Assembly (NCBI GenBank): GCA_027366525.1
Contig: DAHXKG010000009.1
Span: forward strand, 1-64,000
Reading direction: 5' to 3'
DNA length: 64,000 nt
From: a candidate division FCPU426 bacterium
GTDB taxonomy: Bacteria; Oederibacteriota; Muellerivitia; Muellerivitales; DAHXKG01
The notes under the pieces were generated by a model. The model was given only the letters and a program-made list of their open reading frames with translations. It had not been told where the DNA came from and did not search any database. The translations under genes were made by a program, and so were the position numbers. Every line of letters starts with the position of its first letter. Within the stretch, counting starts at the first letter, position 1. Of this stretch, positions 1 to 64,000 are shown in pieces.

Positions 1-2
1 TT

Positions 3-902
3 CAACCCAATTATCAGACCAACCAGCAACCGACTTATCAATTCGGACAGAAGGCGATACATGTTCAGCATCTGAATTTTTCACCTCGAAGGCAACCCGT
101 CGCATCACGTCCGATACAAAGAATTGTGTCGCGTCCTAAAATTTTTAACCGGTCATCCCAACTGATAACCCAAAATCCATCTCGATTTCAAAATTTGAGA
201 TTAAAATCCATAACACGAAATGTGCATAACCGCGTCAACCATTTCAGGGTAGTCCATAATGCGCTTCCCATGCAAACGATGAATACGTTGAACCAGCCCC
301 GAGCCATGAACTATTTCTCCGTTCATGCAGGACAAGTTAATTATTCAAATTATTCAAATTATTCTTGGCATCGATATGGTAATTTAAACTATTGTTATTA
401 TCAAGATCAATGGCATCACCGATGGTTTGGATGGGTTTTTAATAGAAGTCTTTACTGGACGATGTATTATAATAATGACTGGTGGTGGTACAATTCTCAA
501 TATGGGTGGTGTTATTGGAGTTCGGGGCACTGGTGGTGGCCCAATCCTCAAAATCCTAGTGTGGTGTATATTTATGAAAATGGGAATTTTTACCCATATA
601 ATAATTCGAACTCATCCGTGTCGTACACACAATCACTGCCCTCAAGTCAATCATCCCAGGTGTTTGAAAGCCCGGATGGATCTAGAATTGTACGCATATA
701 TGGATCAGCTCAAGATGCCTTTTTGTATGATGGACAAAATCCTCCAACATTCAATCCCATCTATTTAGCTGCCCATGTGGTAAATGTAACGTTTTCTAAT
801 CCACAAAATGGATCGCCACTGCAAATTATTATTGAACGGCAAGATGGATCATATGTGATGTTTAATGCGGAAGGACAACCGTATAGCTCTACAGCCCCAT
901 AG
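3..902 (+). CDS. Trp/Tyr-rich secreted protein, copy A (5' end outside window)
   Basis: The reading frame is open from base 3 with no start required, so the gene begins before the window; the GTG at 126 is an internal codon. The visible part has about 299 residues. A low-complexity Gln/Asn/Arg-rich stretch comes first. It is followed by a block of about 65 residues extremely rich in Trp and Tyr (YCYYQDQW, YWTMYYNN, YGWCYW), with two Cys inside the YCYY and WCYW motifs. The tail contains SPDGSRIVRIYGS, DAFLYD and MFNAEGQPY. The gene lying 134 bases downstream encodes a clear paralogue over the whole aromatic block and tail. That paralogue has a signal peptide, so this one is probably exported too. 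I recognise no named domain; cell-surface or matrix binding is only a guess from the composition. Confidence 0.75.
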   Translation, partial: QPNYQTNQQPTYQFGQKAIHVQHLNFSPRRQPVASRPIQRIVSRPKIFNRSSQLITQNPSRFQNLRLKSITRNVHNRVNHFRVVHNALPMQTMNTLNQPRAMNYFSVHAGQVNYSNYSNYSWHRYGNLNYCYYQDQWHHRWFGWVFNRSLYWTMYYNNDWWWYNSQYGWCYWSSGHWWWPNPQNPSVVYIYENGNFYPYNNSNSSVSYTQSLPSSQSSQVFESPDGSRIVRIYGSAQDAFLYDGQNPPTFNPIYLAAHVVNVTFSNPQNGSPLQIIIERQDGSYVMFNAEGQPYSSTAP

Positions 903-1036
903 CTTGAAGTTTTAAAGTTTAGGAATAAAATAGATCTGATGGATGCGACAAATTTTCAGCAAAAGAGAAACTTTATTGCATGAGGAAGCGTCCAAATTTT
1001 AGGAAGTATAAGAGCGCAATCGGGAGTCATGCGAAT

Positions 1037-2116
1037 ATGCAAAAAAAAACAGGTCAACACTGGTACTGGATCGGAGCAAGTCTTGCTTTGTGCTTAATTA
1101 TTTTGAATCCAGCACGAAGCTGGGCGGATCGATTTGGCTGGGGTGGTATTGATCGAGGCGACAGCTGGCAAAATAATACCGGAGGCGGCAACTGGTGGGG
1201 CGGAGACCATGGATCAGTTCGAGGTGATCAGTATCATGGACAACCCTCGTATCAAGCGCATAGTGTCTACAATGATCAAGCAAGACCTTCCGGGGCGTGG
1301 AATCATCGCGGGTCATATTTTAATCGTTCCGTGAACGTCAATCGAAATATTCATTCGTTTAATTTCCAGGGATCCAGAAGTCCTTCACCAAAAGTTTTTT
1401 ATAATCGACAGGTTTTTAATACATTGAATAGGCCAACGATGCGTTCCTTTGCAAGATCCGTTCCTCAATATGGACCTCATGGGGCAATGCTTCATGCGCA
1501 AATTGCCTCAACCGCTCCAACAGTAAGAACCATGGGAATTTTGGCAGGTCCTCAAGCGGAAAACCACTTTATGGTTCACAGTGGACCTTATGCAAACTAT
1601 TCGTGGCATGATTATGACGGATTTTCATATTGTTATTACAGAGATCAGTGGGACAATGATTGGTATGGTTGGTACGGGAATAATCAGTTCTATTGGACAT
1701 TATACTATGACAATTATTGGTGGTGGAATGATCCCGGATATGGATGGTGTTATTGGAACGATAACAATTGGTGGTGGGATAATCCGCAAAACCCCAATGT
1801 TGTATATGTTTATGCCAATGGTAACTTTAGGCCTTACCATTCGGCCGCCAACAGAGCTTATTCATCCAATCGAGTTTTTAAGAGTCCAGATGGCTCCCGC
1901 GTGGTTAAAATTTATGGATCGACGCGAGATGCTTTCTTATATGATGCGCAAAATGTGCACGCCTTTCATCCGATTTATTTAACGTCCCATGTCAAAAAGG
2001 TTGAATTTTCCCGACCCAAACCGGGACATCCGTTGCAAATTATTGTTGAAAAACAGAATGGCACATTTGAAATGTTTAATGCTGAAGGAGAAGCGTACAC
2101 CAATTCAGCATTCTAA
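1037..2116 (+). CDS. Trp/Tyr-rich secreted protein, copy B
   Basis: Unknown function. I chose the ATG at 1037 because it puts a normal Sec signal peptide at the N-terminus (hydrophobic WIGASLALCLIIL, cleavage near SWA/DRF) and has GGGAG about 10 bases upstream. An earlier in-frame ATG at 980 would add 19 polar residues. A Gly/Trp/Asp/His-rich region follows the signal, then a linker, then the aromatic block (YCYYRDQW, WYGWYGNN, YWTLYYDN, YGWCYW, WWWDNPQNP), then the tail with SPDGSRVVKIYGS, DAFLYD and MFNAEGEAY. The block and tail match copy A just upstream at most positions, including both cysteines, so this is a tandem duplication that has diverged mainly in its N-terminal half. A secreted protease gene follows 126 bases downstream on the same strand. 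Confidence 0.8.
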   Translation: MQKKTGQHWYWIGASLALCLIILNPARSWADRFGWGGIDRGDSWQNNTGGGNWWGGDHGSVRGDQYHGQPSYQAHSVYNDQARPSGAWNHRGSYFNRSVNVNRNIHSFNFQGSRSPSPKVFYNRQVFNTLNRPTMRSFARSVPQYGPHGAMLHAQIASTAPTVRTMGILAGPQAENHFMVHSGPYANYSWHDYDGFSYCYYRDQWDNDWYGWYGNNQFYWTLYYDNYWWWNDPGYGWCYWNDNNWWWDNPQNPNVVYVYANGNFRPYHSAANRAYSSNRVFKSPDGSRVVKIYGSTRDAFLYDAQNVHAFHPIYLTSHVKKVEFSRPKPGHPLQIIVEKQNGTFEMFNAEGEAYTNSAF

Positions 2117-2242
2117 CTCGGATGGATCTGAGATGGACTCCATGGGTACCGCGATGGTTTTTAAAAATCACGAATACAAATGAGTGGTATTTTTGTTTCG
2201 CAAGACACGATTCAAATTTATTTTCGGAAGGAATCATCAATT

Positions 2243-3709
2243 ATGAAATATTGTAAAAGAATTTTGTGTGTGGGAATTTATTTTTTGATCCTGAGCCAGG
2301 CCTCAGCCAATGGATTGAAGCATGCCGTTGTTAAAATTTTTTCATTTGCACGAAATCCGTCATACCTTCAACCCTGGGTTATTGGATCACCTTATGAAGT
2401 CAGTGGATCTGGCTTGGTTTTGAAAAATGGGGAAATTTTAACAAATGCCCATGTAGTGGCGAATGCAGTTTTTATTCAAGTCGTACGTTCAGGGGATCCA
2501 CGAAAATATACCGCTCATTTAAAATATATTGAAAATGATATGGATTTAGCCATTTTAACTGTTAAAAATCCTGATTTTTTCAAGGGAACCACGCATGTTC
2601 AATTTGGGGGTGTTCCTAAGCAAGGCGATAAAATCAAAGCCTATGGATTTCCAATTGGCGGAAATCAGCTATCAATTACCCAAGGGATTGTCTCGCGAAT
2701 TGAAATTTTACCCTATGTTCATGCCCAAACTAATTTATTGGCTATACAGACGGATGCCGCTATTAACCCCGGCAACAGTGGTGGACCCGTCTTTGAACAC
2801 CATAAGTGTATTGGCGTCTCTTTTCAGTCCTTGGTTGCAGGCGGGACTCAAGGCATTGGATATATTATTCCGGTGCCAGTGATTAAACATTTTTTAAAGA
2901 ACATTTCAAACAAACGATTTGGGGTACCCGTTTTAGGAGTTTTTTGGGAAAAAATGGAAAGCCAGGATATACGAACGTATTATAAAATTCCTAAACGCCG
3001 CACAGGAATATTGGTTACACGGGTTATTTATGGATCCTCTGCATGGCATATATTAAAACCGGGCGATGTGATTTTATCCATTGATCATGTAAAGATTGCC
3101 AATAATGGAACGATTCCATTTCAATCGGGGGAACGATTGAATTTTTCATATTTGATTACACAACATCAGATTGATGATATTTTGCATTTATCGATTTTAA
3201 GGCATGGAAAAATTAACAACGTAAATATTCGATTATTGTCAGGTAATCCTTTAATTCCACATCCGCAATATGATGTTTTGCCTACGTATTATATTTATGG
3301 CGGTCTCGTTTTCACGCCCTTGACATTTGACTTTATGGATTCATGGCAGAATTGGAAAAATGTTCCGTCGGTATTTCGATATTTATATGAAACGCAACTG
3401 CCTTCGCGTCAACAAAAACATATTGTGGTTCTCATTCAAGTGCTACCGAACAAAGTGAATGTGGGCTATCATGATGTTCAGCAGGCGATTGTAAAAACAG
3501 TGAATGGCTATCCGATTCGTGGAATGAAATCGTTAGTCCAAGCTTTTCAAAAGCCTGAAGGCGCATTCCAGGTGATTCAATTTTCAAGTAGTGATGGCGA
3601 TATGCGAATTGTATTAAATGCGCGAGTCTGTCAAAAAGAAAATGCCATGATCTTGAAGGAATTTGGAATTTCAGCTAACAGTTCAGCAAATTTGAAAAAA
3701 ATTGAATGA
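2243..3709 (+). CDS. Exported Deg/HtrA-family serine protease, Deg9/Deg10-like
   Basis: 488 residues from the ATG at 2243, preceded by GGAAGGAA; an upstream ATG at 2180 would bury the signal peptide. The signal sequence ends near SQASA. The trypsin-like domain shows the full triad: His70 in TNAHVV, Asp101 in MDLAIL, Ser179 in NPGNSGGPV. A PDZ domain follows (KPGDVILSIDHVKI). The C-terminal third (GGLVFTPL, NVGYHDV, VKTVNGYPI) matches the second, PDZ-like domain of the Deg9/Deg10 subgroup rather than the DegP PDZ2. Expected to cleave or hold misfolded proteins in the periplasm. It sits directly after the two Trp/Tyr-rich secreted proteins on the same strand, so those could be clients; that link is inference. 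Confidence 0.88.
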   Translation: MKYCKRILCVGIYFLILSQASANGLKHAVVKIFSFARNPSYLQPWVIGSPYEVSGSGLVLKNGEILTNAHVVANAVFIQVVRSGDPRKYTAHLKYIENDMDLAILTVKNPDFFKGTTHVQFGGVPKQGDKIKAYGFPIGGNQLSITQGIVSRIEILPYVHAQTNLLAIQTDAAINPGNSGGPVFEHHKCIGVSFQSLVAGGTQGIGYIIPVPVIKHFLKNISNKRFGVPVLGVFWEKMESQDIRTYYKIPKRRTGILVTRVIYGSSAWHILKPGDVILSIDHVKIANNGTIPFQSGERLNFSYLITQHQIDDILHLSILRHGKINNVNIRLLSGNPLIPHPQYDVLPTYYIYGGLVFTPLTFDFMDSWQNWKNVPSVFRYLYETQLPSRQQKHIVVLIQVLPNKVNVGYHDVQQAIVKTVNGYPIRGMKSLVQAFQKPEGAFQVIQFSSSDGDMRIVLNARVCQKENAMILKEFGISANSSANLKKIE

Positions 3710-3801
3710 TGTTTGGATTTCAGGGTGCGGCAGGATGGTAAAATGCCTGCGTCGATGTGACTAGGGGTTATAAAAAGTAAGTTTGTTGGCTAAGGAAGAA
3801 C

Positions 3802-5115
3802 ATGAATTTACAGGTGGTTATTGGATGCCATTCATTTTCACATAATCCACACCGCATCTTTGAAAATTTAGCCGGGGTGCCGCTTTTAGAATATTCAATT
3901 CGTCATGCCCAAAATCTTCATCCTGCGAGCATTGGTGTTTTAATAGACTCGAAAATGGACTCGCTCCAAAAAGGGTTTATACAAAAATTTTCGAATTCGA
4001 AAATTCCGGTCATTTTTAAAAAAAATAACGAGGTTTTTTCGTGGTTGACTTCGGGCCATGGAGCAGATGATTTATTGTTTGTTGATGTTGGAATGCCTTT
4101 AATTCAATCATCGACGTTAAAGGCTTTGCAGCGATGGCATCATCAGGAAGCAAACGAAGGCACATTTTTAATACCCCAATGGCCGCATGAAAATCAATTT
4201 GAAAAAAGCATTGTTGCTCAAGGCAATTTATCGAAGACACTCGATTTATGGGATGCCGAAGGGATGGTAAATGCCGAACATGCTTGGGGTTCAGCCTGCT
4301 TTTTTAAAAAAAAGGGATTAAAAACCATCCTCACTAAAAAAAACTCAAATCATTTTTCATTTCAAATGCTTTTAAAAAAATCGAGAACTCTGGAGTTGAA
4401 ACTGGGGACCTTAACTTTCAAAGAGGTTTCGGAAGCGCTTCATGTATCCAACGGAGAAAATTGGAGTGATGCACACCGGTTTTTAACAAGACAAAGAATC
4501 AAAGCGCTTCAGCAGCAGGGCGTGGTGTTTTGGAATGCAAATACGGTTGAAATAGATCCGGAAATTAAGATTGGGGTTCAGAGCGTGATTGAAGGGGGAG
4601 TGACACTCAAGGGAAAAACCGTGATTGGCGAGCGATGCCATATTGGAGCTGGGAGCATGCTGGTAAATGCTCGGCTTGGAAACAATGTGGTGGTGCAATC
4701 CTCCTGCGTTGTCAATTCAATGATTGGGAATGCGTGTGATGTCGGACCCTATGCTCATGTTCGCGGGGAAAGTTATCTATATCCCAAAGTTCATGTGGGA
4801 ACACATGCTGAATTAAAGCATGCGATTGTCCAAACGGGCTCTAAGATTGGACATTTTTCGTATGTGGGAGATGCCCAATTGGGCAAAGCAGTCAATGTCG
4901 GTGCCGGTTGTGTTTTTGCAAATTACGATGGAAGACAGAAGCATCAAACCAAAGTAGGGGATCATGTTTTTTTAGGAAGCAATTCGACCTTAGTAGCTCC
5001 GCTATGGATTGGAAAATCGGCATTAATCGCTGCCGGAGCTGTTGTCACAAAAGATGTTTTACCAAATAATCGAGTGGCTGGAGTTCCAGCTCGACCGATG
5101 AAATTGAATGGATAA
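3802..5115 (+). CDS. glmU: GlmU-like protein: acetyltransferase half intact, uridylyltransferase half degenerate
   Basis: 437 residues. GlmU normally acetylates glucosamine-1-phosphate and then couples it to UTP, giving UDP-GlcNAc for peptidoglycan and LPS. The C-terminal left-handed beta-helix is well preserved: IEGGVTL, GPYAHVRGE, HVGTHAELKHA, KIGHFSYVGDA, NVGAGCVFANYDG, FLGSNSTLVAPLWIG. The acetyltransferase base His is His351. The N-terminal domain is the right size, but the nucleotide-binding loop GxGTRM...PK is gone (CHSFSHNPHRIF stands there). The Q...GTAHA and YGDxPL motifs are also altered (SGHGADD, VDVGMPL). It is the first gene of the conserved order glmU-prs-rplY-pth, 9 bases before prs, so it is the true GlmU orthologue by position. 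Uridylyl transfer is probably lost or supplied by another enzyme. Confidence 0.85.
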   Translation: MNLQVVIGCHSFSHNPHRIFENLAGVPLLEYSIRHAQNLHPASIGVLIDSKMDSLQKGFIQKFSNSKIPVIFKKNNEVFSWLTSGHGADDLLFVDVGMPLIQSSTLKALQRWHHQEANEGTFLIPQWPHENQFEKSIVAQGNLSKTLDLWDAEGMVNAEHAWGSACFFKKKGLKTILTKKNSNHFSFQMLLKKSRTLELKLGTLTFKEVSEALHVSNGENWSDAHRFLTRQRIKALQQQGVVFWNANTVEIDPEIKIGVQSVIEGGVTLKGKTVIGERCHIGAGSMLVNARLGNNVVVQSSCVVNSMIGNACDVGPYAHVRGESYLYPKVHVGTHAELKHAIVQTGSKIGHFSYVGDAQLGKAVNVGAGCVFANYDGRQKHQTKVGDHVFLGSNSTLVAPLWIGKSALIAAGAVVTKDVLPNNRVAGVPARPMKLNG

Positions 5116-5124
5116 AGGAACCAT

Positions 5125-6081
5125 ATGAATTCAATACGGGACAATGGAATTAAAATTTTCAGTGGCACAGCCAATATGCCTTTGGCCAAAAAAATTTCTG
5201 AAACTTTAAATCAACCGCTGGGCAAATTAACCATCGGACGATTTTCAGAGGGAGAATGCCAAGTTAAAATTAATGAAGATGTACGGGGTCGGGATATTTT
5301 TATTATTCAACCCACATGTCCCCCGGTGAATGATAATGTAGTCGAATTGCTCATCTTGATTGATGCCTTCCGACGCGCTTCCGCACGTCGAATAACCGTA
5401 GTGATTCCTTATTATGGATATGCTCGGCAGGATCGAAAAGATCAACCGCGCGTTCCAATTACTGCAAAATTAATGGCAAATATTATTACAGTCGCGGGTG
5501 CGGATCGTATTTTAACAATGGATCTTCATGCGCAACAAATCCAAGGCTTTTTTGATATTCCCGTGGATCATTTATATGCATATCCCATCATTGCGAATTA
5601 TTTTAAAGAGAAAAAGTTAAAAAATCTTACGGTTGTTTCACCGGATGTAGGGGGGATTAAGATGGCTCGGGCCTATGCTAAAGGGCTGGGAGCTGATCTA
5701 GCTATAGTGGATAAGCGTCGGAATGGACCACAAGAAGTAGAGGCTATGAATTTAATTGGGGAAGTACAAGGAAGAACTGTTATTATTCCTGATGATATTA
5801 TTGCAACGGGGGCTTCACTCGAGGAGGCAGTTCATGCCTTGATTAAATTTGGAGCTCAGGATATTTATGCATCGTGCACCCATGCGATTCTATCGGGAGA
5901 GGCGATCAATCGGATTCAAGAGTCCCCCCTAAAAGAAGTGGTGGTTACCGACACAATTCCTCTACCAATTGAGAAACAAATTGGTAAAATAACAGTGCTT
6001 TCGACAGCACCTTTATTGGGCGAAGCAATTTTAAGAATTCATAATGAGCAATCCATTAGCTCGTTGTTTGATGATAATTAA
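5125..6081 (+). CDS. prs: Ribose-phosphate pyrophosphokinase (PRPP synthetase)
   Basis: 318 residues, the normal length for class I PRPP synthetases. Makes 5-phosphoribosyl 1-diphosphate from ribose-5-phosphate and ATP for nucleotide, NAD, His and Trp synthesis in the cytosol. Visible signatures are FSEGECQVKI near residue 36, the ATP-site loop PYYGYARQDRKD, the conserved SPDVGG followed by DKRR, and the PRPP loop DDIIATGASL. The ATG at 5125 lies 9 bases after the glmU stop, with AAGGAACC upstream. Second gene of the glmU-prs-rplY-pth operon. Confidence 0.97.
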   Translation: MNSIRDNGIKIFSGTANMPLAKKISETLNQPLGKLTIGRFSEGECQVKINEDVRGRDIFIIQPTCPPVNDNVVELLILIDAFRRASARRITVVIPYYGYARQDRKDQPRVPITAKLMANIITVAGADRILTMDLHAQQIQGFFDIPVDHLYAYPIIANYFKEKKLKNLTVVSPDVGGIKMARAYAKGLGADLAIVDKRRNGPQEVEAMNLIGEVQGRTVIIPDDIIATGASLEEAVHALIKFGAQDIYASCTHAILSGEAINRIQESPLKEVVVTDTIPLPIEKQIGKITVLSTAPLLGEAILRIHNEQSISSLFDDN

Positions 6082-6113
6082 AAAATATTAAAAACTAGAT
6101 TGGAGAATGATGT

Positions 6114-6824
6114 ATGAATCAAATACCACTAAAAACCCAACCTCGACTTGACCGGGGAACAACGCAAACACGACTTCTCAGACAAAAGGGATTTATTCCA
6201 GCGGAGGTTTATGGCAAGAAGGAAGCCAATTATTCCGTTTTAATTTCTCAAAAGGAATTTCAAAAAATTCTTAGTACCCATTCAGGAGAGAATCTGTTTT
6301 TTCTTCTTGAGATTCAGGGCAAAACTACGCCGACTTTGGCAGTGGTGAAAGAAATTCAATACCATCCGATTTCACATGATATTCTTCACACGGATTTTCA
6401 TGTCATCAAGATGGATGAAAAAATAAAAGTCAAAATTCCCATCCGAATTTTAAATGCCGAAATATGTTCGGGAGTCAAAGAAGGGGGCGTATTAGAAATC
6501 TTTTTGCGAAATATTGAAGTTACATGTTTGCCAAAAGAAATTCCGAATGGAATTACGGTGGATGTGAAAAACTTAATTATTGGACAATCGATCCATGTGT
6601 CGGATTTACAAGTACCAGAGGGCATTAAAATGCTCCAAGAGACCAACCGCGTAGTGGTGACCGTGGCGGCTCACCAAGAGGAAGCGGCTGCTGAGGCCGT
6701 AGCAGCTCCAGCCGAGCCGGAGGTCTTAACGGCTAAGAAAACCGAAGCAGCTCCAGGGACCCCTACTGGGCCGGCGGATGATAAATCCAAAGACAAAGCA
6801 GCGGCAGCACCATCCAAAAAATAG
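6114..6824 (+). CDS. rplY: 50S ribosomal protein L25, CTC (general stress) type
   Basis: 236 residues. Binds the 5S rRNA region of the large subunit. The N-terminal L25 barrel (about residues 1-95: RLDRGTTQTRLLRQKGFIPAEVYG) is followed by the long C-terminal TL5/CTC domain (about 100-185: EIFLRNIEVTCLPKEIPNG). A low-complexity Ala/Pro/Lys tail of about 40 residues ends the protein. The start is preceded by TTGGAGAATG. It lies 32 bases after prs, and pth begins 3 bases after its stop, which is the usual gene order for this family. Confidence 0.96.
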   Translation: MNQIPLKTQPRLDRGTTQTRLLRQKGFIPAEVYGKKEANYSVLISQKEFQKILSTHSGENLFFLLEIQGKTTPTLAVVKEIQYHPISHDILHTDFHVIKMDEKIKVKIPIRILNAEICSGVKEGGVLEIFLRNIEVTCLPKEIPNGITVDVKNLIIGQSIHVSDLQVPEGIKMLQETNRVVVTVAAHQEEAAAEAVAAPAEPEVLTAKKTEAAPGTPTGPADDKSKDKAAAAPSKK

Positions 6825-6827
6825 TTC

Positions 6828-7415
6828 ATGCGCAAAATTGCAGAGCAGGATGGGGTTTGGATGTTTGTGGGTCTAGGCAACCCGGGACGTGAATATAATG
6901 AGACGCGCCATAATGTCGGCTTTATGTCCATCCAAAAACTGGCGGATCATTTAAAGGTTAAGTTTCAAAAAAAAAATTATGCGCTGATTGCGGAAACTTT
7001 TTATGCCAATAAAAAGGTAGTCATGGTAATGCCTCAAACATTTATGAATGAGTCTGGAAAAGTTCTGCCACAGTTTTTGAATCAATATGAAGTCCCTTGC
7101 CAACAGTTTTATGTTGTTTTTGATGATATGAATTTACCGCTTGGGAAAATTCGACTTCGACGGTCAGGGTCCTCAGGCGGGCATCATGGGATGGATTCAA
7201 TTATTGAGGCACTAGGGACTTCGGATTTTCCAAGAATTCGTATCGGTATCGGCCAACCCGCTCAAGCCGCCAATGGTGTGGATTACGTATTGGGGAAATT
7301 TTCATCGAGCGAACACGGAATTATCGATGATTCAACCGATCAAGTGGTTAAAGCCATTAAAAACATCTTAAATATGGATCTAGAAGATACTATGCAAAAA
7401 TTCAATGGCGATTAA
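6828..7415 (+). CDS. pth: Peptidyl-tRNA hydrolase
   Basis: 195 residues. Releases tRNA from prematurely dropped peptidyl-tRNA. The N-terminus contains FVGLGNPGREYNETRHNVGF, with the conserved Asn18 and catalytic His27. PQTFMNESG and FDDMNLPLGKIRLR supply the other substrate-site residues. GGHHGMDSI replaces the common GGHNGL, so the usual Asn there is His. I kept the ATG at 6828, 3 bases after the rplY stop, because starting at the internal ATG 6861 would cut into the first beta strand. Last gene of the glmU operon. Confidence 0.95.
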   Translation: MRKIAEQDGVWMFVGLGNPGREYNETRHNVGFMSIQKLADHLKVKFQKKNYALIAETFYANKKVVMVMPQTFMNESGKVLPQFLNQYEVPCQQFYVVFDDMNLPLGKIRLRRSGSSGGHHGMDSIIEALGTSDFPRIRIGIGQPAQAANGVDYVLGKFSSSEHGIIDDSTDQVVKAIKNILNMDLEDTMQKFNGD

Positions 7416-7442
7416 GATTCACATAAACCGGAATAGGAGCCA

Positions 7443-9614
7443 ATGTCAATGCCAATAATAACTAGTTTAAATGGAGAATGGACCTTTACCCGTACCCACC
7501 TTTCTACGGTTTTAAAAAAATCCACTCCGATTAAAAACCCTAAATCAAGACGTATTCATGTTCCAGCAAACTGGTATTTGGAAGGAGAAGATTTTGCAGG
7601 GCAAGCCGATTATGAAACTCAGTTTCACATTTCGAAACTTTATGAAAACGAAATCATTTTTTTAAGATTTAAGGGCGCAGATTATTTTTTGAAGGCATGG
7701 GTGAACGGACATGGGATTGGAAGTCATGAAGGATATTTTCAAACCTTTGAATGGAATATGACGAAATATTTAAATCCCGGGGCAAATCATTTGAAAGTCA
7801 CCGTCGAATCCCCCAAGGAAAATTTAAAGGATTGGCCGCATAATAAATATTTAATTAAAGGAATTTTTAATCACCATGATGCAAGACCCGGCAGCTGGGA
7901 TAAGCATTACGGACAAGATCGCAATACCGGCGGTTTATGGGGCGATGTTGAATTAGTAAAGGTAACGGAGACATTTTTGCGGCAGGTGCAAATTTCATCG
8001 ACGGTATTGGATTCTAAAAAAGCAGTAGTGCATTTCAAAATTCACCTCACGCATTTTGCTCCAGCGGGCAATTATGCGCTGAAAACAAGTATTCAGGGTG
8101 CCCAATTTGATTTTAAACGGGACCATAAGCAAACCATTTATTTACATCCCGGCGACAACCAGATTTGTTTTTCAATCACACTGCCTCAACCTCGGTTGTG
8201 GTGGACGTGGGATCATGGACAGCCTTATTTATATCAAGCGAGTTTGGAACTCCAGAATTGTCAAACAGGGAAAATAGTGGAGCAGGGGCAAGAGCGATTT
8301 GGCATTCGAAAAATTGAAGTAACCCCCGATTGGAAATTTATTTTAAATAATCGACAAATTTTTGTGCGCGGAACCAATATTATTCCCACACAGTTTTTAA
8401 GCGAGTATGGTCCTCAAGCGGTACAGCGGGATATTCAACTGATGCGAGAGGCTCATTTAAATGCTGTTCGAGTGCATGCCCATGTTAATCGAAAGTGCTT
8501 TTATGACGCGTGTGACCAAGCCGGTATTTTTGTTTGGCAAGATTTTGCCTTGCAATGGAGTTATCAACGCAGCGATGCTTTTATTGCCAATGCGTGTCGA
8601 CAAATCAAAGAAATGGTGCGCCAGTTTTATAATCATCCCTCGATTTTGGTATGGTGTTGTCATAATGAGCCCTCGGTTAATCGCGAGGAATTGGATCCCA
8701 TCTTGGAAAAAGCGGTTCGAGAAGAGGATGCAACACGCTATGTGGACGTTGCAAGTGATTTCCATTATCACCCCTATCCCGGATGGTATTGGGAAGCGGA
8801 CGTATTAAGGGATCCTTCAGGAACCCTGAGTTCCAATACCACTTTTTTTTCAGAGTTTGGTGCACAAGCGCTACCCCAGTTATCGACGCTCAAGACTATG
8901 TTTTCAAAAAAAGAACTATGGCCTCCCGCATTTGAAAAATGGACGTATCATGATTTTCAATTTTTTCAAACCTTCAATGTCGCGCATATCTCCATGGGGA
9001 AATCGATTGAAGAGTTTATTGGCAATAGTCAACGTTATCAGGCTCAATTAATTCGAGATTATATTATTAGTTTTCGACTCAAAAAATATCAAGCATTCAA
9101 CGGATTTTTCCAATTTATGTTTGTCGATTGCTGGCCGGCAATTACTTGGAGCGTCGTCGATTATTTTCGAAATCCCAAACTCGGATATGAAGCATTAAAA
9201 ATGGTGTGCCAGCCGATTCTTCCGGTTTGGAGAAAAAGTGTTCGCCAGTTTAATCCGAAAGATGTTTTGAATTGGGGCGATTCATTTTTACGAGAATTAA
9301 TGATTGTGAATGATCTTCCACGATCATTTAAAAATATCAAAGTGATTATTCAAGTCATGAACCCACGTAAGAAAGTGATCTATCAAGAAAACGCTCGATG
9401 CAGTTTAGAGGCTGATTGTGTCGCCCGACCCTTTGCTCACTATGAAAAAGGGTTCCATCAAACTAATTTTTCGCTTCCTGAAAAGGCTTTATTAGGGACC
9501 TACACGGTTTGGATTAAATTGTTCGATGGCCATGGCAAAGTCTTATCATCCAATTGCGAAAATTTTGAAGTGATTTCAAAGCAACAATCGGTTTTAGGAA
9601 GGTCGATCATGTGA
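7443..9614 (+). CDS. Glycoside hydrolase family 2 protein (beta-mannosidase/beta-galactosidase-like)
   Basis: 723 residues and no signal peptide, so probably cytosolic. The order is that of GH2: a jelly-roll sugar-binding domain (about 1-175; VPANWYLEGEDFAG, YFLKAWVNGHGIGSHEGYF), an Ig-like domain (about 180-290), a TIM barrel (about 295-600), then a C-terminal beta domain. The acid/base Glu409 is in WCCHNEPS and the nucleophile Glu471 is in FFSEFGAQALP. The motif style suits beta-mannosidase or beta-glucuronidase relatives more than LacZ, but specificity cannot be read from the sequence. The start has AGGAGCCA upstream and lies 27 bases after pth. Its stop overlaps the start of the NHL gene (ATGTGA), so the two are translationally coupled. 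Confidence 0.88.
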   Translation: MSMPIITSLNGEWTFTRTHLSTVLKKSTPIKNPKSRRIHVPANWYLEGEDFAGQADYETQFHISKLYENEIIFLRFKGADYFLKAWVNGHGIGSHEGYFQTFEWNMTKYLNPGANHLKVTVESPKENLKDWPHNKYLIKGIFNHHDARPGSWDKHYGQDRNTGGLWGDVELVKVTETFLRQVQISSTVLDSKKAVVHFKIHLTHFAPAGNYALKTSIQGAQFDFKRDHKQTIYLHPGDNQICFSITLPQPRLWWTWDHGQPYLYQASLELQNCQTGKIVEQGQERFGIRKIEVTPDWKFILNNRQIFVRGTNIIPTQFLSEYGPQAVQRDIQLMREAHLNAVRVHAHVNRKCFYDACDQAGIFVWQDFALQWSYQRSDAFIANACRQIKEMVRQFYNHPSILVWCCHNEPSVNREELDPILEKAVREEDATRYVDVASDFHYHPYPGWYWEADVLRDPSGTLSSNTTFFSEFGAQALPQLSTLKTMFSKKELWPPAFEKWTYHDFQFFQTFNVAHISMGKSIEEFIGNSQRYQAQLIRDYIISFRLKKYQAFNGFFQFMFVDCWPAITWSVVDYFRNPKLGYEALKMVCQPILPVWRKSVRQFNPKDVLNWGDSFLRELMIVNDLPRSFKNIKVIIQVMNPRKKVIYQENARCSLEADCVARPFAHYEKGFHQTNFSLPEKALLGTYTVWIKLFDGHGKVLSSNCENFEVISKQQSVLGRSIM

Positions 9615-10954
9615 AAAAAGTAGCACTGGTTTTGATGCTTGTCGGAGGCGGGATTCCCACTCTTGTTCATGCATCAAAAATTGAACAATTGCGGCATGTT
9701 CCTACCACTTATGTTGATCCCGCAAAAGGGCATTTGCCCTTTAATATCCATCGCGGTACACAAACCTTATTATCACTCATGTTGCCCGGCACTCACTTTA
9801 ACGATCCGGAAGGCGTCGCGTGTAGTTTGTTGGACTTTCAAAAAAGCTTTCGTCATCCTTCCCAAGATGTGGTGATTACTGTGGTGGGGGTGAATTCCGG
9901 TGCAGGCCAAATACTTTATAATGTTGGATTAAGTGCCATTAAAAAATTTGGGTCCTTAGGAGAGGGCGTTGATCAATTTAGAGCTCCTCAAGGTATTGCA
10001 ATAACACATCAAGGACGTATTGCAGTAGCTGATGCAGGGAATAACCGAATTGTATTACTTCAACATAACCAATATCGCATTTTTTGGGTAAAAGCGCTTG
10101 GACATTTGGGAACTCATCGCGGTGAATTTCGCTTTCCTTCTGGCGTTGCTTTTGATGGATCGGGCCGACTTTTTATTACTGATACCCTGAACAATCGCAT
10201 TCAAATATTACTGCCAAATGGAAAATTTGTAGTTTTTCCAGCACAAGGTCTAATCCATCCCACGGGAATAGCCATTATTGATAAAAAAGATGTTTGGACT
10301 TTTTATCGGTCGGGACCGTGGGCAGATCGCATTGCTGTCATTGACGACAATGGGCAACGGATTCAAATTTTTAATTTTTCGGGGCAGCGATTGTATGCTA
10401 TTACAGCTTCGCAAATCACGAGTCGGCCGAGTAAATTTATTGCCTGTGCATTTGATTACTATGGCAATTTAGTAGTTACCAACGAACTTCAATCTTGTTT
10501 AATGAAATTTAGTCCCACACTCAAGTTTTTAACCTCCTTTTATGGTGATGCGCAAGAAGGAAATCAGCTGAATCAGCCACGCGGGATTGCCATTAATAAA
10601 CAATTTGGTCAAGTGATTGTTTCTGAAAAAAAATGCGTTGATTATCTTTGGGTAGGCGCTGATGCGCAACACATTCGCCTGATATATCACAAACCTAGTC
10701 AATATACGATTCGCTTTTTCCTAACGGATCCAGCGATCATTTCAGTACAGATTATAAATTCAGAGCATCAAACCGAGGCTGTGTTAGCGAATCATCGGGT
10801 ATTAAATGAAGGTGAACACCAATTGAATTGGAAGCTAACACCATTTATTGCATCCGGAATTTATCATTTGCAACTTAAAGTCATGGCTACATATTCGTCA
10901 CGAGATCGAATTCAAAAAATCATCCGCCGTTCTTTTAGGGTGTCACAGAATTAA
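9611..10954 (+). CDS. Exported NHL-repeat beta-propeller protein with C-terminal FlgD/Ig-like domain
   Basis: 447 residues starting at a GTG that overlaps the GH2 stop by 4 bases. The signal peptide runs to about residue 22 (LVGGGIPTLVHA). NHL repeats are recognisable as FRAPQGIAI...VADAGNNRIVLL, FRFPSGVAF...ITDTLNNRIQIL, a more diverged unit around IHPTGIAII, and NQPRGIAI. They form a propeller that usually binds protein or carbohydrate. The last 80 or so residues (IRFFLTDPAIISVQII, GIYHLQLKV) look like the FlgD-type Ig fold often found at the ends of surface proteins. Binding partner unknown. Its 3' end overlaps the convergent nitrite reductase gene by 20 bases. Confidence 0.8.
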   Translation: MKKVALVLMLVGGGIPTLVHASKIEQLRHVPTTYVDPAKGHLPFNIHRGTQTLLSLMLPGTHFNDPEGVACSLLDFQKSFRHPSQDVVITVVGVNSGAGQILYNVGLSAIKKFGSLGEGVDQFRAPQGIAITHQGRIAVADAGNNRIVLLQHNQYRIFWVKALGHLGTHRGEFRFPSGVAFDGSGRLFITDTLNNRIQILLPNGKFVVFPAQGLIHPTGIAIIDKKDVWTFYRSGPWADRIAVIDDNGQRIQIFNFSGQRLYAITASQITSRPSKFIACAFDYYGNLVVTNELQSCLMKFSPTLKFLTSFYGDAQEGNQLNQPRGIAINKQFGQVIVSEKKCVDYLWVGADAQHIRLIYHKPSQYTIRFFLTDPAIISVQIINSEHQTEAVLANHRVLNEGEHQLNWKLTPFIASGIYHLQLKVMATYSSRDRIQKIIRRSFRVSQN

Positions 10955-11972
10955 GGTGTGAATGACTTCGAGTATATATAGATGGCTGAGCGTGACCGGC
11001 TACCAGGATAAACCCCATGGCGCCCTTTTGCATTTGTGCCATAGAGTGATCAACTAGGGTATAAATACCGGGAACCCGAAATTTAACATCCATAATGACG
11101 GCTCCACCACAGGGAACCAATATGGTTTGAATGTTTTTTTTTGGTGCATTACTTAAGCTACCATCTGAATAAACACGATTCATGACTGTACCGACAATAT
11201 GTAGCGAAGCGATTTTGTTCGGACCAATATTTCCAAAGTAAAAGCGTACGGTATCTCCAGTATGAGCATGAAGCATGTGGTTACCAAATAATGAACCAAC
11301 ACGACCGTTAAATACAACATAAGTAGGATTTTCAGCCAGTCCCAAGGTAGGTGAATATTGAAGCAGACTTGGATTTTTGGGTGAGGGACGTGCATAGATT
11401 TCACTTTGTAAAATGTAGTACTCTTTATTCACTTTGGGGAGTCTCGACCTTGGCTCTACTAGGATTAATCCATACATGCCATTGGCAATGTGTTCCATCA
11501 TGGGAGGTGTTCCACAATGATAAATAAACAAACCAGGATACAAGAGCTTGAATCTTGAAATTGTAGGATGGCCAGGAACTGCCGTATCAATCGCAGCACC
11601 ACCACCGGGTCCGGTTACACAATGTAAATCAATGCTGTGAGGCATACCGCTTTTGTCACGATTAGTTAAATGAATTTCTAAAATATCACCAACTCGGGCA
11701 CGAATGAAAGGTCCAGGAACATGACCGTTAAACGTCCAGAATTTATACTTTTGAGTTCCATTGACGGTTAAAATTTTCGAATAAGTTTCTAAGTTGACTT
11801 TTACTATAGCTGGAAAATTTCTATGAATGGGTGGAGGTACATGAGGTGCGTAGGTTAACTTGGCCATGACAGTTCGCTGGGGAGTATTCCAACGACATCC
11901 AATTCCAGCAAATATAAGAAAAGGCATAGAAATGATGCCTAAATACCGCATTAATTTTTGAATTACAATCAT
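10935..11972 (-). CDS. nirK: Copper-containing nitrite reductase, class II (AniA-like)
   Basis: 345 residues. Reduces nitrite to nitric oxide in the periplasm. All copper and catalytic residues can be placed: type 1 Cu by His112, Cys153, His161 and Met166; type 2 Cu by His117, His152 and His309; catalytic Asp115 (HSIDLH) and His258 (SLHIVGT). The 8-residue Cys-to-His spacing in CGTPPMMEH is that of class II (AniA-type) enzymes. The N-terminus has a hydrophobic segment ending AGIGC, a possible but imperfect lipobox, so the protein may be lipid-anchored like AniA. An AGGAG lies 8 bases before the ATG. A palindrome of FNR/NNR type lies 86-99 bases upstream of the start. No nitric oxide reductase is in the window. 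Confidence 0.93.
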   Translation of the reverse strand: MIVIQKLMRYLGIISMPFLIFAGIGCRWNTPQRTVMAKLTYAPHVPPPIHRNFPAIVKVNLETYSKILTVNGTQKYKFWTFNGHVPGPFIRARVGDILEIHLTNRDKSGMPHSIDLHCVTGPGGGAAIDTAVPGHPTISRFKLLYPGLFIYHCGTPPMMEHIANGMYGLILVEPRSRLPKVNKEYYILQSEIYARPSPKNPSLLQYSPTLGLAENPTYVVFNGRVGSLFGNHMLHAHTGDTVRFYFGNIGPNKIASLHIVGTVMNRVYSDGSLSNAPKKNIQTILVPCGGAVIMDVKFRVPGIYTLVDHSMAQMQKGAMGFILVAGHAQPSIYTRSHSHLNSVTP

Positions 11973-12057
11973 GGGAGAACTCCTTTCTAGTAAAGGTATT
12001 TAAAAATGTTTTGCATCACGATATAATTTTAGAGTAAATGATTTTAAAAAAGACGCA

Positions 12058-12071
12058 GTGATATAAATCAC
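12058..12071. promoter_or_regulatory. FNR/NNR/CRP-type palindrome upstream of nirK
   Basis: The sequence GTGATATAAATCAC is a perfect inverted repeat GTGAT-N4-ATCAC. This is the geometry of FNR, Dnr and Nnr sites (TTGAT-N4-ATCAA). On the nirK strand it is followed by an AT-rich -10-like element (AATTATAT, near 12021-12028), which places the palindrome about 40-50 bases before a likely transcription start. That position suits an activator. The assignment rests on geometry and context only. Confidence 0.5.
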
Positions 12072-12212
12072 GGTCATCGGGTTTAGAATCTTTTGAATAT
12101 CGAAGATAAATTATTGATTATCGATTGACTTTTAAAAAATTAAGATCAAAATTATTAAATATTTTAATTCTTAAACTCGATACATGTTCTATGAAAAGTG
12201 TGGTTAACCACC

Positions 12213-12506
12213 ATGAAATTAGTGAAACGAGATCTGGTTCATAATATTGCTAAACGAGCTCATGTAAGTCTTGAAGAGTCGAAAATTATATTTGACAAAT
12301 TAATTCTTGCACTTGAATCCGCATTGGCGCGTGGTGAACGGATTGAAATTAGGGATTTGGGAACTTTTCGCGTACGCTGGGTTCACGGACGCAAGGCAAG
12401 AAATTTACTGCAAGGGACCTCGATCTTATTAACACCAAGGCGAAAAGTGGTTTTTCGTGCAGGTAAACTATGGAAAAGCCGAGAACTCAAAAGCCATGAA
12501 TTATAG
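12213..12506 (+). CDS. HU/IHF-family nucleoid DNA-binding protein
   Basis: 97 residues from the ATG at 12213. The longer GTG start at 12198 adds five residues that do not fit the family. Typical histone-like fold: MKLVKRDLVHNIAKRA at the N-terminus, the signature IEIRDLGTFRVRW, and the C-terminal strand VVFRAGKLW. The DNA-grasping arm reads GRKARNLLQGTSILLTP. It lacks the intercalating Pro of the usual RNPxTGE arm tip, so bending strength may differ. Binds and bends DNA as a dimer. The last 11 bases overlap the next gene. Confidence 0.9.
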   Translation: MKLVKRDLVHNIAKRAHVSLEESKIIFDKLILALESALARGERIEIRDLGTFRVRWVHGRKARNLLQGTSILLTPRRKVVFRAGKLWKSRELKSHEL

Positions 12507-12981
12507 ACAAATCTATTATTTTGGAAAACTAACTCAACCTGAGCGGATAACGGAACTTCAGGATGAATTTCAGGAGATTGCTCAAGTTAGCGGTTGGCAA
12601 TATGAGCGCATTAACCAAGATTTTTCCAAATCCATACCCGCATTGCGACAAAGGAGTTTAAGAGGCATTAATATTTTTTTGCAGCCCAAAACTTCGGTAC
12701 TTCAAATCACGTTTGACGATCAGTATTGCTTGGCACATATTTTTTTTGGGTCGAAAAGTGAAACCGATAAAAAAAATGCAATACTACAACCGGTTTTTCA
12801 TCAGGTGCATCCGTCCACCAAAATTCTTGCAAATGATTCCAAAACGCATGTGATATTGATGAAAATTTTAAATTATTTAAGAAAAAAATACGTATGGAAT
12901 CTTGAAGTGATCGACAGTACTGAATATGATTATTCCCGCGATTTATCAAATATACATTTACCTGCACTACTATCGAAGTAG
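12496..12981 (+). CDS. Unknown protein co-translated with HU/IHF
   Basis: 161 residues from the ATG at 12496, whose first 11 bases are the end of the HU/IHF gene. The overlap makes translational coupling likely. I do not recognise the family. It has no signal peptide or membrane segment, is mixed alpha/beta in character, and contains LRGINIFLQPKTSVLQITFDD, then a Lys-rich linker, then HVILMKILNYLRKKYVW and an acidic end (EYDYSRDLSN). A cytosolic role linked to DNA is suggested only by the coupling. Confidence 0.6.
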   Translation: MNYRQIYYFGKLTQPERITELQDEFQEIAQVSGWQYERINQDFSKSIPALRQRSLRGINIFLQPKTSVLQITFDDQYCLAHIFFGSKSETDKKNAILQPVFHQVHPSTKILANDSKTHVILMKILNYLRKKYVWNLEVIDSTEYDYSRDLSNIHLPALLSK

Positions 12982-13002
12982 ATTAGGAAAGCACTTAATG
13001 CA

Positions 13003-15117
13003 ATGATTCAACACAGAGGTCCACGGTTTTGTTTTTTGAAGAAGATATTTGGTTTGGGGGTCGTCCTAATTGTGGCGACCATGACAAATTCAGTTTGGGC
13101 GTTTCAGGCTAAAATATTTAGGCAACAATTGGCAGAATGGTGTAATTCTGGTCAGTATCAATATGCGTTAAAAAAAATTAATCAATATCTTCAACATCAT
13201 CCGCGGCATATTCAAGCTTGGCTTGAATCGGCGGCCATCGCTCAGGAGATTGAAAATTATCCTTTAGCATCTTCGGATTATCAACAATATTTAAAACAAC
13301 ACTTTTCGGTATCGGTGGAACTCGAGTTAATATCAACACTAAGAAGAGAATGCCATTTTTCCCAAGCGCGTTTTTTTTTAAATCAACTCATTCATCGTCA
13401 CATATCCAATATTCAAATTGATTATGAAAAAGCTTTAGTGGATTATAACGAAGCTTGCTTGGGGACGGAGATTGGGCAAAAACAATCGAAATCCCTCTTA
13501 GAGTCGGCGAAAAAAAATTTAAAAATCTTTACGCAACAGAATCCTCACTTTGCCTTAGCATTTTTAAAATTAGGTAAAGTCGATCAGCGACTAGGAGAAA
13601 TTTCGAATGCGCTGGCTGATTATTCTAAGGCTATGGGGTTAGACAATAATTATACGCATCTTTATGGAGTAATGGCCCAACTTTTAAAATCACAAAAGCA
13701 CTACGCGGGAGCCATGTTATTTTATCGGAAAGATAGTTTGATACATCCCAACAATAAACAGTTGAAGCATCAATTGGCAGAAATGAAATTGAAAGTGGCC
13801 AGTTTGGTTCACCAAACGAAACAACTCGCGGAAAAAAAATGGATGCAATGGACTCCCCGACGGGAAGCTCAATTACCAGGATCGCCCATTACCATTCGAG
13901 TTGGATTAGAAACAAATGTGAATAAATTGATATTTCGAGGCGCGTCTCAATTAATCGTGGTCAGTTTTCCTACACAGACGCGATGGGTTCTTAAAAAAAA
14001 CAAAAATTATGAAATTTTATCGCGTTCAAAAAACGAGTATAGCCTTCTTAACCATCACGGAAAGGTGCTAAAAACATTCACGCATAAAATTTGGATTGTT
14101 CCGGTCCAAGCGCAACATCCAATTTTGTTACGATCGATAATATCCGGATCGGGATATTTTTTTGCCAAGGTGGCCAATCGGGATTATCGCGGAATTATTG
14201 AAGTTGATCCCACGCCTCAGCATGGTTTCAACCTGATCAATCGCGTTTCTTTGGAAGATTACACGGCGGGGGTGGTTTCGGCGGAAATGCCTGCAGGGTG
14301 GCCCATGGCGGCTTTGGAGGCCCAAGCCATTTTAGTGCGCACCGATGCTTTGGCGATGTTAGGAATGTATCGCGCTCAAGGATTTGATGTAACGGATGGA
14401 GTTTCATGTCAAGTATATGGAGGGATTCATGCAGAAACACACCGTTCAAATGAAGCTGTTCGAAAAACTGCCGGACTGATTTTGGTCCAAAAAAATAAAC
14501 ACATTTTTTTTGCACCCTATTCAGCCGATTGTGGCGGCATGACTCAATCTGCTCAAGAGGTTTGGGGGTACCGAAGTCCTGTCATCGGCGTCAAAGATTT
14601 TTCATCACGTGAAAATTTGAATTTCGTTTTCCCGTTGACTCCTTGCGAACTTGAACGCTGGATTAAAACCTCTCCGAAAGCCTATTGTAATGTTGTAAAT
14701 GTAGATGGAAATTCCGAATTTCGGTGGGCCTATAGTCTTTCCGTGAAACGAATTGAAAAAAAACTTCCGCATCTTGGATCAATTAAGAAAATCATGATTA
14801 TTAAGAGATCTCCGGAAGGCTGGGCTCTTCAATTGAAAATTGAAGGGACACATCAAACTCAAATATTTAGCGGAGGACAAATTCGATGGATTCTTGGGAA
14901 TTTGCGCAGCAATTTAATTTGGATTGAAATGCAGGACAATCGGGATCATAATCCCATTCAAGTGACAATTTATGGAGGCGGTTGGGGCCATGGCGTTGGC
15001 ATGTGCCAAGTAGGCGCTTATACGCTCGCAAAAAGCGGAAAGACTGATTTGTGGATTCTTCAACATTATTTTCCATTGGGAAAAGTAGTGTTTTCAAAAA
15101 AAATACCAAATGAATAA
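13003..15117 (+). CDS. TPR protein with C-terminal SpoIID/LytB domain
   Basis: 704 residues. A signal peptide (GVVLIVATMTNSVWA) sends it to the periplasm. Residues about 35-270 are TPR-like helical pairs (LAFLKLGKVDQRLGEISNAL, ADYSKAMGLDNNYTHLYGVM). Residues about 280-390 form a beta-rich linker. The SpoIID/LytB domain fills the rest: VSLEDYTAGVVSAEMPA near 415, LEAQAILVRTDAL, YSADCGGMTQSA, and the terminal GGGWGHGVGMCQVGAYTLA. SpoIID is a lytic transglycosylase for denuded glycan strands, and LytB enhances an amidase. In this diderm the likely role is peptidoglycan remodelling, with the TPR part recruiting partners. Confidence 0.88.
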   Translation: MIQHRGPRFCFLKKIFGLGVVLIVATMTNSVWAFQAKIFRQQLAEWCNSGQYQYALKKINQYLQHHPRHIQAWLESAAIAQEIENYPLASSDYQQYLKQHFSVSVELELISTLRRECHFSQARFFLNQLIHRHISNIQIDYEKALVDYNEACLGTEIGQKQSKSLLESAKKNLKIFTQQNPHFALAFLKLGKVDQRLGEISNALADYSKAMGLDNNYTHLYGVMAQLLKSQKHYAGAMLFYRKDSLIHPNNKQLKHQLAEMKLKVASLVHQTKQLAEKKWMQWTPRREAQLPGSPITIRVGLETNVNKLIFRGASQLIVVSFPTQTRWVLKKNKNYEILSRSKNEYSLLNHHGKVLKTFTHKIWIVPVQAQHPILLRSIISGSGYFFAKVANRDYRGIIEVDPTPQHGFNLINRVSLEDYTAGVVSAEMPAGWPMAALEAQAILVRTDALAMLGMYRAQGFDVTDGVSCQVYGGIHAETHRSNEAVRKTAGLILVQKNKHIFFAPYSADCGGMTQSAQEVWGYRSPVIGVKDFSSRENLNFVFPLTPCELERWIKTSPKAYCNVVNVDGNSEFRWAYSLSVKRIEKKLPHLGSIKKIMIIKRSPEGWALQLKIEGTHQTQIFSGGQIRWILGNLRSNLIWIEMQDNRDHNPIQVTIYGGGWGHGVGMCQVGAYTLAKSGKTDLWILQHYFPLGKVVFSKKIPNE

Positions 15118-15309
15118 CGTGATGATTTAAACGATGGAGGAGGATGATAAAAACTCTTTCCAGATTTAATTTAAATGGCAAATGAAAAAAAACATGGTGG
15201 AATGATGGGAGTGGTGCTAGCAGTGATTGGAAGATGAGAGGACAAAAGGTCAACGAGACGCTGAGGTGTATTCAAGTAGTAAGACTGAATGAAAGAGGAA
15301 TGTCATTAA

Positions 15310-15885
15310 ATGATGGAATTTAAAAAGCGGTCCAATCCTATTTTTAAAATGGGCCTCATTTTGATTCTGAGTGGTTTGATGATGAGCTCGTGCCGGAGCC
15401 TTCTAATCCAAATGGGGCTAAAACAGGTTCCCGATCTTGAATTGCGGGCAGGGTTAATGGGAACTCAAGCGCATCCCGCTTTATTAAATCCATTTAAAAC
15501 GTATTCCATGGTATTGGCCGCTCAGGATTATCGGTTTTTTAAAGTTAAATTTCCGGCGCATTGGTACTGGAAAGTTTTTGTAACCGTAGTTAATCAAAAA
15601 AAGCGGAGAGGCGAATTATGGATTCGCATTTTCCCATCACGAACCCATTGGGGCATTTTAATTCCTTTGCGCAGTGAAAATGAATTTGAAGTTTCTCAAG
15701 AAGGCACCCAGGGCAGTGTGGGGGTGATTAACCGCGGCAGAACGAAAACCGCTTACTTGGAATTGAAACAAAGCGGAGCGCCACTTCAGGTTCTTTTGCA
15801 AAGTGAAATGGCTCCCGAAACCGCGCTTTTTAAAAACCTATCCTCCCCGCAATCATTAGGGAATAGGATTTTAATTGGAAAATAA
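15310..15885 (+). CDS. Putative lipoprotein of unknown function
   Basis: 191 residues. A lipobox is visible (SGLMMSSC), giving a mature lipoprotein that starts at the Cys near residue 28. The rest is beta-rich and basic (HWYWKVFVTVVNQKKRRGELW, HWGILIPLRSENEF). I recognise no family. The start follows GAAAGAGGAATG. Its last 11 bases overlap the cysteine desulfurase gene, so the two are probably read together although their roles are unrelated. Confidence 0.7.
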   Translation: MMEFKKRSNPIFKMGLILILSGLMMSSCRSLLIQMGLKQVPDLELRAGLMGTQAHPALLNPFKTYSMVLAAQDYRFFKVKFPAHWYWKVFVTVVNQKKRRGELWIRIFPSRTHWGILIPLRSENEFEVSQEGTQGSVGVINRGRTKTAYLELKQSGAPLQVLLQSEMAPETALFKNLSSPQSLGNRILIGK

Positions 15886-17035
15886 AATAACTTATTTCGA
15901 TTATGCCGCGACAACGCCGATGCGGGAGGAAGTCCGACAGGCGATCCAACCCTTTTTGGAAACCGAATTTGGCAACCCGTCCAGTATTCATGCGAGAGGA
16001 CGAGAGGCTCGACGAGCGGTGGATCGTGCGCGTCGAACCATTGCTCAAACACTTCAAGCACGACCTGACGAGATTTTTTTTACAAGTGGCGGAACGGAAA
16101 GTATTAATATTATTCATAAGGGATTATGGTGGAGGCATCAGCATCATAAAAATCACATGATTATTTCAGCCATTGAACACAGTGCGGTGATCGAAACTGT
16201 AAATTGGTTAAAAGGTCAAGGACTTCAAGTGACCACGGTTTTCCCGAATGATCAGGGTGTTATTGAGGTCCAATCGATTCAGAAGGCTATCCGGCCAGAA
16301 ACGTTTTTGGTGTCTGTCATGGTGGCGAATAATGAGCTGGGAACGATTCAACCTTTTCGGGAAATTGGACAACTCACACGATCTCAAAATATTTTATTTC
16401 ATGCGGATGCAGTTCAAGCCTATGGGAAAATACCTTTAAATGTTCAAACGGATGGGTTCGATTTTATTTCGGTTTCGTCTCATAAGATTTATGGTCCGAA
16501 GGGAAGTGGGTTCTATTTTCATCGAACAAGTGTGCAACTCGAACCATTGATCCATGGAGGCGGTCAAGAACGGGGATATCGCGGGGGAACGGAAAATGTT
16601 TTAGGGATTGTTGGAATGGCTCAAGCCGCCGAATTGATTCATCAAACAATGCACCAAGAGGCTCTCCGGCTTCAAGCGTTGACGGAGTTTTTAACGCAAG
16701 AATTGAGTCGACGCATCCCGCAACTTCAAGTTAATGGTGCAACGGCACCGAGAATTCCCGGCATTGTGAATCTATCGATTCCAAGTCTATCGGCAGAACG
16801 GTTAATTCAACGACTCGATAGGGAAGGCTATGCCATTTCGTCCGGAGCGGCTTGTACGGCGGGAGCCTTTCATCCTTCGCATGTGCTTCTAGCCATGAAT
16901 AAATCAAATCAAGAAGCGAAAGAGAGTATTCGGATTAGCTTGGGTGCTTTTACTACATTCGATGAAATCCAGAATTTTGTTAATGATCTTCCCAAAACAG
17001 TCGATGCCTTAGCAGCTACGCCATTATTGGATTGA
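15875..17035 (+). CDS. Cysteine desulfurase (NifS/IscS family)
   Basis: 386 residues, starting at a TTG inside the end of the preceding gene; no ATG is available before the conserved YFDYAATTPM. Takes sulfur from cysteine as a persulfide for Fe-S clusters and thiolated tRNA. Signatures: SGGTESIN, AIEHSAV, HADAVQAYGKI, the PLP lysine Lys204 in SSHKIYGPKGSG, GGGQERGYRGGTEN, and the persulfide Cys327 in SSGAACTAG. No IscU, IscR or MnmA is adjacent, so I cannot say whether it serves Fe-S assembly or tRNA thiolation. Confidence 0.93.
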   Translation: MENKITYFDYAATTPMREEVRQAIQPFLETEFGNPSSIHARGREARRAVDRARRTIAQTLQARPDEIFFTSGGTESINIIHKGLWWRHQHHKNHMIISAIEHSAVIETVNWLKGQGLQVTTVFPNDQGVIEVQSIQKAIRPETFLVSVMVANNELGTIQPFREIGQLTRSQNILFHADAVQAYGKIPLNVQTDGFDFISVSSHKIYGPKGSGFYFHRTSVQLEPLIHGGGQERGYRGGTENVLGIVGMAQAAELIHQTMHQEALRLQALTEFLTQELSRRIPQLQVNGATAPRIPGIVNLSIPSLSAERLIQRLDREGYAISSGAACTAGAFHPSHVLLAMNKSNQEAKESIRISLGAFTTFDEIQNFVNDLPKTVDALAATPLLD

Positions 17036-17169
17036 ATTTATGAAATTAACTAAGAATCTTGGGTTAGGGTTGACCGATTGGATTTAAAATCACTTGAACT
17101 TTATTTGCCCCCGATTTAATTCGACCATGATTAAGTAGAAGTGAATGCGTGATTTTAAAAGCTGACTAG

Positions 17170-17188
17170 AATCTAAATAGTTTAGATT
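17170..17188. repeat. Perfect 8-3-8 inverted repeat upstream of chemoreceptor gene
   Basis: AATCTAAA-TAG-TTTAGATT is a perfect palindrome in the 292-base gap between the cysteine desulfurase and the chemoreceptor. It is followed by an A-run, not a T-run, so it is not a terminator for the + strand. About 55 bases further on (17244-17249) there is a TATAAT without a convincing -35. The palindrome could therefore be an operator. Nothing else is visible in this gap. Confidence 0.35.
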
Positions 17189-17327
17189 TAAAAAAACTGA
17201 AGATAGAAATAACATTGCTCACATATTTATTTTGAAAAAGATATATAATCCAACTCAATAGGTGAAAGAGTTGAACTAGGCAGTAGAGTAAGGGAAGATT
17301 GGGGCTTGGGGAGGGTCAAAATATGAT

Positions 17328-19013
17328 GTGGAGGGCGGTGCATTGATTTTTAAAAAAATAAGTATACGTGTTACCTTAATTGTCTTAATCGCACTGATAG
17401 TTATTAATGGAATTTTGGATTCTTTATCCTTTCACTATCAAAAAAAATACGTCTTACATACCTATGTTCTCGATTTGAATCATATTGGAATGACCTTGAG
17501 TCCCCTAATTCATGCGTCGATTCAAACCAAACGGTATACAACGATATCCAAGGTGATGGCTTCTTGGATGCATGAATATCATTTATTACAAATTGCCGCA
17601 TTGGATCAACAGGGGCATTTAATTGTCCAACAAGCCGAGCCTCTACACAACTGTACGTCGACGCAGGCTATTCGAAAACAAATTTTTAAAAACACTCAGC
17701 AGTTCAAGACCGATGGTTTTATTCATGAGATGATTAAAAATCAAGTGTCCGATTTGATTTTCCCATTTTGGGATCATCAGCATCAAAGGCAAGGATGGAT
17801 TTGGATACAATTTTCGCTTAAGAACTTTTATAAAAATTTAGAGGCCTATTACTGGAAATTGGAATTAACCGAATCCATTGTTATATGCATCATTGTTTTT
17901 TTAACAATGCTGGTTTTATCATTGTCCATCACGCATCCGCTTGAAAAGATCAAGACCGAAATGATTGAAATTGCCCAAGGCGGAGGTGATCTAACCCAGA
18001 AGATCATTCTAAAATCCAAGGATGAAATTGGCGATACGGCTCGCGCCTTTAATGTTTTTGTTGAAGGTATTCGAAATTTAGTTCAATCGGTCAAAAATCA
18101 CTCGCAGCGGCTTTTTCGTGAATCGGAACAATTGACTGCGTCCATGCGGGAAGTAAAAGCGATGAGTACGGACGTTTCATCCACCATTCAGCAGTTGGCC
18201 AAGGGCGTTGAAGATCAAGCGCTTAAAATTGCAGAGGTGCATCGGCTGATGACCGAAATGGATGCAACCACACATGAAATTGAAAAAAGAGCATTAGAAA
18301 CATTTCGAGTTGCTGAGCAGACCACGGAGATGGTGCGAACAGGGGGAGTCTTAACCAAAACCACCCTCAGCCGTATGAGTAACCTCAATGAGACCATTTT
18401 ATCGAATTCAAAAATGATCCATCAATTAGGTGAAAAAAATCGTCAGATTGTCAAAGTGATTGATTTAATCTCAGGGATTGCGGCGCAAACCAATCTCCTC
18501 TCATTAAATGCCGCAATTGAAGCGGCGCGTGCTGGCGAACAGGGCAAAGGATTCGCAATTGTGGCAGAGCAGGTTCGAAAACTCGCTGAAGAATCGAGTG
18601 TCGCCTCAGCTGAAATCTCGAAAATTGTGGAATCTATTCAAAAAGAAACTTTGGAAGCGGTAGCCTCGATGGAACAAGGAGCACGTGAAGCGTATGAAAG
18701 TCAAAGTGGTTTGAATCAAATGCGCGTTGGATTGGATGAAACAGTAAGAAAAGTTGAAGAATTGGCGGGTGCAAGTCAAAAAATTGTAGCTTTGCTGGAA
18801 TTGCAAACGAAACGGTATGGACAAATGGTTTTGGGTATTCAAGATATTAATGCGGTTGCCGAAGAATCGGCGGCTTCAACTCAAGAAGTTGCAGCTTCAA
18901 CGGAAGAACAAGTTTCCAGCATGGAACAAGTCAATAAATCCGCTCGTGAATTAAAAGAAATGGCCGATCAATTGAAATCCAATGTTGAAAAGTTTAAAAC
19001 AGAATCAGTTTAG
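17328..19013 (+). CDS. Methyl-accepting chemotaxis protein
   Basis: 561 residues. TM1 (about 10-30) and TM2 (about 183-203) flank a periplasmic sensor of about 150 residues with no recognised ligand motif. A HAMP domain follows ([12 protein letters not shown], then [16 protein letters not shown]), then a long coiled-coil signalling domain. The conserved hairpin region reads [20 protein letters not shown] and [11 protein letters not shown]. The start is a GTG at 17328 behind GGGAGGGTC, with TTG 17343 as an alternative. It would signal through CheA/CheW, but no che or flagellar gene is in the window. An isolated receptor may control type IV pilus movement or flagella encoded elsewhere. Confidence 0.93.
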
Positions 19014-19037
19014 TTGTATTTGGGAAAGGAAAAAATC

Positions 19038-20357
19038 ATGAAGAAATCATTATTGCTGAATTTGGATTATATTACATCGGTTGTGTCGAGCGCCTATCAG
19101 AAATCCCTATATGCCCAATCGAAGACAGCTTTACAGTCATTGCTTCAACATCAAGGACTTGGCAATGATTTTTTGGGGTGGGTAACGTTACCCACGGAAA
19201 TGAAAAAACAAGTGCAATCCATTAAAAGGGCTGCGCGAGCATTGGCTCAAAAATGTGATGCAATTATTTGTATTGGAATTGGGGGATCCTATTTGGGCAT
19301 TCGGTCCACACTCGAAGCGCTTCACGATGAAGTAAAAACCCAGATTTATTATGCCGGTCACCACCTTTCCGCCCACTATCTCAATCGCTTGATGCAGGAA
19401 CTCAAGGACCGTCAAGTTGGATTGTGTGTAATATCAAAATCCGGAACAACCACGGAGCCCGCACTGGTATTTCGCATTTTGAAAAGTTGGCTCGAAAAAA
19501 AACATGGAAAAAATCAGGCCAAGCAACGCATTGTTGCGATTACCGATCGATCGCAGGGAGCCTTAAAGTCATTGGCTGATGCCGAAGGCTATCCGACCTT
19601 GGTAATTCCAGATGATGTCGGCGGACGATATTCAGTACTAACGCCCGTGGGATTATTTCCCATTGCGGCTGCCGGTATTTCCATTGATGCATTACTGCAG
19701 GGGGCTGAAGATGCGGCTTTAGACGTTAGCCGTTTAAATATTGAAAACAATCTGGCGGCTCAATATGCGATTGCGCGATTTGCCTTGTATCAAAAGGGGA
19801 AGGTCATAGAAGTGTTGGCCAATTTTAGACCGGATTTACATTTTATTAGTGAGTGGTGGAAACAACTGTTTGGAGAATCGGAAGGCAAAGATCAACAAGG
19901 TATATTTCCAGCCTCGGTTGATCTTACGACAGATCTTCATAGCATGGGACAGTTTCTTCAAGAGGGCAGTCGAAATATTTTTGAAACGATGGTATGGGTT
20001 CAAAAAGAATCTCACGATTTACTGGTGCCGGGTGATCCCAGTAACCGCGACGGGTTGAATTTTTTAAAGGGCAAAAAAGTTTCTTGGATTAATGAGCAGG
20101 CTATGCGAGCAACTGCTTTTGCACACCAACAAGGCGGGGTGCCGGTGATCCAACTTCAATTGGCTGAGATGACTCCATATTGTTTAGGATATCTTTATCA
20201 ATTTTTTGAGATGGCCTGTGGTATTTCAGGCCGCCTTTTTCAAATTAATCCATTTGACCAACCTGGTGTTGAGGCTTACAAGAAAAATATGTTTGCTTTG
20301 CTGGGGAAACCTGGATTTGAGCAATTGGCAGCTCAATTGAAAAAAAAGGGTATTTAA
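19038..20357 (+). CDS. pgi: Glucose-6-phosphate isomerase
   Basis: 439 residues from the ATG at 19038, preceded by GGGAAAGGAA. The frame extends back to a TTG directly after the chemoreceptor stop, but those residues are not conserved. Interconverts glucose-6-phosphate and fructose-6-phosphate. Signatures: GIGGSYLGIRSTLEAL, SKSGTTTEPA, the PGI motif DVGGRYSVLTPVGL, GESEGKDQQGIFPA and NPFDQPGVEAYK. The length matches the short Bacillus/Thermotoga-type PGI, not the 550-residue E. coli type. Confidence 0.96.
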   Translation: MKKSLLLNLDYITSVVSSAYQKSLYAQSKTALQSLLQHQGLGNDFLGWVTLPTEMKKQVQSIKRAARALAQKCDAIICIGIGGSYLGIRSTLEALHDEVKTQIYYAGHHLSAHYLNRLMQELKDRQVGLCVISKSGTTTEPALVFRILKSWLEKKHGKNQAKQRIVAITDRSQGALKSLADAEGYPTLVIPDDVGGRYSVLTPVGLFPIAAAGISIDALLQGAEDAALDVSRLNIENNLAAQYAIARFALYQKGKVIEVLANFRPDLHFISEWWKQLFGESEGKDQQGIFPASVDLTTDLHSMGQFLQEGSRNIFETMVWVQKESHDLLVPGDPSNRDGLNFLKGKKVSWINEQAMRATAFAHQQGGVPVIQLQLAEMTPYCLGYLYQFFEMACGISGRLFQINPFDQPGVEAYKKNMFALLGKPGFEQLAAQLKKKGI

Positions 20358-20424
20358 ACAAAATCAATTTTTAAAATCGATTAAAAAGACTTATAAATCC
20401 AAACAATTTTTTTTGATTTTTTTC

Positions 20425-20454
20425 TTGATCACACTATCAATAGTAGGTTATAAG
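20425..20454 (+). promoter_or_regulatory. Candidate promoter and palindromic operator of nrdJ
   Basis: TTGATC and TATAAG are separated by 18 bases, a fair sigma-70 match, 91 bases before the nrdJ start. The -35 is part of an inverted repeat TTGAT-CACACT-ATCAA (20425-20440). The 16 bases from 20431 (ACACTATCAATAGTAG) also match the NrdR-box pattern at about 12 positions. Either reading puts a regulator site across the promoter. Only one box is seen, whereas NrdR usually has two. Confidence 0.35.
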
Positions 20455-20544
20455 GTCTTAACCACGACATTTAGGGTTGTTACTAAGAGAAGAGGCTTCC
20501 CGGAGGGTCGGCAGGGGTTTCATTTTTTTTAATGAGGAGCATAC

Positions 20545-23304
20545 ATGACAGCACAACCATTTTCATCAGAAGCAACGCAGTTATCCGAACGATCGGGAAC
20601 ATTCACTAAAAAGGGAGGCATTAAAGTAAATCGTGTGTTTACTAAAAAAGGCGTTCATCCTTTTGATGAAGTGGAGTGGGAATTACGGTCGGCCATTATC
20701 TCCGATGAAAAAGGTAAAACGATTTTTGAACAAAAAGAGGTTGAGGTTCCTAAAGCATGGTCTCAAACCGCCACGAATATAGTGGTCTCCAAATACTTTC
20801 ATGGGGTCTTGGAAACCGAAGAGCGGGAACATAGTGTAAAGCAATTAATTTATCGAGTAGCGCATACGATGTCCCAATGGGGGAAACAAGAGGGTTATTT
20901 TGATAGTGATGCCGATGTTGAAGTTTTTGAGGATGAACTGACTCATTTATTATTACATCAAAAGATGGCTTTTAACTCGCCCGTTTGGTTCAATGTAGGT
21001 GTAGAAGCGCGTCCCCAATGTTCAGCTTGCTTTATTAACAGTGTGAATGATTCCATGGAATCGATTTTGGATTTAGCCAAAACAGAGGGGATGCTTTTTA
21101 AGTTTGGCTCAGGAACGGGAACCAATTTTTCCGCGCTGCGATCGAGCAAGGAAAAATTATCAGGGGGTGGTACGGCTTCAGGCCCCGTTTCATTTATGCG
21201 GGGTTATGATAGTTTTGCGGGCGTTATTAAATCAGGTGGGCGAACGCGCCGGGCAGCCAAAATGGTGATTCTGGATGTGGATCATCCAGATGTTGTGGAT
21301 TTTATCAAGTGTAAAGCTGAAGAAGAAAAAAAAGCTTGGGCTTTGATTGAAGCGGGATTTGATGGCGGTTTTAATGTTCCGGGTGGAGCCTATGACTCTA
21401 TCCAATTTCAAAATGCCAATCACTCGGTGCGCGTTTCCGATGAATTTATGCAAGCCGTTTTGAATAAAACCGCATGGACTACGACTGCGCGCAAAACACA
21501 TTTGCCGATGGGAGAATATCAGGCCGAAGACCTCTTGAAAATGATTGCGGAAGCGACATGGGTTTGTGGCGATCCGGGAATGCAATTTGATACGACCATT
21601 AATCATTGGCATACTTGCCCCAATACAGCTCGCATTAATGCAAGTAATCCTTGTTCTGAATATATGTATTTGGATGATTCTGCTTGTAATTTAGCATCCT
21701 TGAATTTAATGAAATTTCGAATGGATAATAATGGGGAATTAAATTTAGATAATTTAAAACATGCGATCGATATTACGATCTTGGCACAAGAAATTATTGT
21801 CGATAATGCCAGTTATCCCACTAAACCCATTGAGCGAAATTCATTAGAGTATCGTCCTTTAGGACTGGGATATGCGAATTTAGGTGCTTTGCTGATGTCG
21901 AAGGGGCTCCCATATGATAGTGAGGAGGGCAGAAATTATGCGGCGGCTATTACGGCATTAGTTCATGGTGAAGCGAATTTAATGTCAGCTAAAATTGCAC
22001 AAGAGGTTGGTCCTTTTCGGGGATTTGCAAGAAATCGAGAATCGATGCTCCGCGTGATGCGCATGCATCAAGAAAAGGCTTCTCAAATTCATCCCGAAGG
22101 TGTGGCAAAGGATTTAATGGAGTCGGTGCAACAAACTTGGGCGTCCGTTAATTTGTTAGGTGAAAAACATGGGTTCCGCAATGGTCAGGTTTCAGTGTTG
22201 GCTCCCACGGGCACTATCGGTTTTATGATGGATTGTGATACGACAGGGGTTGAACCCGACATTGCCTTGGTTAAATATAAAAAGTTGGTGGGTGGCGGCG
22301 TGATCAAAATTGTCAATCAAACCGTCCCAGAAGCCCTGAAAACACTCCAATATAGTCAAAGTCAAATCAAGGATATCTTGGACTATATTAATATCCATGA
22401 CACGATTGAAGGGGCTCCGCATCTTCATTTGGAACATTTAAATGTTTTTGATTGTGCGTTTAAACCAATGAATGGAGTTCGATCCATCCATTACATGGGA
22501 CATATTCGTATGATGGCTGCTGTACAGCCATTCCTTTCGGGCGCTATTTCAAAAACAGTTAATTTGCCGCATGATGCCAGTGTCGATGATATTATGAAAG
22601 CATACTTAGAAGCTTGGCAATTAGGGTTGAAAGCGATTGCAATTTATCGCGATGGCTGCAAGGGCTCGCAACCACTTTCAACGTCATTGGATTCCAAAAA
22701 AATGAAAAGTTTGAAACCCATCCGTAGACGCCTGCCGGATGAACGCGAGGCCATTACCCATAAGTTTTCCATAGCAGGACATGAAGGATATCTAACGGTT
22801 GGAAAATTTGAGGATGGAACCCCTGGCGAGCTTTTTATTGTGATGTCAAAAGAAGGTTCAACCGTTTCTGGGTTGATGGATAGCTTTGCTACGGCCGTTT
22901 CGTTAGCACTTCAATATGGAGTGCCATTAAAAGTATTAGTGGACAAATTTAGTTATAGTCGATATGAACCCTCTGGGTTTACTGGTAACGCGCAAATACG
23001 CATGGCCAAATCGATCACAGATTATATCTTTCGTTGGCTTGCCCTGAAATTCTTGCCGGAAGATGACCAAAAATCGGCAGAAAATTTGGACCATTCCGAT
23101 CCGTGGGGTAATACGAAAACTGATACCGCGATTGATTTGCAATTTCAAGACTCAAATAAAAAAACGCAATCGGAACGTCAGGAAAAACATGTTTTTGTAA
23201 CACAATCCGATGCGCCTCCGTGTCCAGAATGCGGTTCAATTATGGTCAGGAATGCCGCGTGCTATAAATGCTTAAATTGCGGAACTACGAGCGGATGTTC
23301 TTAA
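20545..23304 (+). CDS. nrdJ: Adenosylcobalamin-dependent ribonucleotide reductase (class II)
   Basis: 919 residues. Reduces ribonucleotides to deoxyribonucleotides with coenzyme B12, needing neither oxygen nor a radical-generating partner. Signatures: FNSPVWFNVGV, ARPQCSACFINS, the radical-site block NPCSEYMYLDDSACNLASLN, GLGYANLGALLM, and APTGTIGFMMDCDTTGVEPD. The C-terminal 25 residues are a Cys-rich zinc-ribbon-like tail (CPECG, CYKCLNCG), which relays electrons in this family. The start has ATGAGGAGC upstream. No other RNR class is in the window. I looked for a cobalamin riboswitch in the leader and found none. Confidence 0.96.
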   Translation: MTAQPFSSEATQLSERSGTFTKKGGIKVNRVFTKKGVHPFDEVEWELRSAIISDEKGKTIFEQKEVEVPKAWSQTATNIVVSKYFHGVLETEEREHSVKQLIYRVAHTMSQWGKQEGYFDSDADVEVFEDELTHLLLHQKMAFNSPVWFNVGVEARPQCSACFINSVNDSMESILDLAKTEGMLFKFGSGTGTNFSALRSSKEKLSGGGTASGPVSFMRGYDSFAGVIKSGGRTRRAAKMVILDVDHPDVVDFIKCKAEEEKKAWALIEAGFDGGFNVPGGAYDSIQFQNANHSVRVSDEFMQAVLNKTAWTTTARKTHLPMGEYQAEDLLKMIAEATWVCGDPGMQFDTTINHWHTCPNTARINASNPCSEYMYLDDSACNLASLNLMKFRMDNNGELNLDNLKHAIDITILAQEIIVDNASYPTKPIERNSLEYRPLGLGYANLGALLMSKGLPYDSEEGRNYAAAITALVHGEANLMSAKIAQEVGPFRGFARNRESMLRVMRMHQEKASQIHPEGVAKDLMESVQQTWASVNLLGEKHGFRNGQVSVLAPTGTIGFMMDCDTTGVEPDIALVKYKKLVGGGVIKIVNQTVPEALKTLQYSQSQIKDILDYINIHDTIEGAPHLHLEHLNVFDCAFKPMNGVRSIHYMGHIRMMAAVQPFLSGAISKTVNLPHDASVDDIMKAYLEAWQLGLKAIAIYRDGCKGSQPLSTSLDSKKMKSLKPIRRRLPDEREAITHKFSIAGHEGYLTVGKFEDGTPGELFIVMSKEGSTVSGLMDSFATAVSLALQYGVPLKVLVDKFSYSRYEPSGFTGNAQIRMAKSITDYIFRWLALKFLPEDDQKSAENLDHSDPWGNTKTDTAIDLQFQDSNKKTQSERQEKHVFVTQSDAPPCPECGSIMVRNAACYKCLNCGTTSGCS

Positions 23305-23323
23305 ATTTAGGGTGTGTGACCTT

Positions 23324-23354
23324 CGAGGAATCTTGAGATATTAAAGATTTCTCG
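23324..23354. repeat. Hairpin just after nrdJ
   Basis: CGAGGAATCTT and AAGATTTCTCG pair over 11 positions with one wobble and a 9-base loop, 20 bases after the nrdJ stop. No T-run follows, so it is not a textbook terminator, but it could protect the 3' end or act with Rho. Confidence 0.4.
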
Positions 23355-23371
23355 GGGTCGCGCGGAACATT

Positions 23372-23470
23372 TCACCATTCCAAATCGAACGATTAACATC
23401 AGGTGTGGTGGCCAAGATCGAAAAATGGGGAGTCGTCATTTATTTAAAATCGATTTTGTTTGAATGGTGA
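23372..23470. repeat. Long imperfect inverted repeat between nrdJ and the amidotransferase gene
   Basis: TCACCATTC (23372-23380) is repeated inverted as GAATGGTGA (23462-23470). Next to the outer arms, CAAATCGA and TCGATTTTG extend the pairing with small bulges, giving arms of about 18 bases around a core of about 60 bases. It lies between two convergent genes. A bidirectional terminator, a small structured RNA or a MITE-like remnant are all possible. Confidence 0.35.
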
Positions 23471-23492
23471 TGCGAGGCAATTCGTTGGTTGT

Positions 23493-24194
23493 TTAAATTT
23501 TCGAGAGAAATCTTGAGAAAATTTTTTGAGCCATTGGCTGGAGCCGCACTAGCTTTTCTTGAAGGTGATGAGTGACTTTTTCAATCCGGTGAATGCCGCC
23601 GCCCAAGGTAAATGTAGCCCGATCGTTGGAAATCCATTGATGAATCATGGGTTCCGTAACTTCTAAGTGACATTGAAATCCATAAGCATTATTTCCTGCT
23701 TTGAAAATTTGATTTGGCGTCCAAACGCTTTCAGCCAAACGAGTCGCGGTAGAGGGCAGGACGAAGGTATCACTGTGCCAATGAAAAACCTCTAAGGTTG
23801 AGGGTGTTTTTAAAAATACTGAATCCAGCAGACCCAAAGATGAAAATTGGATCGGAGCCCATCCAAATTCTGGTTGTGCTGAACGAAAGACGTGGCCGCC
23901 CAGAGCTTGAGCTAATAACTGCGCCCCTAGACAAATTCCTAAAATGGGTAGTCGCTGATCGAGTGCTTTTTGAATACTTTGAATTTCGGCTAACTGCGTT
24001 GGAAATTTTTCGGGCGGATCATAAACGCTCATGGGCCCGCCTAAAATAATCAATCCAGATGCTAAATGAGTTGGAATCGGTTCACCATGATCCAATCGAA
24101 CCTTTTGAATTTGGAATTCAAATTGTTCCAATAAAGGTTCTAAAAGTCCGAGCTCTTCACCAGGAACATGTTGCAAACAAATAATGCGCGGCAT
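23493..24194 (-). CDS. Class I glutamine amidotransferase domain protein
   Basis: 233 residues from the ATG at 24194, which has GAGGAG 8 bases upstream; a longer start adds ten residues. The triad of class I amidotransferases is present: Cys88 in LGICLGAQLLA, His176 and Glu178 in FQCHLEV. It stands alone with no synthetase domain, like GuaA-related stand-alone proteins (YfeJ type) that hydrolyse glutamine or gamma-glutamyl compounds. Substrate unknown. It is divergent from the oxidase operon across 269 bases that hold a metal-regulator-like palindrome. Confidence 0.85.
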   Translation of the reverse strand: MPRIICLQHVPGEELGLLEPLLEQFEFQIQKVRLDHGEPIPTHLASGLIILGGPMSVYDPPEKFPTQLAEIQSIQKALDQRLPILGICLGAQLLAQALGGHVFRSAQPEFGWAPIQFSSLGLLDSVFLKTPSTLEVFHWHSDTFVLPSTATRLAESVWTPNQIFKAGNNAYGFQCHLEVTEPMIHQWISNDRATFTLGGGIHRIEKVTHHLQEKLVRLQPMAQKIFSRFLSKI

Positions 24195-24280
24195 TGTAAA
24201 ACTCCTCGACAGCCCCAATTTCATTGAAGGGTGTATTTTAAAATATTTTCATTTTTGTATAAATGCAATTTAAAAAAAGT

Positions 24281-24294
24281 ATGATAATTATCAT
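24281..24294. promoter_or_regulatory. Fur-like perfect palindrome between amidotransferase and oxidase operon
   Basis: ATGATAATTATCAT is a perfect 14-base palindrome containing the GATAAT/ATTATC halves of Fur-family boxes. It lies 87 bases before the amidotransferase start and 170 bases before coxB, so it could serve either. Iron or copper control of an oxidase would make sense, but this is inference. AT-rich flanks make chance palindromes more likely. Confidence 0.4.
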
Positions 24295-24382
24295 CTTTCT
24301 TGGATGTTTTTATTTTTGGGTTGAAAATAAAGGAAAAAAAGAGGTTTTTTTTAAAAAAAAATTAAGTGTTTTCAAAGATGCG

Positions 24383-24411
24383 TTGAAATGGAAAAGAAAT
24401 TATGTTTAAAT
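24383..24411 (+). promoter_or_regulatory. Candidate promoter of the cox operon
   Basis: TTGAAA and TTAAAT are separated by 17 bases, with the -10 ending 52 bases before the coxB start. The -35 matches five of six consensus positions and the -10 four of six. Confidence 0.35.
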
Positions 24412-24463
24412 ACTGCGGCGGTTTTAGAAAAATTATGTTTAGCGTTTTCGAGGCAATTGAACC

Positions 24464-25489
24464 ATGAAAAAAATATTAATGGCGGGATTGATAGTGGCCT
24501 TGGGAATTTGTTTTTTTCCCCAACATTGTTTAGCGCTGAGTTTTGGATATCTCTTACCCAATGTTAATGATGCGTATGGCAATATGATTGACCATATGTA
24601 CTCCGTAATTTTTTGGATTGTAACTATTGTCTTTTTAATTACCGAAGGTTTTTTAGTCTTTTGTGTGATCCGATATCGATCCAAAGAAGGACGCCAAGCC
24701 ACCTATACCCACGGGAACAAATATGCCGAAATCATTTGGACGGTCATTCCAGCGATCATTCTGATTTGGTTGGCAATTTATCAAAAACAAACATGGGATT
24801 TTATTCGAGAAGATTTTCCGCCACCGAATAAAAGTTTGACGGTACAGGTTTTTGCACAGCAATTTGCATGGAATTTCCGTTATGCGGATCCCAAGGGTTC
24901 CTTTGGAGCTCCTGATGATATTACGACGATTGATCAAATGCATGTTCCCGTAGGTAAAAAAGTCGTGATCCATATGACCTCGGATGATGTCATTCATGAT
25001 TTTTTTGTTCCCTATGCACGACTCAAACAAGATGCAGTGCCGGGTATGTTGAGCGAATCTTGGTTTGAAATGGACAAGCTGGGCTGCTGGAATCTAAAAA
25101 GTCAAACTCCGATGATTCTTACACGAAAACAATTTGAAAATTTAAAAGTCGCCTTGGACGGGTTCTTGTTAATGTATAAAGTACTCGGGGTTACGGGGGC
25201 ACGAAAATATTACTACGAGCCAATGCCTGGGAAAAAATTCGCCGATGTAATCTATCATGGCAAAGTTAGTCGAGAACCAATTGCCCAAGTCCAGTATGTT
25301 CAGCATCCTTTTGAAATTGCGTGTTCACAATTGTGTGGTATCGGCCACTACCGCATGGTGGGGTATTTGACGGTCGATACGCCAGCATCTTACCGATGGT
25401 GGATGAAAAAAATGATCAAGGAAAAGTATCAAACCAATATGAGGCTATGGCGGGTGTGGGATAAATACTATCCTCAATATAATAATTAG
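24464..25489 (+). CDS. coxB: Cytochrome c oxidase subunit II with an internal insertion
   Basis: 341 residues. Accepts electrons from cytochrome c through the binuclear CuA centre and passes them to subunit I. A signal-like N-terminus, TM helices near 46-70 and 88-106, and a periplasmic cupredoxin domain are visible. The CuA ligands are complete: His168, Cys287, Gln289 (carbonyl), Cys291, His295 and Met298 (CSQLCGIGHYRM). About 70 residues (roughly 211-279) are inserted between WFEMDKLGCWN and FEIACSQLCG, where most family members pass directly. No cytochrome c is fused at the C-terminus, so a separate carrier is needed. First gene of coxBACD. Confidence 0.94.
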   Translation: MKKILMAGLIVALGICFFPQHCLALSFGYLLPNVNDAYGNMIDHMYSVIFWIVTIVFLITEGFLVFCVIRYRSKEGRQATYTHGNKYAEIIWTVIPAIILIWLAIYQKQTWDFIREDFPPPNKSLTVQVFAQQFAWNFRYADPKGSFGAPDDITTIDQMHVPVGKKVVIHMTSDDVIHDFFVPYARLKQDAVPGMLSESWFEMDKLGCWNLKSQTPMILTRKQFENLKVALDGFLLMYKVLGVTGARKYYYEPMPGKKFADVIYHGKVSREPIAQVQYVQHPFEIACSQLCGIGHYRMVGYLTVDTPASYRWWMKKMIKEKYQTNMRLWRVWDKYYPQYNN

Positions 25490-25526
25490 ATAAAATTGGG
25501 TGATAAAAAGCGGGAGGAGTCGCATC

Positions 25527-27314
25527 ATGAATGTAGAATCACACGAAGAAATTATACATCCTGAACCGACTGGATTTTTTCGAAAATATGTTTGGTCATA
25601 TGATCATAAAGTAATTGCGAAACAGTATTTTTTTACAACGATGTGTTTTTTATTGTTGGGCGGATTCTTGGCCATGTTGATTCGCTGGCAACTGGCCTAT
25701 CCTTTTCAGCCTGTTCCGATTTTAGGCAAGCTCCTAGCCTCTCGTTTTTTCTTTGATAGCACGGGGGCGATTACTCCCTCAGGGTACTTACAAATAGTCA
25801 CCTTGCACGGAACCATCATGGTTTTTTTTGTGATGATTCCTCTTTTAGTGGGAGCTTTTGGTAACTTTTTGATCCCGCTTCAAATCGGCGCGCGCGATGT
25901 TGCGTTTCCCCTTTTAAATGCTTTGTCCTATTGGTTGTATGTTTTAGGTGGTATTGTGATCTTAAGTTCCCTGTTTTTGAGACAAGGGGCGGCGGAATCA
26001 GGATGGACGGCTTATCCCCCCTTAAGCGATGTTTCAACGGCAACACCCGGATCCGGGATGGGACAGATTTTTTGGTTGATAGCCATCTTTATTGTGGGAT
26101 TTTCATCCATTGTGGGAGGAATTAATTTTTTAACAACGATTGTAAAAATGCGAGCGCCGGGTATGACTTGGGGCCGGTTGCCATTAGTGACTTGGGCGCA
26201 GTTGATTACTGCAGTTTTCCAGACGTTAGCGACTCCTGTTTTAGGAGCTGCAGCAACTTTAATGTTATGCGATAAGCTATTAAAAACAGCCTATTTTATT
26301 CCTACAGGACTTCAAAGTGCCGATCAATTGATTGGAGGAGCCGGAGGCGGGCATCCGCTCTTATGGCAGCATCTATTTTGGTTTTATTCACATCCGGCCG
26401 TTTATATTTTGGTGTTGCCCGCTATGGGCATTGCATCAGAACTGATTGCGACTTTTTCACGAAAACCTATTTTTGGATATAAGCCCATGGTTGTATCGCT
26501 CGCGGTGATTATGGGGCTCGGATTTGTAGTGTGGGGACACCATATGTTTGTCTCTGGTATGAGTCCAGCGATGGCCACGGGATTCATGATGACTACCATG
26601 TTAATTGCACTTCCATCGAGTGTGAAGGTTTTCAATTGGCTTGGAACACTCTGGAAGGGGTCCATTCAATTGACCTCGGCCGGACTTTGTGGAATTTCAT
26701 TTGTAGCAATGTTTATCATCGGGGGTTTAAGCGGTATTTTTTTAGCAGCCACCCCGGTCGATATTTATTTACATGACAGCTATTATGTTATTGCACATTT
26801 CCACTACATTGTTTTTGGTGCTTCATTGTTTGCAATTTTTGGAGGAATTTATTACTGGTTTCCAAAAATGTTTGGACGCATGATGAATGAAAGATTAGGC
26901 AAATTGCACTGGCTCTTAACGTTTATTACATTTAATCTGACATTCTTTCCCATGCATTTTTTGGGTGAGGGTGGGCAAATGCGCCGTTTAGCGACGATCA
27001 CTAATTATGAATTTCTTCAACCTTTGCAAAATTTAAATGTGTTCATTAGTATTGCGGCATTTCTTTTGGGCATAAGTCAATTGATCTTTATTTTTAATTT
27101 CTTTTATAGCATGCTTTATGGGAAAAAAGCTCCAGCAAATCCATGGAATGCAACCGGGTTAGAGTGGACATTACCCTCACCAGTTCCGTATTACAATTTT
27201 GAAAAAATCCCGATGGTGTATCGAGGACCATACGAATACAGTAGTCCGGAGGCCCTTAAACAAGGTAAGGACTGGATTGCGCAAAGTGATCCGTTGGGTT
27301 TTGAAAAAAGTTAA
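25527..27314 (+). CDS. coxA: Cytochrome c oxidase subunit I, haem-copper oxidase type A2
   Basis: 595 residues from the ATG at 25527, preceded by GGGAGGAG. Membrane catalytic subunit that reduces oxygen to water and pumps protons. About 12 TM helices. Haem and CuB ligands are in TLHGTIMVFF, WFYSHPAVYILVLP, GHHMFVSGM and HDSYYVIAHFHYIVFG. The helix VI motif is YSHPAV, not HPEVY, so the K-channel Glu is absent and the YS pair stands in for it. That is the mark of A2-type enzymes such as caa3 of Rhodothermus. No haem A synthase or Sco gene is nearby. Confidence 0.97.
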   Translation: MNVESHEEIIHPEPTGFFRKYVWSYDHKVIAKQYFFTTMCFLLLGGFLAMLIRWQLAYPFQPVPILGKLLASRFFFDSTGAITPSGYLQIVTLHGTIMVFFVMIPLLVGAFGNFLIPLQIGARDVAFPLLNALSYWLYVLGGIVILSSLFLRQGAAESGWTAYPPLSDVSTATPGSGMGQIFWLIAIFIVGFSSIVGGINFLTTIVKMRAPGMTWGRLPLVTWAQLITAVFQTLATPVLGAAATLMLCDKLLKTAYFIPTGLQSADQLIGGAGGGHPLLWQHLFWFYSHPAVYILVLPAMGIASELIATFSRKPIFGYKPMVVSLAVIMGLGFVVWGHHMFVSGMSPAMATGFMMTTMLIALPSSVKVFNWLGTLWKGSIQLTSAGLCGISFVAMFIIGGLSGIFLAATPVDIYLHDSYYVIAHFHYIVFGASLFAIFGGIYYWFPKMFGRMMNERLGKLHWLLTFITFNLTFFPMHFLGEGGQMRRLATITNYEFLQPLQNLNVFISIAAFLLGISQLIFIFNFFYSMLYGKKAPANPWNATGLEWTLPSPVPYYNFEKIPMVYRGPYEYSSPEALKQGKDWIAQSDPLGFEKS

Positions 27315-27332
27315 TTATTCGAGGTTAAAATT

Positions 27333-27917
27333 ATGCAATCAACTGTAGGAACGCATCATGTCGAAAGTGAAGAACGCATTGAAAATGTTCGGATGGGAAT
27401 GTGGCTGTTTTTGTCATCGGAAGTGATGTTTTTTACTGCATTTTTTGGAATGTATATTATTTTGCGGATTTCACATCCAGAACTTTATCATCCACATCAG
27501 TTGAATATTCCGCTTGCAACCGTGAATTCGATTATTCTTTTAACCAGTAGCTATTTTATGGCTATGGCGGTGCACGAAGTCAAAAAAGGCAACACGCAAA
27601 AACTAAGTTCGAATTTATTGATAACGCTGATTTTAGGCGTGGTTTTCCTCATCATTAAAGGAATTGAATATGATATCGATTTTCAACATCACATTTTTCC
27701 CTCTACAAACCTCTTCTATGGATGTTATTACACACTGACAGGATTGCATGGGGTTCATATGATTGTTGGTGTTGTTATTTTATTTATTCTTTGGCTTCGA
27801 GCTAAACGAGGAGATTTTTCATCGAGTTATTACAGTCCAATTGTTTCGTTTGGTTTGTACTGGAGTTTTGTTGAAATCGTTTGGTTTTTCATTTATGCAA
27901 TGGTTTATTTGGTCTAA
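27333..27917 (+). CDS. coxC: Cytochrome c oxidase subunit III
   Basis: 194 residues with about five TM helices, the short form of subunit III. Signatures: RMGMWLFLSSEVMFFTAFFG, TGLHGVHMIVGVV and YWSFVEIVWFFIYAMVYL. Stabilises subunit I and its proton uptake. Lies 18 bases after coxA. Confidence 0.95.
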   Translation: MQSTVGTHHVESEERIENVRMGMWLFLSSEVMFFTAFFGMYIILRISHPELYHPHQLNIPLATVNSIILLTSSYFMAMAVHEVKKGNTQKLSSNLLITLILGVVFLIIKGIEYDIDFQHHIFPSTNLFYGCYYTLTGLHGVHMIVGVVILFILWLRAKRGDFSSSYYSPIVSFGLYWSFVEIVWFFIYAMVYLV

Positions 27918-27938
27918 TTTTTAAGGAGTGAAGTATTT

Positions 27939-28232
27939 ATGGATAAACATCTTTCAGACAAGCACCATTTTTATGTTTATATTGCGCTTATTGCGCTGAC
28001 GTTTGTAAACTTAGGGCTGTCCTATGTCCCATTTGGGGATCACTTTGAAAATATTCTAATCGCATTGATCATAGCGGGAATGCAGACATGCATTATTTCA
28101 TTATTTTTTATGAATCTTCGGTTTGAAAAAGGGGTGATAAAAACGGCAGCCATTTTTCCACTGGCATTGCTGGTAATGCTTTTTTGTGTTCTCATGGCAA
28201 CCGTTGCCGTTTTTAAGTGGGTGCCTAAATGA
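27939..28232 (+). CDS. coxD: Cytochrome c oxidase subunit IV (prokaryotic COX4-like)
   Basis: 97 residues with three TM helices. The first follows HHFYVYIALIALTFVNLGL; the second and third cover GMQTCIISLFFMNLRFEKG and the C-terminal ALLVMLFCVLMATVAVFKW. This is the standard small last subunit of A-type oxidases. AAGGAGTG precedes the ATG. The stop overlaps the next start (ATGA), so the following gene is translationally coupled. Confidence 0.9.
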   Translation: MDKHLSDKHHFYVYIALIALTFVNLGLSYVPFGDHFENILIALIIAGMQTCIISLFFMNLRFEKGVIKTAAIFPLALLVMLFCVLMATVAVFKWVPK

Positions 28233-28489
28233 GACAGTGGTTAACCATAGTAGCGGGGCTTTGCCTATTGTGGCCCGTCCATGTTTATGCTTGTCCATTT
28301 TGTAGAGTCAATTTAGCAAGTAATTCTGGAACTTTTGCCCATGGGATAACGGTGGGTTTAGGAATCTGTATTCTATTAATGCTCACGGTAATTGGAGTGC
28401 TCATAACCGCACTGGTATTCATGGCCATCAAAGAGGGTAAAAAATCGTCCCAACGTGCATTGGACCGATTTCATTCATCGAATCATTAA
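28229..28489 (+). CDS. Small membrane protein with CPFC motif, coupled to the cox operon
   Basis: 86 residues. A signal peptide (GLCLLWPVHVYA) is followed at once by CPFCRVN, then a TM helix near 40-70 (GLGICILLMLTVIGVLITAL), then a short basic tail. A CxxC at the periplasmic N-terminus of a tiny membrane protein could bind copper or haem, or do thiol exchange. Its 4-base overlap with coxD ties it to the oxidase, so assembly of CuA/CuB or a structural role is the best guess. I know no named family for it. Confidence 0.72.
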   Translation: MRQWLTIVAGLCLLWPVHVYACPFCRVNLASNSGTFAHGITVGLGICILLMLTVIGVLITALVFMAIKEGKKSSQRALDRFHSSNH

Positions 28490-28677
28490 TTAAGTAAAAA
28501 TTAATATTGTGTCAGCTCTCGAAAATAAAAAAACCTAATTTTCAAATGTATGTGGATGAACTTCAAGTAAACAGGCAATCCTAGAGTATTTTTTTACCCA
28601 GATTCGAATTCCTATAAAACCTTCATTCCTCTATATTATAGAAAGCGGACAAGTGTAAAAATCAAGATTCATAGAAC

Positions 28678-29310
28678 TTAGGGAAACGAAGGATGGGGAA
28701 TTGATTTTGAAAAAATGGATCCTAGGGAAAACAATCCTACGGAATGATAATTAGCAGGAATTTTAAAGAGGGATGCTGGTTGTGGTCCCGGTTGGAAGTG
28801 AGACCACTCCGTGACGTATTTTTTATTAGGGCTTTCAAAGAGAATCGGATAATGAGTCGCACGGCTCATCCAAAGATATCCTTTAATATTTTGATGATTC
28901 CCTAAGAGCTCAATTTTTTTACAGGCGATGTTATGAATGCGATCATTGCCTAAAAATTTAGTATGTCGATATGCATTTTGAAGTAACTGCGCTTCTGTTT
29001 GTTGGGTTTGAAACGGGAGTTTAAAATAAGTGTGACTTTGTGGATTCAAATCAAAGGCAGTTTTTTGAGAGAGCCAGACGATTATGGTGGAAATAATCGC
29101 TTTGTTTTTGAGTGTATCTAGACGGACTTGCTGATGGTTTACGTAAATATGTGCCAACGACTTTATAAGTTTATTCCCCGAGTGAATTTTACTCGTGATC
29201 ATGGCATTGTACTCTTGAAAAAAAACATTTTTTTGGACGGCGTAAGCCTGATGCGTGAAAACAAAAAAGGTTATAACGGGGAGAATCCATTGATAAAAAA
29301 ATTTTTTCAT
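28678..29310 (-). CDS. Exported DUF4412-like protein
   Basis: 210 residues. A signal peptide ends near FTHQAYA. The mature part has the pattern of the DUF4412/outer-membrane-lipoprotein-sorting fold: repeated beta strands with IYVNHQQVRLDT, YFKLPFQTQQ, CKKIELLGNHQNIKGYLWMS and a closing VTEWSHFQPGPQ. Function unknown; such proteins are secreted and may bind lipids. A well-formed promoter lies just upstream on this strand. Confidence 0.65.
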   Translation of the reverse strand: MKKFFYQWILPVITFFVFTHQAYAVQKNVFFQEYNAMITSKIHSGNKLIKSLAHIYVNHQQVRLDTLKNKAIISTIIVWLSQKTAFDLNPQSHTYFKLPFQTQQTEAQLLQNAYRHTKFLGNDRIHNIACKKIELLGNHQNIKGYLWMSRATHYPILFESPNKKYVTEWSHFQPGPQPASLFKIPANYHSVGLFSLGSIFSKSIPHPSFP

Positions 29311-29348
29311 GAATATGTTCCTAACAGTAATGATAACTGATGGGGGAC

Positions 29349-29377
29349 GTTATACTGAATTTTTTTATAAATTACAA
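29349..29377 (-). promoter_or_regulatory. Sigma-70-like promoter of the DUF4412-like gene
   Basis: Read on the minus strand: TTGTAA, 17 bases, TATAAC. The transcript would start near 29342, about 30 bases before the ATG at 29310, which has AGGA upstream. Confidence 0.55.
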
Positions 29378-29563
29378 GTCATGTTTAGGAGTAAAAAAAA
29401 TTAAGAGTGTTTGAATAATAGGCGATAAAAGATTAATATAAAACGTGTAGTACAGGATAGTTGATAATTTAATGTGTATTCAAATGACGATTGTTTATTG
29501 TAAATTATAGGATGGATTTATAAAGGCAGAGCCAAATTTAATTAAGGTAAAATTACAAAAGCT

Positions 29564-30547
29564 ATGATGACCACTATTATAAAAACAATTTCGTCATATC
29601 AAACGTGGCAATGGGAAATCGTTTTCTTGTTTTTGATTGCGGCGGTTGAATTGGTTTTATCGATTATCTGGATCTGGAAATCACAATGGAATTCGTTTTG
29701 TGAATTTCAAGAATTCCTTTTAAAGACAAATGTTCTCGGTGATGATTACCGTCGACCAACTTCTGCAACGCCATGGAAAATTAAAAAAATGAAACAGAAA
29801 CTGACGGAAATCGGAATTCAAGATTTTCAAAAAAAAATGGATAAATTTCAAGCCAATGCAAAGCACCTCCAGGAAATTCAGCACACATTAGACCGATTTG
29901 TGGGTACGCACGCTTCAAAATTTGCGGCTAAGTTATCCAATAAACCTGAATGGGAAGCCGAGTTAGTAAAATTTTTTGTTCTTTTTTCCGATGTTCGGGG
30001 ATTCACTTCATTAACGGAAAAATTATCGCCCGCCGAAACCGTGCGATTTTTAAATCGAATGTATGCAATTATTGATGGAGTCATTAGTATGTATGGCGGT
30101 GAAATCAACAAATTTATCGGGGATGCTGTGATGGCTTTCTTTCCCTATTTTGAAAATAGCGGTCCCAGCGTTCCTAAAAAAGTGCTTTCCGCCGCACTGA
30201 AAATGCAGGATCAATTTCATGAAATGCACGGAAAATTTCGAGATAATTACAGCCAGACAATTGAAGCAGGGCTCGGAGTGGGTATGGCTTTGGGACCTTC
30301 TGTCATTGGAAATATTGGCTCTTTGCAACGGATGGAATTTACTTTGATAGGCGATACAGTCAATTTGGCATCGCGACTCTGCTCAGTTGCAGAAGACGGT
30401 CAAATATTAGTTAATGAAGAAATTGCAGCACTCGTTCAGGATCAATTTCGGTTAGAAAAATTACCGCCAGTACGACTTAAAGGCAAAAGCGGGGCGTATA
30501 CACCATATGTAGTCTTAGGCGAAAACATACGTCCTGGATTAGTCTGA
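29564..30547 (+). CDS. Membrane-anchored class III adenylate/guanylate cyclase
   Basis: 327 residues. One N-terminal TM helix (about 18-38), a linker with coiled-coil character (about 75-115), then the catalytic domain (about 135-310). The two metal-binding aspartates are Asp143 (LFSDVRGFTSL) and Asp187 (NKFIGDAVMAFF). The Lys of INKFIGD and the FTLIGDTVNLASRL motif fit ATP rather than GTP, so cAMP is the expected product. It is probably a homodimer. No cAMP receptor gene is adjacent, although a CRP/FNR-type palindrome occurs near nirK. Confidence 0.9.
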   Translation: MMTTIIKTISSYQTWQWEIVFLFLIAAVELVLSIIWIWKSQWNSFCEFQEFLLKTNVLGDDYRRPTSATPWKIKKMKQKLTEIGIQDFQKKMDKFQANAKHLQEIQHTLDRFVGTHASKFAAKLSNKPEWEAELVKFFVLFSDVRGFTSLTEKLSPAETVRFLNRMYAIIDGVISMYGGEINKFIGDAVMAFFPYFENSGPSVPKKVLSAALKMQDQFHEMHGKFRDNYSQTIEAGLGVGMALGPSVIGNIGSLQRMEFTLIGDTVNLASRLCSVAEDGQILVNEEIAALVQDQFRLEKLPPVRLKGKSGAYTPYVVLGENIRPGLV

Positions 30548-30575
30548 AATTTAAAAATAACGATTGGATTTTGCA

Positions 30576-30606
30576 TTGACGCTTTATTTTACTTATGACA
30601 TACTAT
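30576..30606 (+). promoter_or_regulatory. Candidate promoter of the sugar ABC importer
   Basis: TTGACG (30576-30581) is followed by CATACT at 17 bases or TACTAT at 19 bases. It lies about 40 bases before the solute-binding protein start and just after the cyclase stop. Confidence 0.4.
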
Positions 30607-30643
30607 TTTAAATTTTTAAATGTTTAAATCTTGGGAGGACACG

Positions 30644-31957
30644 ATGAAGCGATATTTCCGATGGATATCGACAATGCTATTTTTGGCTTTTGTCATTGTA
30701 GGAGCTTTAGAAACGACCGGATGTGGCAAGGCGTCGTCCTCATCAAAAATTCATTTAACCATTTCCTCCTGGGGAGGCATAAACGAAAATGCAATCTTAA
30801 GTCGGATGATTGGCGATTTTGAAAAAAAACATCCGAACATCCGAGTTCATTTAGAACGAGTGCCTTACAATAATTATGTTCCCAAACTCATGACGGATAT
30901 TGCTGGCGGGGTAGCACCGGATGTCATTTTTGTTGAAGTCGGCAATTTTGCCAATTTTTATTACAGCCATGCACTGCAACCCTTGAATTCTTTTATTCAA
31001 GCCGATCCGAATTTTAAGTTGAGTGCTTATTATCCACAAGAAATTCGACATTTTACGGTTGATCAACAAGTTTATGTGGTTCCCAGAGACATTGCTCCCA
31101 TTGCGTGTGTTTTTTATAACGAAAATGAATTTAAAGCAGCACATTTACCGTATCCCAATGACAACTGGAATTGGAATCAATTTTTGTATGATGCACGGCA
31201 CTTAACAAAACGATTGCCGGATGGACATACGACCCAATGGGGCGTCATTGATGACTGGACCATGATTGAACCATGGATTTATTCGGCTGGGTGCCAGTGG
31301 GTAAACAACATTGAACATCCAACGCAATGGACCTTGGCAGCTACGCCTAACTTTTTAACAGCGATTCGCTTCCGACGAAATTTAATTACGAAATACAAAG
31401 TCATGATTCCACCCGCTTCCTTATCTGCCATTGGTGGCGCAGGGACTTCGGATTTATTTATCAATGGCAAAGTTGCAATGTTTATCTCCGGCATTTGGAG
31501 AACTCCGCCTTTTCGTCATGAAATTAAAAATTTCAAATGGAATGTGGCGATGTTTCCTAAAGGACCCACGGGCATTCGGGCTTTTGCGTCGGGAGGTTCC
31601 GGATATGCAATCTTGAAATCCTGTAAGCATAAGCAGGCGGCTTGGAAGTTAATTAAATATATTGATGGAGTTAAAGGGGAAACGCTCTTGGCTCAAACTG
31701 GACTAGCTCAACCAGCCATGATGAGTGTGGCAGAATCCAAGGCATTTTTAGATAAATTGCCTCCCTTAAATAAGAAAATGTTGCTGAAAGCCGTTAAGTA
31801 TGCTATTTTCCCGCCTTTGGCGACGAATTTTGCTGAAGTTGAAAATGGGTTGGTATATCCAGCGCTTGATGATGTTTGGGATGGGCGAAAATCCGTTGTA
31901 AAAGCCACAAAACAAATTCGGCGTATTTTAGCTAAAAATCCACCGAGGGATAAATAA
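30644..31957 (+). CDS. ABC importer, extracellular solute-binding protein (family 1)
   Basis: 437 residues from the ATG at 30644, with GGGAGGAC upstream; the longer frame start at 30620 is rejected. The N-terminal hydrophobic segment ends in TTGCGK, a lipoprotein-type cysteine. Family 1 (MalE/UgpB-like) features: ISSWGG, DFEKKHPNIRVHLERVPY, GVAPDVIFVEVGNF and GGSGYAILKSCKHKQAAWKLI. Captures a sugar, oligosaccharide or glycerol-3-phosphate in the periplasm; the ligand is not predictable. First gene of a three-gene importer operon. Confidence 0.92.
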   Translation: MKRYFRWISTMLFLAFVIVGALETTGCGKASSSSKIHLTISSWGGINENAILSRMIGDFEKKHPNIRVHLERVPYNNYVPKLMTDIAGGVAPDVIFVEVGNFANFYYSHALQPLNSFIQADPNFKLSAYYPQEIRHFTVDQQVYVVPRDIAPIACVFYNENEFKAAHLPYPNDNWNWNQFLYDARHLTKRLPDGHTTQWGVIDDWTMIEPWIYSAGCQWVNNIEHPTQWTLAATPNFLTAIRFRRNLITKYKVMIPPASLSAIGGAGTSDLFINGKVAMFISGIWRTPPFRHEIKNFKWNVAMFPKGPTGIRAFASGGSGYAILKSCKHKQAAWKLIKYIDGVKGETLLAQTGLAQPAMMSVAESKAFLDKLPPLNKKMLLKAVKYAIFPPLATNFAEVENGLVYPALDDVWDGRKSVVKATKQIRRILAKNPPRDK

Positions 31958-31960
31958 CAT

Positions 31961-32914
31961 ATGCCAACGATGTCAACGCTTAGGAAAAAAGAAGCAGTAA
32001 GTGCTTATCTTTTTCTATCACCTTTTTTAATTTGGCTTGTCTTTTTAATGATCGGGCCTATTTTAGCTGCAATTTATCTTTCATTTTGTCGTTGGAATGG
32101 ACTTTCCTCAATTCATTTTATAGGATTAGCCAATTATAAGACAATGTTTGGATTTTCAATTCATGATGGCCATATTTCATTTAATGATCCGAGGTTTTGG
32201 GCCTCGTTATACAACACATTTTACTATACCATTCTTTCAGTTCCGTTAACCATGGTATTGGGTGTTGTGGTGGCGATGATGATGGATCAAAAAATTAAAG
32301 GCATCTCGTTCTTTCGAACGATTTATTATTTGCCATCCGTATTGAGTTCAGGAGTGGCCTTTGCTGTTCTCTGGAAATGGATTTTTAATGCAAGATCAGG
32401 ATTGTTAAATTACTTCATTTCTTTTGTCACAACGATTCCCATTGATCAATGTCCCAAGTGGCTGGCAAGCCCGACTTGGAGTAAACCAGCTTTGGTCATT
32501 ATGAGTTGTTGGAGCATTGGATCTGGGATGATTATTTATTTAGCGGGCCTTCAAAATATTCCTCAAGCCTTATATGAAGCTGCTGAAATTGACGGTGCGA
32601 GCCGATGGAGGCAATTTTTAACAGTAACGCTTCCAGGATTATCGCCGGTGATTTTTTTTAACCTAATTATCAGTATTGTCTTTTCATTCCAAATTTTTAA
32701 TCAGGTTTATATTATTAGTAATGGGATTGGCGGCCCGGCAAATTCTACGTTAGTCATGGTCTTATACATCTATCAAAAAGCTTTTCAATATTTCCAATTA
32801 GGCTATGCATCAGCATTATCATGCGTATTATTGATTATTATTATGGTTTCCACTTGGATTCAATTTAAGTATGCCAATAAGTGGGTTTATTACGAAGGTG
32901 AACTTCGAAAATAA
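31961..32914 (+). CDS. ABC sugar importer permease (MalF/UgpA type)
   Basis: 317 residues, six TM helices. The cytoplasmic EAA loop that docks the ATPase reads EAAEIDGASRWRQFLTVTLP. Opening FLSPFLIWLVFLMIGPILAA is typical of the UgpA/LacF group. It starts 3 bases after the solute-binding protein stop. Confidence 0.94.
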   Translation: MPTMSTLRKKEAVSAYLFLSPFLIWLVFLMIGPILAAIYLSFCRWNGLSSIHFIGLANYKTMFGFSIHDGHISFNDPRFWASLYNTFYYTILSVPLTMVLGVVVAMMMDQKIKGISFFRTIYYLPSVLSSGVAFAVLWKWIFNARSGLLNYFISFVTTIPIDQCPKWLASPTWSKPALVIMSCWSIGSGMIIYLAGLQNIPQALYEAAEIDGASRWRQFLTVTLPGLSPVIFFNLIISIVFSFQIFNQVYIISNGIGGPANSTLVMVLYIYQKAFQYFQLGYASALSCVLLIIIMVSTWIQFKYANKWVYYEGELRK

Positions 32915-32959
32915 GCATGCAGTGTTGATTCAATTTTGAAATGAGAAGGATTTGATTCT

Positions 32960-33853
32960 ATGAATTCAACAGGAGTTCAATCTAATTTTTGGTCCAGCAA
33001 AAAAAGAACGGAACGCATAACTAAAATAGCTGTATGGCTAATTTTGGTTTTGGGATCGGTTACGATGCTGTTGCCCATTTTTTGGATGTTTTCAACCGCA
33101 TTAAAAACAGAGGCCACGGTTTTTGCGACCCCGCCCATTTGGATTCCGCTGCATCCACTCTGGAAAAATTTTGTTGATGCATGGAATATTGATGGCATTT
33201 ATAAATCACAAGGGGTTAATTTCACCACATACACGATCAATACCATTATTATTTCGGTTTCGAATGCAATCGGAGTGATGATTTCTTCGGCGGTAGTTGC
33301 TTATGCGTTTGCACGCTTGAGATTTCCGGGACGCGATGTGTTGTTTTTATTATGCTTAGCGACCTTGATGATTCCTTATCAAGTGACAATGATTCCGACA
33401 TTTATTTTGTTTAGGAATTTGGGCTGGTATAACACCTATTATCCATTGATTGTTCCGGCTTTTTTAGGCGGCGGCGCGTTTAATATTTTTCTAGTTCGCC
33501 AGTTTTTTATGACTATTCCATATGAATTAGATGAAGCTGGAAAAATTGACGGCTGTTCGCATTTGGGCATTTTTTACAGAATTCTATTGCCGTTATGCAA
33601 GCCAGCGCTAGCTACGGTTGGTGTTTTTTCATTTGTTTATAACTGGAATGATTTTTTGAATCCTTTGATTTATATCAATAGTAACAGTAAATATACATTA
33701 ACGCTCGGGTTAACCAACTTTGTTTCCTTTTATGGCCAACAGTACAATCTATTAATGGCCGCATCACTGGTGATTTCAATCCCGGTTATTATCATTTTCC
33801 TGATTGGCAATCAATACTTCATTCGCGGAATTGCAACAACTGGCTTTAAATGA
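32960..33853 (+). CDS. ABC sugar importer permease (MalG/UgpE type)
   Basis: 297 residues, six TM helices. The EAA loop is DEAGKIDGCSHLGIFYRILLP, and the ending NQYFIRGIATTGFK is usual for this group. Partner of the preceding permease. No ATPase gene follows; the next gene is metK. A shared MsmX/UgpC-type ATPase must be encoded elsewhere. Confidence 0.94.
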   Translation: MNSTGVQSNFWSSKKRTERITKIAVWLILVLGSVTMLLPIFWMFSTALKTEATVFATPPIWIPLHPLWKNFVDAWNIDGIYKSQGVNFTTYTINTIIISVSNAIGVMISSAVVAYAFARLRFPGRDVLFLLCLATLMIPYQVTMIPTFILFRNLGWYNTYYPLIVPAFLGGGAFNIFLVRQFFMTIPYELDEAGKIDGCSHLGIFYRILLPLCKPALATVGVFSFVYNWNDFLNPLIYINSNSKYTLTLGLTNFVSFYGQQYNLLMAASLVISIPVIIIFLIGNQYFIRGIATTGFK

Positions 33854-33929
33854 TTGTTTTTTTCTATCTTGAGTATAAATTTCAAATTTAAGCACGTTTG
33901 ATTTTTTAAAATAAATCGAGGAGAGTACT

Positions 33930-36379
<2,450 letters not shown>

Positions 36380-36397
36380 GTTTTTCATTGAAAAAAA

Positions 36398-37555
36398 TTA
36401 AAATTGTGCTGTAAGGTCTGCAGCTCCCCCCAACCCTTGTGAGTTTAAGATATTGGGGACTTGTTCAGTAAGTAAGGCGATATCTGCTTGTAAAAATGCC
36501 ACTTGATATCCAATTCCTCCGGTATAAACTCTGCGATTTGAAACGGGGTCGATAAAAGTTCCCAGTCGGATTACTAAATGGGATGTGGGATAACTGCGTT
36601 CTAATCCAAAATACCAATGGCTTTTTCCGTTTTGATATCGTGATTCAGCTGCAATGGCAATACCTTTCCCAGGTGGAGCTAGAACGATGCCAACACGCGT
36701 TTCTCGTGGGAGCGAAGTGATGATGGTATTATCTTGGATTTGAGTCACGGTCTCTTGACCATTAGATCCGAGCGATAGGGTCTGCAATTCCCCATCCCAT
36801 CGGATGCTGGAAACGATGTTTTTAAATAAAACGCCGATTTGAATAGACGAGGTAACTTTGGAAATCAAACCAATGTCATAACTGATGCCGGTTCCATTGG
36901 TTGAATATTCCCGAGTGTATTGATAGTTGGATCCTGTCACATCACCCGCACTATACCATCCTTGAAGCGACGTTTCATCAAGTAAGTCACCTCGATAAAA
37001 TTTGATGCTACCTCCCAGCCCAAGATAGGGCAGAAATTGTAATGGAACTTGATATCCATAAGAGAGGACAATATTTTCGGATTTTTGTTGAATGTTTGAA
37101 TAATTAAAGGTATAGGTTGTACTTTGCGATAACGTCGATTGTCGATCCTGAAAGAATGCTAATGAATCCGGATTAGCTTGTAACTGGAGTTGTTGATCAT
37201 AAACAACGCCTCCGCCATAGTTTTGGTATTGCAGGCCAAAGAGTCCTAAATATTGTTGATTTCGCACCACGGAGCTTTGAACAACTTGCCCTCCCGTGTT
37301 ATATGAAAAATCTAAAATAGGTGTTGAAACGTTGGAAGTGTCCCATGCGGAAAAACCCGCAACAGTTTGAACCGAAGTTGTATTACTATAAGCAAAAACG
37401 GCAGGATTCCAATAAAGTCCTAGAACGCCTGAAAGCATTCCAGTACCGGTATCCCCCATCCCATAACTTTGAGCGTCTTGACAAAAAGCTTTGGAAAGAT
37501 TAATAAAAAATAATAGAATGAAGCAAAACATGAACATGGATTTAAATAGACGCAT
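36398..37555 (-). CDS. Outer-membrane beta-barrel, PorV/FadL-like
   Basis: 385 residues. Signal peptide (FCFILLFFINLSKAFC). The start of the mature part, SYGMGDTGTGMLSGVLGLYWNPA, is the pattern of PorV/PorQ and FadL-like barrels. The rest is alternating beta strands with aromatic belts, and the last residue is Phe, the usual signal for outer-membrane insertion. Possible roles are hydrophobic-substrate uptake or a docking barrel for surface proteins. No type IX secretion gene is in the window, so I do not name it PorV. Convergent with ahcY. Confidence 0.78.
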   Translation of the reverse strand: MRLFKSMFMFCFILLFFINLSKAFCQDAQSYGMGDTGTGMLSGVLGLYWNPAVFAYSNTTSVQTVAGFSAWDTSNVSTPILDFSYNTGGQVVQSSVVRNQQYLGLFGLQYQNYGGGVVYDQQLQLQANPDSLAFFQDRQSTLSQSTTYTFNYSNIQQKSENIVLSYGYQVPLQFLPYLGLGGSIKFYRGDLLDETSLQGWYSAGDVTGSNYQYTREYSTNGTGISYDIGLISKVTSSIQIGVLFKNIVSSIRWDGELQTLSLGSNGQETVTQIQDNTIITSLPRETRVGIVLAPPGKGIAIAAESRYQNGKSHWYFGLERSYPTSHLVIRLGTFIDPVSNRRVYTGGIGYQVAFLQADIALLTEQVPNILNSQGLGGAADLTAQF

Positions 37556-37610
37556 AATTAAGTATCTTAATCGAAAAAGCAGTAGAAAATCAAAATTTTC
37601 TTAACTTCAT

Positions 37611-38405
37611 TTGTTTGAAAAGGATTCCGACACGCAATCACCGTCACTGAAAAAGCGAAAGCAAAAATTATTGGTATCGGGACATTTCATGTTGATGATA
37701 GGGCTATTGGGAGGGGGAGTCCTTGGCTGGTACCTTCTAAAAAGTCCTAATGGAATACTGGGATGGATGTTGGGGATTATCCTGATTTTATTAAATTTAA
37801 GCATTATGAACGAAATACCTCGAGCAAAATTCAAAGACTCGATTTTCCCATTGGCATGGTTTTCCATTTTTGTTTTTCAATTGGAAAATCAGCGGTTTTC
37901 TATAGATCAATGGGTTTGGGTGCTTGTTTTCCTCGGAAACCAGTGGTTGTCAATTTATATGTTGAAAAGGTACCAAAAGTTTAAGCGCTGGATCCTATTA
38001 TCAAGTTTTATACTCATGACCTTAGCCATAGGGTTTATGGGTTTTGAATTGTTTCCAACCCATCAACAGATCCAGATGCATCTATGGCAGTGGTTGCAGT
38101 CACCGTTTGCGATGGTTTTATTCATTTTAAATATTTTGGCCTATGCAGGATTGCCTCAAAAATGGATCCGTTGGGTTATTGTTCAAAATTTTGTGCTGTG
38201 GATAGGATTTATTTTTATGCAGTCAATTTCCCAGGTGGGAAATATGGATGAATTAACATGGGTTTTTTTGACATGGTCTGGTGTGGGGTTAAGTATCATT
38301 CGGACGCAATTATTAGACAAAACGTGGCATGCTCGATGGTTATGGGGAACCATAGGAATCGCGATGACTTTGGCTTTAATTTATCATCTTAAATTATTAG
38401 GATAA
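37611..38405 (+). CDS. Multi-pass membrane protein of unknown function
   Basis: Up to 264 residues from a weak TTG at 37611; ATG 37689 is a plausible alternative start. About eight hydrophobic segments (for example MLMIGLLGGGVLGWYLL, WMLGIILILLNLSI, WVWVLVFLGNQWLSIYML, WGTIGIAMTLALIYHL) and very few charged residues between them. I recognise no family. It is divergent from the barrel gene across 55 bases. Confidence 0.6.
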   Translation: MFEKDSDTQSPSLKKRKQKLLVSGHFMLMIGLLGGGVLGWYLLKSPNGILGWMLGIILILLNLSIMNEIPRAKFKDSIFPLAWFSIFVFQLENQRFSIDQWVWVLVFLGNQWLSIYMLKRYQKFKRWILLSSFILMTLAIGFMGFELFPTHQQIQMHLWQWLQSPFAMVLFILNILAYAGLPQKWIRWVIVQNFVLWIGFIFMQSISQVGNMDELTWVFLTWSGVGLSIIRTQLLDKTWHARWLWGTIGIAMTLALIYHLKLLG

Positions 38406-38508
38406 AATGTAGTTCGGACATGCGTGGATGAATATTCATGAAATTTAAAATATAAACTAAATGAATTCAAAGTGTTTGTATTTTGGGAGATGCGTATTAA
38501 AATAGACG

Positions 38509-39633
38509 ATGATGAAAATAAATATAAAAAACAAACTTTTCTATTGGATCGTTTTGGCTGCTGGAGCCATGATTTTGAGCATAAGCTGTTCAAGTGAACA
38601 TAGTCCCGTGTCTCTTTTTTCAGGATCAGCGCCACCAATACTTCTCGGATCGGGATCCGGAGTATCGGTTATTACATTGGCCGGATCAAGCACTAGTGGC
38701 GCAGTGAATGGGCCAGGGGCAACAGCTACTTTTTTTAATCCCGGAGGTGTTGCCGTCAATACTGCAGGGACTATTTATGTTGCGGATACGAATAACAACC
38801 TCATTCGAAGTGTAACTCCAGCGGGATTAGTGACGACCTTTGCCGGATCTGGAATACAAGGAGCGATTAATGGTCCGGTAACCTCGGCTTCTTTTAATAA
38901 GCCAACAGGGGTTGCAGTCGATTCAGCCGGCAATGTGTACGTGGCGGACTCTGGTAATAATCTTATTCGAGAAATTACAACATCTGGGGTAGTGATAACT
39001 TTGGCTGGTACGGGAACTTCGGGGAGTCTAAATGGTCCAGCATCGATAGCTACTTTTTTTGATCCCACAGGCGTGGCGGTCGATTCTTCAGGTAATGTAT
39101 ATGTAGCTGATGCGGGGAACGATTTAATTCGCGAGATAACTTCGGCGGGAACCGTGTTGACGTTAGCCGGATCAGGAATTCAAGGATCAACCAATGGCAC
39201 AGGAACGTCAGCATCTTTTTTTGATCCAACAGGCGTAGCAGTTGATTCTTCCGGTAACGTATATGTAGCTGATTCAGGGAATAATATGATTCGTAAAATT
39301 GCCTCAGGAGGGATTGTCACAACATTAGCCGGATCGGGTGCGCCAGGATCTACAAATGGCTTGGGGAGCAATGCTTCATTTAATGTTCCTATGGGAGTAG
39401 CCATAGATTCATCGGGTAATGTATATGTAGCTGATGCATCCAATAATATGATTCGTAAAGTTACAGCTTCGGGTAATGTGACAACCCTCGCTGGAACAGG
39501 CTTGCAGGGCTCAACCAATGGCAGTGGGTCGAATGCCACTTTTTTTGATCCACATGGTGTTGCGGTCAATTCATCTGGGGATATATATGTAGCGGATACT
39601 TCCAATAATTTAATTCGAGAAATTATTCCATAA
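38509..39633 (+). CDS. Lipoprotein with six regular NHL-type propeller repeats
   Basis: 374 residues. Lipobox at LSISC near residue 27. From residue 54 on, the protein is six consecutive units of exactly 54 residues, the last one cut to 51. The pattern is TLAGSG..GS.NG.G, then ATFFDPTGVAVDSSGNVYVAD, then NNLIREIT. The DNA units are at 38668, 38830, 38992, 39154, 39316 and 39478. Six blades make one closed propeller, probably displayed on the membrane for protein or glycan binding. The repeat regularity points to recent internal duplication. Confidence 0.85.
   Translation: MMKINIKNKLFYWIVLAAGAMILSISCSSEHSPVSLFSGSAPPILLGSGSGVSVITLAGSSTSGAVNGPGATATFFNPGGVAVNTAGTIYVADTNNNLIRSVTPAGLVTTFAGSGIQGAINGPVTSASFNKPTGVAVDSAGNVYVADSGNNLIREITTSGVVITLAGTGTSGSLNGPASIATFFDPTGVAVDSSGNVYVADAGNDLIREITSAGTVLTLAGSGIQGSTNGTGTSASFFDPTGVAVDSSGNVYVADSGNNMIRKIASGGIVTTLAGSGAPGSTNGLGSNASFNVPMGVAIDSSGNVYVADASNNMIRKVTASGNVTTLAGTGLQGSTNGSGSNATFFDPHGVAVNSSGDIYVADTSNNLIREIIP
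38668..39630 (+). repeat. Six tandem 162-base coding repeats (NHL units)
   Basis: Five units of 162 bases and a sixth of 153 bases, in frame, inside the NHL lipoprotein gene. Units 3, 4 and 5 are the most alike at the DNA level (gcggtcgattcttcaggtaa and near copies). Confidence 0.8.
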
Positions 39634-39782
39634 ATCAGTTTGAAGTTGTTCAAAAAGCAATCTATTTGTTATGAAGTTTAAGGCTTTAATGATAGAATTT
39701 TAAAAGAAATCCGATTAAAATTAATGAATAATAGCGTATTAATAAAATAGATTTTTGGATTTCCTATGGTTGAGGAGGAAAT

Positions 39783-40808
39783 ATGAAAAAAACCATTTGG
39801 ATGATGTTTGTTTTTATAGGCCTTGGGAGTATTGGAGCGCAGGTACAGGCATCAAAATTGATGTATCAGGGTAAACCTAAAATACTTTTTTATCAAACCT
39901 CGTTTAATTGGGGCAAAGTTCGAGAAGGACCGGATATTACGCATTTGTTTTGGTTTAAAAATATTGGAACCGGCGTTTTAACTATTCACAGTGTGGGAAC
40001 TTCATGCGGTTGTACTGCAGCAGCTCAGCAAAAAAATAATATTCTGCCAGGACATACCAGTTATATTAAGGTTACCTATCATACCAGTGGACGCCCCGGG
40101 ATGGCCACCAAATATATTAGTGTGAATTCTAACGCTCCCAATGAACCGACCGTAGTTTTAACAATGAAAATGAATGTGATTCAGGAAATTGCGGTAATGC
40201 CGGATGGCGTTTATTTTTATGGTCTCAAAAAAAATCAACCGGCACATGAAAATGTAAATTTACTGGGGAAAATAGGACTTCATTTTCATATTACGTCGAT
40301 CCAAGTAGAAAAAAACTTGGTTACGGTTTCTAGTAAACCAATGACTTTAGAAAACCAAAGCGGCTATAAACTTCATGTGGCACTTAGACCTGGGCTTCCG
40401 ATTGGTGATTTTAATGATGAAATTATAATTAAGACCGATTGCCCTAAAAAACCCATTATCCATATTCAGGTTTTTGGACAAATTGTTGGGCGCGTACAGG
40501 TTTACCCATCGTCAATTTATTTCCCCGCACCACCACCGCATGGTCGTAGTTTACCGGTGACTTTGCATCTAGAAGCTAATCCTTGGAGAGGTTTTATTGT
40601 TCGACGGATAGCCACTCAAAATCATTTAATTCGTCCATGGGTGCAACGGCAATTTGGGGACAATGGTTCAGTTCAGTATACGGTCATTGTTTCGCTCCCC
40701 AAGCATTTGCCTCGGATGAGTTCACTGCAGGATAAGTTGTATATTTATACAAATGTTGCGGATCAAAGTAAACTTACGATTCCGGTACAGGCAGCAGGAA
40801 GCGAGTAA
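39783..40808 (+). CDS. Exported DUF1573-family protein
   Basis: 341 residues. Signal peptide to about residue 23 (GLGSIGAQVQA). The DUF1573 hallmark is clear: FNWGKVREGPDITHLFWFKN, VGTSCGCTAA and LPGHTSYIKVTYHTSGRPG. It is followed by two further Ig-like (ASPM-SPD-2-Hydin type) segments that include CPKKPIIHIQVFG. Role not known; the CGC motif has been suggested as a metal site but that is untested. AGGAGG lies close before the ATG. Confidence 0.85.
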   Translation: MKKTIWMMFVFIGLGSIGAQVQASKLMYQGKPKILFYQTSFNWGKVREGPDITHLFWFKNIGTGVLTIHSVGTSCGCTAAAQQKNNILPGHTSYIKVTYHTSGRPGMATKYISVNSNAPNEPTVVLTMKMNVIQEIAVMPDGVYFYGLKKNQPAHENVNLLGKIGLHFHITSIQVEKNLVTVSSKPMTLENQSGYKLHVALRPGLPIGDFNDEIIIKTDCPKKPIIHIQVFGQIVGRVQVYPSSIYFPAPPPHGRSLPVTLHLEANPWRGFIVRRIATQNHLIRPWVQRQFGDNGSVQYTVIVSLPKHLPRMSSLQDKLYIYTNVADQSKLTIPVQAAGSE

Positions 40809-40853
40809 AAATTAATTTTTTTAATGAAGCAGTAAAATGGTTTAAATTACTTA

Positions 40854-41987
40854 ATGGCGAGGTTCGTTATGGGTGTAGAAGATGGATTGGAAGGGGTAGT
40901 CGCAGGCAGTACATCGATTTGTTCAATTGATAATGATGTATTAACATTTCGGGGCATTGATATTCATGAATTGGCTGAAAATGCTTTGTATGCAGAAGTC
41001 GTCTATTTGCTTTTTTGGGGCTCTTTGCCAAATGAATCCAAACTCAAAAATTTTTCAGGCGAATTAATTAAGCATGCAAAATTAAATTCGGAAGTATGGG
41101 ATCTTCTAAAGCGATTTCCAACAAAATCATCGCCCATGGAATGGCTTCGAACAGCAGTTTCCGCGCTTTCTTTTTATGATCCAGACAGTATGGAAAATAG
41201 CCCAGAAGCGAATTTGAGAAAATCGATCAAGCTCGTCGGCCAAATGTCGACCTTGGTAGCAGGATTTCATCGGTTGCGTATGGGCCAAAAACTAATAGAA
41301 CCTGAACGGGATCAATCACTGGCTTGGAATTTTTTATATATGCTACATGGAAAAAAACCCGAGGAACTATTTGTGAAAGTTTTTGATACCTGTTTGGTTT
41401 TACATGCCGATCATGAACTGAATGCCTCTACGTTTGCCGCCCGGGTAACAGCCGCAACACTGAGTGATATGTATTCAGCGATTACCTCGGCGATTGGAAC
41501 CTTAAAGGGACCGTTGCATGGAGGAGCCAATGAACAAGTCATGATTATGTTGGAGAAAATCTCGGATCCATCACAAGCAAAAAAATTCATTGAATCCGCA
41601 CTTCAAAATAAAGAACGAATTATGGGGTTTGGGCATCGTGTCTATAAAAATGGAGATCCGCGCGCCTCACATTTAAAACGTTTTTCAGAGTTGTTGGGAA
41701 AAAAGACAGGGAATTTAAAGTGGTATGAAATTTCAACAATTGTTGACGAAGTGGTTCGTCAACAAAAAAAGTTATTGCCGAATGTTGATTTTTATTCAGC
41801 ATCAACGTACCACTATCTTGGAATTCCAACCGATCTTTTTACACCTGTTTTTGCGTGTAGTCGCATTGCGGGTTGGTGTGCTCATGTTATGGAGCAGTTA
41901 TCCCATAATCGCTTGATTCGACCACGAGCAGAATATCTGGGCCCCCGAAATCAACACTATGTACCTCTTGATCAGCGATCATTGTAG
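40854..41987 (+). CDS. Citrate synthase family protein
   Basis: 377 residues, the short type II-like or archaeal form. Condenses oxaloacetate with acetyl-CoA. The catalytic triad is His222 (GPLHGGAN), His261 (GFGHRVY) and Asp312 (NVDFYSAS). The N-terminal EDGLEGVVAGSTSICSID and FRGIDIHELAE, and the C-terminal RPRAEYLGP, fit well. A 2-methylcitrate synthase has the same motifs and cannot be ruled out. No other TCA-cycle gene is adjacent. Confidence 0.93.
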   Translation: MARFVMGVEDGLEGVVAGSTSICSIDNDVLTFRGIDIHELAENALYAEVVYLLFWGSLPNESKLKNFSGELIKHAKLNSEVWDLLKRFPTKSSPMEWLRTAVSALSFYDPDSMENSPEANLRKSIKLVGQMSTLVAGFHRLRMGQKLIEPERDQSLAWNFLYMLHGKKPEELFVKVFDTCLVLHADHELNASTFAARVTAATLSDMYSAITSAIGTLKGPLHGGANEQVMIMLEKISDPSQAKKFIESALQNKERIMGFGHRVYKNGDPRASHLKRFSELLGKKTGNLKWYEISTIVDEVVRQQKKLLPNVDFYSASTYHYLGIPTDLFTPVFACSRIAGWCAHVMEQLSHNRLIRPRAEYLGPRNQHYVPLDQRSL

Positions 41988-42036
41988 GATCGATTAATTG
42001 GGAATTTGGAGTTAATTAGAATTTAAGGTGAACACC

Positions 42037-43845
42037 ATGTCAACTCTAGTTGATTCCTCAAAGTCGCTGAAGCTATATCTGCGGTTGCTTTCCTATTTAA
42101 AGCCATATCGCACCTACATGATTCTTACACTGTTCTTGATGGTGGCTAATTCATCTGCCACTGCAATCATGATGTATTTGTTAAAACCGATCATGAATAC
42201 AACATTTGTAAAAACACAGCATCCGCATCTTGTTTATCACCACTTATTGGCCTTTATTGTTCCGATTGCGATCATTGTTGCGATGATTCGATATAGTGCA
42301 TCCTATGGTCAAAATTATTACATGGGATACCTAAGTCAACGCGTTGTTCAAAAAATTCGAAACGATCTTTTTTCACATTTTTTGACGTTGCCGATGTCCT
42401 TTTTTTCACAACAGCGAACCGGAGGATTGGCTTCTAGAATTACTAATGATGTGCTAATTCTTTCCAACTCGGTTAGGGAAATTGTTGGAACCCCTCTTTC
42501 GGCATCACTAACTTCGGGTGCATTAATTGGCCTTATTATTTATCTGGACTGGCGATTGGCGATTGTGGTATTGGTCGTATTCCCATTGGCCTTTTTTCCC
42601 ATTTATCGGTTTGGGAAAAAAATCCGAGTAGCTTCTGGAAAAAGCCAAGAGATTTTTTCAAATTTAAATGCTCAAATTCATGAAGTGCTTTCGGGCATCC
42701 GCGTGGTAAAAGCTTTTGGAATGGAAAAGCATGAAAATAAAAAATTTGAAAGCACCAATCAAGAATTTTTTTCCATGACCATGCGCTCGATTCGAGCCAT
42801 GGTGGCTTCTTCTCCCATTGTCGAAATGATTGGAACGATTGCATTTTTAGTTTTACTCGGATGGTTGGCACGGCGTGTATTATTTGAGGGCAATTTAACG
42901 ATTGGCGATTTTATTGCAGTCATTGGTGCAGTAGGGACATTGTATCCAAACTTAAAGACATTCAATGGATTATGGGGTGATATTCAGTCGGCTTTAGCGG
43001 CAGCCGACCGTTGTTTTCAAATTTTGGATATTCAACCTGACTATCACGATGTGGCCGGCAGGGTTCAAATTTCACCCCTGAAAAAAGCTTTGATTTTTGA
43101 ACACGTAAATTTTGAATATATTCCAGGTACACCAGTGTTGCACGATATTTCATTTACACTTAAAAGAGGAGAAGTGCTGGCGTTGGTGGGCCACTCAGGA
43201 TCGGGGAAATCGACATTGGCGGATTTGATTCCGCGATTTTACTCACCGACTCAGGGAAGAATTTTGTGGGATGGAGTTGATCTCGCGACCGCTCAAATTG
43301 ATTCGCTGCGCTCTCAAATTAGTATTGTTGCTCAGGAAACCATTTTATTTCATGCGAGTATTTTCAATAATATTGCTTATGGGAAAATGGAAGCCTCAAA
43401 TCAAGAGGTGGAAGAAGCCGCACAACATGCCTATGCTAAAAAATTTATTTTATCCACACCTGAAAAATTTAATACGATTGTCGGTGATCGTGGAATAAAA
43501 TTATCTGGGGGCGAACGGCAGCGTTTAGCAATTGCCCGGGCATTACTTAAAAATCCCCCGCTTTTGATTCTCGATGAAGCTACATCGGCTTTGGATACAG
43601 AAAGTGAACAGTTAGTTCAAAAAGCTTTAAATCAGTTGATGTTGGATCGAACCACACTGGTCATTGCACACCGACTTTCAACGATTCGGAGGGCAAACCG
43701 AATTTTAGTATTGGATAAGGGGCGATTGGTCGCGCAAGGCCGCCATGCGGATCTTTTGAAAAAACGCGGCCTTTATTCTAAACTTTATCATTTGCAGTTC
43801 CGGACTAAATCGCACTCGAGGATTAAAAATTACGATGACCATTAA
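42037..43845 (+). CDS. msbA: ABC exporter, MsbA-type lipid A flippase
   Basis: 602 residues from the ATG at 42037 with AAGGTGA upstream. Six-helix exporter domain (about 1-330) fused to an ATPase. Walker A GHSGSGKST, signature LSGGERQR and Walker B LLILDEATSALD are all intact, with the switch His in IAHRLST. Most likely flips lipid A-core, since it opens a run of heptose and LPS genes. Its last 11 bases overlap gmhB. Confidence 0.9.
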   Translation: MSTLVDSSKSLKLYLRLLSYLKPYRTYMILTLFLMVANSSATAIMMYLLKPIMNTTFVKTQHPHLVYHHLLAFIVPIAIIVAMIRYSASYGQNYYMGYLSQRVVQKIRNDLFSHFLTLPMSFFSQQRTGGLASRITNDVLILSNSVREIVGTPLSASLTSGALIGLIIYLDWRLAIVVLVVFPLAFFPIYRFGKKIRVASGKSQEIFSNLNAQIHEVLSGIRVVKAFGMEKHENKKFESTNQEFFSMTMRSIRAMVASSPIVEMIGTIAFLVLLGWLARRVLFEGNLTIGDFIAVIGAVGTLYPNLKTFNGLWGDIQSALAAADRCFQILDIQPDYHDVAGRVQISPLKKALIFEHVNFEYIPGTPVLHDISFTLKRGEVLALVGHSGSGKSTLADLIPRFYSPTQGRILWDGVDLATAQIDSLRSQISIVAQETILFHASIFNNIAYGKMEASNQEVEEAAQHAYAKKFILSTPEKFNTIVGDRGIKLSGGERQRLAIARALLKNPPLLILDEATSALDTESEQLVQKALNQLMLDRTTLVIAHRLSTIRRANRILVLDKGRLVAQGRHADLLKKRGLYSKLYHLQFRTKSHSRIKNYDDH

Positions 43846-44443
43846 GAAATTACGCCCAGCGGTGTTTATTGATCGCGATGGAACGTTGATTCGGGAAAAA
43901 CAATATCTTGTCAATACGGATCAAGTCGAAATTTTCAAAAATGCTTTCGACGCGGTTCGAAATTTTTTAAGGCATGGCTTCTATGTTTTTGTAATTACAA
44001 ATCAATCCGGCGTTGCGCGAGGGCTTTTTTCAGAACAGCAGGTGCGGGCTATTCATCACCATATTCAAATGCAATTTCAAAATGCAGGGCTGAAAATTCA
44101 TGATTTTTTCTTTTGTCCACACCATCCAGAAGGGGTGATTCCCCAATATACTAAAACATGTCTTTGTCGCAAACCTCAACCCGGGTTGATTCTTCGAGCA
44201 AAAAAAAAATATCCAATTGATCTTAAAAAAAGTTATATGGTAGGTGATAAACTGGATGATGTTTTATTATTGACCCATCTACCTTTGGCAGGTGGGTGCT
44301 TGGTTTTGACTGGTTGGGGGAAAAAAAACCGCGCACAATTGAACGCCTACCCAACCGTCCAACCCAAAATTAAAGTAGCGGCTAACCTTGAGAAGGCCGC
44401 CGAGTGGATTTTAAAAACAACAAGGATTAAGTCATGCCTATAA
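43835..44443 (+). CDS. gmhB: D-glycero-beta-D-manno-heptose-1,7-bisphosphate 7-phosphatase
   Basis: 202 residues. HAD-superfamily phosphatase. Nucleophile motif FIDRDGTLI near residue 12, then VITNQSGVARG, and the zinc-binding insert CPHHPEG...CLCRKPQPG typical of GmhB. YMVGDKLDDV is the C-terminal metal motif. Removes the 7-phosphate between the two HldE steps. Overlaps msbA by 11 bases and the heptose kinase by 10. Confidence 0.93.
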   Translation: MTIKKLRPAVFIDRDGTLIREKQYLVNTDQVEIFKNAFDAVRNFLRHGFYVFVITNQSGVARGLFSEQQVRAIHHHIQMQFQNAGLKIHDFFFCPHHPEGVIPQYTKTCLCRKPQPGLILRAKKKYPIDLKKSYMVGDKLDDVLLLTHLPLAGGCLVLTGWGKKNRAQLNAYPTVQPKIKVAANLEKAAEWILKTTRIKSCL

Positions 44444-45486
44444 ATTTAGTTCGATTTAAAAATGATGCAATTCGAATTTTGAAAAAAATCAAAAAAATCC
44501 ACTTGATGGTGATTGGCGATATTATTATTGATGAATCGATTTGTGGAGTGGCAGAGCGGATTTCAAGAGAAGCTCCGGTATTAATTTTAAAATATGATGA
44601 CTCGTTTATTGTTCCCGGTGGTGCGGGGAATGCAGCGAATAACGCGGCTGATCTTGGAGCCAATGTTTTTCTAATCAGTGTCATTGGCGAGGATGTGATT
44701 GGATCTAAATTAATTCAGTATTTTCACAAAAAAAATATCAGCACTCAAGGAATTATCAAAGAATCTAGCCGGCTCACCCCTGTTAAAACGCGTATTTTAG
44801 CAGGAGCTATCCATAGTGCTAAGCAACAGGTTATTCGGATTGATCGCGTTTCTAATCATGCACTTTTAAAAAACACCGAAGCAAAATTAATCCGGCAAAT
44901 CAAAAAAATGGCTCCTTGGGCAGATGCTTTATTGATATCGGATTATCAACTCCAAACGGTAAGCGAACCCATTCGTCAGACACTTTTGAAAATATTTCAA
45001 GGTAAGCCAATTGTGGTTGATTCTCGGCACCAGCTAAGCAAGTATATGGGTGCAACGGTGGTGACCCCAAACTTAGAAGAAGCTATGGAAGCTTCCAATC
45101 TGCTTATGACCACGTCCACCGATTGCCTGCAAATAGGCAAAGGTCTAACGCAAAAATTGCAATGTAAAGTTTTGATTACTCAAGGTCCAAATGGCATGAG
45201 TATCTTTGATCAAAAATCAGCAGCGTGTCATTTACCGATTTATAACACCGATCAACCCATTGATCCTACAGGTGCAGGTGATACGGTTGCATCTATGGTG
45301 TCATTAGTTCTCGCAACGGGAGCCGACTTGTTTATGGCAGCTGCCTTGGCGACGATTGCGGCCGGTATGGTTGTTAACAAAAGAGGGACCGCCACCATCT
45401 CAATGAATGAGATGGAAAAGTCATTCCAGAATTTTAACTTGTTAAATAAATTCTTGAAAGGTATTCAATGGCAGAAATTATTCTAG
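44434..45486 (+). CDS. rfaE1: Heptose-7-phosphate kinase, HldE N-terminal type (set 1)
   Basis: 350 residues, PfkB fold. Phosphorylates D-glycero-D-manno-heptose 7-phosphate at C1. Signatures: VIGDIIIDESICGVAERISR, PGGAGNAANNAADLGA, and the catalytic base motif DPTGAGDTVAS. Acts just before gmhB. Overlaps gmhB by 10 bases and the adenylyltransferase gene by 19. A second kinase of the same family lies at 48527. Confidence 0.92.
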   Translation: MPINLVRFKNDAIRILKKIKKIHLMVIGDIIIDESICGVAERISREAPVLILKYDDSFIVPGGAGNAANNAADLGANVFLISVIGEDVIGSKLIQYFHKKNISTQGIIKESSRLTPVKTRILAGAIHSAKQQVIRIDRVSNHALLKNTEAKLIRQIKKMAPWADALLISDYQLQTVSEPIRQTLLKIFQGKPIVVDSRHQLSKYMGATVVTPNLEEAMEASNLLMTTSTDCLQIGKGLTQKLQCKVLITQGPNGMSIFDQKSAACHLPIYNTDQPIDPTGAGDTVASMVSLVLATGADLFMAAALATIAAGMVVNKRGTATISMNEMEKSFQNFNLLNKFLKGIQWQKLF

Positions 45487-45959
45487 ATCATCATCAATTG
45501 AAACAGCGACTAGATCAGTTGAAAATCCAGAATAAAAAGATTGTTTTTACAAATGGATGTTTCGATTTATTGCATGTTGGGCATGTTCGATATTTGCAAG
45601 CGGCTAAAGCCTTGGGGGATATTTTGGTTTTAGCATTAAATTCAGATGATTCTGTTCGAAGACTAAAGGGGACGCAACGTCCTTTATTACTTTTACAAGA
45701 TCGGATTGGAATTTTATCAGCGTTTCGAATGGTTGATTTTTTAACTGCATTTGAGGAAAACACGGTGGAGAATTTGCTATTGAAATTACAACCCGATATT
45801 CATGCCAAAGGGACAGACTATACAGTAGATAATGTTCCGGAACATCAGATTGTAAAATCATTCGGTGGAGCCATTGCAATCGTAGGCGACCCTAAAAATC
45901 ATGCGACCAAGAATTTAATTCAGGAAATTCTTGAAAAATATGGATCAAAATCAAATTGA
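45468..45959 (+). CDS. rfaE2: Heptose-1-phosphate adenylyltransferase, HldE C-terminal type (set 1)
   Basis: 163 residues, nucleotidyltransferase fold with FTNGCFDLLHVGHVRYL (HxGH motif). Makes ADP-heptose from heptose-1-phosphate and ATP. Together with the preceding two genes it completes the ADP-heptose route apart from the isomerase GmhA and epimerase HldD, which are not in the window. Its stop overlaps the next TTG start by 4 bases. Confidence 0.92.
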   Translation: MAEIILDHHQLKQRLDQLKIQNKKIVFTNGCFDLLHVGHVRYLQAAKALGDILVLALNSDDSVRRLKGTQRPLLLLQDRIGILSAFRMVDFLTAFEENTVENLLLKLQPDIHAKGTDYTVDNVPEHQIVKSFGGAIAIVGDPKNHATKNLIQEILEKYGSKSN

Positions 45960-47005
45960 AGCAAACGCACTATAAACATATTTTAGTTTCTCGCACAGAT
46001 GGATTGGGTGATTTAATTCTTTCCTTGCCTGTTTTTCAAACATTAAAAGCAACGTACGCTCAAGCGTCAATAACCGCACTGGTAAATCCGTATACTGCGG
46101 ACCTCATTCGCAATTGTCCATTCATTGATTCCATTCAATCTTACGTGCCAACGATGTCGATGCACCAAGTATTGCATCAATTTCGACAATCGAAATTTGA
46201 TCTTTACATTGCATTGTTTCCGAGACCGGTTCTTGCATGGGCATCATGGCAATCGGGTATTGCCACGCGCGTTGGAACAGCCTATCGCTGGTACTCCATT
46301 TTTTTCAACAAAAAGATTTATGTTCACCGATCGGAATGTTTACGGCATGAAAGTGATTACAATCTGGATGCGTTGCGTATCTTGGGCATTCATAACATGA
46401 AAACCAATATTACGATTTCCCTCCCCAAAAAGGATCGCGACTATGCAACACAACTTTTGAAAATAAAAAAGATTTCAAAAATGCGAAAATTAATTATTAT
46501 CCATCCTGGATCTAAAAATTCCGCACTGAATTGGAATGAGCATCGATATCGAGACATTATTTTTCAACTTTGTAAGAACAAAAAATTACAAGTGCTTCTA
46601 ACGGGCTCACCACCGGAAAAAAAACTGATCGTTGATATTTTAAAGGGATTGCCCATTTTGCCGAAGGCACAAGTTCCAGCCGTTATCGCGGGCGAAACAA
46701 CGATGCTTCAATTGGCAGCTGTTCTTCAGCATGCAGACTGTTTTGTATCGTCATCAACCGGCCCGATGCATTTGGCCGCGGCTATGAAAATTCCAACGGT
46801 TTCTCTTTTTGGTCCGGTTGCAACAACCACTCCGGTTCGTTGGGGCCCTCTGGGCAATGTCCATCGTATTTTCATGCCTGAACACGTTGAGTGTTACCAG
46901 TGTTTGAAAGGCCAATGCAAACAACATGACGTTATGGATCAAATTCCAGTTTCGAAGGTTTTTAAAACCGTGCTGGATTTGGTACATCTTCACAATGACC
47001 TTTAA
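45956..47005 (+). CDS. ADP-heptose:LPS heptosyltransferase-like (glycosyltransferase family 9)
   Basis: 349 residues from a TTG coupled to the previous stop. GT9 features: VSRTDGLGDLILSLPV at the N-terminus, IIHPGSKNSALNWN for the second Rossmann fold, SSSTGPMHLAAAMKIPTVSLFGP for the sugar-nucleotide site, and the end CYQCLKGQC. Transfers heptose to the inner core. WaaF or WaaC type cannot be told apart. Overlaps the next gene by 11 bases. Confidence 0.88.
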   Translation: MKQTHYKHILVSRTDGLGDLILSLPVFQTLKATYAQASITALVNPYTADLIRNCPFIDSIQSYVPTMSMHQVLHQFRQSKFDLYIALFPRPVLAWASWQSGIATRVGTAYRWYSIFFNKKIYVHRSECLRHESDYNLDALRILGIHNMKTNITISLPKKDRDYATQLLKIKKISKMRKLIIIHPGSKNSALNWNEHRYRDIIFQLCKNKKLQVLLTGSPPEKKLIVDILKGLPILPKAQVPAVIAGETTMLQLAAVLQHADCFVSSSTGPMHLAAAMKIPTVSLFGPVATTTPVRWGPLGNVHRIFMPEHVECYQCLKGQCKQHDVMDQIPVSKVFKTVLDLVHLHNDL

Positions 47006-48128
47006 AATTTTTATAAGTTCAATAGCTTTGATTTTTTTAAGTGGGTGTGATTTTTTATTTGTTCAAAAAGTCCACCTTATTCCCACAAATTCAAAACCGA
47101 TTTCTCTGAATCAGGTGCCATCGCTGACTAGCAAAATTCAACCCTTCCAGGCTGCTATTTTTTACCAAGTTAAATCAGGGGATACACTATGGGCTATTTC
47201 AAAAAAAATTTATGGATCTAACCGAAAAATACACGATTTGGTTGTTTGGAATCATTTGAAAAATCCCAATTGGATTCTGGCCGGATCCATCTTACAATTG
47301 AAATTTAATTCATTGATTCAAGTAGCAAAGGCGAAAGTGTATTTCGCATCACTGCCTTCAAAGGCGCTTAAATCAGTTGAATTGTTAAAAAAAGTGGACC
47401 AAAAGTGGGTCAATCGTCCAATAAAAAACAATGCATTTAGTGTGGGCGAATATTTAAAGTTCGAAATTCGCTATTTCAACATCATCGGGGGCTATGCCAC
47501 ATTAAAAATACCGCGAATGATTGAGTATCATCATCGTCCTTGCTATGAGTTGGAGGCTACCGCTAAAGCTGCTTTTCCTTTTTCTGAATTTTATGGGGTA
47601 CATGATTATATGAAAAGTTGGTTTGATGCTGTGAATTTTATACCTTGGAAATTTGAGAAGCACACGCATGAAGGTCATTTTAAGCAAGACTATACCATTC
47701 AATTTCATCAATTAAGTCACCAAGCGATTTTGATCCAACCGCATCATCCCAACCAAATCATTTCTACCATGCCATTCATACAAGACATTTTATCTTCTTT
47801 TTATTATTTTCGATTATTGAAAATGCATATCGGAGAAACAATTGACATTCCAACCGACGCCAAAAATAAATGTTATGAACTCGTGGTACGAATCGTAAAA
47901 AAAAGTATTATTCAAGTGAAAGCGGGAAAGTTTCATTGCTTTTTAGTGCAACCTCGTGTTAAGTATGACAATGTTTTTAGAAATAAAGGAACGATTGATT
48001 TGTGGATAACCGATAATGCGTATCATATTCCTGTGTTGATTCAGAGCCATATTGCGATAGGTAGTATTGATGTTGAGTTGATTGCAGCGAGGCTCCCTTC
48101 CCAATGTTCCCCGCGTAGGCGGAGATGA
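46995..48128 (+). CDS. Lipoprotein with LysM and DUF3108-like domains
   Basis: 377 residues from the ATG at 46995, 11 bases inside the previous gene. The upstream frame start at 46926 would place 23 odd residues before the signal. Lipobox in IFLSGC. A LysM domain follows (YQVKSGDTLWAISKKIYGS...IHDLVVWNHL...AGSILQL), then a DUF3108-like beta domain (FSVGEYLKFEIRYFNIIGG, then KKNIQVKAG-like strands near 310). It probably binds peptidoglycan and links to the outer membrane. The last 11 residues (SQCSPRRRR end) look foreign to the family and lie at the edge of a disrupted intergenic stretch. Confidence 0.82.
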   Translation: MTFKIFISSIALIFLSGCDFLFVQKVHLIPTNSKPISLNQVPSLTSKIQPFQAAIFYQVKSGDTLWAISKKIYGSNRKIHDLVVWNHLKNPNWILAGSILQLKFNSLIQVAKAKVYFASLPSKALKSVELLKKVDQKWVNRPIKNNAFSVGEYLKFEIRYFNIIGGYATLKIPRMIEYHHRPCYELEATAKAAFPFSEFYGVHDYMKSWFDAVNFIPWKFEKHTHEGHFKQDYTIQFHQLSHQAILIQPHHPNQIISTMPFIQDILSSFYYFRLLKMHIGETIDIPTDAKNKCYELVVRIVKKSIIQVKAGKFHCFLVQPRVKYDNVFRNKGTIDLWITDNAYHIPVLIQSHIAIGSIDVELIAARLPSQCSPRRRR

Positions 48129-48526
48129 ATTGCTAGGTTGTTTCCTAGGTTTGAAACGCCTATGATGTCTTTTGTATGAGCAAGGATAAAAACCAATTAC
48201 CAACCTTGACGGGTTTGCCGTGAAATCAGAAGACGCGGTGTATACTCTTTCTGATTTAAGATCCTACCTCGGAAAACTTTGTCAACGTCAAATTTTTCCG
48301 GAAATTGGAGTCGGGCTCAAAACTTAGCCAGAGCAGCTTGAAAAATTTAGCGTAAGATCATTAGTCAGTAATTTTTCCGCGGTATTGAATAAGCAGATAG
48401 TATTATTTTAAAATGTAATATAATTTTGATAAAATAATCCACTTGGGGAGCGTAGGTGTTTTGGACTTTAGTTTGTAAAACGAGGGTAATTAATTTATTT
48501 TTAGAGGGGGAATTTTAAAAGTTCTC
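48129..48526. other. 398-base intergenic stretch between the two heptose gene sets
   Basis: Contains small hairpins at its left edge (CCGC/GCGG arms 48111-48122 and CTAGG/CCTAG arms 48133-48148), a 9-base inverted repeat (AAATCAGAA at 48223-48231 and TTCTGATTT at 48249-48257), a decayed coding remnant (48176-48327) and a TATAAT at 48419-48424 without a clear -35. It looks like the scar of a lost gene. Confidence 0.5.
48176..48327 (+). pseudogene. Decayed gene fragment, possibly the 5' end of xseA
   Basis: An ATG at 48176 opens MSKDKNQLPTLTGLP and stops at 48221. One frame over, from about 48205 to the TAG at 48325, reads SEDAVYTLSDLRSYLGK then CQRQIFPEIGV. Joined by one frameshift, they look like an exodeoxyribonuclease VII large-subunit N-terminus, which has the pattern (I/V)YT(V/L)S(E/D)L followed by FPE(I/V)WV. 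Nothing beyond the stop resembles XseA. The resemblance is by eye and short. Confidence 0.4.
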
Positions 48527-49582
48527 ATGAAACCACGGCGATTATCTCAATTGGATAAAGCGGTTGATGCGAATCAACTTGAAAGTATAGTTAATAATTT
48601 TAAAAATAAACACATCGTCGTAGTAGGCGATATCATGCTAGACGTTTATTTGAAGGGAATTGTAACACGAATTTCTCCAGAGGCGCCTATTCCTGTGGTT
48701 GAGTTGAATGAGCGGGATAAAAAAATTCCTGGAGGTGCAGCCAATGTGGCTTGCAATATTACTGCATTGGGAGGGAAAGCTACTTTAGTTGGGATTGTTG
48801 GACAGGATACGGCTGGTCGAGAATTAATTAAAGAACTGAAAGATCAACAGGTAAATGTCGATGGGATTGTTGTAACGGCTGAACGCCCAACTACCGAAAA
48901 AATCCGGGTAATTGCAAATACGCAACAAGTTGTTCGCATTGATCGAGAAATTAAAAATCCTATTTTGGATAAGACGATTCGGCAACTTCTCAAGAAATCT
49001 CTGGAAATCATTAATAAGGCAGATGCAGTTATTTTTGAAGACTATAACAAGGGAGTTTTGGTTCCGGAAGTTATTTCCAAAATTATGCGATTGGCCCAGA
49101 ATCAAAAAAAAATCATTGCAGTTGATCCTAAATTTCAAAACTTTTTTCATTTCTCTGGAGCCACGCTCGTTAAGCCTAATTTAAAAGAAGCGTTAGAAGC
49201 ACTGGGCATTTTAAATCCAAGGGATATTGATTTAAATCAACTGGGTCCCCAATTAATGAAAAAATTAAAGTGCAGTGCAATGGTGATTACTCGAGGTGAA
49301 GAAGGGATGACGATTTTTGAAGGGAATCAAAATTCAAGAACTATTCAAACGACTGCCAGAGAGGTTTACGACGTATCCGGAGCTGGAGATACGGTTATTG
49401 CTACCATCACGTTAGCCTTAATTCAGGGCAGTAGTCTTTATCAAGCCGCTGTTTTAGCTAACTTCGCAGCTGGCATCGAGGTGGAAAAAGCAGGTGTGGC
49501 CACGGTTAGCGCGGGCGAACTTTTAAAAAGAATATTTGAAGATTGTTCCAAACACCAGTTTGATGATACCAGCGCACATTAA
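48527..49582 (+). CDS. rfaE1: Heptose-7-phosphate kinase, HldE N-terminal type (set 2)
   Basis: 351 residues, PfkB fold. VVGDIMLDVYLKGIVTRISP, PGGAANVACNITALGG, and the catalytic YDVSGAGDTVIATI are intact. It is closer to textbook RfaE domain I than the set 1 kinase at 44434. The presence of both suggests two activated heptoses or a recent redundancy. The AGAGGGGG element lies about 16 bases before the ATG, farther than normal. The end overlaps the next gene. Confidence 0.92.
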   Translation: MKPRRLSQLDKAVDANQLESIVNNFKNKHIVVVGDIMLDVYLKGIVTRISPEAPIPVVELNERDKKIPGGAANVACNITALGGKATLVGIVGQDTAGRELIKELKDQQVNVDGIVVTAERPTTEKIRVIANTQQVVRIDREIKNPILDKTIRQLLKKSLEIINKADAVIFEDYNKGVLVPEVISKIMRLAQNQKKIIAVDPKFQNFFHFSGATLVKPNLKEALEALGILNPRDIDLNQLGPQLMKKLKCSAMVITRGEEGMTIFEGNQNSRTIQTTAREVYDVSGAGDTVIATITLALIQGSSLYQAAVLANFAAGIEVEKAGVATVSAGELLKRIFEDCSKHQFDDTSAH

Positions 49583-50723
49583 TTTATTGACACTTTGGGG
49601 TATTGGCTTTTTCTATTTTTTTTCAAAGATAATCCTTTTTATTTTTCTTATTAATCGTATTGGGATTCGACAAAAGAAAACCATTTATGAAATTTTTTGG
49701 GCCACTCTTTTTTTGTCCTTGTTCATCCTTCCGGATTTCTTTTTATTGCCGCGGCCACTTGGAACCGTTGTAGCCTATTCACGTTTTTCAATGTTGGGGC
49801 GGATTTGGATTCTGTTAATTTTGTTGAGTGGCTTGATGCTGAGCTTTTACTATTTTTTTGAAAAATGGAAATATCCATCCATTCAAGTTCCAAAAATAAA
49901 GTCAACCTCAAAAACGTTGTGGGAGCCTGCACCGTTTTCTTTTTTGAATCGCGCTGGGATTCATAATCAAATCTATGATTTGCAAGTTAACTCCTATCGA
50001 TTATCCTTGGTGGGGTGGCCAAGCGAATTTAATGGCTTGACGATTGCCCATTTGAGTGATTTGCATTTTGGAAAATATATTCACCCAAAATACGCTCAGA
50101 AGATAATACAGAGATTAATGCAATTTAAAGCAGACTTAATTGCACTCACCGGTGATTTTGTGTCGCGTCAGGAAGATATTGACGCAGTATTGAATATTCT
50201 TAAACCGCTCGCGGCTTCGATCGGTGTTTTTGTTGTTTTTGGGAATCATGATCATTGGGCGGGTGTTGATACGTTGAAAAGAGGATTTAGGCAGATGCCA
50301 TTTGAAATCCTTCAAAATCGCTTTGTACTCGTACATCGTAAAAAAAAGACATTAGCAGTTTTAGGAGTGGATGACCTTTGGGCTGGAGAAAAAAACACCT
50401 CGGCGATTTTAAATATTAAGAGTGACGCCAAAATTCTTTTGGCACACCAACCGGATCATTTTTTTTTAGCAAAAAAATTAAAAGTACAATTACAGCTTTC
50501 CGGACATTGCCATGGGGGACAAGTTTGCTTTCCTCGAATAGGACCTTTAATCGTGCCATCAAATCATGGCCGCCGATTTGCGGGTGGATTTCTTCGAAGT
50601 GGATCATCAACGCTTTTTATTAATCGAGGCATCGGTGGATTCCCTCCCATCCGATTACAATGTCAACCAGAGGTGGTATCGATTCGTTTGGAATCTGCTC
50701 CACATGAACGGGATCATTATTGA
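49563..50723 (+). CDS. Membrane-anchored metallophosphoesterase (YkuE/LpxG-like)
   Basis: 386 residues from the ATG at 49563; a TTG at 49536 is the longest option. Three or so N-terminal TM helices (about 1-110), then a calcineurin-like phosphatase with all metal motifs: LSDLHFG, LTGDFVS, FGNHDHWAG, LLAHQPDHF and LSGHCHGGQ. YkuE relatives act at the membrane. In an LPS cluster, UDP-2,3-diacylglucosamine pyrophosphatase activity (as in LpxG) is an attractive guess. It overlaps the set 2 kinase by 20 bases. Confidence 0.87.
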   Translation: MIPAHINLLTLWGIGFFYFFSKIILFIFLINRIGIRQKKTIYEIFWATLFLSLFILPDFFLLPRPLGTVVAYSRFSMLGRIWILLILLSGLMLSFYYFFEKWKYPSIQVPKIKSTSKTLWEPAPFSFLNRAGIHNQIYDLQVNSYRLSLVGWPSEFNGLTIAHLSDLHFGKYIHPKYAQKIIQRLMQFKADLIALTGDFVSRQEDIDAVLNILKPLAASIGVFVVFGNHDHWAGVDTLKRGFRQMPFEILQNRFVLVHRKKKTLAVLGVDDLWAGEKNTSAILNIKSDAKILLAHQPDHFFLAKKLKVQLQLSGHCHGGQVCFPRIGPLIVPSNHGRRFAGGFLRSGSSTLFINRGIGGFPPIRLQCQPEVVSIRLESAPHERDHY

Positions 50724-51025
50724 TTTTGTAAGTGGCAAGTCATGGAGTAAATGCTCCTTGAAATCTGCGATTCAGATGTGAAATGCTTGAAATAGAATGC
50801 ATATTTGATAGTTCCATTCAGCTTGGCATAAATTTAAGAACCTTATTTTAAATTTACTTTAGCGGGAAGGATCAAATATAGTAATATTACGTTGTAGACA
50901 TGGCTGGTAACCAATAGATTAAAATGGGTATTGATGTCACAAAGTATGAAAGCTAATTTTAAATGTTAATTATCAAGAGTTGTCAGAGAACATGAATGCC
51001 ATTATAATAATTTATCTTCGTTACC
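50724..51025. other. 302-base intergenic stretch with a strong promoter
   Basis: The only clear element is the consensus promoter at 50980-51008. No open frame of interest, repeat or stable hairpin is visible in the rest. Confidence 0.5.
50980..51008 (+). promoter_or_regulatory. Near-perfect sigma-70 promoter of the rfaE2-kdsB-pyrG-kdsA operon
   Basis: TTGTCA, 17 bases, TATAAT. The transcript should start near 51015, only 11-23 bases before the possible start codons (TTG 51026, GTG 51038). No Shine-Dalgarno sequence is seen between them. Confidence 0.65.
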
Positions 51026-51509
51026 TTGGATTATCATGTGAACCGTAATTTTTTAAGAGCGGATGAATTAGTTCCTATCGTCAAAGATCATAAAAGTCAA
51101 AATCGGAAAATTGTTTTTACTAATGGCGTTTTTGATTTGATTCATCTGGGTCATGTAACCTATCTGCTAAAAGCGAAAAGCTTGGGTGATATATTGATTG
51201 TGGGTATTAACACCGATAGTTCTGTTCAACGGATTAAAGGGCCCCTAAAACCCATTATACCTTTAGAAGAACGTGCGGAAATGCTTTTGGCCTTATCTTG
51301 TGTGGATTATGTTTCTTTTTTTGATGAGGATACGCCATTAAAGATTATTCAATGTCTTCAACCGGACATTCTTGTCAAGGGGGGCGATTGGACGGTAGAT
51401 AAAATTGTGGGTGCTGATTTGGTAAAAGGTTGGGGTGGCGAAGTTCATACCATTACCATAGTTGAAGGACGATCAACTACAAATTTAATTCAACTGATTC
51501 GAGACCGTT

Positions 51510-51523
<14 letters not shown>
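51026..51523 (+). CDS. rfaE2: Heptose-1-phosphate adenylyltransferase, HldE C-terminal type (set 2)
   Basis: 165 residues from TTG 51026; GTG 51038 is equally possible. FTNGVFDLIHLGHVTYL carries the HxGH motif. KPIIPLEERAEMLLALSCVD and DILVKGGDW are typical of RfaE domain II, which pairs with the set 2 kinase at 48527. Its last 14 bases overlap kdsB. The absence of an SD and the nearby promoter suggest an almost leaderless mRNA. Confidence 0.92.
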
Positions 51524-54741
<3,218 letters not shown>

Positions 54742-54868
54742 GTTAATGATGACGGTATAGAGAATTGGGAATATTCAGCAATTTTATCTTTAAAATTCAA
54801 GCGGTTTTAGTTTACAATAGCATCAGTAAAGTGTTAAGTAAAAAACTCAATGGGTTGGGAGAGTGTGA

Positions 54869-55609
54869 ATGAAAATGAACCGAAAACACCTGATAGTGGT
54901 GGTTGCAATGTTTGGTTTTTATTTTACAAGCTGGCCGATTCATGCTTGGGCTCAAAGCGTACCTACCTATACGTCCATCAAAAATAATTTTATTTCGTTC
55001 CGTCCATATTTAGGCGGTGGATTTGTTTCAACAGATATTAATAATTCCGGTGATTTTAATGGAACCGAAATTATTTTAGGCAGTTCATCGCCAGAGGTGG
55101 ATATGGTTCCTGCCGTCGGAAGAAATGGTGGATTTATGGGCTTGGTGGGAGTTCGTCATGGGGACTATGCCTTAGAAGTAAGCTATTGGCATTCCGATCA
55201 ACCGGTAACATTCCAATCTGCACAAAGCTCAGGGGTATACCAATCTTTAAATGTTGATTTAAAACGTTATTTTTTCACGTCATTGCCAACCCAACCCTTC
55301 CTTCTTTTAGGCGTGAGTTTTCCTTGGATTACTTTTGAAAATGCCTCATCGCCGGAACCAATCAACCCAAGTGAAACCGCTTCAGCCACCTATTCAGGAT
55401 TTGGGTTTAATTTAGGTGCCGGACTTGAAATTTATACTGGCAGTGCTTTTTCTATTTTCGGAGAAGTGATTCAGCGTTGGGCAGAATTTAATACTGTGCA
55501 TGGATACTATGAACAAAGTAATGTTATATTAACATCGCATGGGAACCAAATCGATCTTCGTGGAGATGGAGTGGAATTTGCCGTTGGGGCTTCGATAGAA
55601 ACGTTTTAA
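54869..55609 (+). CDS. Outer-membrane beta-barrel protein, OmpW/OmpA-like
   Basis: 246 residues. Signal peptide ends near HAWAQ. The mature chain is an eight-stranded-type barrel pattern: FISFRPYLGGGFVSTD, GVRHGDYALEVSYWH, PFLLLGVSFPWITFE, FGFNLGAGLEIY and VEFAVGASIETF. It ends in Phe. Function unknown. GAGAGTG precedes the ATG. Confidence 0.75.
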   Translation: MKMNRKHLIVVVAMFGFYFTSWPIHAWAQSVPTYTSIKNNFISFRPYLGGGFVSTDINNSGDFNGTEIILGSSSPEVDMVPAVGRNGGFMGLVGVRHGDYALEVSYWHSDQPVTFQSAQSSGVYQSLNVDLKRYFFTSLPTQPFLLLGVSFPWITFENASSPEPINPSETASATYSGFGFNLGAGLEIYTGSAFSIFGEVIQRWAEFNTVHGYYEQSNVILTSHGNQIDLRGDGVEFAVGASIETF

Positions 55610-55642
55610 TTTAGCGAATGATCAATTAGGGAAGGAGTATTT

Positions 55643-55834
55643 ATGAAAGCAAAAATTTTGATAGGTCTTTTATCGTTAGCATTAGTAGGGATTTTATTTT
55701 TCCATCTTGCGTGCACAAATGCTAATTCTTCTTCAACCGGGGTTACATTTCCCCAAGAATGGGCAACTCAAGCGATACCTCTCAATACTGCGATTGCCAG
55801 TGCTATGACACCGACTCCGACGGCAACACCTTAA
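55643..55834 (+). CDS. Small putative lipoprotein
   Basis: 63 residues with AAGGAG before the ATG. Lipobox FFHLAC near residue 24, leaving a mature peptide of about 40 residues that ends in a Pro/Thr repeat (TPTPTATP). It lies 33 bases after the barrel gene, so the two may form a pair. No family recognised. Confidence 0.55.
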   Translation: MKAKILIGLLSLALVGILFFHLACTNANSSSTGVTFPQEWATQAIPLNTAIASAMTPTPTATP

Positions 55835-55873
55835 ACTTGCCTACAAAGTATTTTAAGCGTCATGGTTCACGCG

Positions 55874-57079
55874 TTATCTTTTTGATAGCGCTGAATGAAA
55901 TACTTGCCCGAGCCGGCGAATTCCTTCAGTGATTTTGGCTTCATCAACTGCACAAAAAGTTAATCGAAGTGTATTGAGCCCCTGCTGATCATGAATATAA
56001 AATGCGGATCCAACAACATAGGCCACTTTAGCAGCCAGCGCTTGCTGAAAGAGTTCAATTGTATTGAAGCCTTTCGGGAGGCCTGCCCAAATGAAAAAAC
56101 CTCCTAAGGGCCGATTATACCAAATGTCTTTAGGGAAATAATTTTGAATTGCCGCAATCATAGCATCTCGACGTTTTTGATACGTTTGTATTAATGTTTG
56201 AATATGGGCAGGTAAATAACCCTGAGCGAAGAAGTTAGCGGCAATCGCTTGTGATAGTACATCGGTACAAACATCGGTTGTTTCTTTAGCCATGGTCATA
56301 CGAGCAATTAAAGTAGGATCAGCGCAGACCCATCCTAATCGCATTCCTGGAGCGCCGATTTTGCTAAAACTTCCAAGATAGACAACTCGTCCATCCGTAT
56401 CAAAAGATTTGATGCTTCGAATGGATTTGTTGGTGAAGTTCAGTTCCCCATAGGGATTATCTTCAATAATAAGGAAATCATGACGCCGAGCTACTTCTAA
56501 TAATTTAATCCGATAATTTTCTGGCAGCGTTGAACCGCCCGGGTTTTGAAAAGTGGGAATGGTATAAAGTAATTTAGGTTTGTCCGTCGTAGGTGAAGTC
56601 AGTTGGGCATTTAGTTCGTCAGGCCGGATACCTGTTTCAGTACAAGCAATGGGGAGGAGTTTTGCAAAAAAATTTTTTAGACAGAGTAATCCTCCTAAGT
56701 AAGACGGTTCTTCGACCATAACCGTGTCACCAGGATCCAGAAGTATAGTCGATGCTAAAAATAAACCTTGTTGACTTCCGGTGGTGATTAAAATATTTTC
56801 TAAAGTACAATTAATGCCCTGATTATTCAGGTATTGCGCAATTGCCTCTCGAAGCGGTTTCCAACCAATAGTTTCACCATACTGTAAAGCGAGAGGACCT
56901 TGATTCCGGATGACCTGCGATGCCAGATCAGCTAAAAGCTCTTTGGGAAAAAGTTGCGCATCCGGTGTACCGCCCGCAAATGAAATAATATCCGATTGTT
57001 GCACTAGTTTTAGGAGTGCTCGAATAATAGATGGTTTCATCTGATTTGAAGTTTTTGAAAAGTAAGAAGAATAGTTCAT
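55874..57079 (-). CDS. PLP-dependent aminotransferase (class I/II, 2-aminoadipate/LysN-like)
   Basis: 401 residues; ATG 57088 would add three. Fold type I aminotransferase without an N-terminal HTH. Signatures: ISFAGGTPDAQLFP, LQYGETIGWKPLREAIAQYL, ITTGSQQGLFLAS, YTIPTFQNPGGST, IIEDNPYGEL, the PLP lysine in GSFSKIGAPGMRLGW, and TLRLTFC. Closest style is the LysN/AroAT group acting on 2-aminoadipate, aromatic or branched amino acids. With dapF and ilvD nearby a biosynthetic role is likely, but the substrate is open. Confidence 0.9.
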   Translation of the reverse strand: MNYSSYFSKTSNQMKPSIIRALLKLVQQSDIISFAGGTPDAQLFPKELLADLASQVIRNQGPLALQYGETIGWKPLREAIAQYLNNQGINCTLENILITTGSQQGLFLASTILLDPGDTVMVEEPSYLGGLLCLKNFFAKLLPIACTETGIRPDELNAQLTSPTTDKPKLLYTIPTFQNPGGSTLPENYRIKLLEVARRHDFLIIEDNPYGELNFTNKSIRSIKSFDTDGRVVYLGSFSKIGAPGMRLGWVCADPTLIARMTMAKETTDVCTDVLSQAIAANFFAQGYLPAHIQTLIQTYQKRRDAMIAAIQNYFPKDIWYNRPLGGFFIWAGLPKGFNTIELFQQALAAKVAYVVGSAFYIHDQQGLNTLRLTFCAVDEAKITEGIRRLGQVFHSALSKR

Positions 57080-57262
57080 GAATATCATTCAAAATAAAAT
57101 AATACTGAAGATATTTTAATTTAATTTGTAAAGTCGTCAATGATTTTGTTGATTACCAGAACGATTTAAAAATTTGATTTAGTGCAGTTTTAAAATATAA
57201 ATCATGTTTTTAAAAAGCTGGTAGTGTAAAATGTACCTTAATTTTATTTGAAGGAGAAGACG

Positions 57263-58537
57263 ATGTCGAAAATTACGTCAATTAAAGCGTTGGAAATTTT
57301 AGATTCACGTGGCAACCCGACGGTTCGGGTTCAGGTTGAACTAGCCAGTGGAGTCCGAGCTTCTTCATCCGTACCATCCGGAGCTTCAACAGGTGAAAAT
57401 GAAGCAGTGGAATTAAGAGATGGCGATAAAAAGCGCTATTTGGGGAAGGGTGTATTAAAAAGTGTTAAAAATGTCAATGAAAAGATAGCCCCAGTGATTA
57501 ACGGAATGGATGTGTATGATCAAATTAAAATTGATCGTCGGATGATTGAACTCGATGCTACGGCAAATAAAGGCCAGATGGGTGCTAATTCCATTTTGGG
57601 TATCTCCATGGCGGTGGCACGTGCAGCTGCCTGTGAAGCACGGTTACCACTTTATGCGTATCTTGGGGGAGTTGGATCGTCTTGTCTTCCGGTTCCGATG
57701 ATGAATATTCTCAATGGAGGCAAGCACGCAGATAATAGTGTTGATTTTCAAGAGTTTATGGCAATGCCGATCGGCGCGCCAACTTTTTCAGAAGCACTTC
57801 GATGGGGGGCGGAGATATTTCATACCCTGAAAAATATTTTGCATGAAAAAAAGTATGTTACGAGTGTTGGAGATGAAGGTGGATTTGCTCCCAATCTCAA
57901 GAGCAATGAAGAAGCGGTTGAATTAATTGTTGCAGCAATTGAACGAGCTGGCTATAAGCCGGGAAAAGATGTCGCTATTGCTTTGGATCCGGCATCGAGT
58001 TCGTTTTTTGAAAATGGCGCCTATGTATTATCGAAATCGGGCCAAGGAAAGAAAAATAGCAATGAAATGACCGAACTTTATAAACGATGGGTTGAAAAAT
58101 ATCCTATTGTTTCTATTGAAGATGGGTTATCTGAAAATGATTGGGGTGGTTTTAAAGAGCAGACTGCCAGTCTTGGAAATAAAATTCAAATAGTAGGAGA
58201 CGACCTTTATGTAACCAATACTAAGTTTATTGAACGAGGTATTCGGGAAAAGGCCACCAATGCGGTTTTAATCAAGTTGAATCAAATTGGATCAGTAACA
58301 GAAACGGTTGAGGCAATTCAACTTTGTAGAAAAGCGGGTTGGAACTATATTATTTCGCATCGATCAGGAGAAACCGAAGATACGTTTATGGCCGATTTTG
58401 CAGTTGCAATGGGTGGTGGACAAATTAAGACAGGATCTGCATGCCGAAGTGAACGCATTGCAAAATATAATCGACTGCTAGAAATTGAAGCAGAATTGGG
58501 TGCCGCTTCTATTTTTAAAAATCCTTTTTCAAAATAA
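57263..58537 (+). CDS. eno: Enolase
   Basis: 424 residues from the ATG at 57263, with AAGGAGAAG upstream; a TTG five codons earlier is in frame. Converts 2-phosphoglycerate to phosphoenolpyruvate. Signatures: [71 protein letters not shown] and [15 protein letters not shown]. Supplies PEP also for KdsA. Confidence 0.97.
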
Positions 58538-58925
58538 GTGAAAAGCCGGAAGATTCAATGATTCAAAAATGATCTGTCTTTTTATAACAGTTCAGTTTTA
58601 TTGTAAAGAGAAGTAACGATAAGACAATCGGGAACGATTCCGAGAGAAATACGATGAGATTGATCAGGACACCAAAGACCGGTGACAAAGGATTTGACGC
58701 AAGTGCGGCCAACTTTCAAGATGAGAATTTCAATAGAAAAAAGATTTAGTTGACAGTTGGGATTCTACTTGCCACGGGGGCTGAACGATCTCATCGCTCT
58801 AGGGGATGGATTTTATGCTGCTTCGAAATTTAAATTCAACAATGGCGCTCTCTTTAGTTCAAGAGGATGAATTTTCATGGGCCACTTGTCCATAAGCCAA
58901 GTTTAGCTTAATGTGGAAAATTAGG
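58538..58925. other. 388-base stretch between eno and ilvD with a decayed or unknown element
   Basis: Read on the minus strand, one frame from 58893 to 58582 has only two stops (TAA at 58813-58815, TAG at 58765-58767) in 104 codons. The last 61 codons are fully open and include FVTGLWCPDQSHRISLGIV. The forward strand is also open over about 55 codons here. A short hairpin TCGG/CCGA surrounds 58628-58643. It looks like a degraded gene, an interspersed repeat or a structured RNA. I cannot name it. Confidence 0.45.
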
Positions 58926-60599
58926 TTAATCAACAATAGCCCCTAAACTTGCTGACGACACCGACTTTGAAAATTTTGAAAGCACGCCCCGAGTATATTT
59001 GGAAACAGGCGGTTTGAATTTTTTCTTTCGAAGTTGAAGTTCTTGATTTGAAACATGGAGTTGAAGTAATTGTTTGGTTGCGTCAAGCGTAATTAAATCC
59101 CCATTTTTTACAAGGGCGATAGGACCGCCAACCTGAGCCTCTGGGGCGACATGACCCACAACTAAACCATGTGTTCCTCCCGAAAACCGACCATCTGTAA
59201 TTAGAGCCACTTTTTCACCAAGGCCTTGGCCAGAAATCGCCGAAGTCACGGCTAACATTTCCCTCATTCCAGGCCCTCCTTTTGGGCCTTCATATCGAAT
59301 AATGACCACATCGCCCTCACGAATCTGACGCGACTGAACGGCTGAAAAAGCAGCTTCTTCTCCATCAAATACCTTTGCGGGACCCGTGTGTTTAAAAGTT
59401 TTCAAACCTGAAATTTTGGCAACAGCGCCATCTGGAGCAAGGTTGCCGTATAGGATAACAATGGGGGCTGTAGGATATAAAGGATCGTTGATCGGACGAA
59501 TGATCGTTTGATTGGGACTAAAGGGTTTAGATGAATCTAAATTTTCCTTTAAAGTTTTACCAGTTACAGTTAAACAATCTGGATGCAATAGTTTTTCCTT
59601 TAATAACATTTTCATAAGAGCTGGAATGCCTCCAATTTGATCCAAATCGGCCGCTACATATTTTCCACTAGGTTTTAGATCAGCTAAATGGGGAACTTTT
59701 TTACCAATTTTTTCAAAATCGGATAATTGTAATGGGATCCGAATCGCGTGCGCCATAGCAATGAGGTGTAGAACGGCATTGGTGGAACCCCCAAGAGCCA
59801 TAACGACGGTAATAGCATTTTCAAATGCCTTTTTACTCATGATGTCACTTGGACGGATTTTTTTTTGAATTAAATTAAGTATCGCTTTTCCAGCCAAATC
59901 ACAAATGGCTCGTTTGGAATTAGAAATAGCGGGTTGACATGAATCATGCGGGAGAGCCATGCCCATTGCCTCAATGGCCGAGGCCATGGTATTGGCAGTA
60001 TACATGCCACCACAGGAACCTGGACCGGGGCACGCATTTTTCTCAATTGCTTCAAGCTTAGATTTGGATATTTTTTTAGAAGCATATTGGCCGACGGCTT
60101 CAAAGACAGAGACAATATCGATCGGTTGATTGTCACATACGCCGGGAAGAATAGTTCCTCCATAAATAAAAAGGGAGGGGATATTAAGTCGAGCCATCCC
60201 AATTAAAGCCCCAGGCATATTTTTATCACAACCGCCAATGGCAACCAAGCCGTCAAATCGCTGAGCTGACGCCACAACTTCAATGGAATCTGCAATGACT
60301 TCTCGCGAGACCAATGAAAATTTCATACCTTCATGACCCATGGCAATACCATCCGAGACCGTGATCGTTCCAAAAGTTTGTGCAACGCCACGAGCGCTAG
60401 ATATACTTGATTTGACACGAGCAGCGAGTTCATTTAAGTGGATATTACAGGGAGTAATTTCACTCCAAGCCGAAGCAATGCCAATAATGGGTTTTTGAAA
60501 ATCTGCATCTTTAAATCCAACAGCGCGCAACATGGCACGATTGGGAGTGCGCTGGATTCCGTCAGTCATAAGTAACGATTGTGATTTTAAATTTCCCAT
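58926..60599 (-). CDS. ilvD: Dihydroxy-acid dehydratase
   Basis: 557 residues. Third step of Ile/Val synthesis. Signatures: [31 protein letters not shown] with one Fe-S Cys, [17 protein letters not shown] with a second, [17 protein letters not shown], and the C-terminal [21 protein letters not shown]. Last gene of the minus-strand set YfhO-dapF-bcp-ilvD, 18 bases after bcp. Confidence 0.96.
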
Positions 60600-60617
60600 A
60601 ATGAACCCCTCTCAGTT

Positions 60618-61055
60618 TTAAATAAATGCAAGAATTTCTTGGCTATGATTTTCTGGATTTACTTTTTGAAAAATTTTGCTTATTTTTCCAGTGATGTCTA
60701 TGATCACGGTTATACGTTGATCATATCCCTTTTCAGGATTAAAGGCTCCATAAAGCTTGGAAACGCTTCCATCTTTATCAGCCAGCAGTGGAAAATTCAA
60801 TTGGAATTTTGAAACGAAGGCTTGATGCGATTCCACAGAATCCGTTGAAATTCCAAAAATAACAGTTCCTCTTTGAAGGATATCGGCACAACGGTCTCGA
60901 AAACCGCAGGCTTCTTTAGTACATCCAGGCGTATCATCCTTGGGATAAAAATAGAGAATAACGTTTTTTTTACCTTTAAAACTGTCAAGCGAATATATGG
61001 TTCCATCACTAGCTGGAAGTTGAAAGTTAGGGGCTGGTTGTCCTTCTGAGATCAT
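60618..61055 (-). CDS. bcp: Thiol peroxidase of the BCP/PrxQ family
   Basis: 145 residues. Reduces hydrogen peroxide and organic peroxides. Peroxidatic Cys45 and resolving Cys50 lie in DDTPGCTKEACGFRD, the same spacing and numbering as E. coli Bcp. YFYPKDDTPG and FGISTDSVESHQAF are further family marks. AAGGA lies about 11 bases before the ATG. Confidence 0.95.
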   Translation of the reverse strand: MISEGQPAPNFQLPASDGTIYSLDSFKGKKNVILYFYPKDDTPGCTKEACGFRDRCADILQRGTVIFGISTDSVESHQAFVSKFQLNFPLLADKDGSVSKLYGAFNPEKGYDQRITVIIDITGKISKIFQKVNPENHSQEILAFI

Positions 61056-61168
61056 AAATAAAATTCCTTCATAAATATTAATTAGGTTTTAAAAAGTGGT
61101 TTTACAAAGACCAACTCTAAGCTATTAAAAAAATGTATAAATATCAAGAGAATTTATTTTGAGTCCGG

Positions 61169-62047
61169 TTACGGTTTTAGATGGTCAAGTAATTCATCAG
61201 AAAATTGTCCACTGCAGATTTCTTCTACGGGCCCCCTCATTTTTATTTGAAAATCATTTGCAACTTGGAGAAAAAGATCTCCTCCGGGCATATGCACGGT
61301 CAGATCCGATTGGCATTTCTTGGTTTTAACGCATGCCGCAGCAACGGCACAGGAGGATGATCCAGAAGCCATCGTATATCCTGCCCCCCGCTCCCATATT
61401 TCAATAGAAACTTCCCTTGGATTATTAACAGTGACGAGCTGAACATTGCTTCGGTTAGGAAACTGGGGATGATTTTCAAGAAGGGGCCCAAGGTCATGAA
61501 TGGACCAATTGGGAATTTGATCATGAAAGACGACACAATGGGGATTTCCCATAGATACGCCAGTGATAGGAATGCGTTTTTTTTCTCCTGCAAGAGTAAT
61601 TTCCAGTGGGAAATTAATGACTTCACCTGTGATCCCGTGGATGGGGATTTTTTCAGCGTCAAAGGTCGCTTGACCCATTTCAACGGTTACAGTAACGACA
61701 TGCCCTAGAACGATATGTAAAAATGACTTAACCGTTCCACCTAGGGTTTCAATTTCAAATTTCATTTTTTCAGTATATCCATGTTCGTAAAGAAATTTGC
61801 TGAAAATACGTAATCCATTACCACTTTTTTCTGCTTCACTGCCATCCGGGTTATAAATTTTCAATGCTGCTTCAGCGGAGGAAGCCGGTAATAAAGCTAA
61901 TATTCCATCTGAGCCAATTCCAGTATGGCGGTTACAAATTTGTATGATATTTTGGGGTGTTAAAGGGAAGGATAATTGGGCCAGATCCACAATTAAGTAA
62001 TCATTACCTAACCCATGTGAGCGAATAAATTGGTTTTTTTTTAGCAT
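61169..62047 (-). CDS. dapF: Diaminopimelate epimerase family protein with both catalytic Cys replaced by Ser
   Basis: 292 residues. The fold is clearly DapF: HGLGNDYLIVD, RHTGIGSDGIL, YNPDGSEAEKSGNGLRIF, GVSMGNPHCV, ERGAGYTMASGSSSCA and MPGGDL. The two catalytic cysteines of the family (CGNG and ACGSG) are both serines here, Ser75 and Ser228. In PhzF/proline-racemase relatives, loss of the Cys pair changes racemisation to dehydration or isomerisation. True DapF activity for lysine and peptidoglycan is therefore uncertain. A canonical dapF may exist elsewhere. It lies 54 bases after the YfhO gene and 113 bases before bcp. Confidence 0.88.
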   Translation of the reverse strand: MLKKNQFIRSHGLGNDYLIVDLAQLSFPLTPQNIIQICNRHTGIGSDGILALLPASSAEAALKIYNPDGSEAEKSGNGLRIFSKFLYEHGYTEKMKFEIETLGGTVKSFLHIVLGHVVTVTVEMGQATFDAEKIPIHGITGEVINFPLEITLAGEKKRIPITGVSMGNPHCVVFHDQIPNWSIHDLGPLLENHPQFPNRSNVQLVTVNNPREVSIEIWERGAGYTMASGSSSCAVAAACVKTKKCQSDLTVHMPGGDLFLQVANDFQIKMRGPVEEICSGQFSDELLDHLKP

Positions 62048-62101
62048 ACAAGGTTACCTTTTTAAAAAAAATAAGACAGAGTTAAAAACCCGGCCGAGAC
62101 A

Positions 62102-64000
62102 TTATTTCACAGCTACTTTCTTTATATCAACCGTAGATCGCTTAATTAAAATCCAATGTGAAATTAAATAGGTTATAACGGTGACCATCCAAATAATCGC
62201 CAGTAGCAAAAATAGATTAAGCCAGGGCGGGTGGAATGAAAATTCAACCCGGTGTTTTCCAGCAGGAATAAACAAAGTTTGGAATAGGTAATCCGATGTA
62301 AAAATAGGCACAGGGTGGTGATCAATACGGGCTTGCCAACCGGGATATACAATTTTAGAAAAGCGCACCATGCTTGCATGGTTGAGTTGAATTTTATAAA
62401 CCTGATGATCGGGATGGTCCAGTATCCATTTATATTTTAAATGTGGATTTTTTTTGGAAAGCTGAGATTGTAAGGCGGGAGGAATGGGATGGGAAAAATA
62501 ACCGTTCGATAGTTTGAATTGTGGATTAGAAAGTTGTTGAAGCACCTCATGCGATGTTTTTAAAACAGAAACGTGAGTGAATGCATTGACCATGGGTGGC
62601 AAAGGATTTAGTTGATAAAAATAAAATCCTGGGAATTTTTTCAGCGTGTAATTCGGGCTATTGGTGTAATGTTTAGTGCTCAGAATCCCTTCGACTCCAA
62701 GTAATTGGAGTCGAAAGGGTGTAGTCATCAGCTGTTGATATTTTTTTAAGTGGAGCGGATTATACCCTGTAATACATTTGATTTTAAGAGGCGTTAAAAG
62801 ATTGCTAATGAGCGGATAGTCGATTTGTGTATTTCTTGATTGAATAGGATAGATGAGGTCGTTTAAAAGAATGACGCGATGGTGTTTGATGAGCGGCTTG
62901 GCGGCATTTAAATAAGCCAGATTTGACTGATAATTAAAATTGGATGCGGGGCCTAGTTGATAGGAATCCCATCCCTGTAAAAACAGTGGGAAAATTAGTG
63001 AAAAAATAAAAAGCCATTTGCCCAATTTTTTCCATGAGGGGCTCCACCAAAGTGTTAATCCAAGAATACCTAAGACAATCGCAGTTTCTTCACGCCAAGT
63101 TCTGAATAATCGGATTAACCCAATTAAAAAGAAAATAGAAGCATAGAGATACGCATAAAATTTCAAAGAAGATTTTGGCTGCAATTGTGGATTTTCCGAA
63201 AATTGTTCTAAGGTTTGGTATCCAAACATCGCCAGTACGACGGCACAAAGTACATATAAAAAAATAAATCGAAACGGAGCTCGCAACAGGCTAAACCCTG
63301 GAACGAATAAACAAAAGAGGTGTTGCAAGAAAAAATATTTTCCAAGAGCGATCAAAATTGTAATACTGGCAATTATGGACAAAAGGATAACCGGTTTCGT
63401 GTCTTTCTTTTGAAATGCCAACAGGATCAAAAACAAAGCCCATACTCCAAAACTTCCACAATAAGCTAAGAAGTGACTTTGCAGGGTTGGCGTTAACTGA
63501 AGAATCGCGTTTTGTACAGACATGGAGCGAGGAATGTTCATGGTTGGAAATAAAAACGTATATAGCGTTTTAGGTTTCATGGATAAAATAGAATTAAATT
63601 GTTGATAGGAATGATGGGCGGTTTCGCGGGTGCAAAGATGGGAAAACTGTTGTGTCGGTATAAGTTGGAAAAAAACAGGAAGGACACCCCATAGAAAAAA
63701 TAAAGTTAAAATACATAATCGTCCCAAGCTGGGTTGAATCTTCAATAAATGCGTTTTGCTTTTTTTTTGATTACGAAGAATAGCCAATGTTCGAAATAAA
63801 AAATAGATAAGGCCGGCATAAACGACCGCTAAAATAATTTGAAAACTTCCACATAGAAAAAAAAGAGCAAAAACCAGTCCGGTCATGAAGCCCCAAAAAT
63901 ATTGGTAAGTTTGGGCTGTAAGTTCAATACAGGCAAATACCCATGGAACCCAAGCAAAAGAGGCTAGCACGGGGGGATGAATGAGTTCATGCCAAAAAAA
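62102..64000 (-). CDS. YfhO-family membrane protein (5' end outside window)
   Basis: The frame is open to the last base, so the true start lies beyond the window; a GTG at 63970 is internal. About 630 residues are visible. Eight or more TM helices fill the N-terminal two thirds, for example GFMTGLVFALFFLCGSFQI and FRFIFLYVLCAVVLAMFG. A periplasmic beta domain follows, with the YfhO hallmark VYPGWQARIDHHPVP and IPAGKHRVEFSFHPPW, and a last TM helix. YfhO proteins are GT-C-like and have been linked to glycosylation of envelope polymers. Substrate unknown. Confidence 0.85.
   Translation of the reverse strand, partial: FFWHELIHPPVLASFAWVPWVFACIELTAQTYQYFWGFMTGLVFALFFLCGSFQIILAVVYAGLIYFLFRTLAILRNQKKSKTHLLKIQPSLGRLCILTLFFLWGVLPVFFQLIPTQQFSHLCTRETAHHSYQQFNSILSMKPKTLYTFLFPTMNIPRSMSVQNAILQLTPTLQSHFLAYCGSFGVWALFLILLAFQKKDTKPVILLSIIASITILIALGKYFFLQHLFCLFVPGFSLLRAPFRFIFLYVLCAVVLAMFGYQTLEQFSENPQLQPKSSLKFYAYLYASIFFLIGLIRLFRTWREETAIVLGILGLTLWWSPSWKKLGKWLFIFSLIFPLFLQGWDSYQLGPASNFNYQSNLAYLNAAKPLIKHHRVILLNDLIYPIQSRNTQIDYPLISNLLTPLKIKCITGYNPLHLKKYQQLMTTPFRLQLLGVEGILSTKHYTNSPNYTLKKFPGFYFYQLNPLPPMVNAFTHVSVLKTSHEVLQQLSNPQFKLSNGYFSHPIPPALQSQLSKKNPHLKYKWILDHPDHQVYKIQLNHASMVRFSKIVYPGWQARIDHHPVPIFTSDYLFQTLFIPAGKHRVEFSFHPPWLNLFLLLAIIWMVTVITYLISHWILIKRSTVDIKKVAVK

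Follow-up and report, generated by a model that had tools for sequence, protein, structure and literature searches.

The described systems that come closest to the proteins considered here are of four kinds. Choline-binding or cell-wall-binding repeats (PF01473; LytA type) are beta-hairpins of about 20 residues that bind their ligand through aromatic residues, and they occur in exported, modular proteins with varied partner domains (PMC4471590). Beta-propeller lectins, such as PHL, FleA/AFL and RSL, are strand meanders with many Trp residues. Among the prokaryotic caspase homologs (metacaspases, PF00656), extracellular members with wall-binding partners have been discussed, and a 2012 survey found no caspase homolog in its Elusimicrobia genomes (PMC3501461). 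The fourth kind comprises the HtrA/Deg serine proteases, which enter here as neighbors of the genes under study.

In this study, we describe an aromatic-rich (AR) domain found in two candidate phyla, FCPU426 and Elusimicrobiota, both of which are believed to be Gram-negative. A light literature search, which does not prove absence, returned no earlier description of the family.

The locus and its two aromatic-rich genes

The stretch of DNA analyzed, hereafter the window, covers the first 64 kb of a contig of 95,743 bp (C33) from an FCPU426 genome of 2.02 Mb that is 97.5% complete. Its first genes contain the following features.

3..902, + strand: paralog 1, 299 aa visible, 5' end lost at the contig start
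360..599, + strand: AR domain (aromatic block) of paralog 1, residues 120-199
660..884, + strand: C-terminal beta domain (CTD) of paralog 1
1037..2116, + strand: paralog 2, 359 aa when read from the start favored here; the ORF opens at 980
1037..1126, + strand: signal-peptide-like N-terminus of paralog 2 (heuristic; positive start, hydrophobic stretch, SWA/DR)
1127..1597, + strand: linker region of paralog 2, Gly/Asn/Ser/Arg-rich and weakly conserved
1598..1837, + strand: AR domain of paralog 2, predicted as a nine-strand beta-meander; residues 207-286 counting from 980, where the ORF opens
1874..2098, + strand: CTD of paralog 2, model pLDDT mostly 82-96
2243..3709, + strand: HtrA/Deg serine protease with a signal peptide, intact motifs for His (TNAHVV), Asp (MDLAIL) and Ser (GNSGGP), and PDZ and PDZ_3 domains

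An earlier note on this DNA had proposed that two neighboring paralogs share an aromatic block, and indeed both ORFs exist and are homologous (phmmer E about 1e-78). Common to both proteins are an aromatic block of about 80 residues and a CTD of about 75 residues, and the pair also has YCYY, WCYW and the SPDGSR, DAFLYD and MFNAEG elements of the tail. Over 255 aligned codons, 125 residues are identical, and 57 of these are encoded by different codons, which points to an old duplication under purifying selection. The two are also each other's nearest relatives in the tree (99/99; the row labeled E_L002 is the window itself) on a long branch, so the duplication is old and took place inside the window's own lineage.

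The second gene probably starts at ATG 1037 rather than at the opening of the ORF at 980, with GGGAG lying 10 nt upstream of that ATG. From there the protein opens with the signal-like MQKKTGQHWYWIGASLALCLIILNPARSWA, which ends in SWA/DR. The proposal that both proteins are exported thus holds for gene 2, and the signal of gene 1 is not visible because the start of the contig truncates it. By one rule applied to both sets, signal-like N-termini were found in 25 of 31 family proteins versus 37 of 152 neighboring ORFs, and the window pair appear, from their sequences, to be members of a lineage-restricted family of exported proteins. In front of the HtrA start at 2243 lies GGAAGGAA; a promoter and terminator scan was uninformative.

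A conserved aromatic domain in FCPU426 and Elusimicrobiota

In the two window AR blocks (67 residues scored per protein), Trp, Tyr and Phe make up 39% and 42% of the residues, and 54% and 72% once Asn and Asp are included, as expected from the claim that about half of the block consists of these residues. In ordinary proteins, Trp accounts for about 1%. The AR alignment holds 80 distinct domains over 83 columns, with an overall composition of 38% Trp, Tyr and Phe and 0.5% lysine. W24, G26, W35, W44 and W61 are invariant across the 80 domains, W53 is kept in 79 of them, and W5 in each of the 77 that extend over its position. A low-complexity artefact is ruled out by these homologous domains and their position-specific invariants: AR is a genuine conserved family.

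By profile search, 13 of 45 FCPU426 genomes carry the family, and each of the nine genomes from the window's order is among them; searching relatives at the protein level led to the same result for the order and also turned up members in a few FCPU426 families outside it. When GTDB genomes were scanned, the positives were in FCPU426 and Elusimicrobia, and an AR-only profile found the family in 39 of 341 Elusimicrobiota genomes. Such homologues in related genomes were the earlier note's own test against an artefact. In other phyla (about 340 sampled genomes, the search covering 384 of which about 45 were FCPU426's own), there was no convincing match, only a single 39-column match at E=8e-4. Each positive genome has one to about eight matches. 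The window's own genome, in which the earlier note had suggested looking for further copies, has two only, which rules out an expansion there. A phage or plasmid origin was rejected as well: searches of viral contigs and plasmids found no relatives, and PHROGs gave nothing noteworthy.

The statement that no named domain covers the block has stood. Searches of Pfam-A and NCBIfam with AR and CTD gave nothing over the curated cut-offs (best stray E about 0.01), and PHROGs and PDB sequences gave no match for the family. Several stray matches were discarded: SH3_5 (PF08460) was below its cut-off in L052 (E=0.0078) and absent from L067, which is 61% identical to L052; PDB sequence matches to FAM155A, QCR6 and others fell in low-complexity linkers; and a match to KLRG1 (E=1.3) is chance.

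Conserved cysteines had also been noted. Both window genes and the majority of FCPU426 relatives have them, but they are no family-wide feature: both Cys occur in only 29 of 80 domains, and most Elusimicrobiota copies are Cys-free. Cys14 and Cys54 occur together in 24 of 35 FCPU426 domains versus 5 of 45 counted as Elusimicrobiota, a tally in which one or two window-derived rows fall on the Elusimicrobiota side, which only strengthens the contrast. The pair is thus an optional trait that perhaps forms a disulfide. A redox or metal-binding domain stabilized by metal or disulfide, through the YC..WC cysteines and the histidine of YCHY, would draw on the frequent FCPU426 pair and on His15, which is found in 74 of 80 domains. 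Against it, the pair is not conserved across the family, and the window proteins themselves have YCYY where others have YCHY. We regard it as highly improbable, and a metal- or Cys-based function is not borne out.

Another set of conserved motifs, VVINM.RPSSG..NRNFPSQ, HHHPYTPGYVRKKLQKIGV, precedes AR in one FCPU426 subgroup (L054, L035, L036, L060-L063), together with extra Cys (LYCY..YIPC).

Periodicity and predicted fold

When the AR profile is compared with itself, the offset band of 18-23 scores 43.9, above the shuffled 95% limit of 36.2, and a hairpin period of about 18-20 residues can be seen, for example, in WYFGPQFFWTRYYGGRWWWYDPG versus WYDPGYDRWCFWNDGFWWWQDPY. AlphaFold2 models were built for the window protein and for L070 using 31 related sequences; their alignments overlap, and both models have the same strand order of nine short strands in AR followed by seven in the CTD. 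The mean pLDDT is 70 and 69 and the pTM about 0.5, with the AR part at about 50-80; in the first model, the block means of the CTD are 82-96, except one at 72. AR is thereby predicted with moderate confidence as a nine-strand beta-meander, which may be read as about four beta-hairpins of 18-20 residues, and the CTD is confidently predicted to be a beta domain.

AR therefore resembles the choline-binding repeats in having tandem aromatic hairpins of about 20 residues, with a period above shuffles and in both models, and also in its exported, modular nature and varied partner domains (PMC4471590). The likeness is one of design only, as the AR motif is different, has no Pfam match and is not homologous by the tests applied; with 24 AR domains, a cut-off as loose as E<=10 brought up no PF01473 match, in a search whose HMMER filters drop very weak ones. 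Members of the choline-binding class recognize the choline of teichoic acids.

Foldseek returned no match at E<=0.001 with either model, and a viral fold library gave no significant match. The best matches of both models in the Foldseek lists are beta-propellers that include the lectins PHL, FleA/AFL and RSL, at E>0.001, TM about 0.25 and rmsd 14-15 A over whole chains. AR and CTD (9+7 strands) could accordingly be imagined as the blades of a propeller-like lectin, alone or as an oligomer, with sugar sites between the blades. The strand meander and many Trp would suit such a lectin, as would a weak 43-44-residue offset in the self-comparison and the SPDG-type motifs of the CTD, which we take to be reminiscent of propeller blades. 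But that offset is no better than shuffled controls, for which reason the four-blade propeller that it would imply was rejected, and no closed propeller is predicted, nor is there significant structural or sequence similarity to these lectins. As AR also exists without a CTD, or with a caspase-like domain instead, a propeller-like lectin seems distinctly improbable.

Partner domains, neighboring genes and a proposed role

Four architectures are found. The window proteins and most members consist of signal, linker, AR and CTD; a short FCPU426 group has signal and AR without CTD; some Elusimicrobiota proteins have AR with two CTD copies and Pro-rich linkers; and in six Elusimicrobiota genomes (G297, G363, G351, G349, G359 and G365), AR is followed by a caspase-like domain that replaces the CTD. 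PF00656 is over its cut-off in all six of these fusions (L146, L147, L148, L154, L159 and L158), and the GHG and D[ST]CFSG motifs of the His-Cys dyad are intact in the five long ones aligned, L158 being left out of this count since its ORF ends before the Cys motif. The fusions thus carry a bona fide C14 domain, as in prokaryotic caspase homologs, but differ from described metacaspases in their undescribed AR partner; the window proteins have no caspase domain. The fusions fall into a single clade (86/75), the product of one event, and judged by sequence they are probably exported. No shared neighbors were found around them beyond one pair of genomes. PADLOC gave nothing for the AR proteins, its protease and caspase profiles matching only the protease domains, and a defence system was rejected. 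AR is a swappable module, new here, that occurs alone, with one or two CTDs or with a caspase-like protease; the caspase fusion, alongside HtrA, is the clearest clue that AR is separable.

Several individual genes deserve mention. In L059 (3322-4656, G037:C127), an AR-CTD gene has one in-frame TAG between the domains and may be a pseudogene, a sequencing error or a case of recoding. L062 (4864-6270) has an extreme poly-Gln linker before AR, and L140 and L184 have PRQEPP/PxP tandem-repeat linkers ahead of it, with an extensin match below cut-off in L140.

The HtrA gene downstream of the window pair encodes a complete, typical Deg-type protease with a trypsin-like triad and PDZ domains; it is not part of the AR family. 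The earlier note had asked whether a Deg-like protease always follows, and the answer is no: HtrA adjoins an AR gene in four of the nine genomes of the order (G000, G003, G005 and G008), is elsewhere or absent in the other five, and no linkage was found beyond the order. In three of the eight sister-family genomes (L058, L034 and L041), HtrA and an AR gene are neighbors, and these linked proteases form one clade (100/99), which also takes in the second contig-end piece of the G005 gene. The window HtrA is nearest to that clade without resolved placement. Linkage is therefore a repeated but not a universal feature, and further instances may be concealed by contig ends. HtrA genes also lie at other positions in other genomes, often as tandem pairs (L165-L169).

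Such neighbors raise the possibility that AR proteins are substrates, sensors or regulators of envelope proteolysis, with AR-CTD working with HtrA and AR controlling the fused caspase. The four adjacent HtrA genes, the single sister-family clade, kept although the neighborhood differs, and the caspase fusions in six genomes would be consistent with this, but the partial linkage and the one-event origin of the fusion speak against it, and we consider it quite unlikely.

Other surroundings were also compared. Some long sister-family members lie between acetyl-CoA-synthetase-like and dienelactone hydrolase/mutY-like housekeeping genes; around the Elusimicrobiota genes, read by eye, no conserved neighbors were found, and in two Elusimicrobia (L098 and L096) the AR gene is, by eye only, near a glutaredoxin-like/thioredoxin-type gene. 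Among the neighborhoods compared, there was no conserved neighbor pointing to a particular polymer.

The most economical reading gives AR a binding role. We propose, with a probability of about 0.45, that AR is an exported module that binds a polymer through aromatic stacking. This proposal draws on the conserved Trp positions, the hairpin period, the agreement of the two models, the signal-like N-termini and the exchange of partner domains, and, as an analogy of mechanism, on the choline-binding repeats. In a protein laid out as signal peptide, disordered linker, AR of about 80 residues and then usually a CTD of about 75 residues, AR would be a rigid beta-sheet carrying rows of Trp and Tyr, which would stack on sugar rings, or on different groups that are flat or cationic, in a polymer of the envelope or the cell exterior; candidates are peptidoglycan, the cell's own surface glycan and plant or microbial polysaccharide. 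AR would thereby hold its partner at the polymer surface, mostly the CTD and, in one Elusimicrobiota clade, the caspase-like protease. The contrast of a conserved aromatic core with a variable N-terminal half, as the earlier note had described, was supported, and it would fit one anchor serving several partners. Against it, the models are only of moderate confidence, the neighborhoods compared single out no polymer, and many of the Trp might lie packed in the protein interior instead of lining a binding surface.

The composition might instead be that of a structural, self-assembling matrix protein, in which AR hairpins stack between molecules into an envelope layer, sheath or biofilm fiber and the chain is held in an extended state by the linker. 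This would fit the extreme aromatic content, the near absence of lysine, the paralogs in tandem and N-terminal halves rich in Gly/Asn/Gln or in Pro. Yet in the short group and the caspase fusion, each enzyme-like protein has a single AR and no long array, and tandem expansion of AR repeats was found in none of the family members, which makes a matrix role unlikely.

Returning to polymer binding by AR, a more far-reaching version is put forward only tentatively and is doubtful: AR might be a ligand-binding scaffold of a new, non-enzymatic type, without kinship to the carbohydrate- or wall-binding modules known so far, with which the two candidate phyla direct proteins, an exported caspase-like protease among them, to a polymer of the envelope or outside the cell. 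AR gives a name to a conserved domain, predicted to be folded, whose carriers are listed in databases only as hypothetical proteins rich in aromatic residues; most members of the two phyla are uncultured. The caspase fusion would offer a handle on the target of an exported bacterial caspase. FCPU426/Goldbacteria and Elusimicrobia have been co-sorted with cellulose particles, which is suggestive only (PMC7031533); if AR binds polysaccharide, it would be an added binding module for these lineages.
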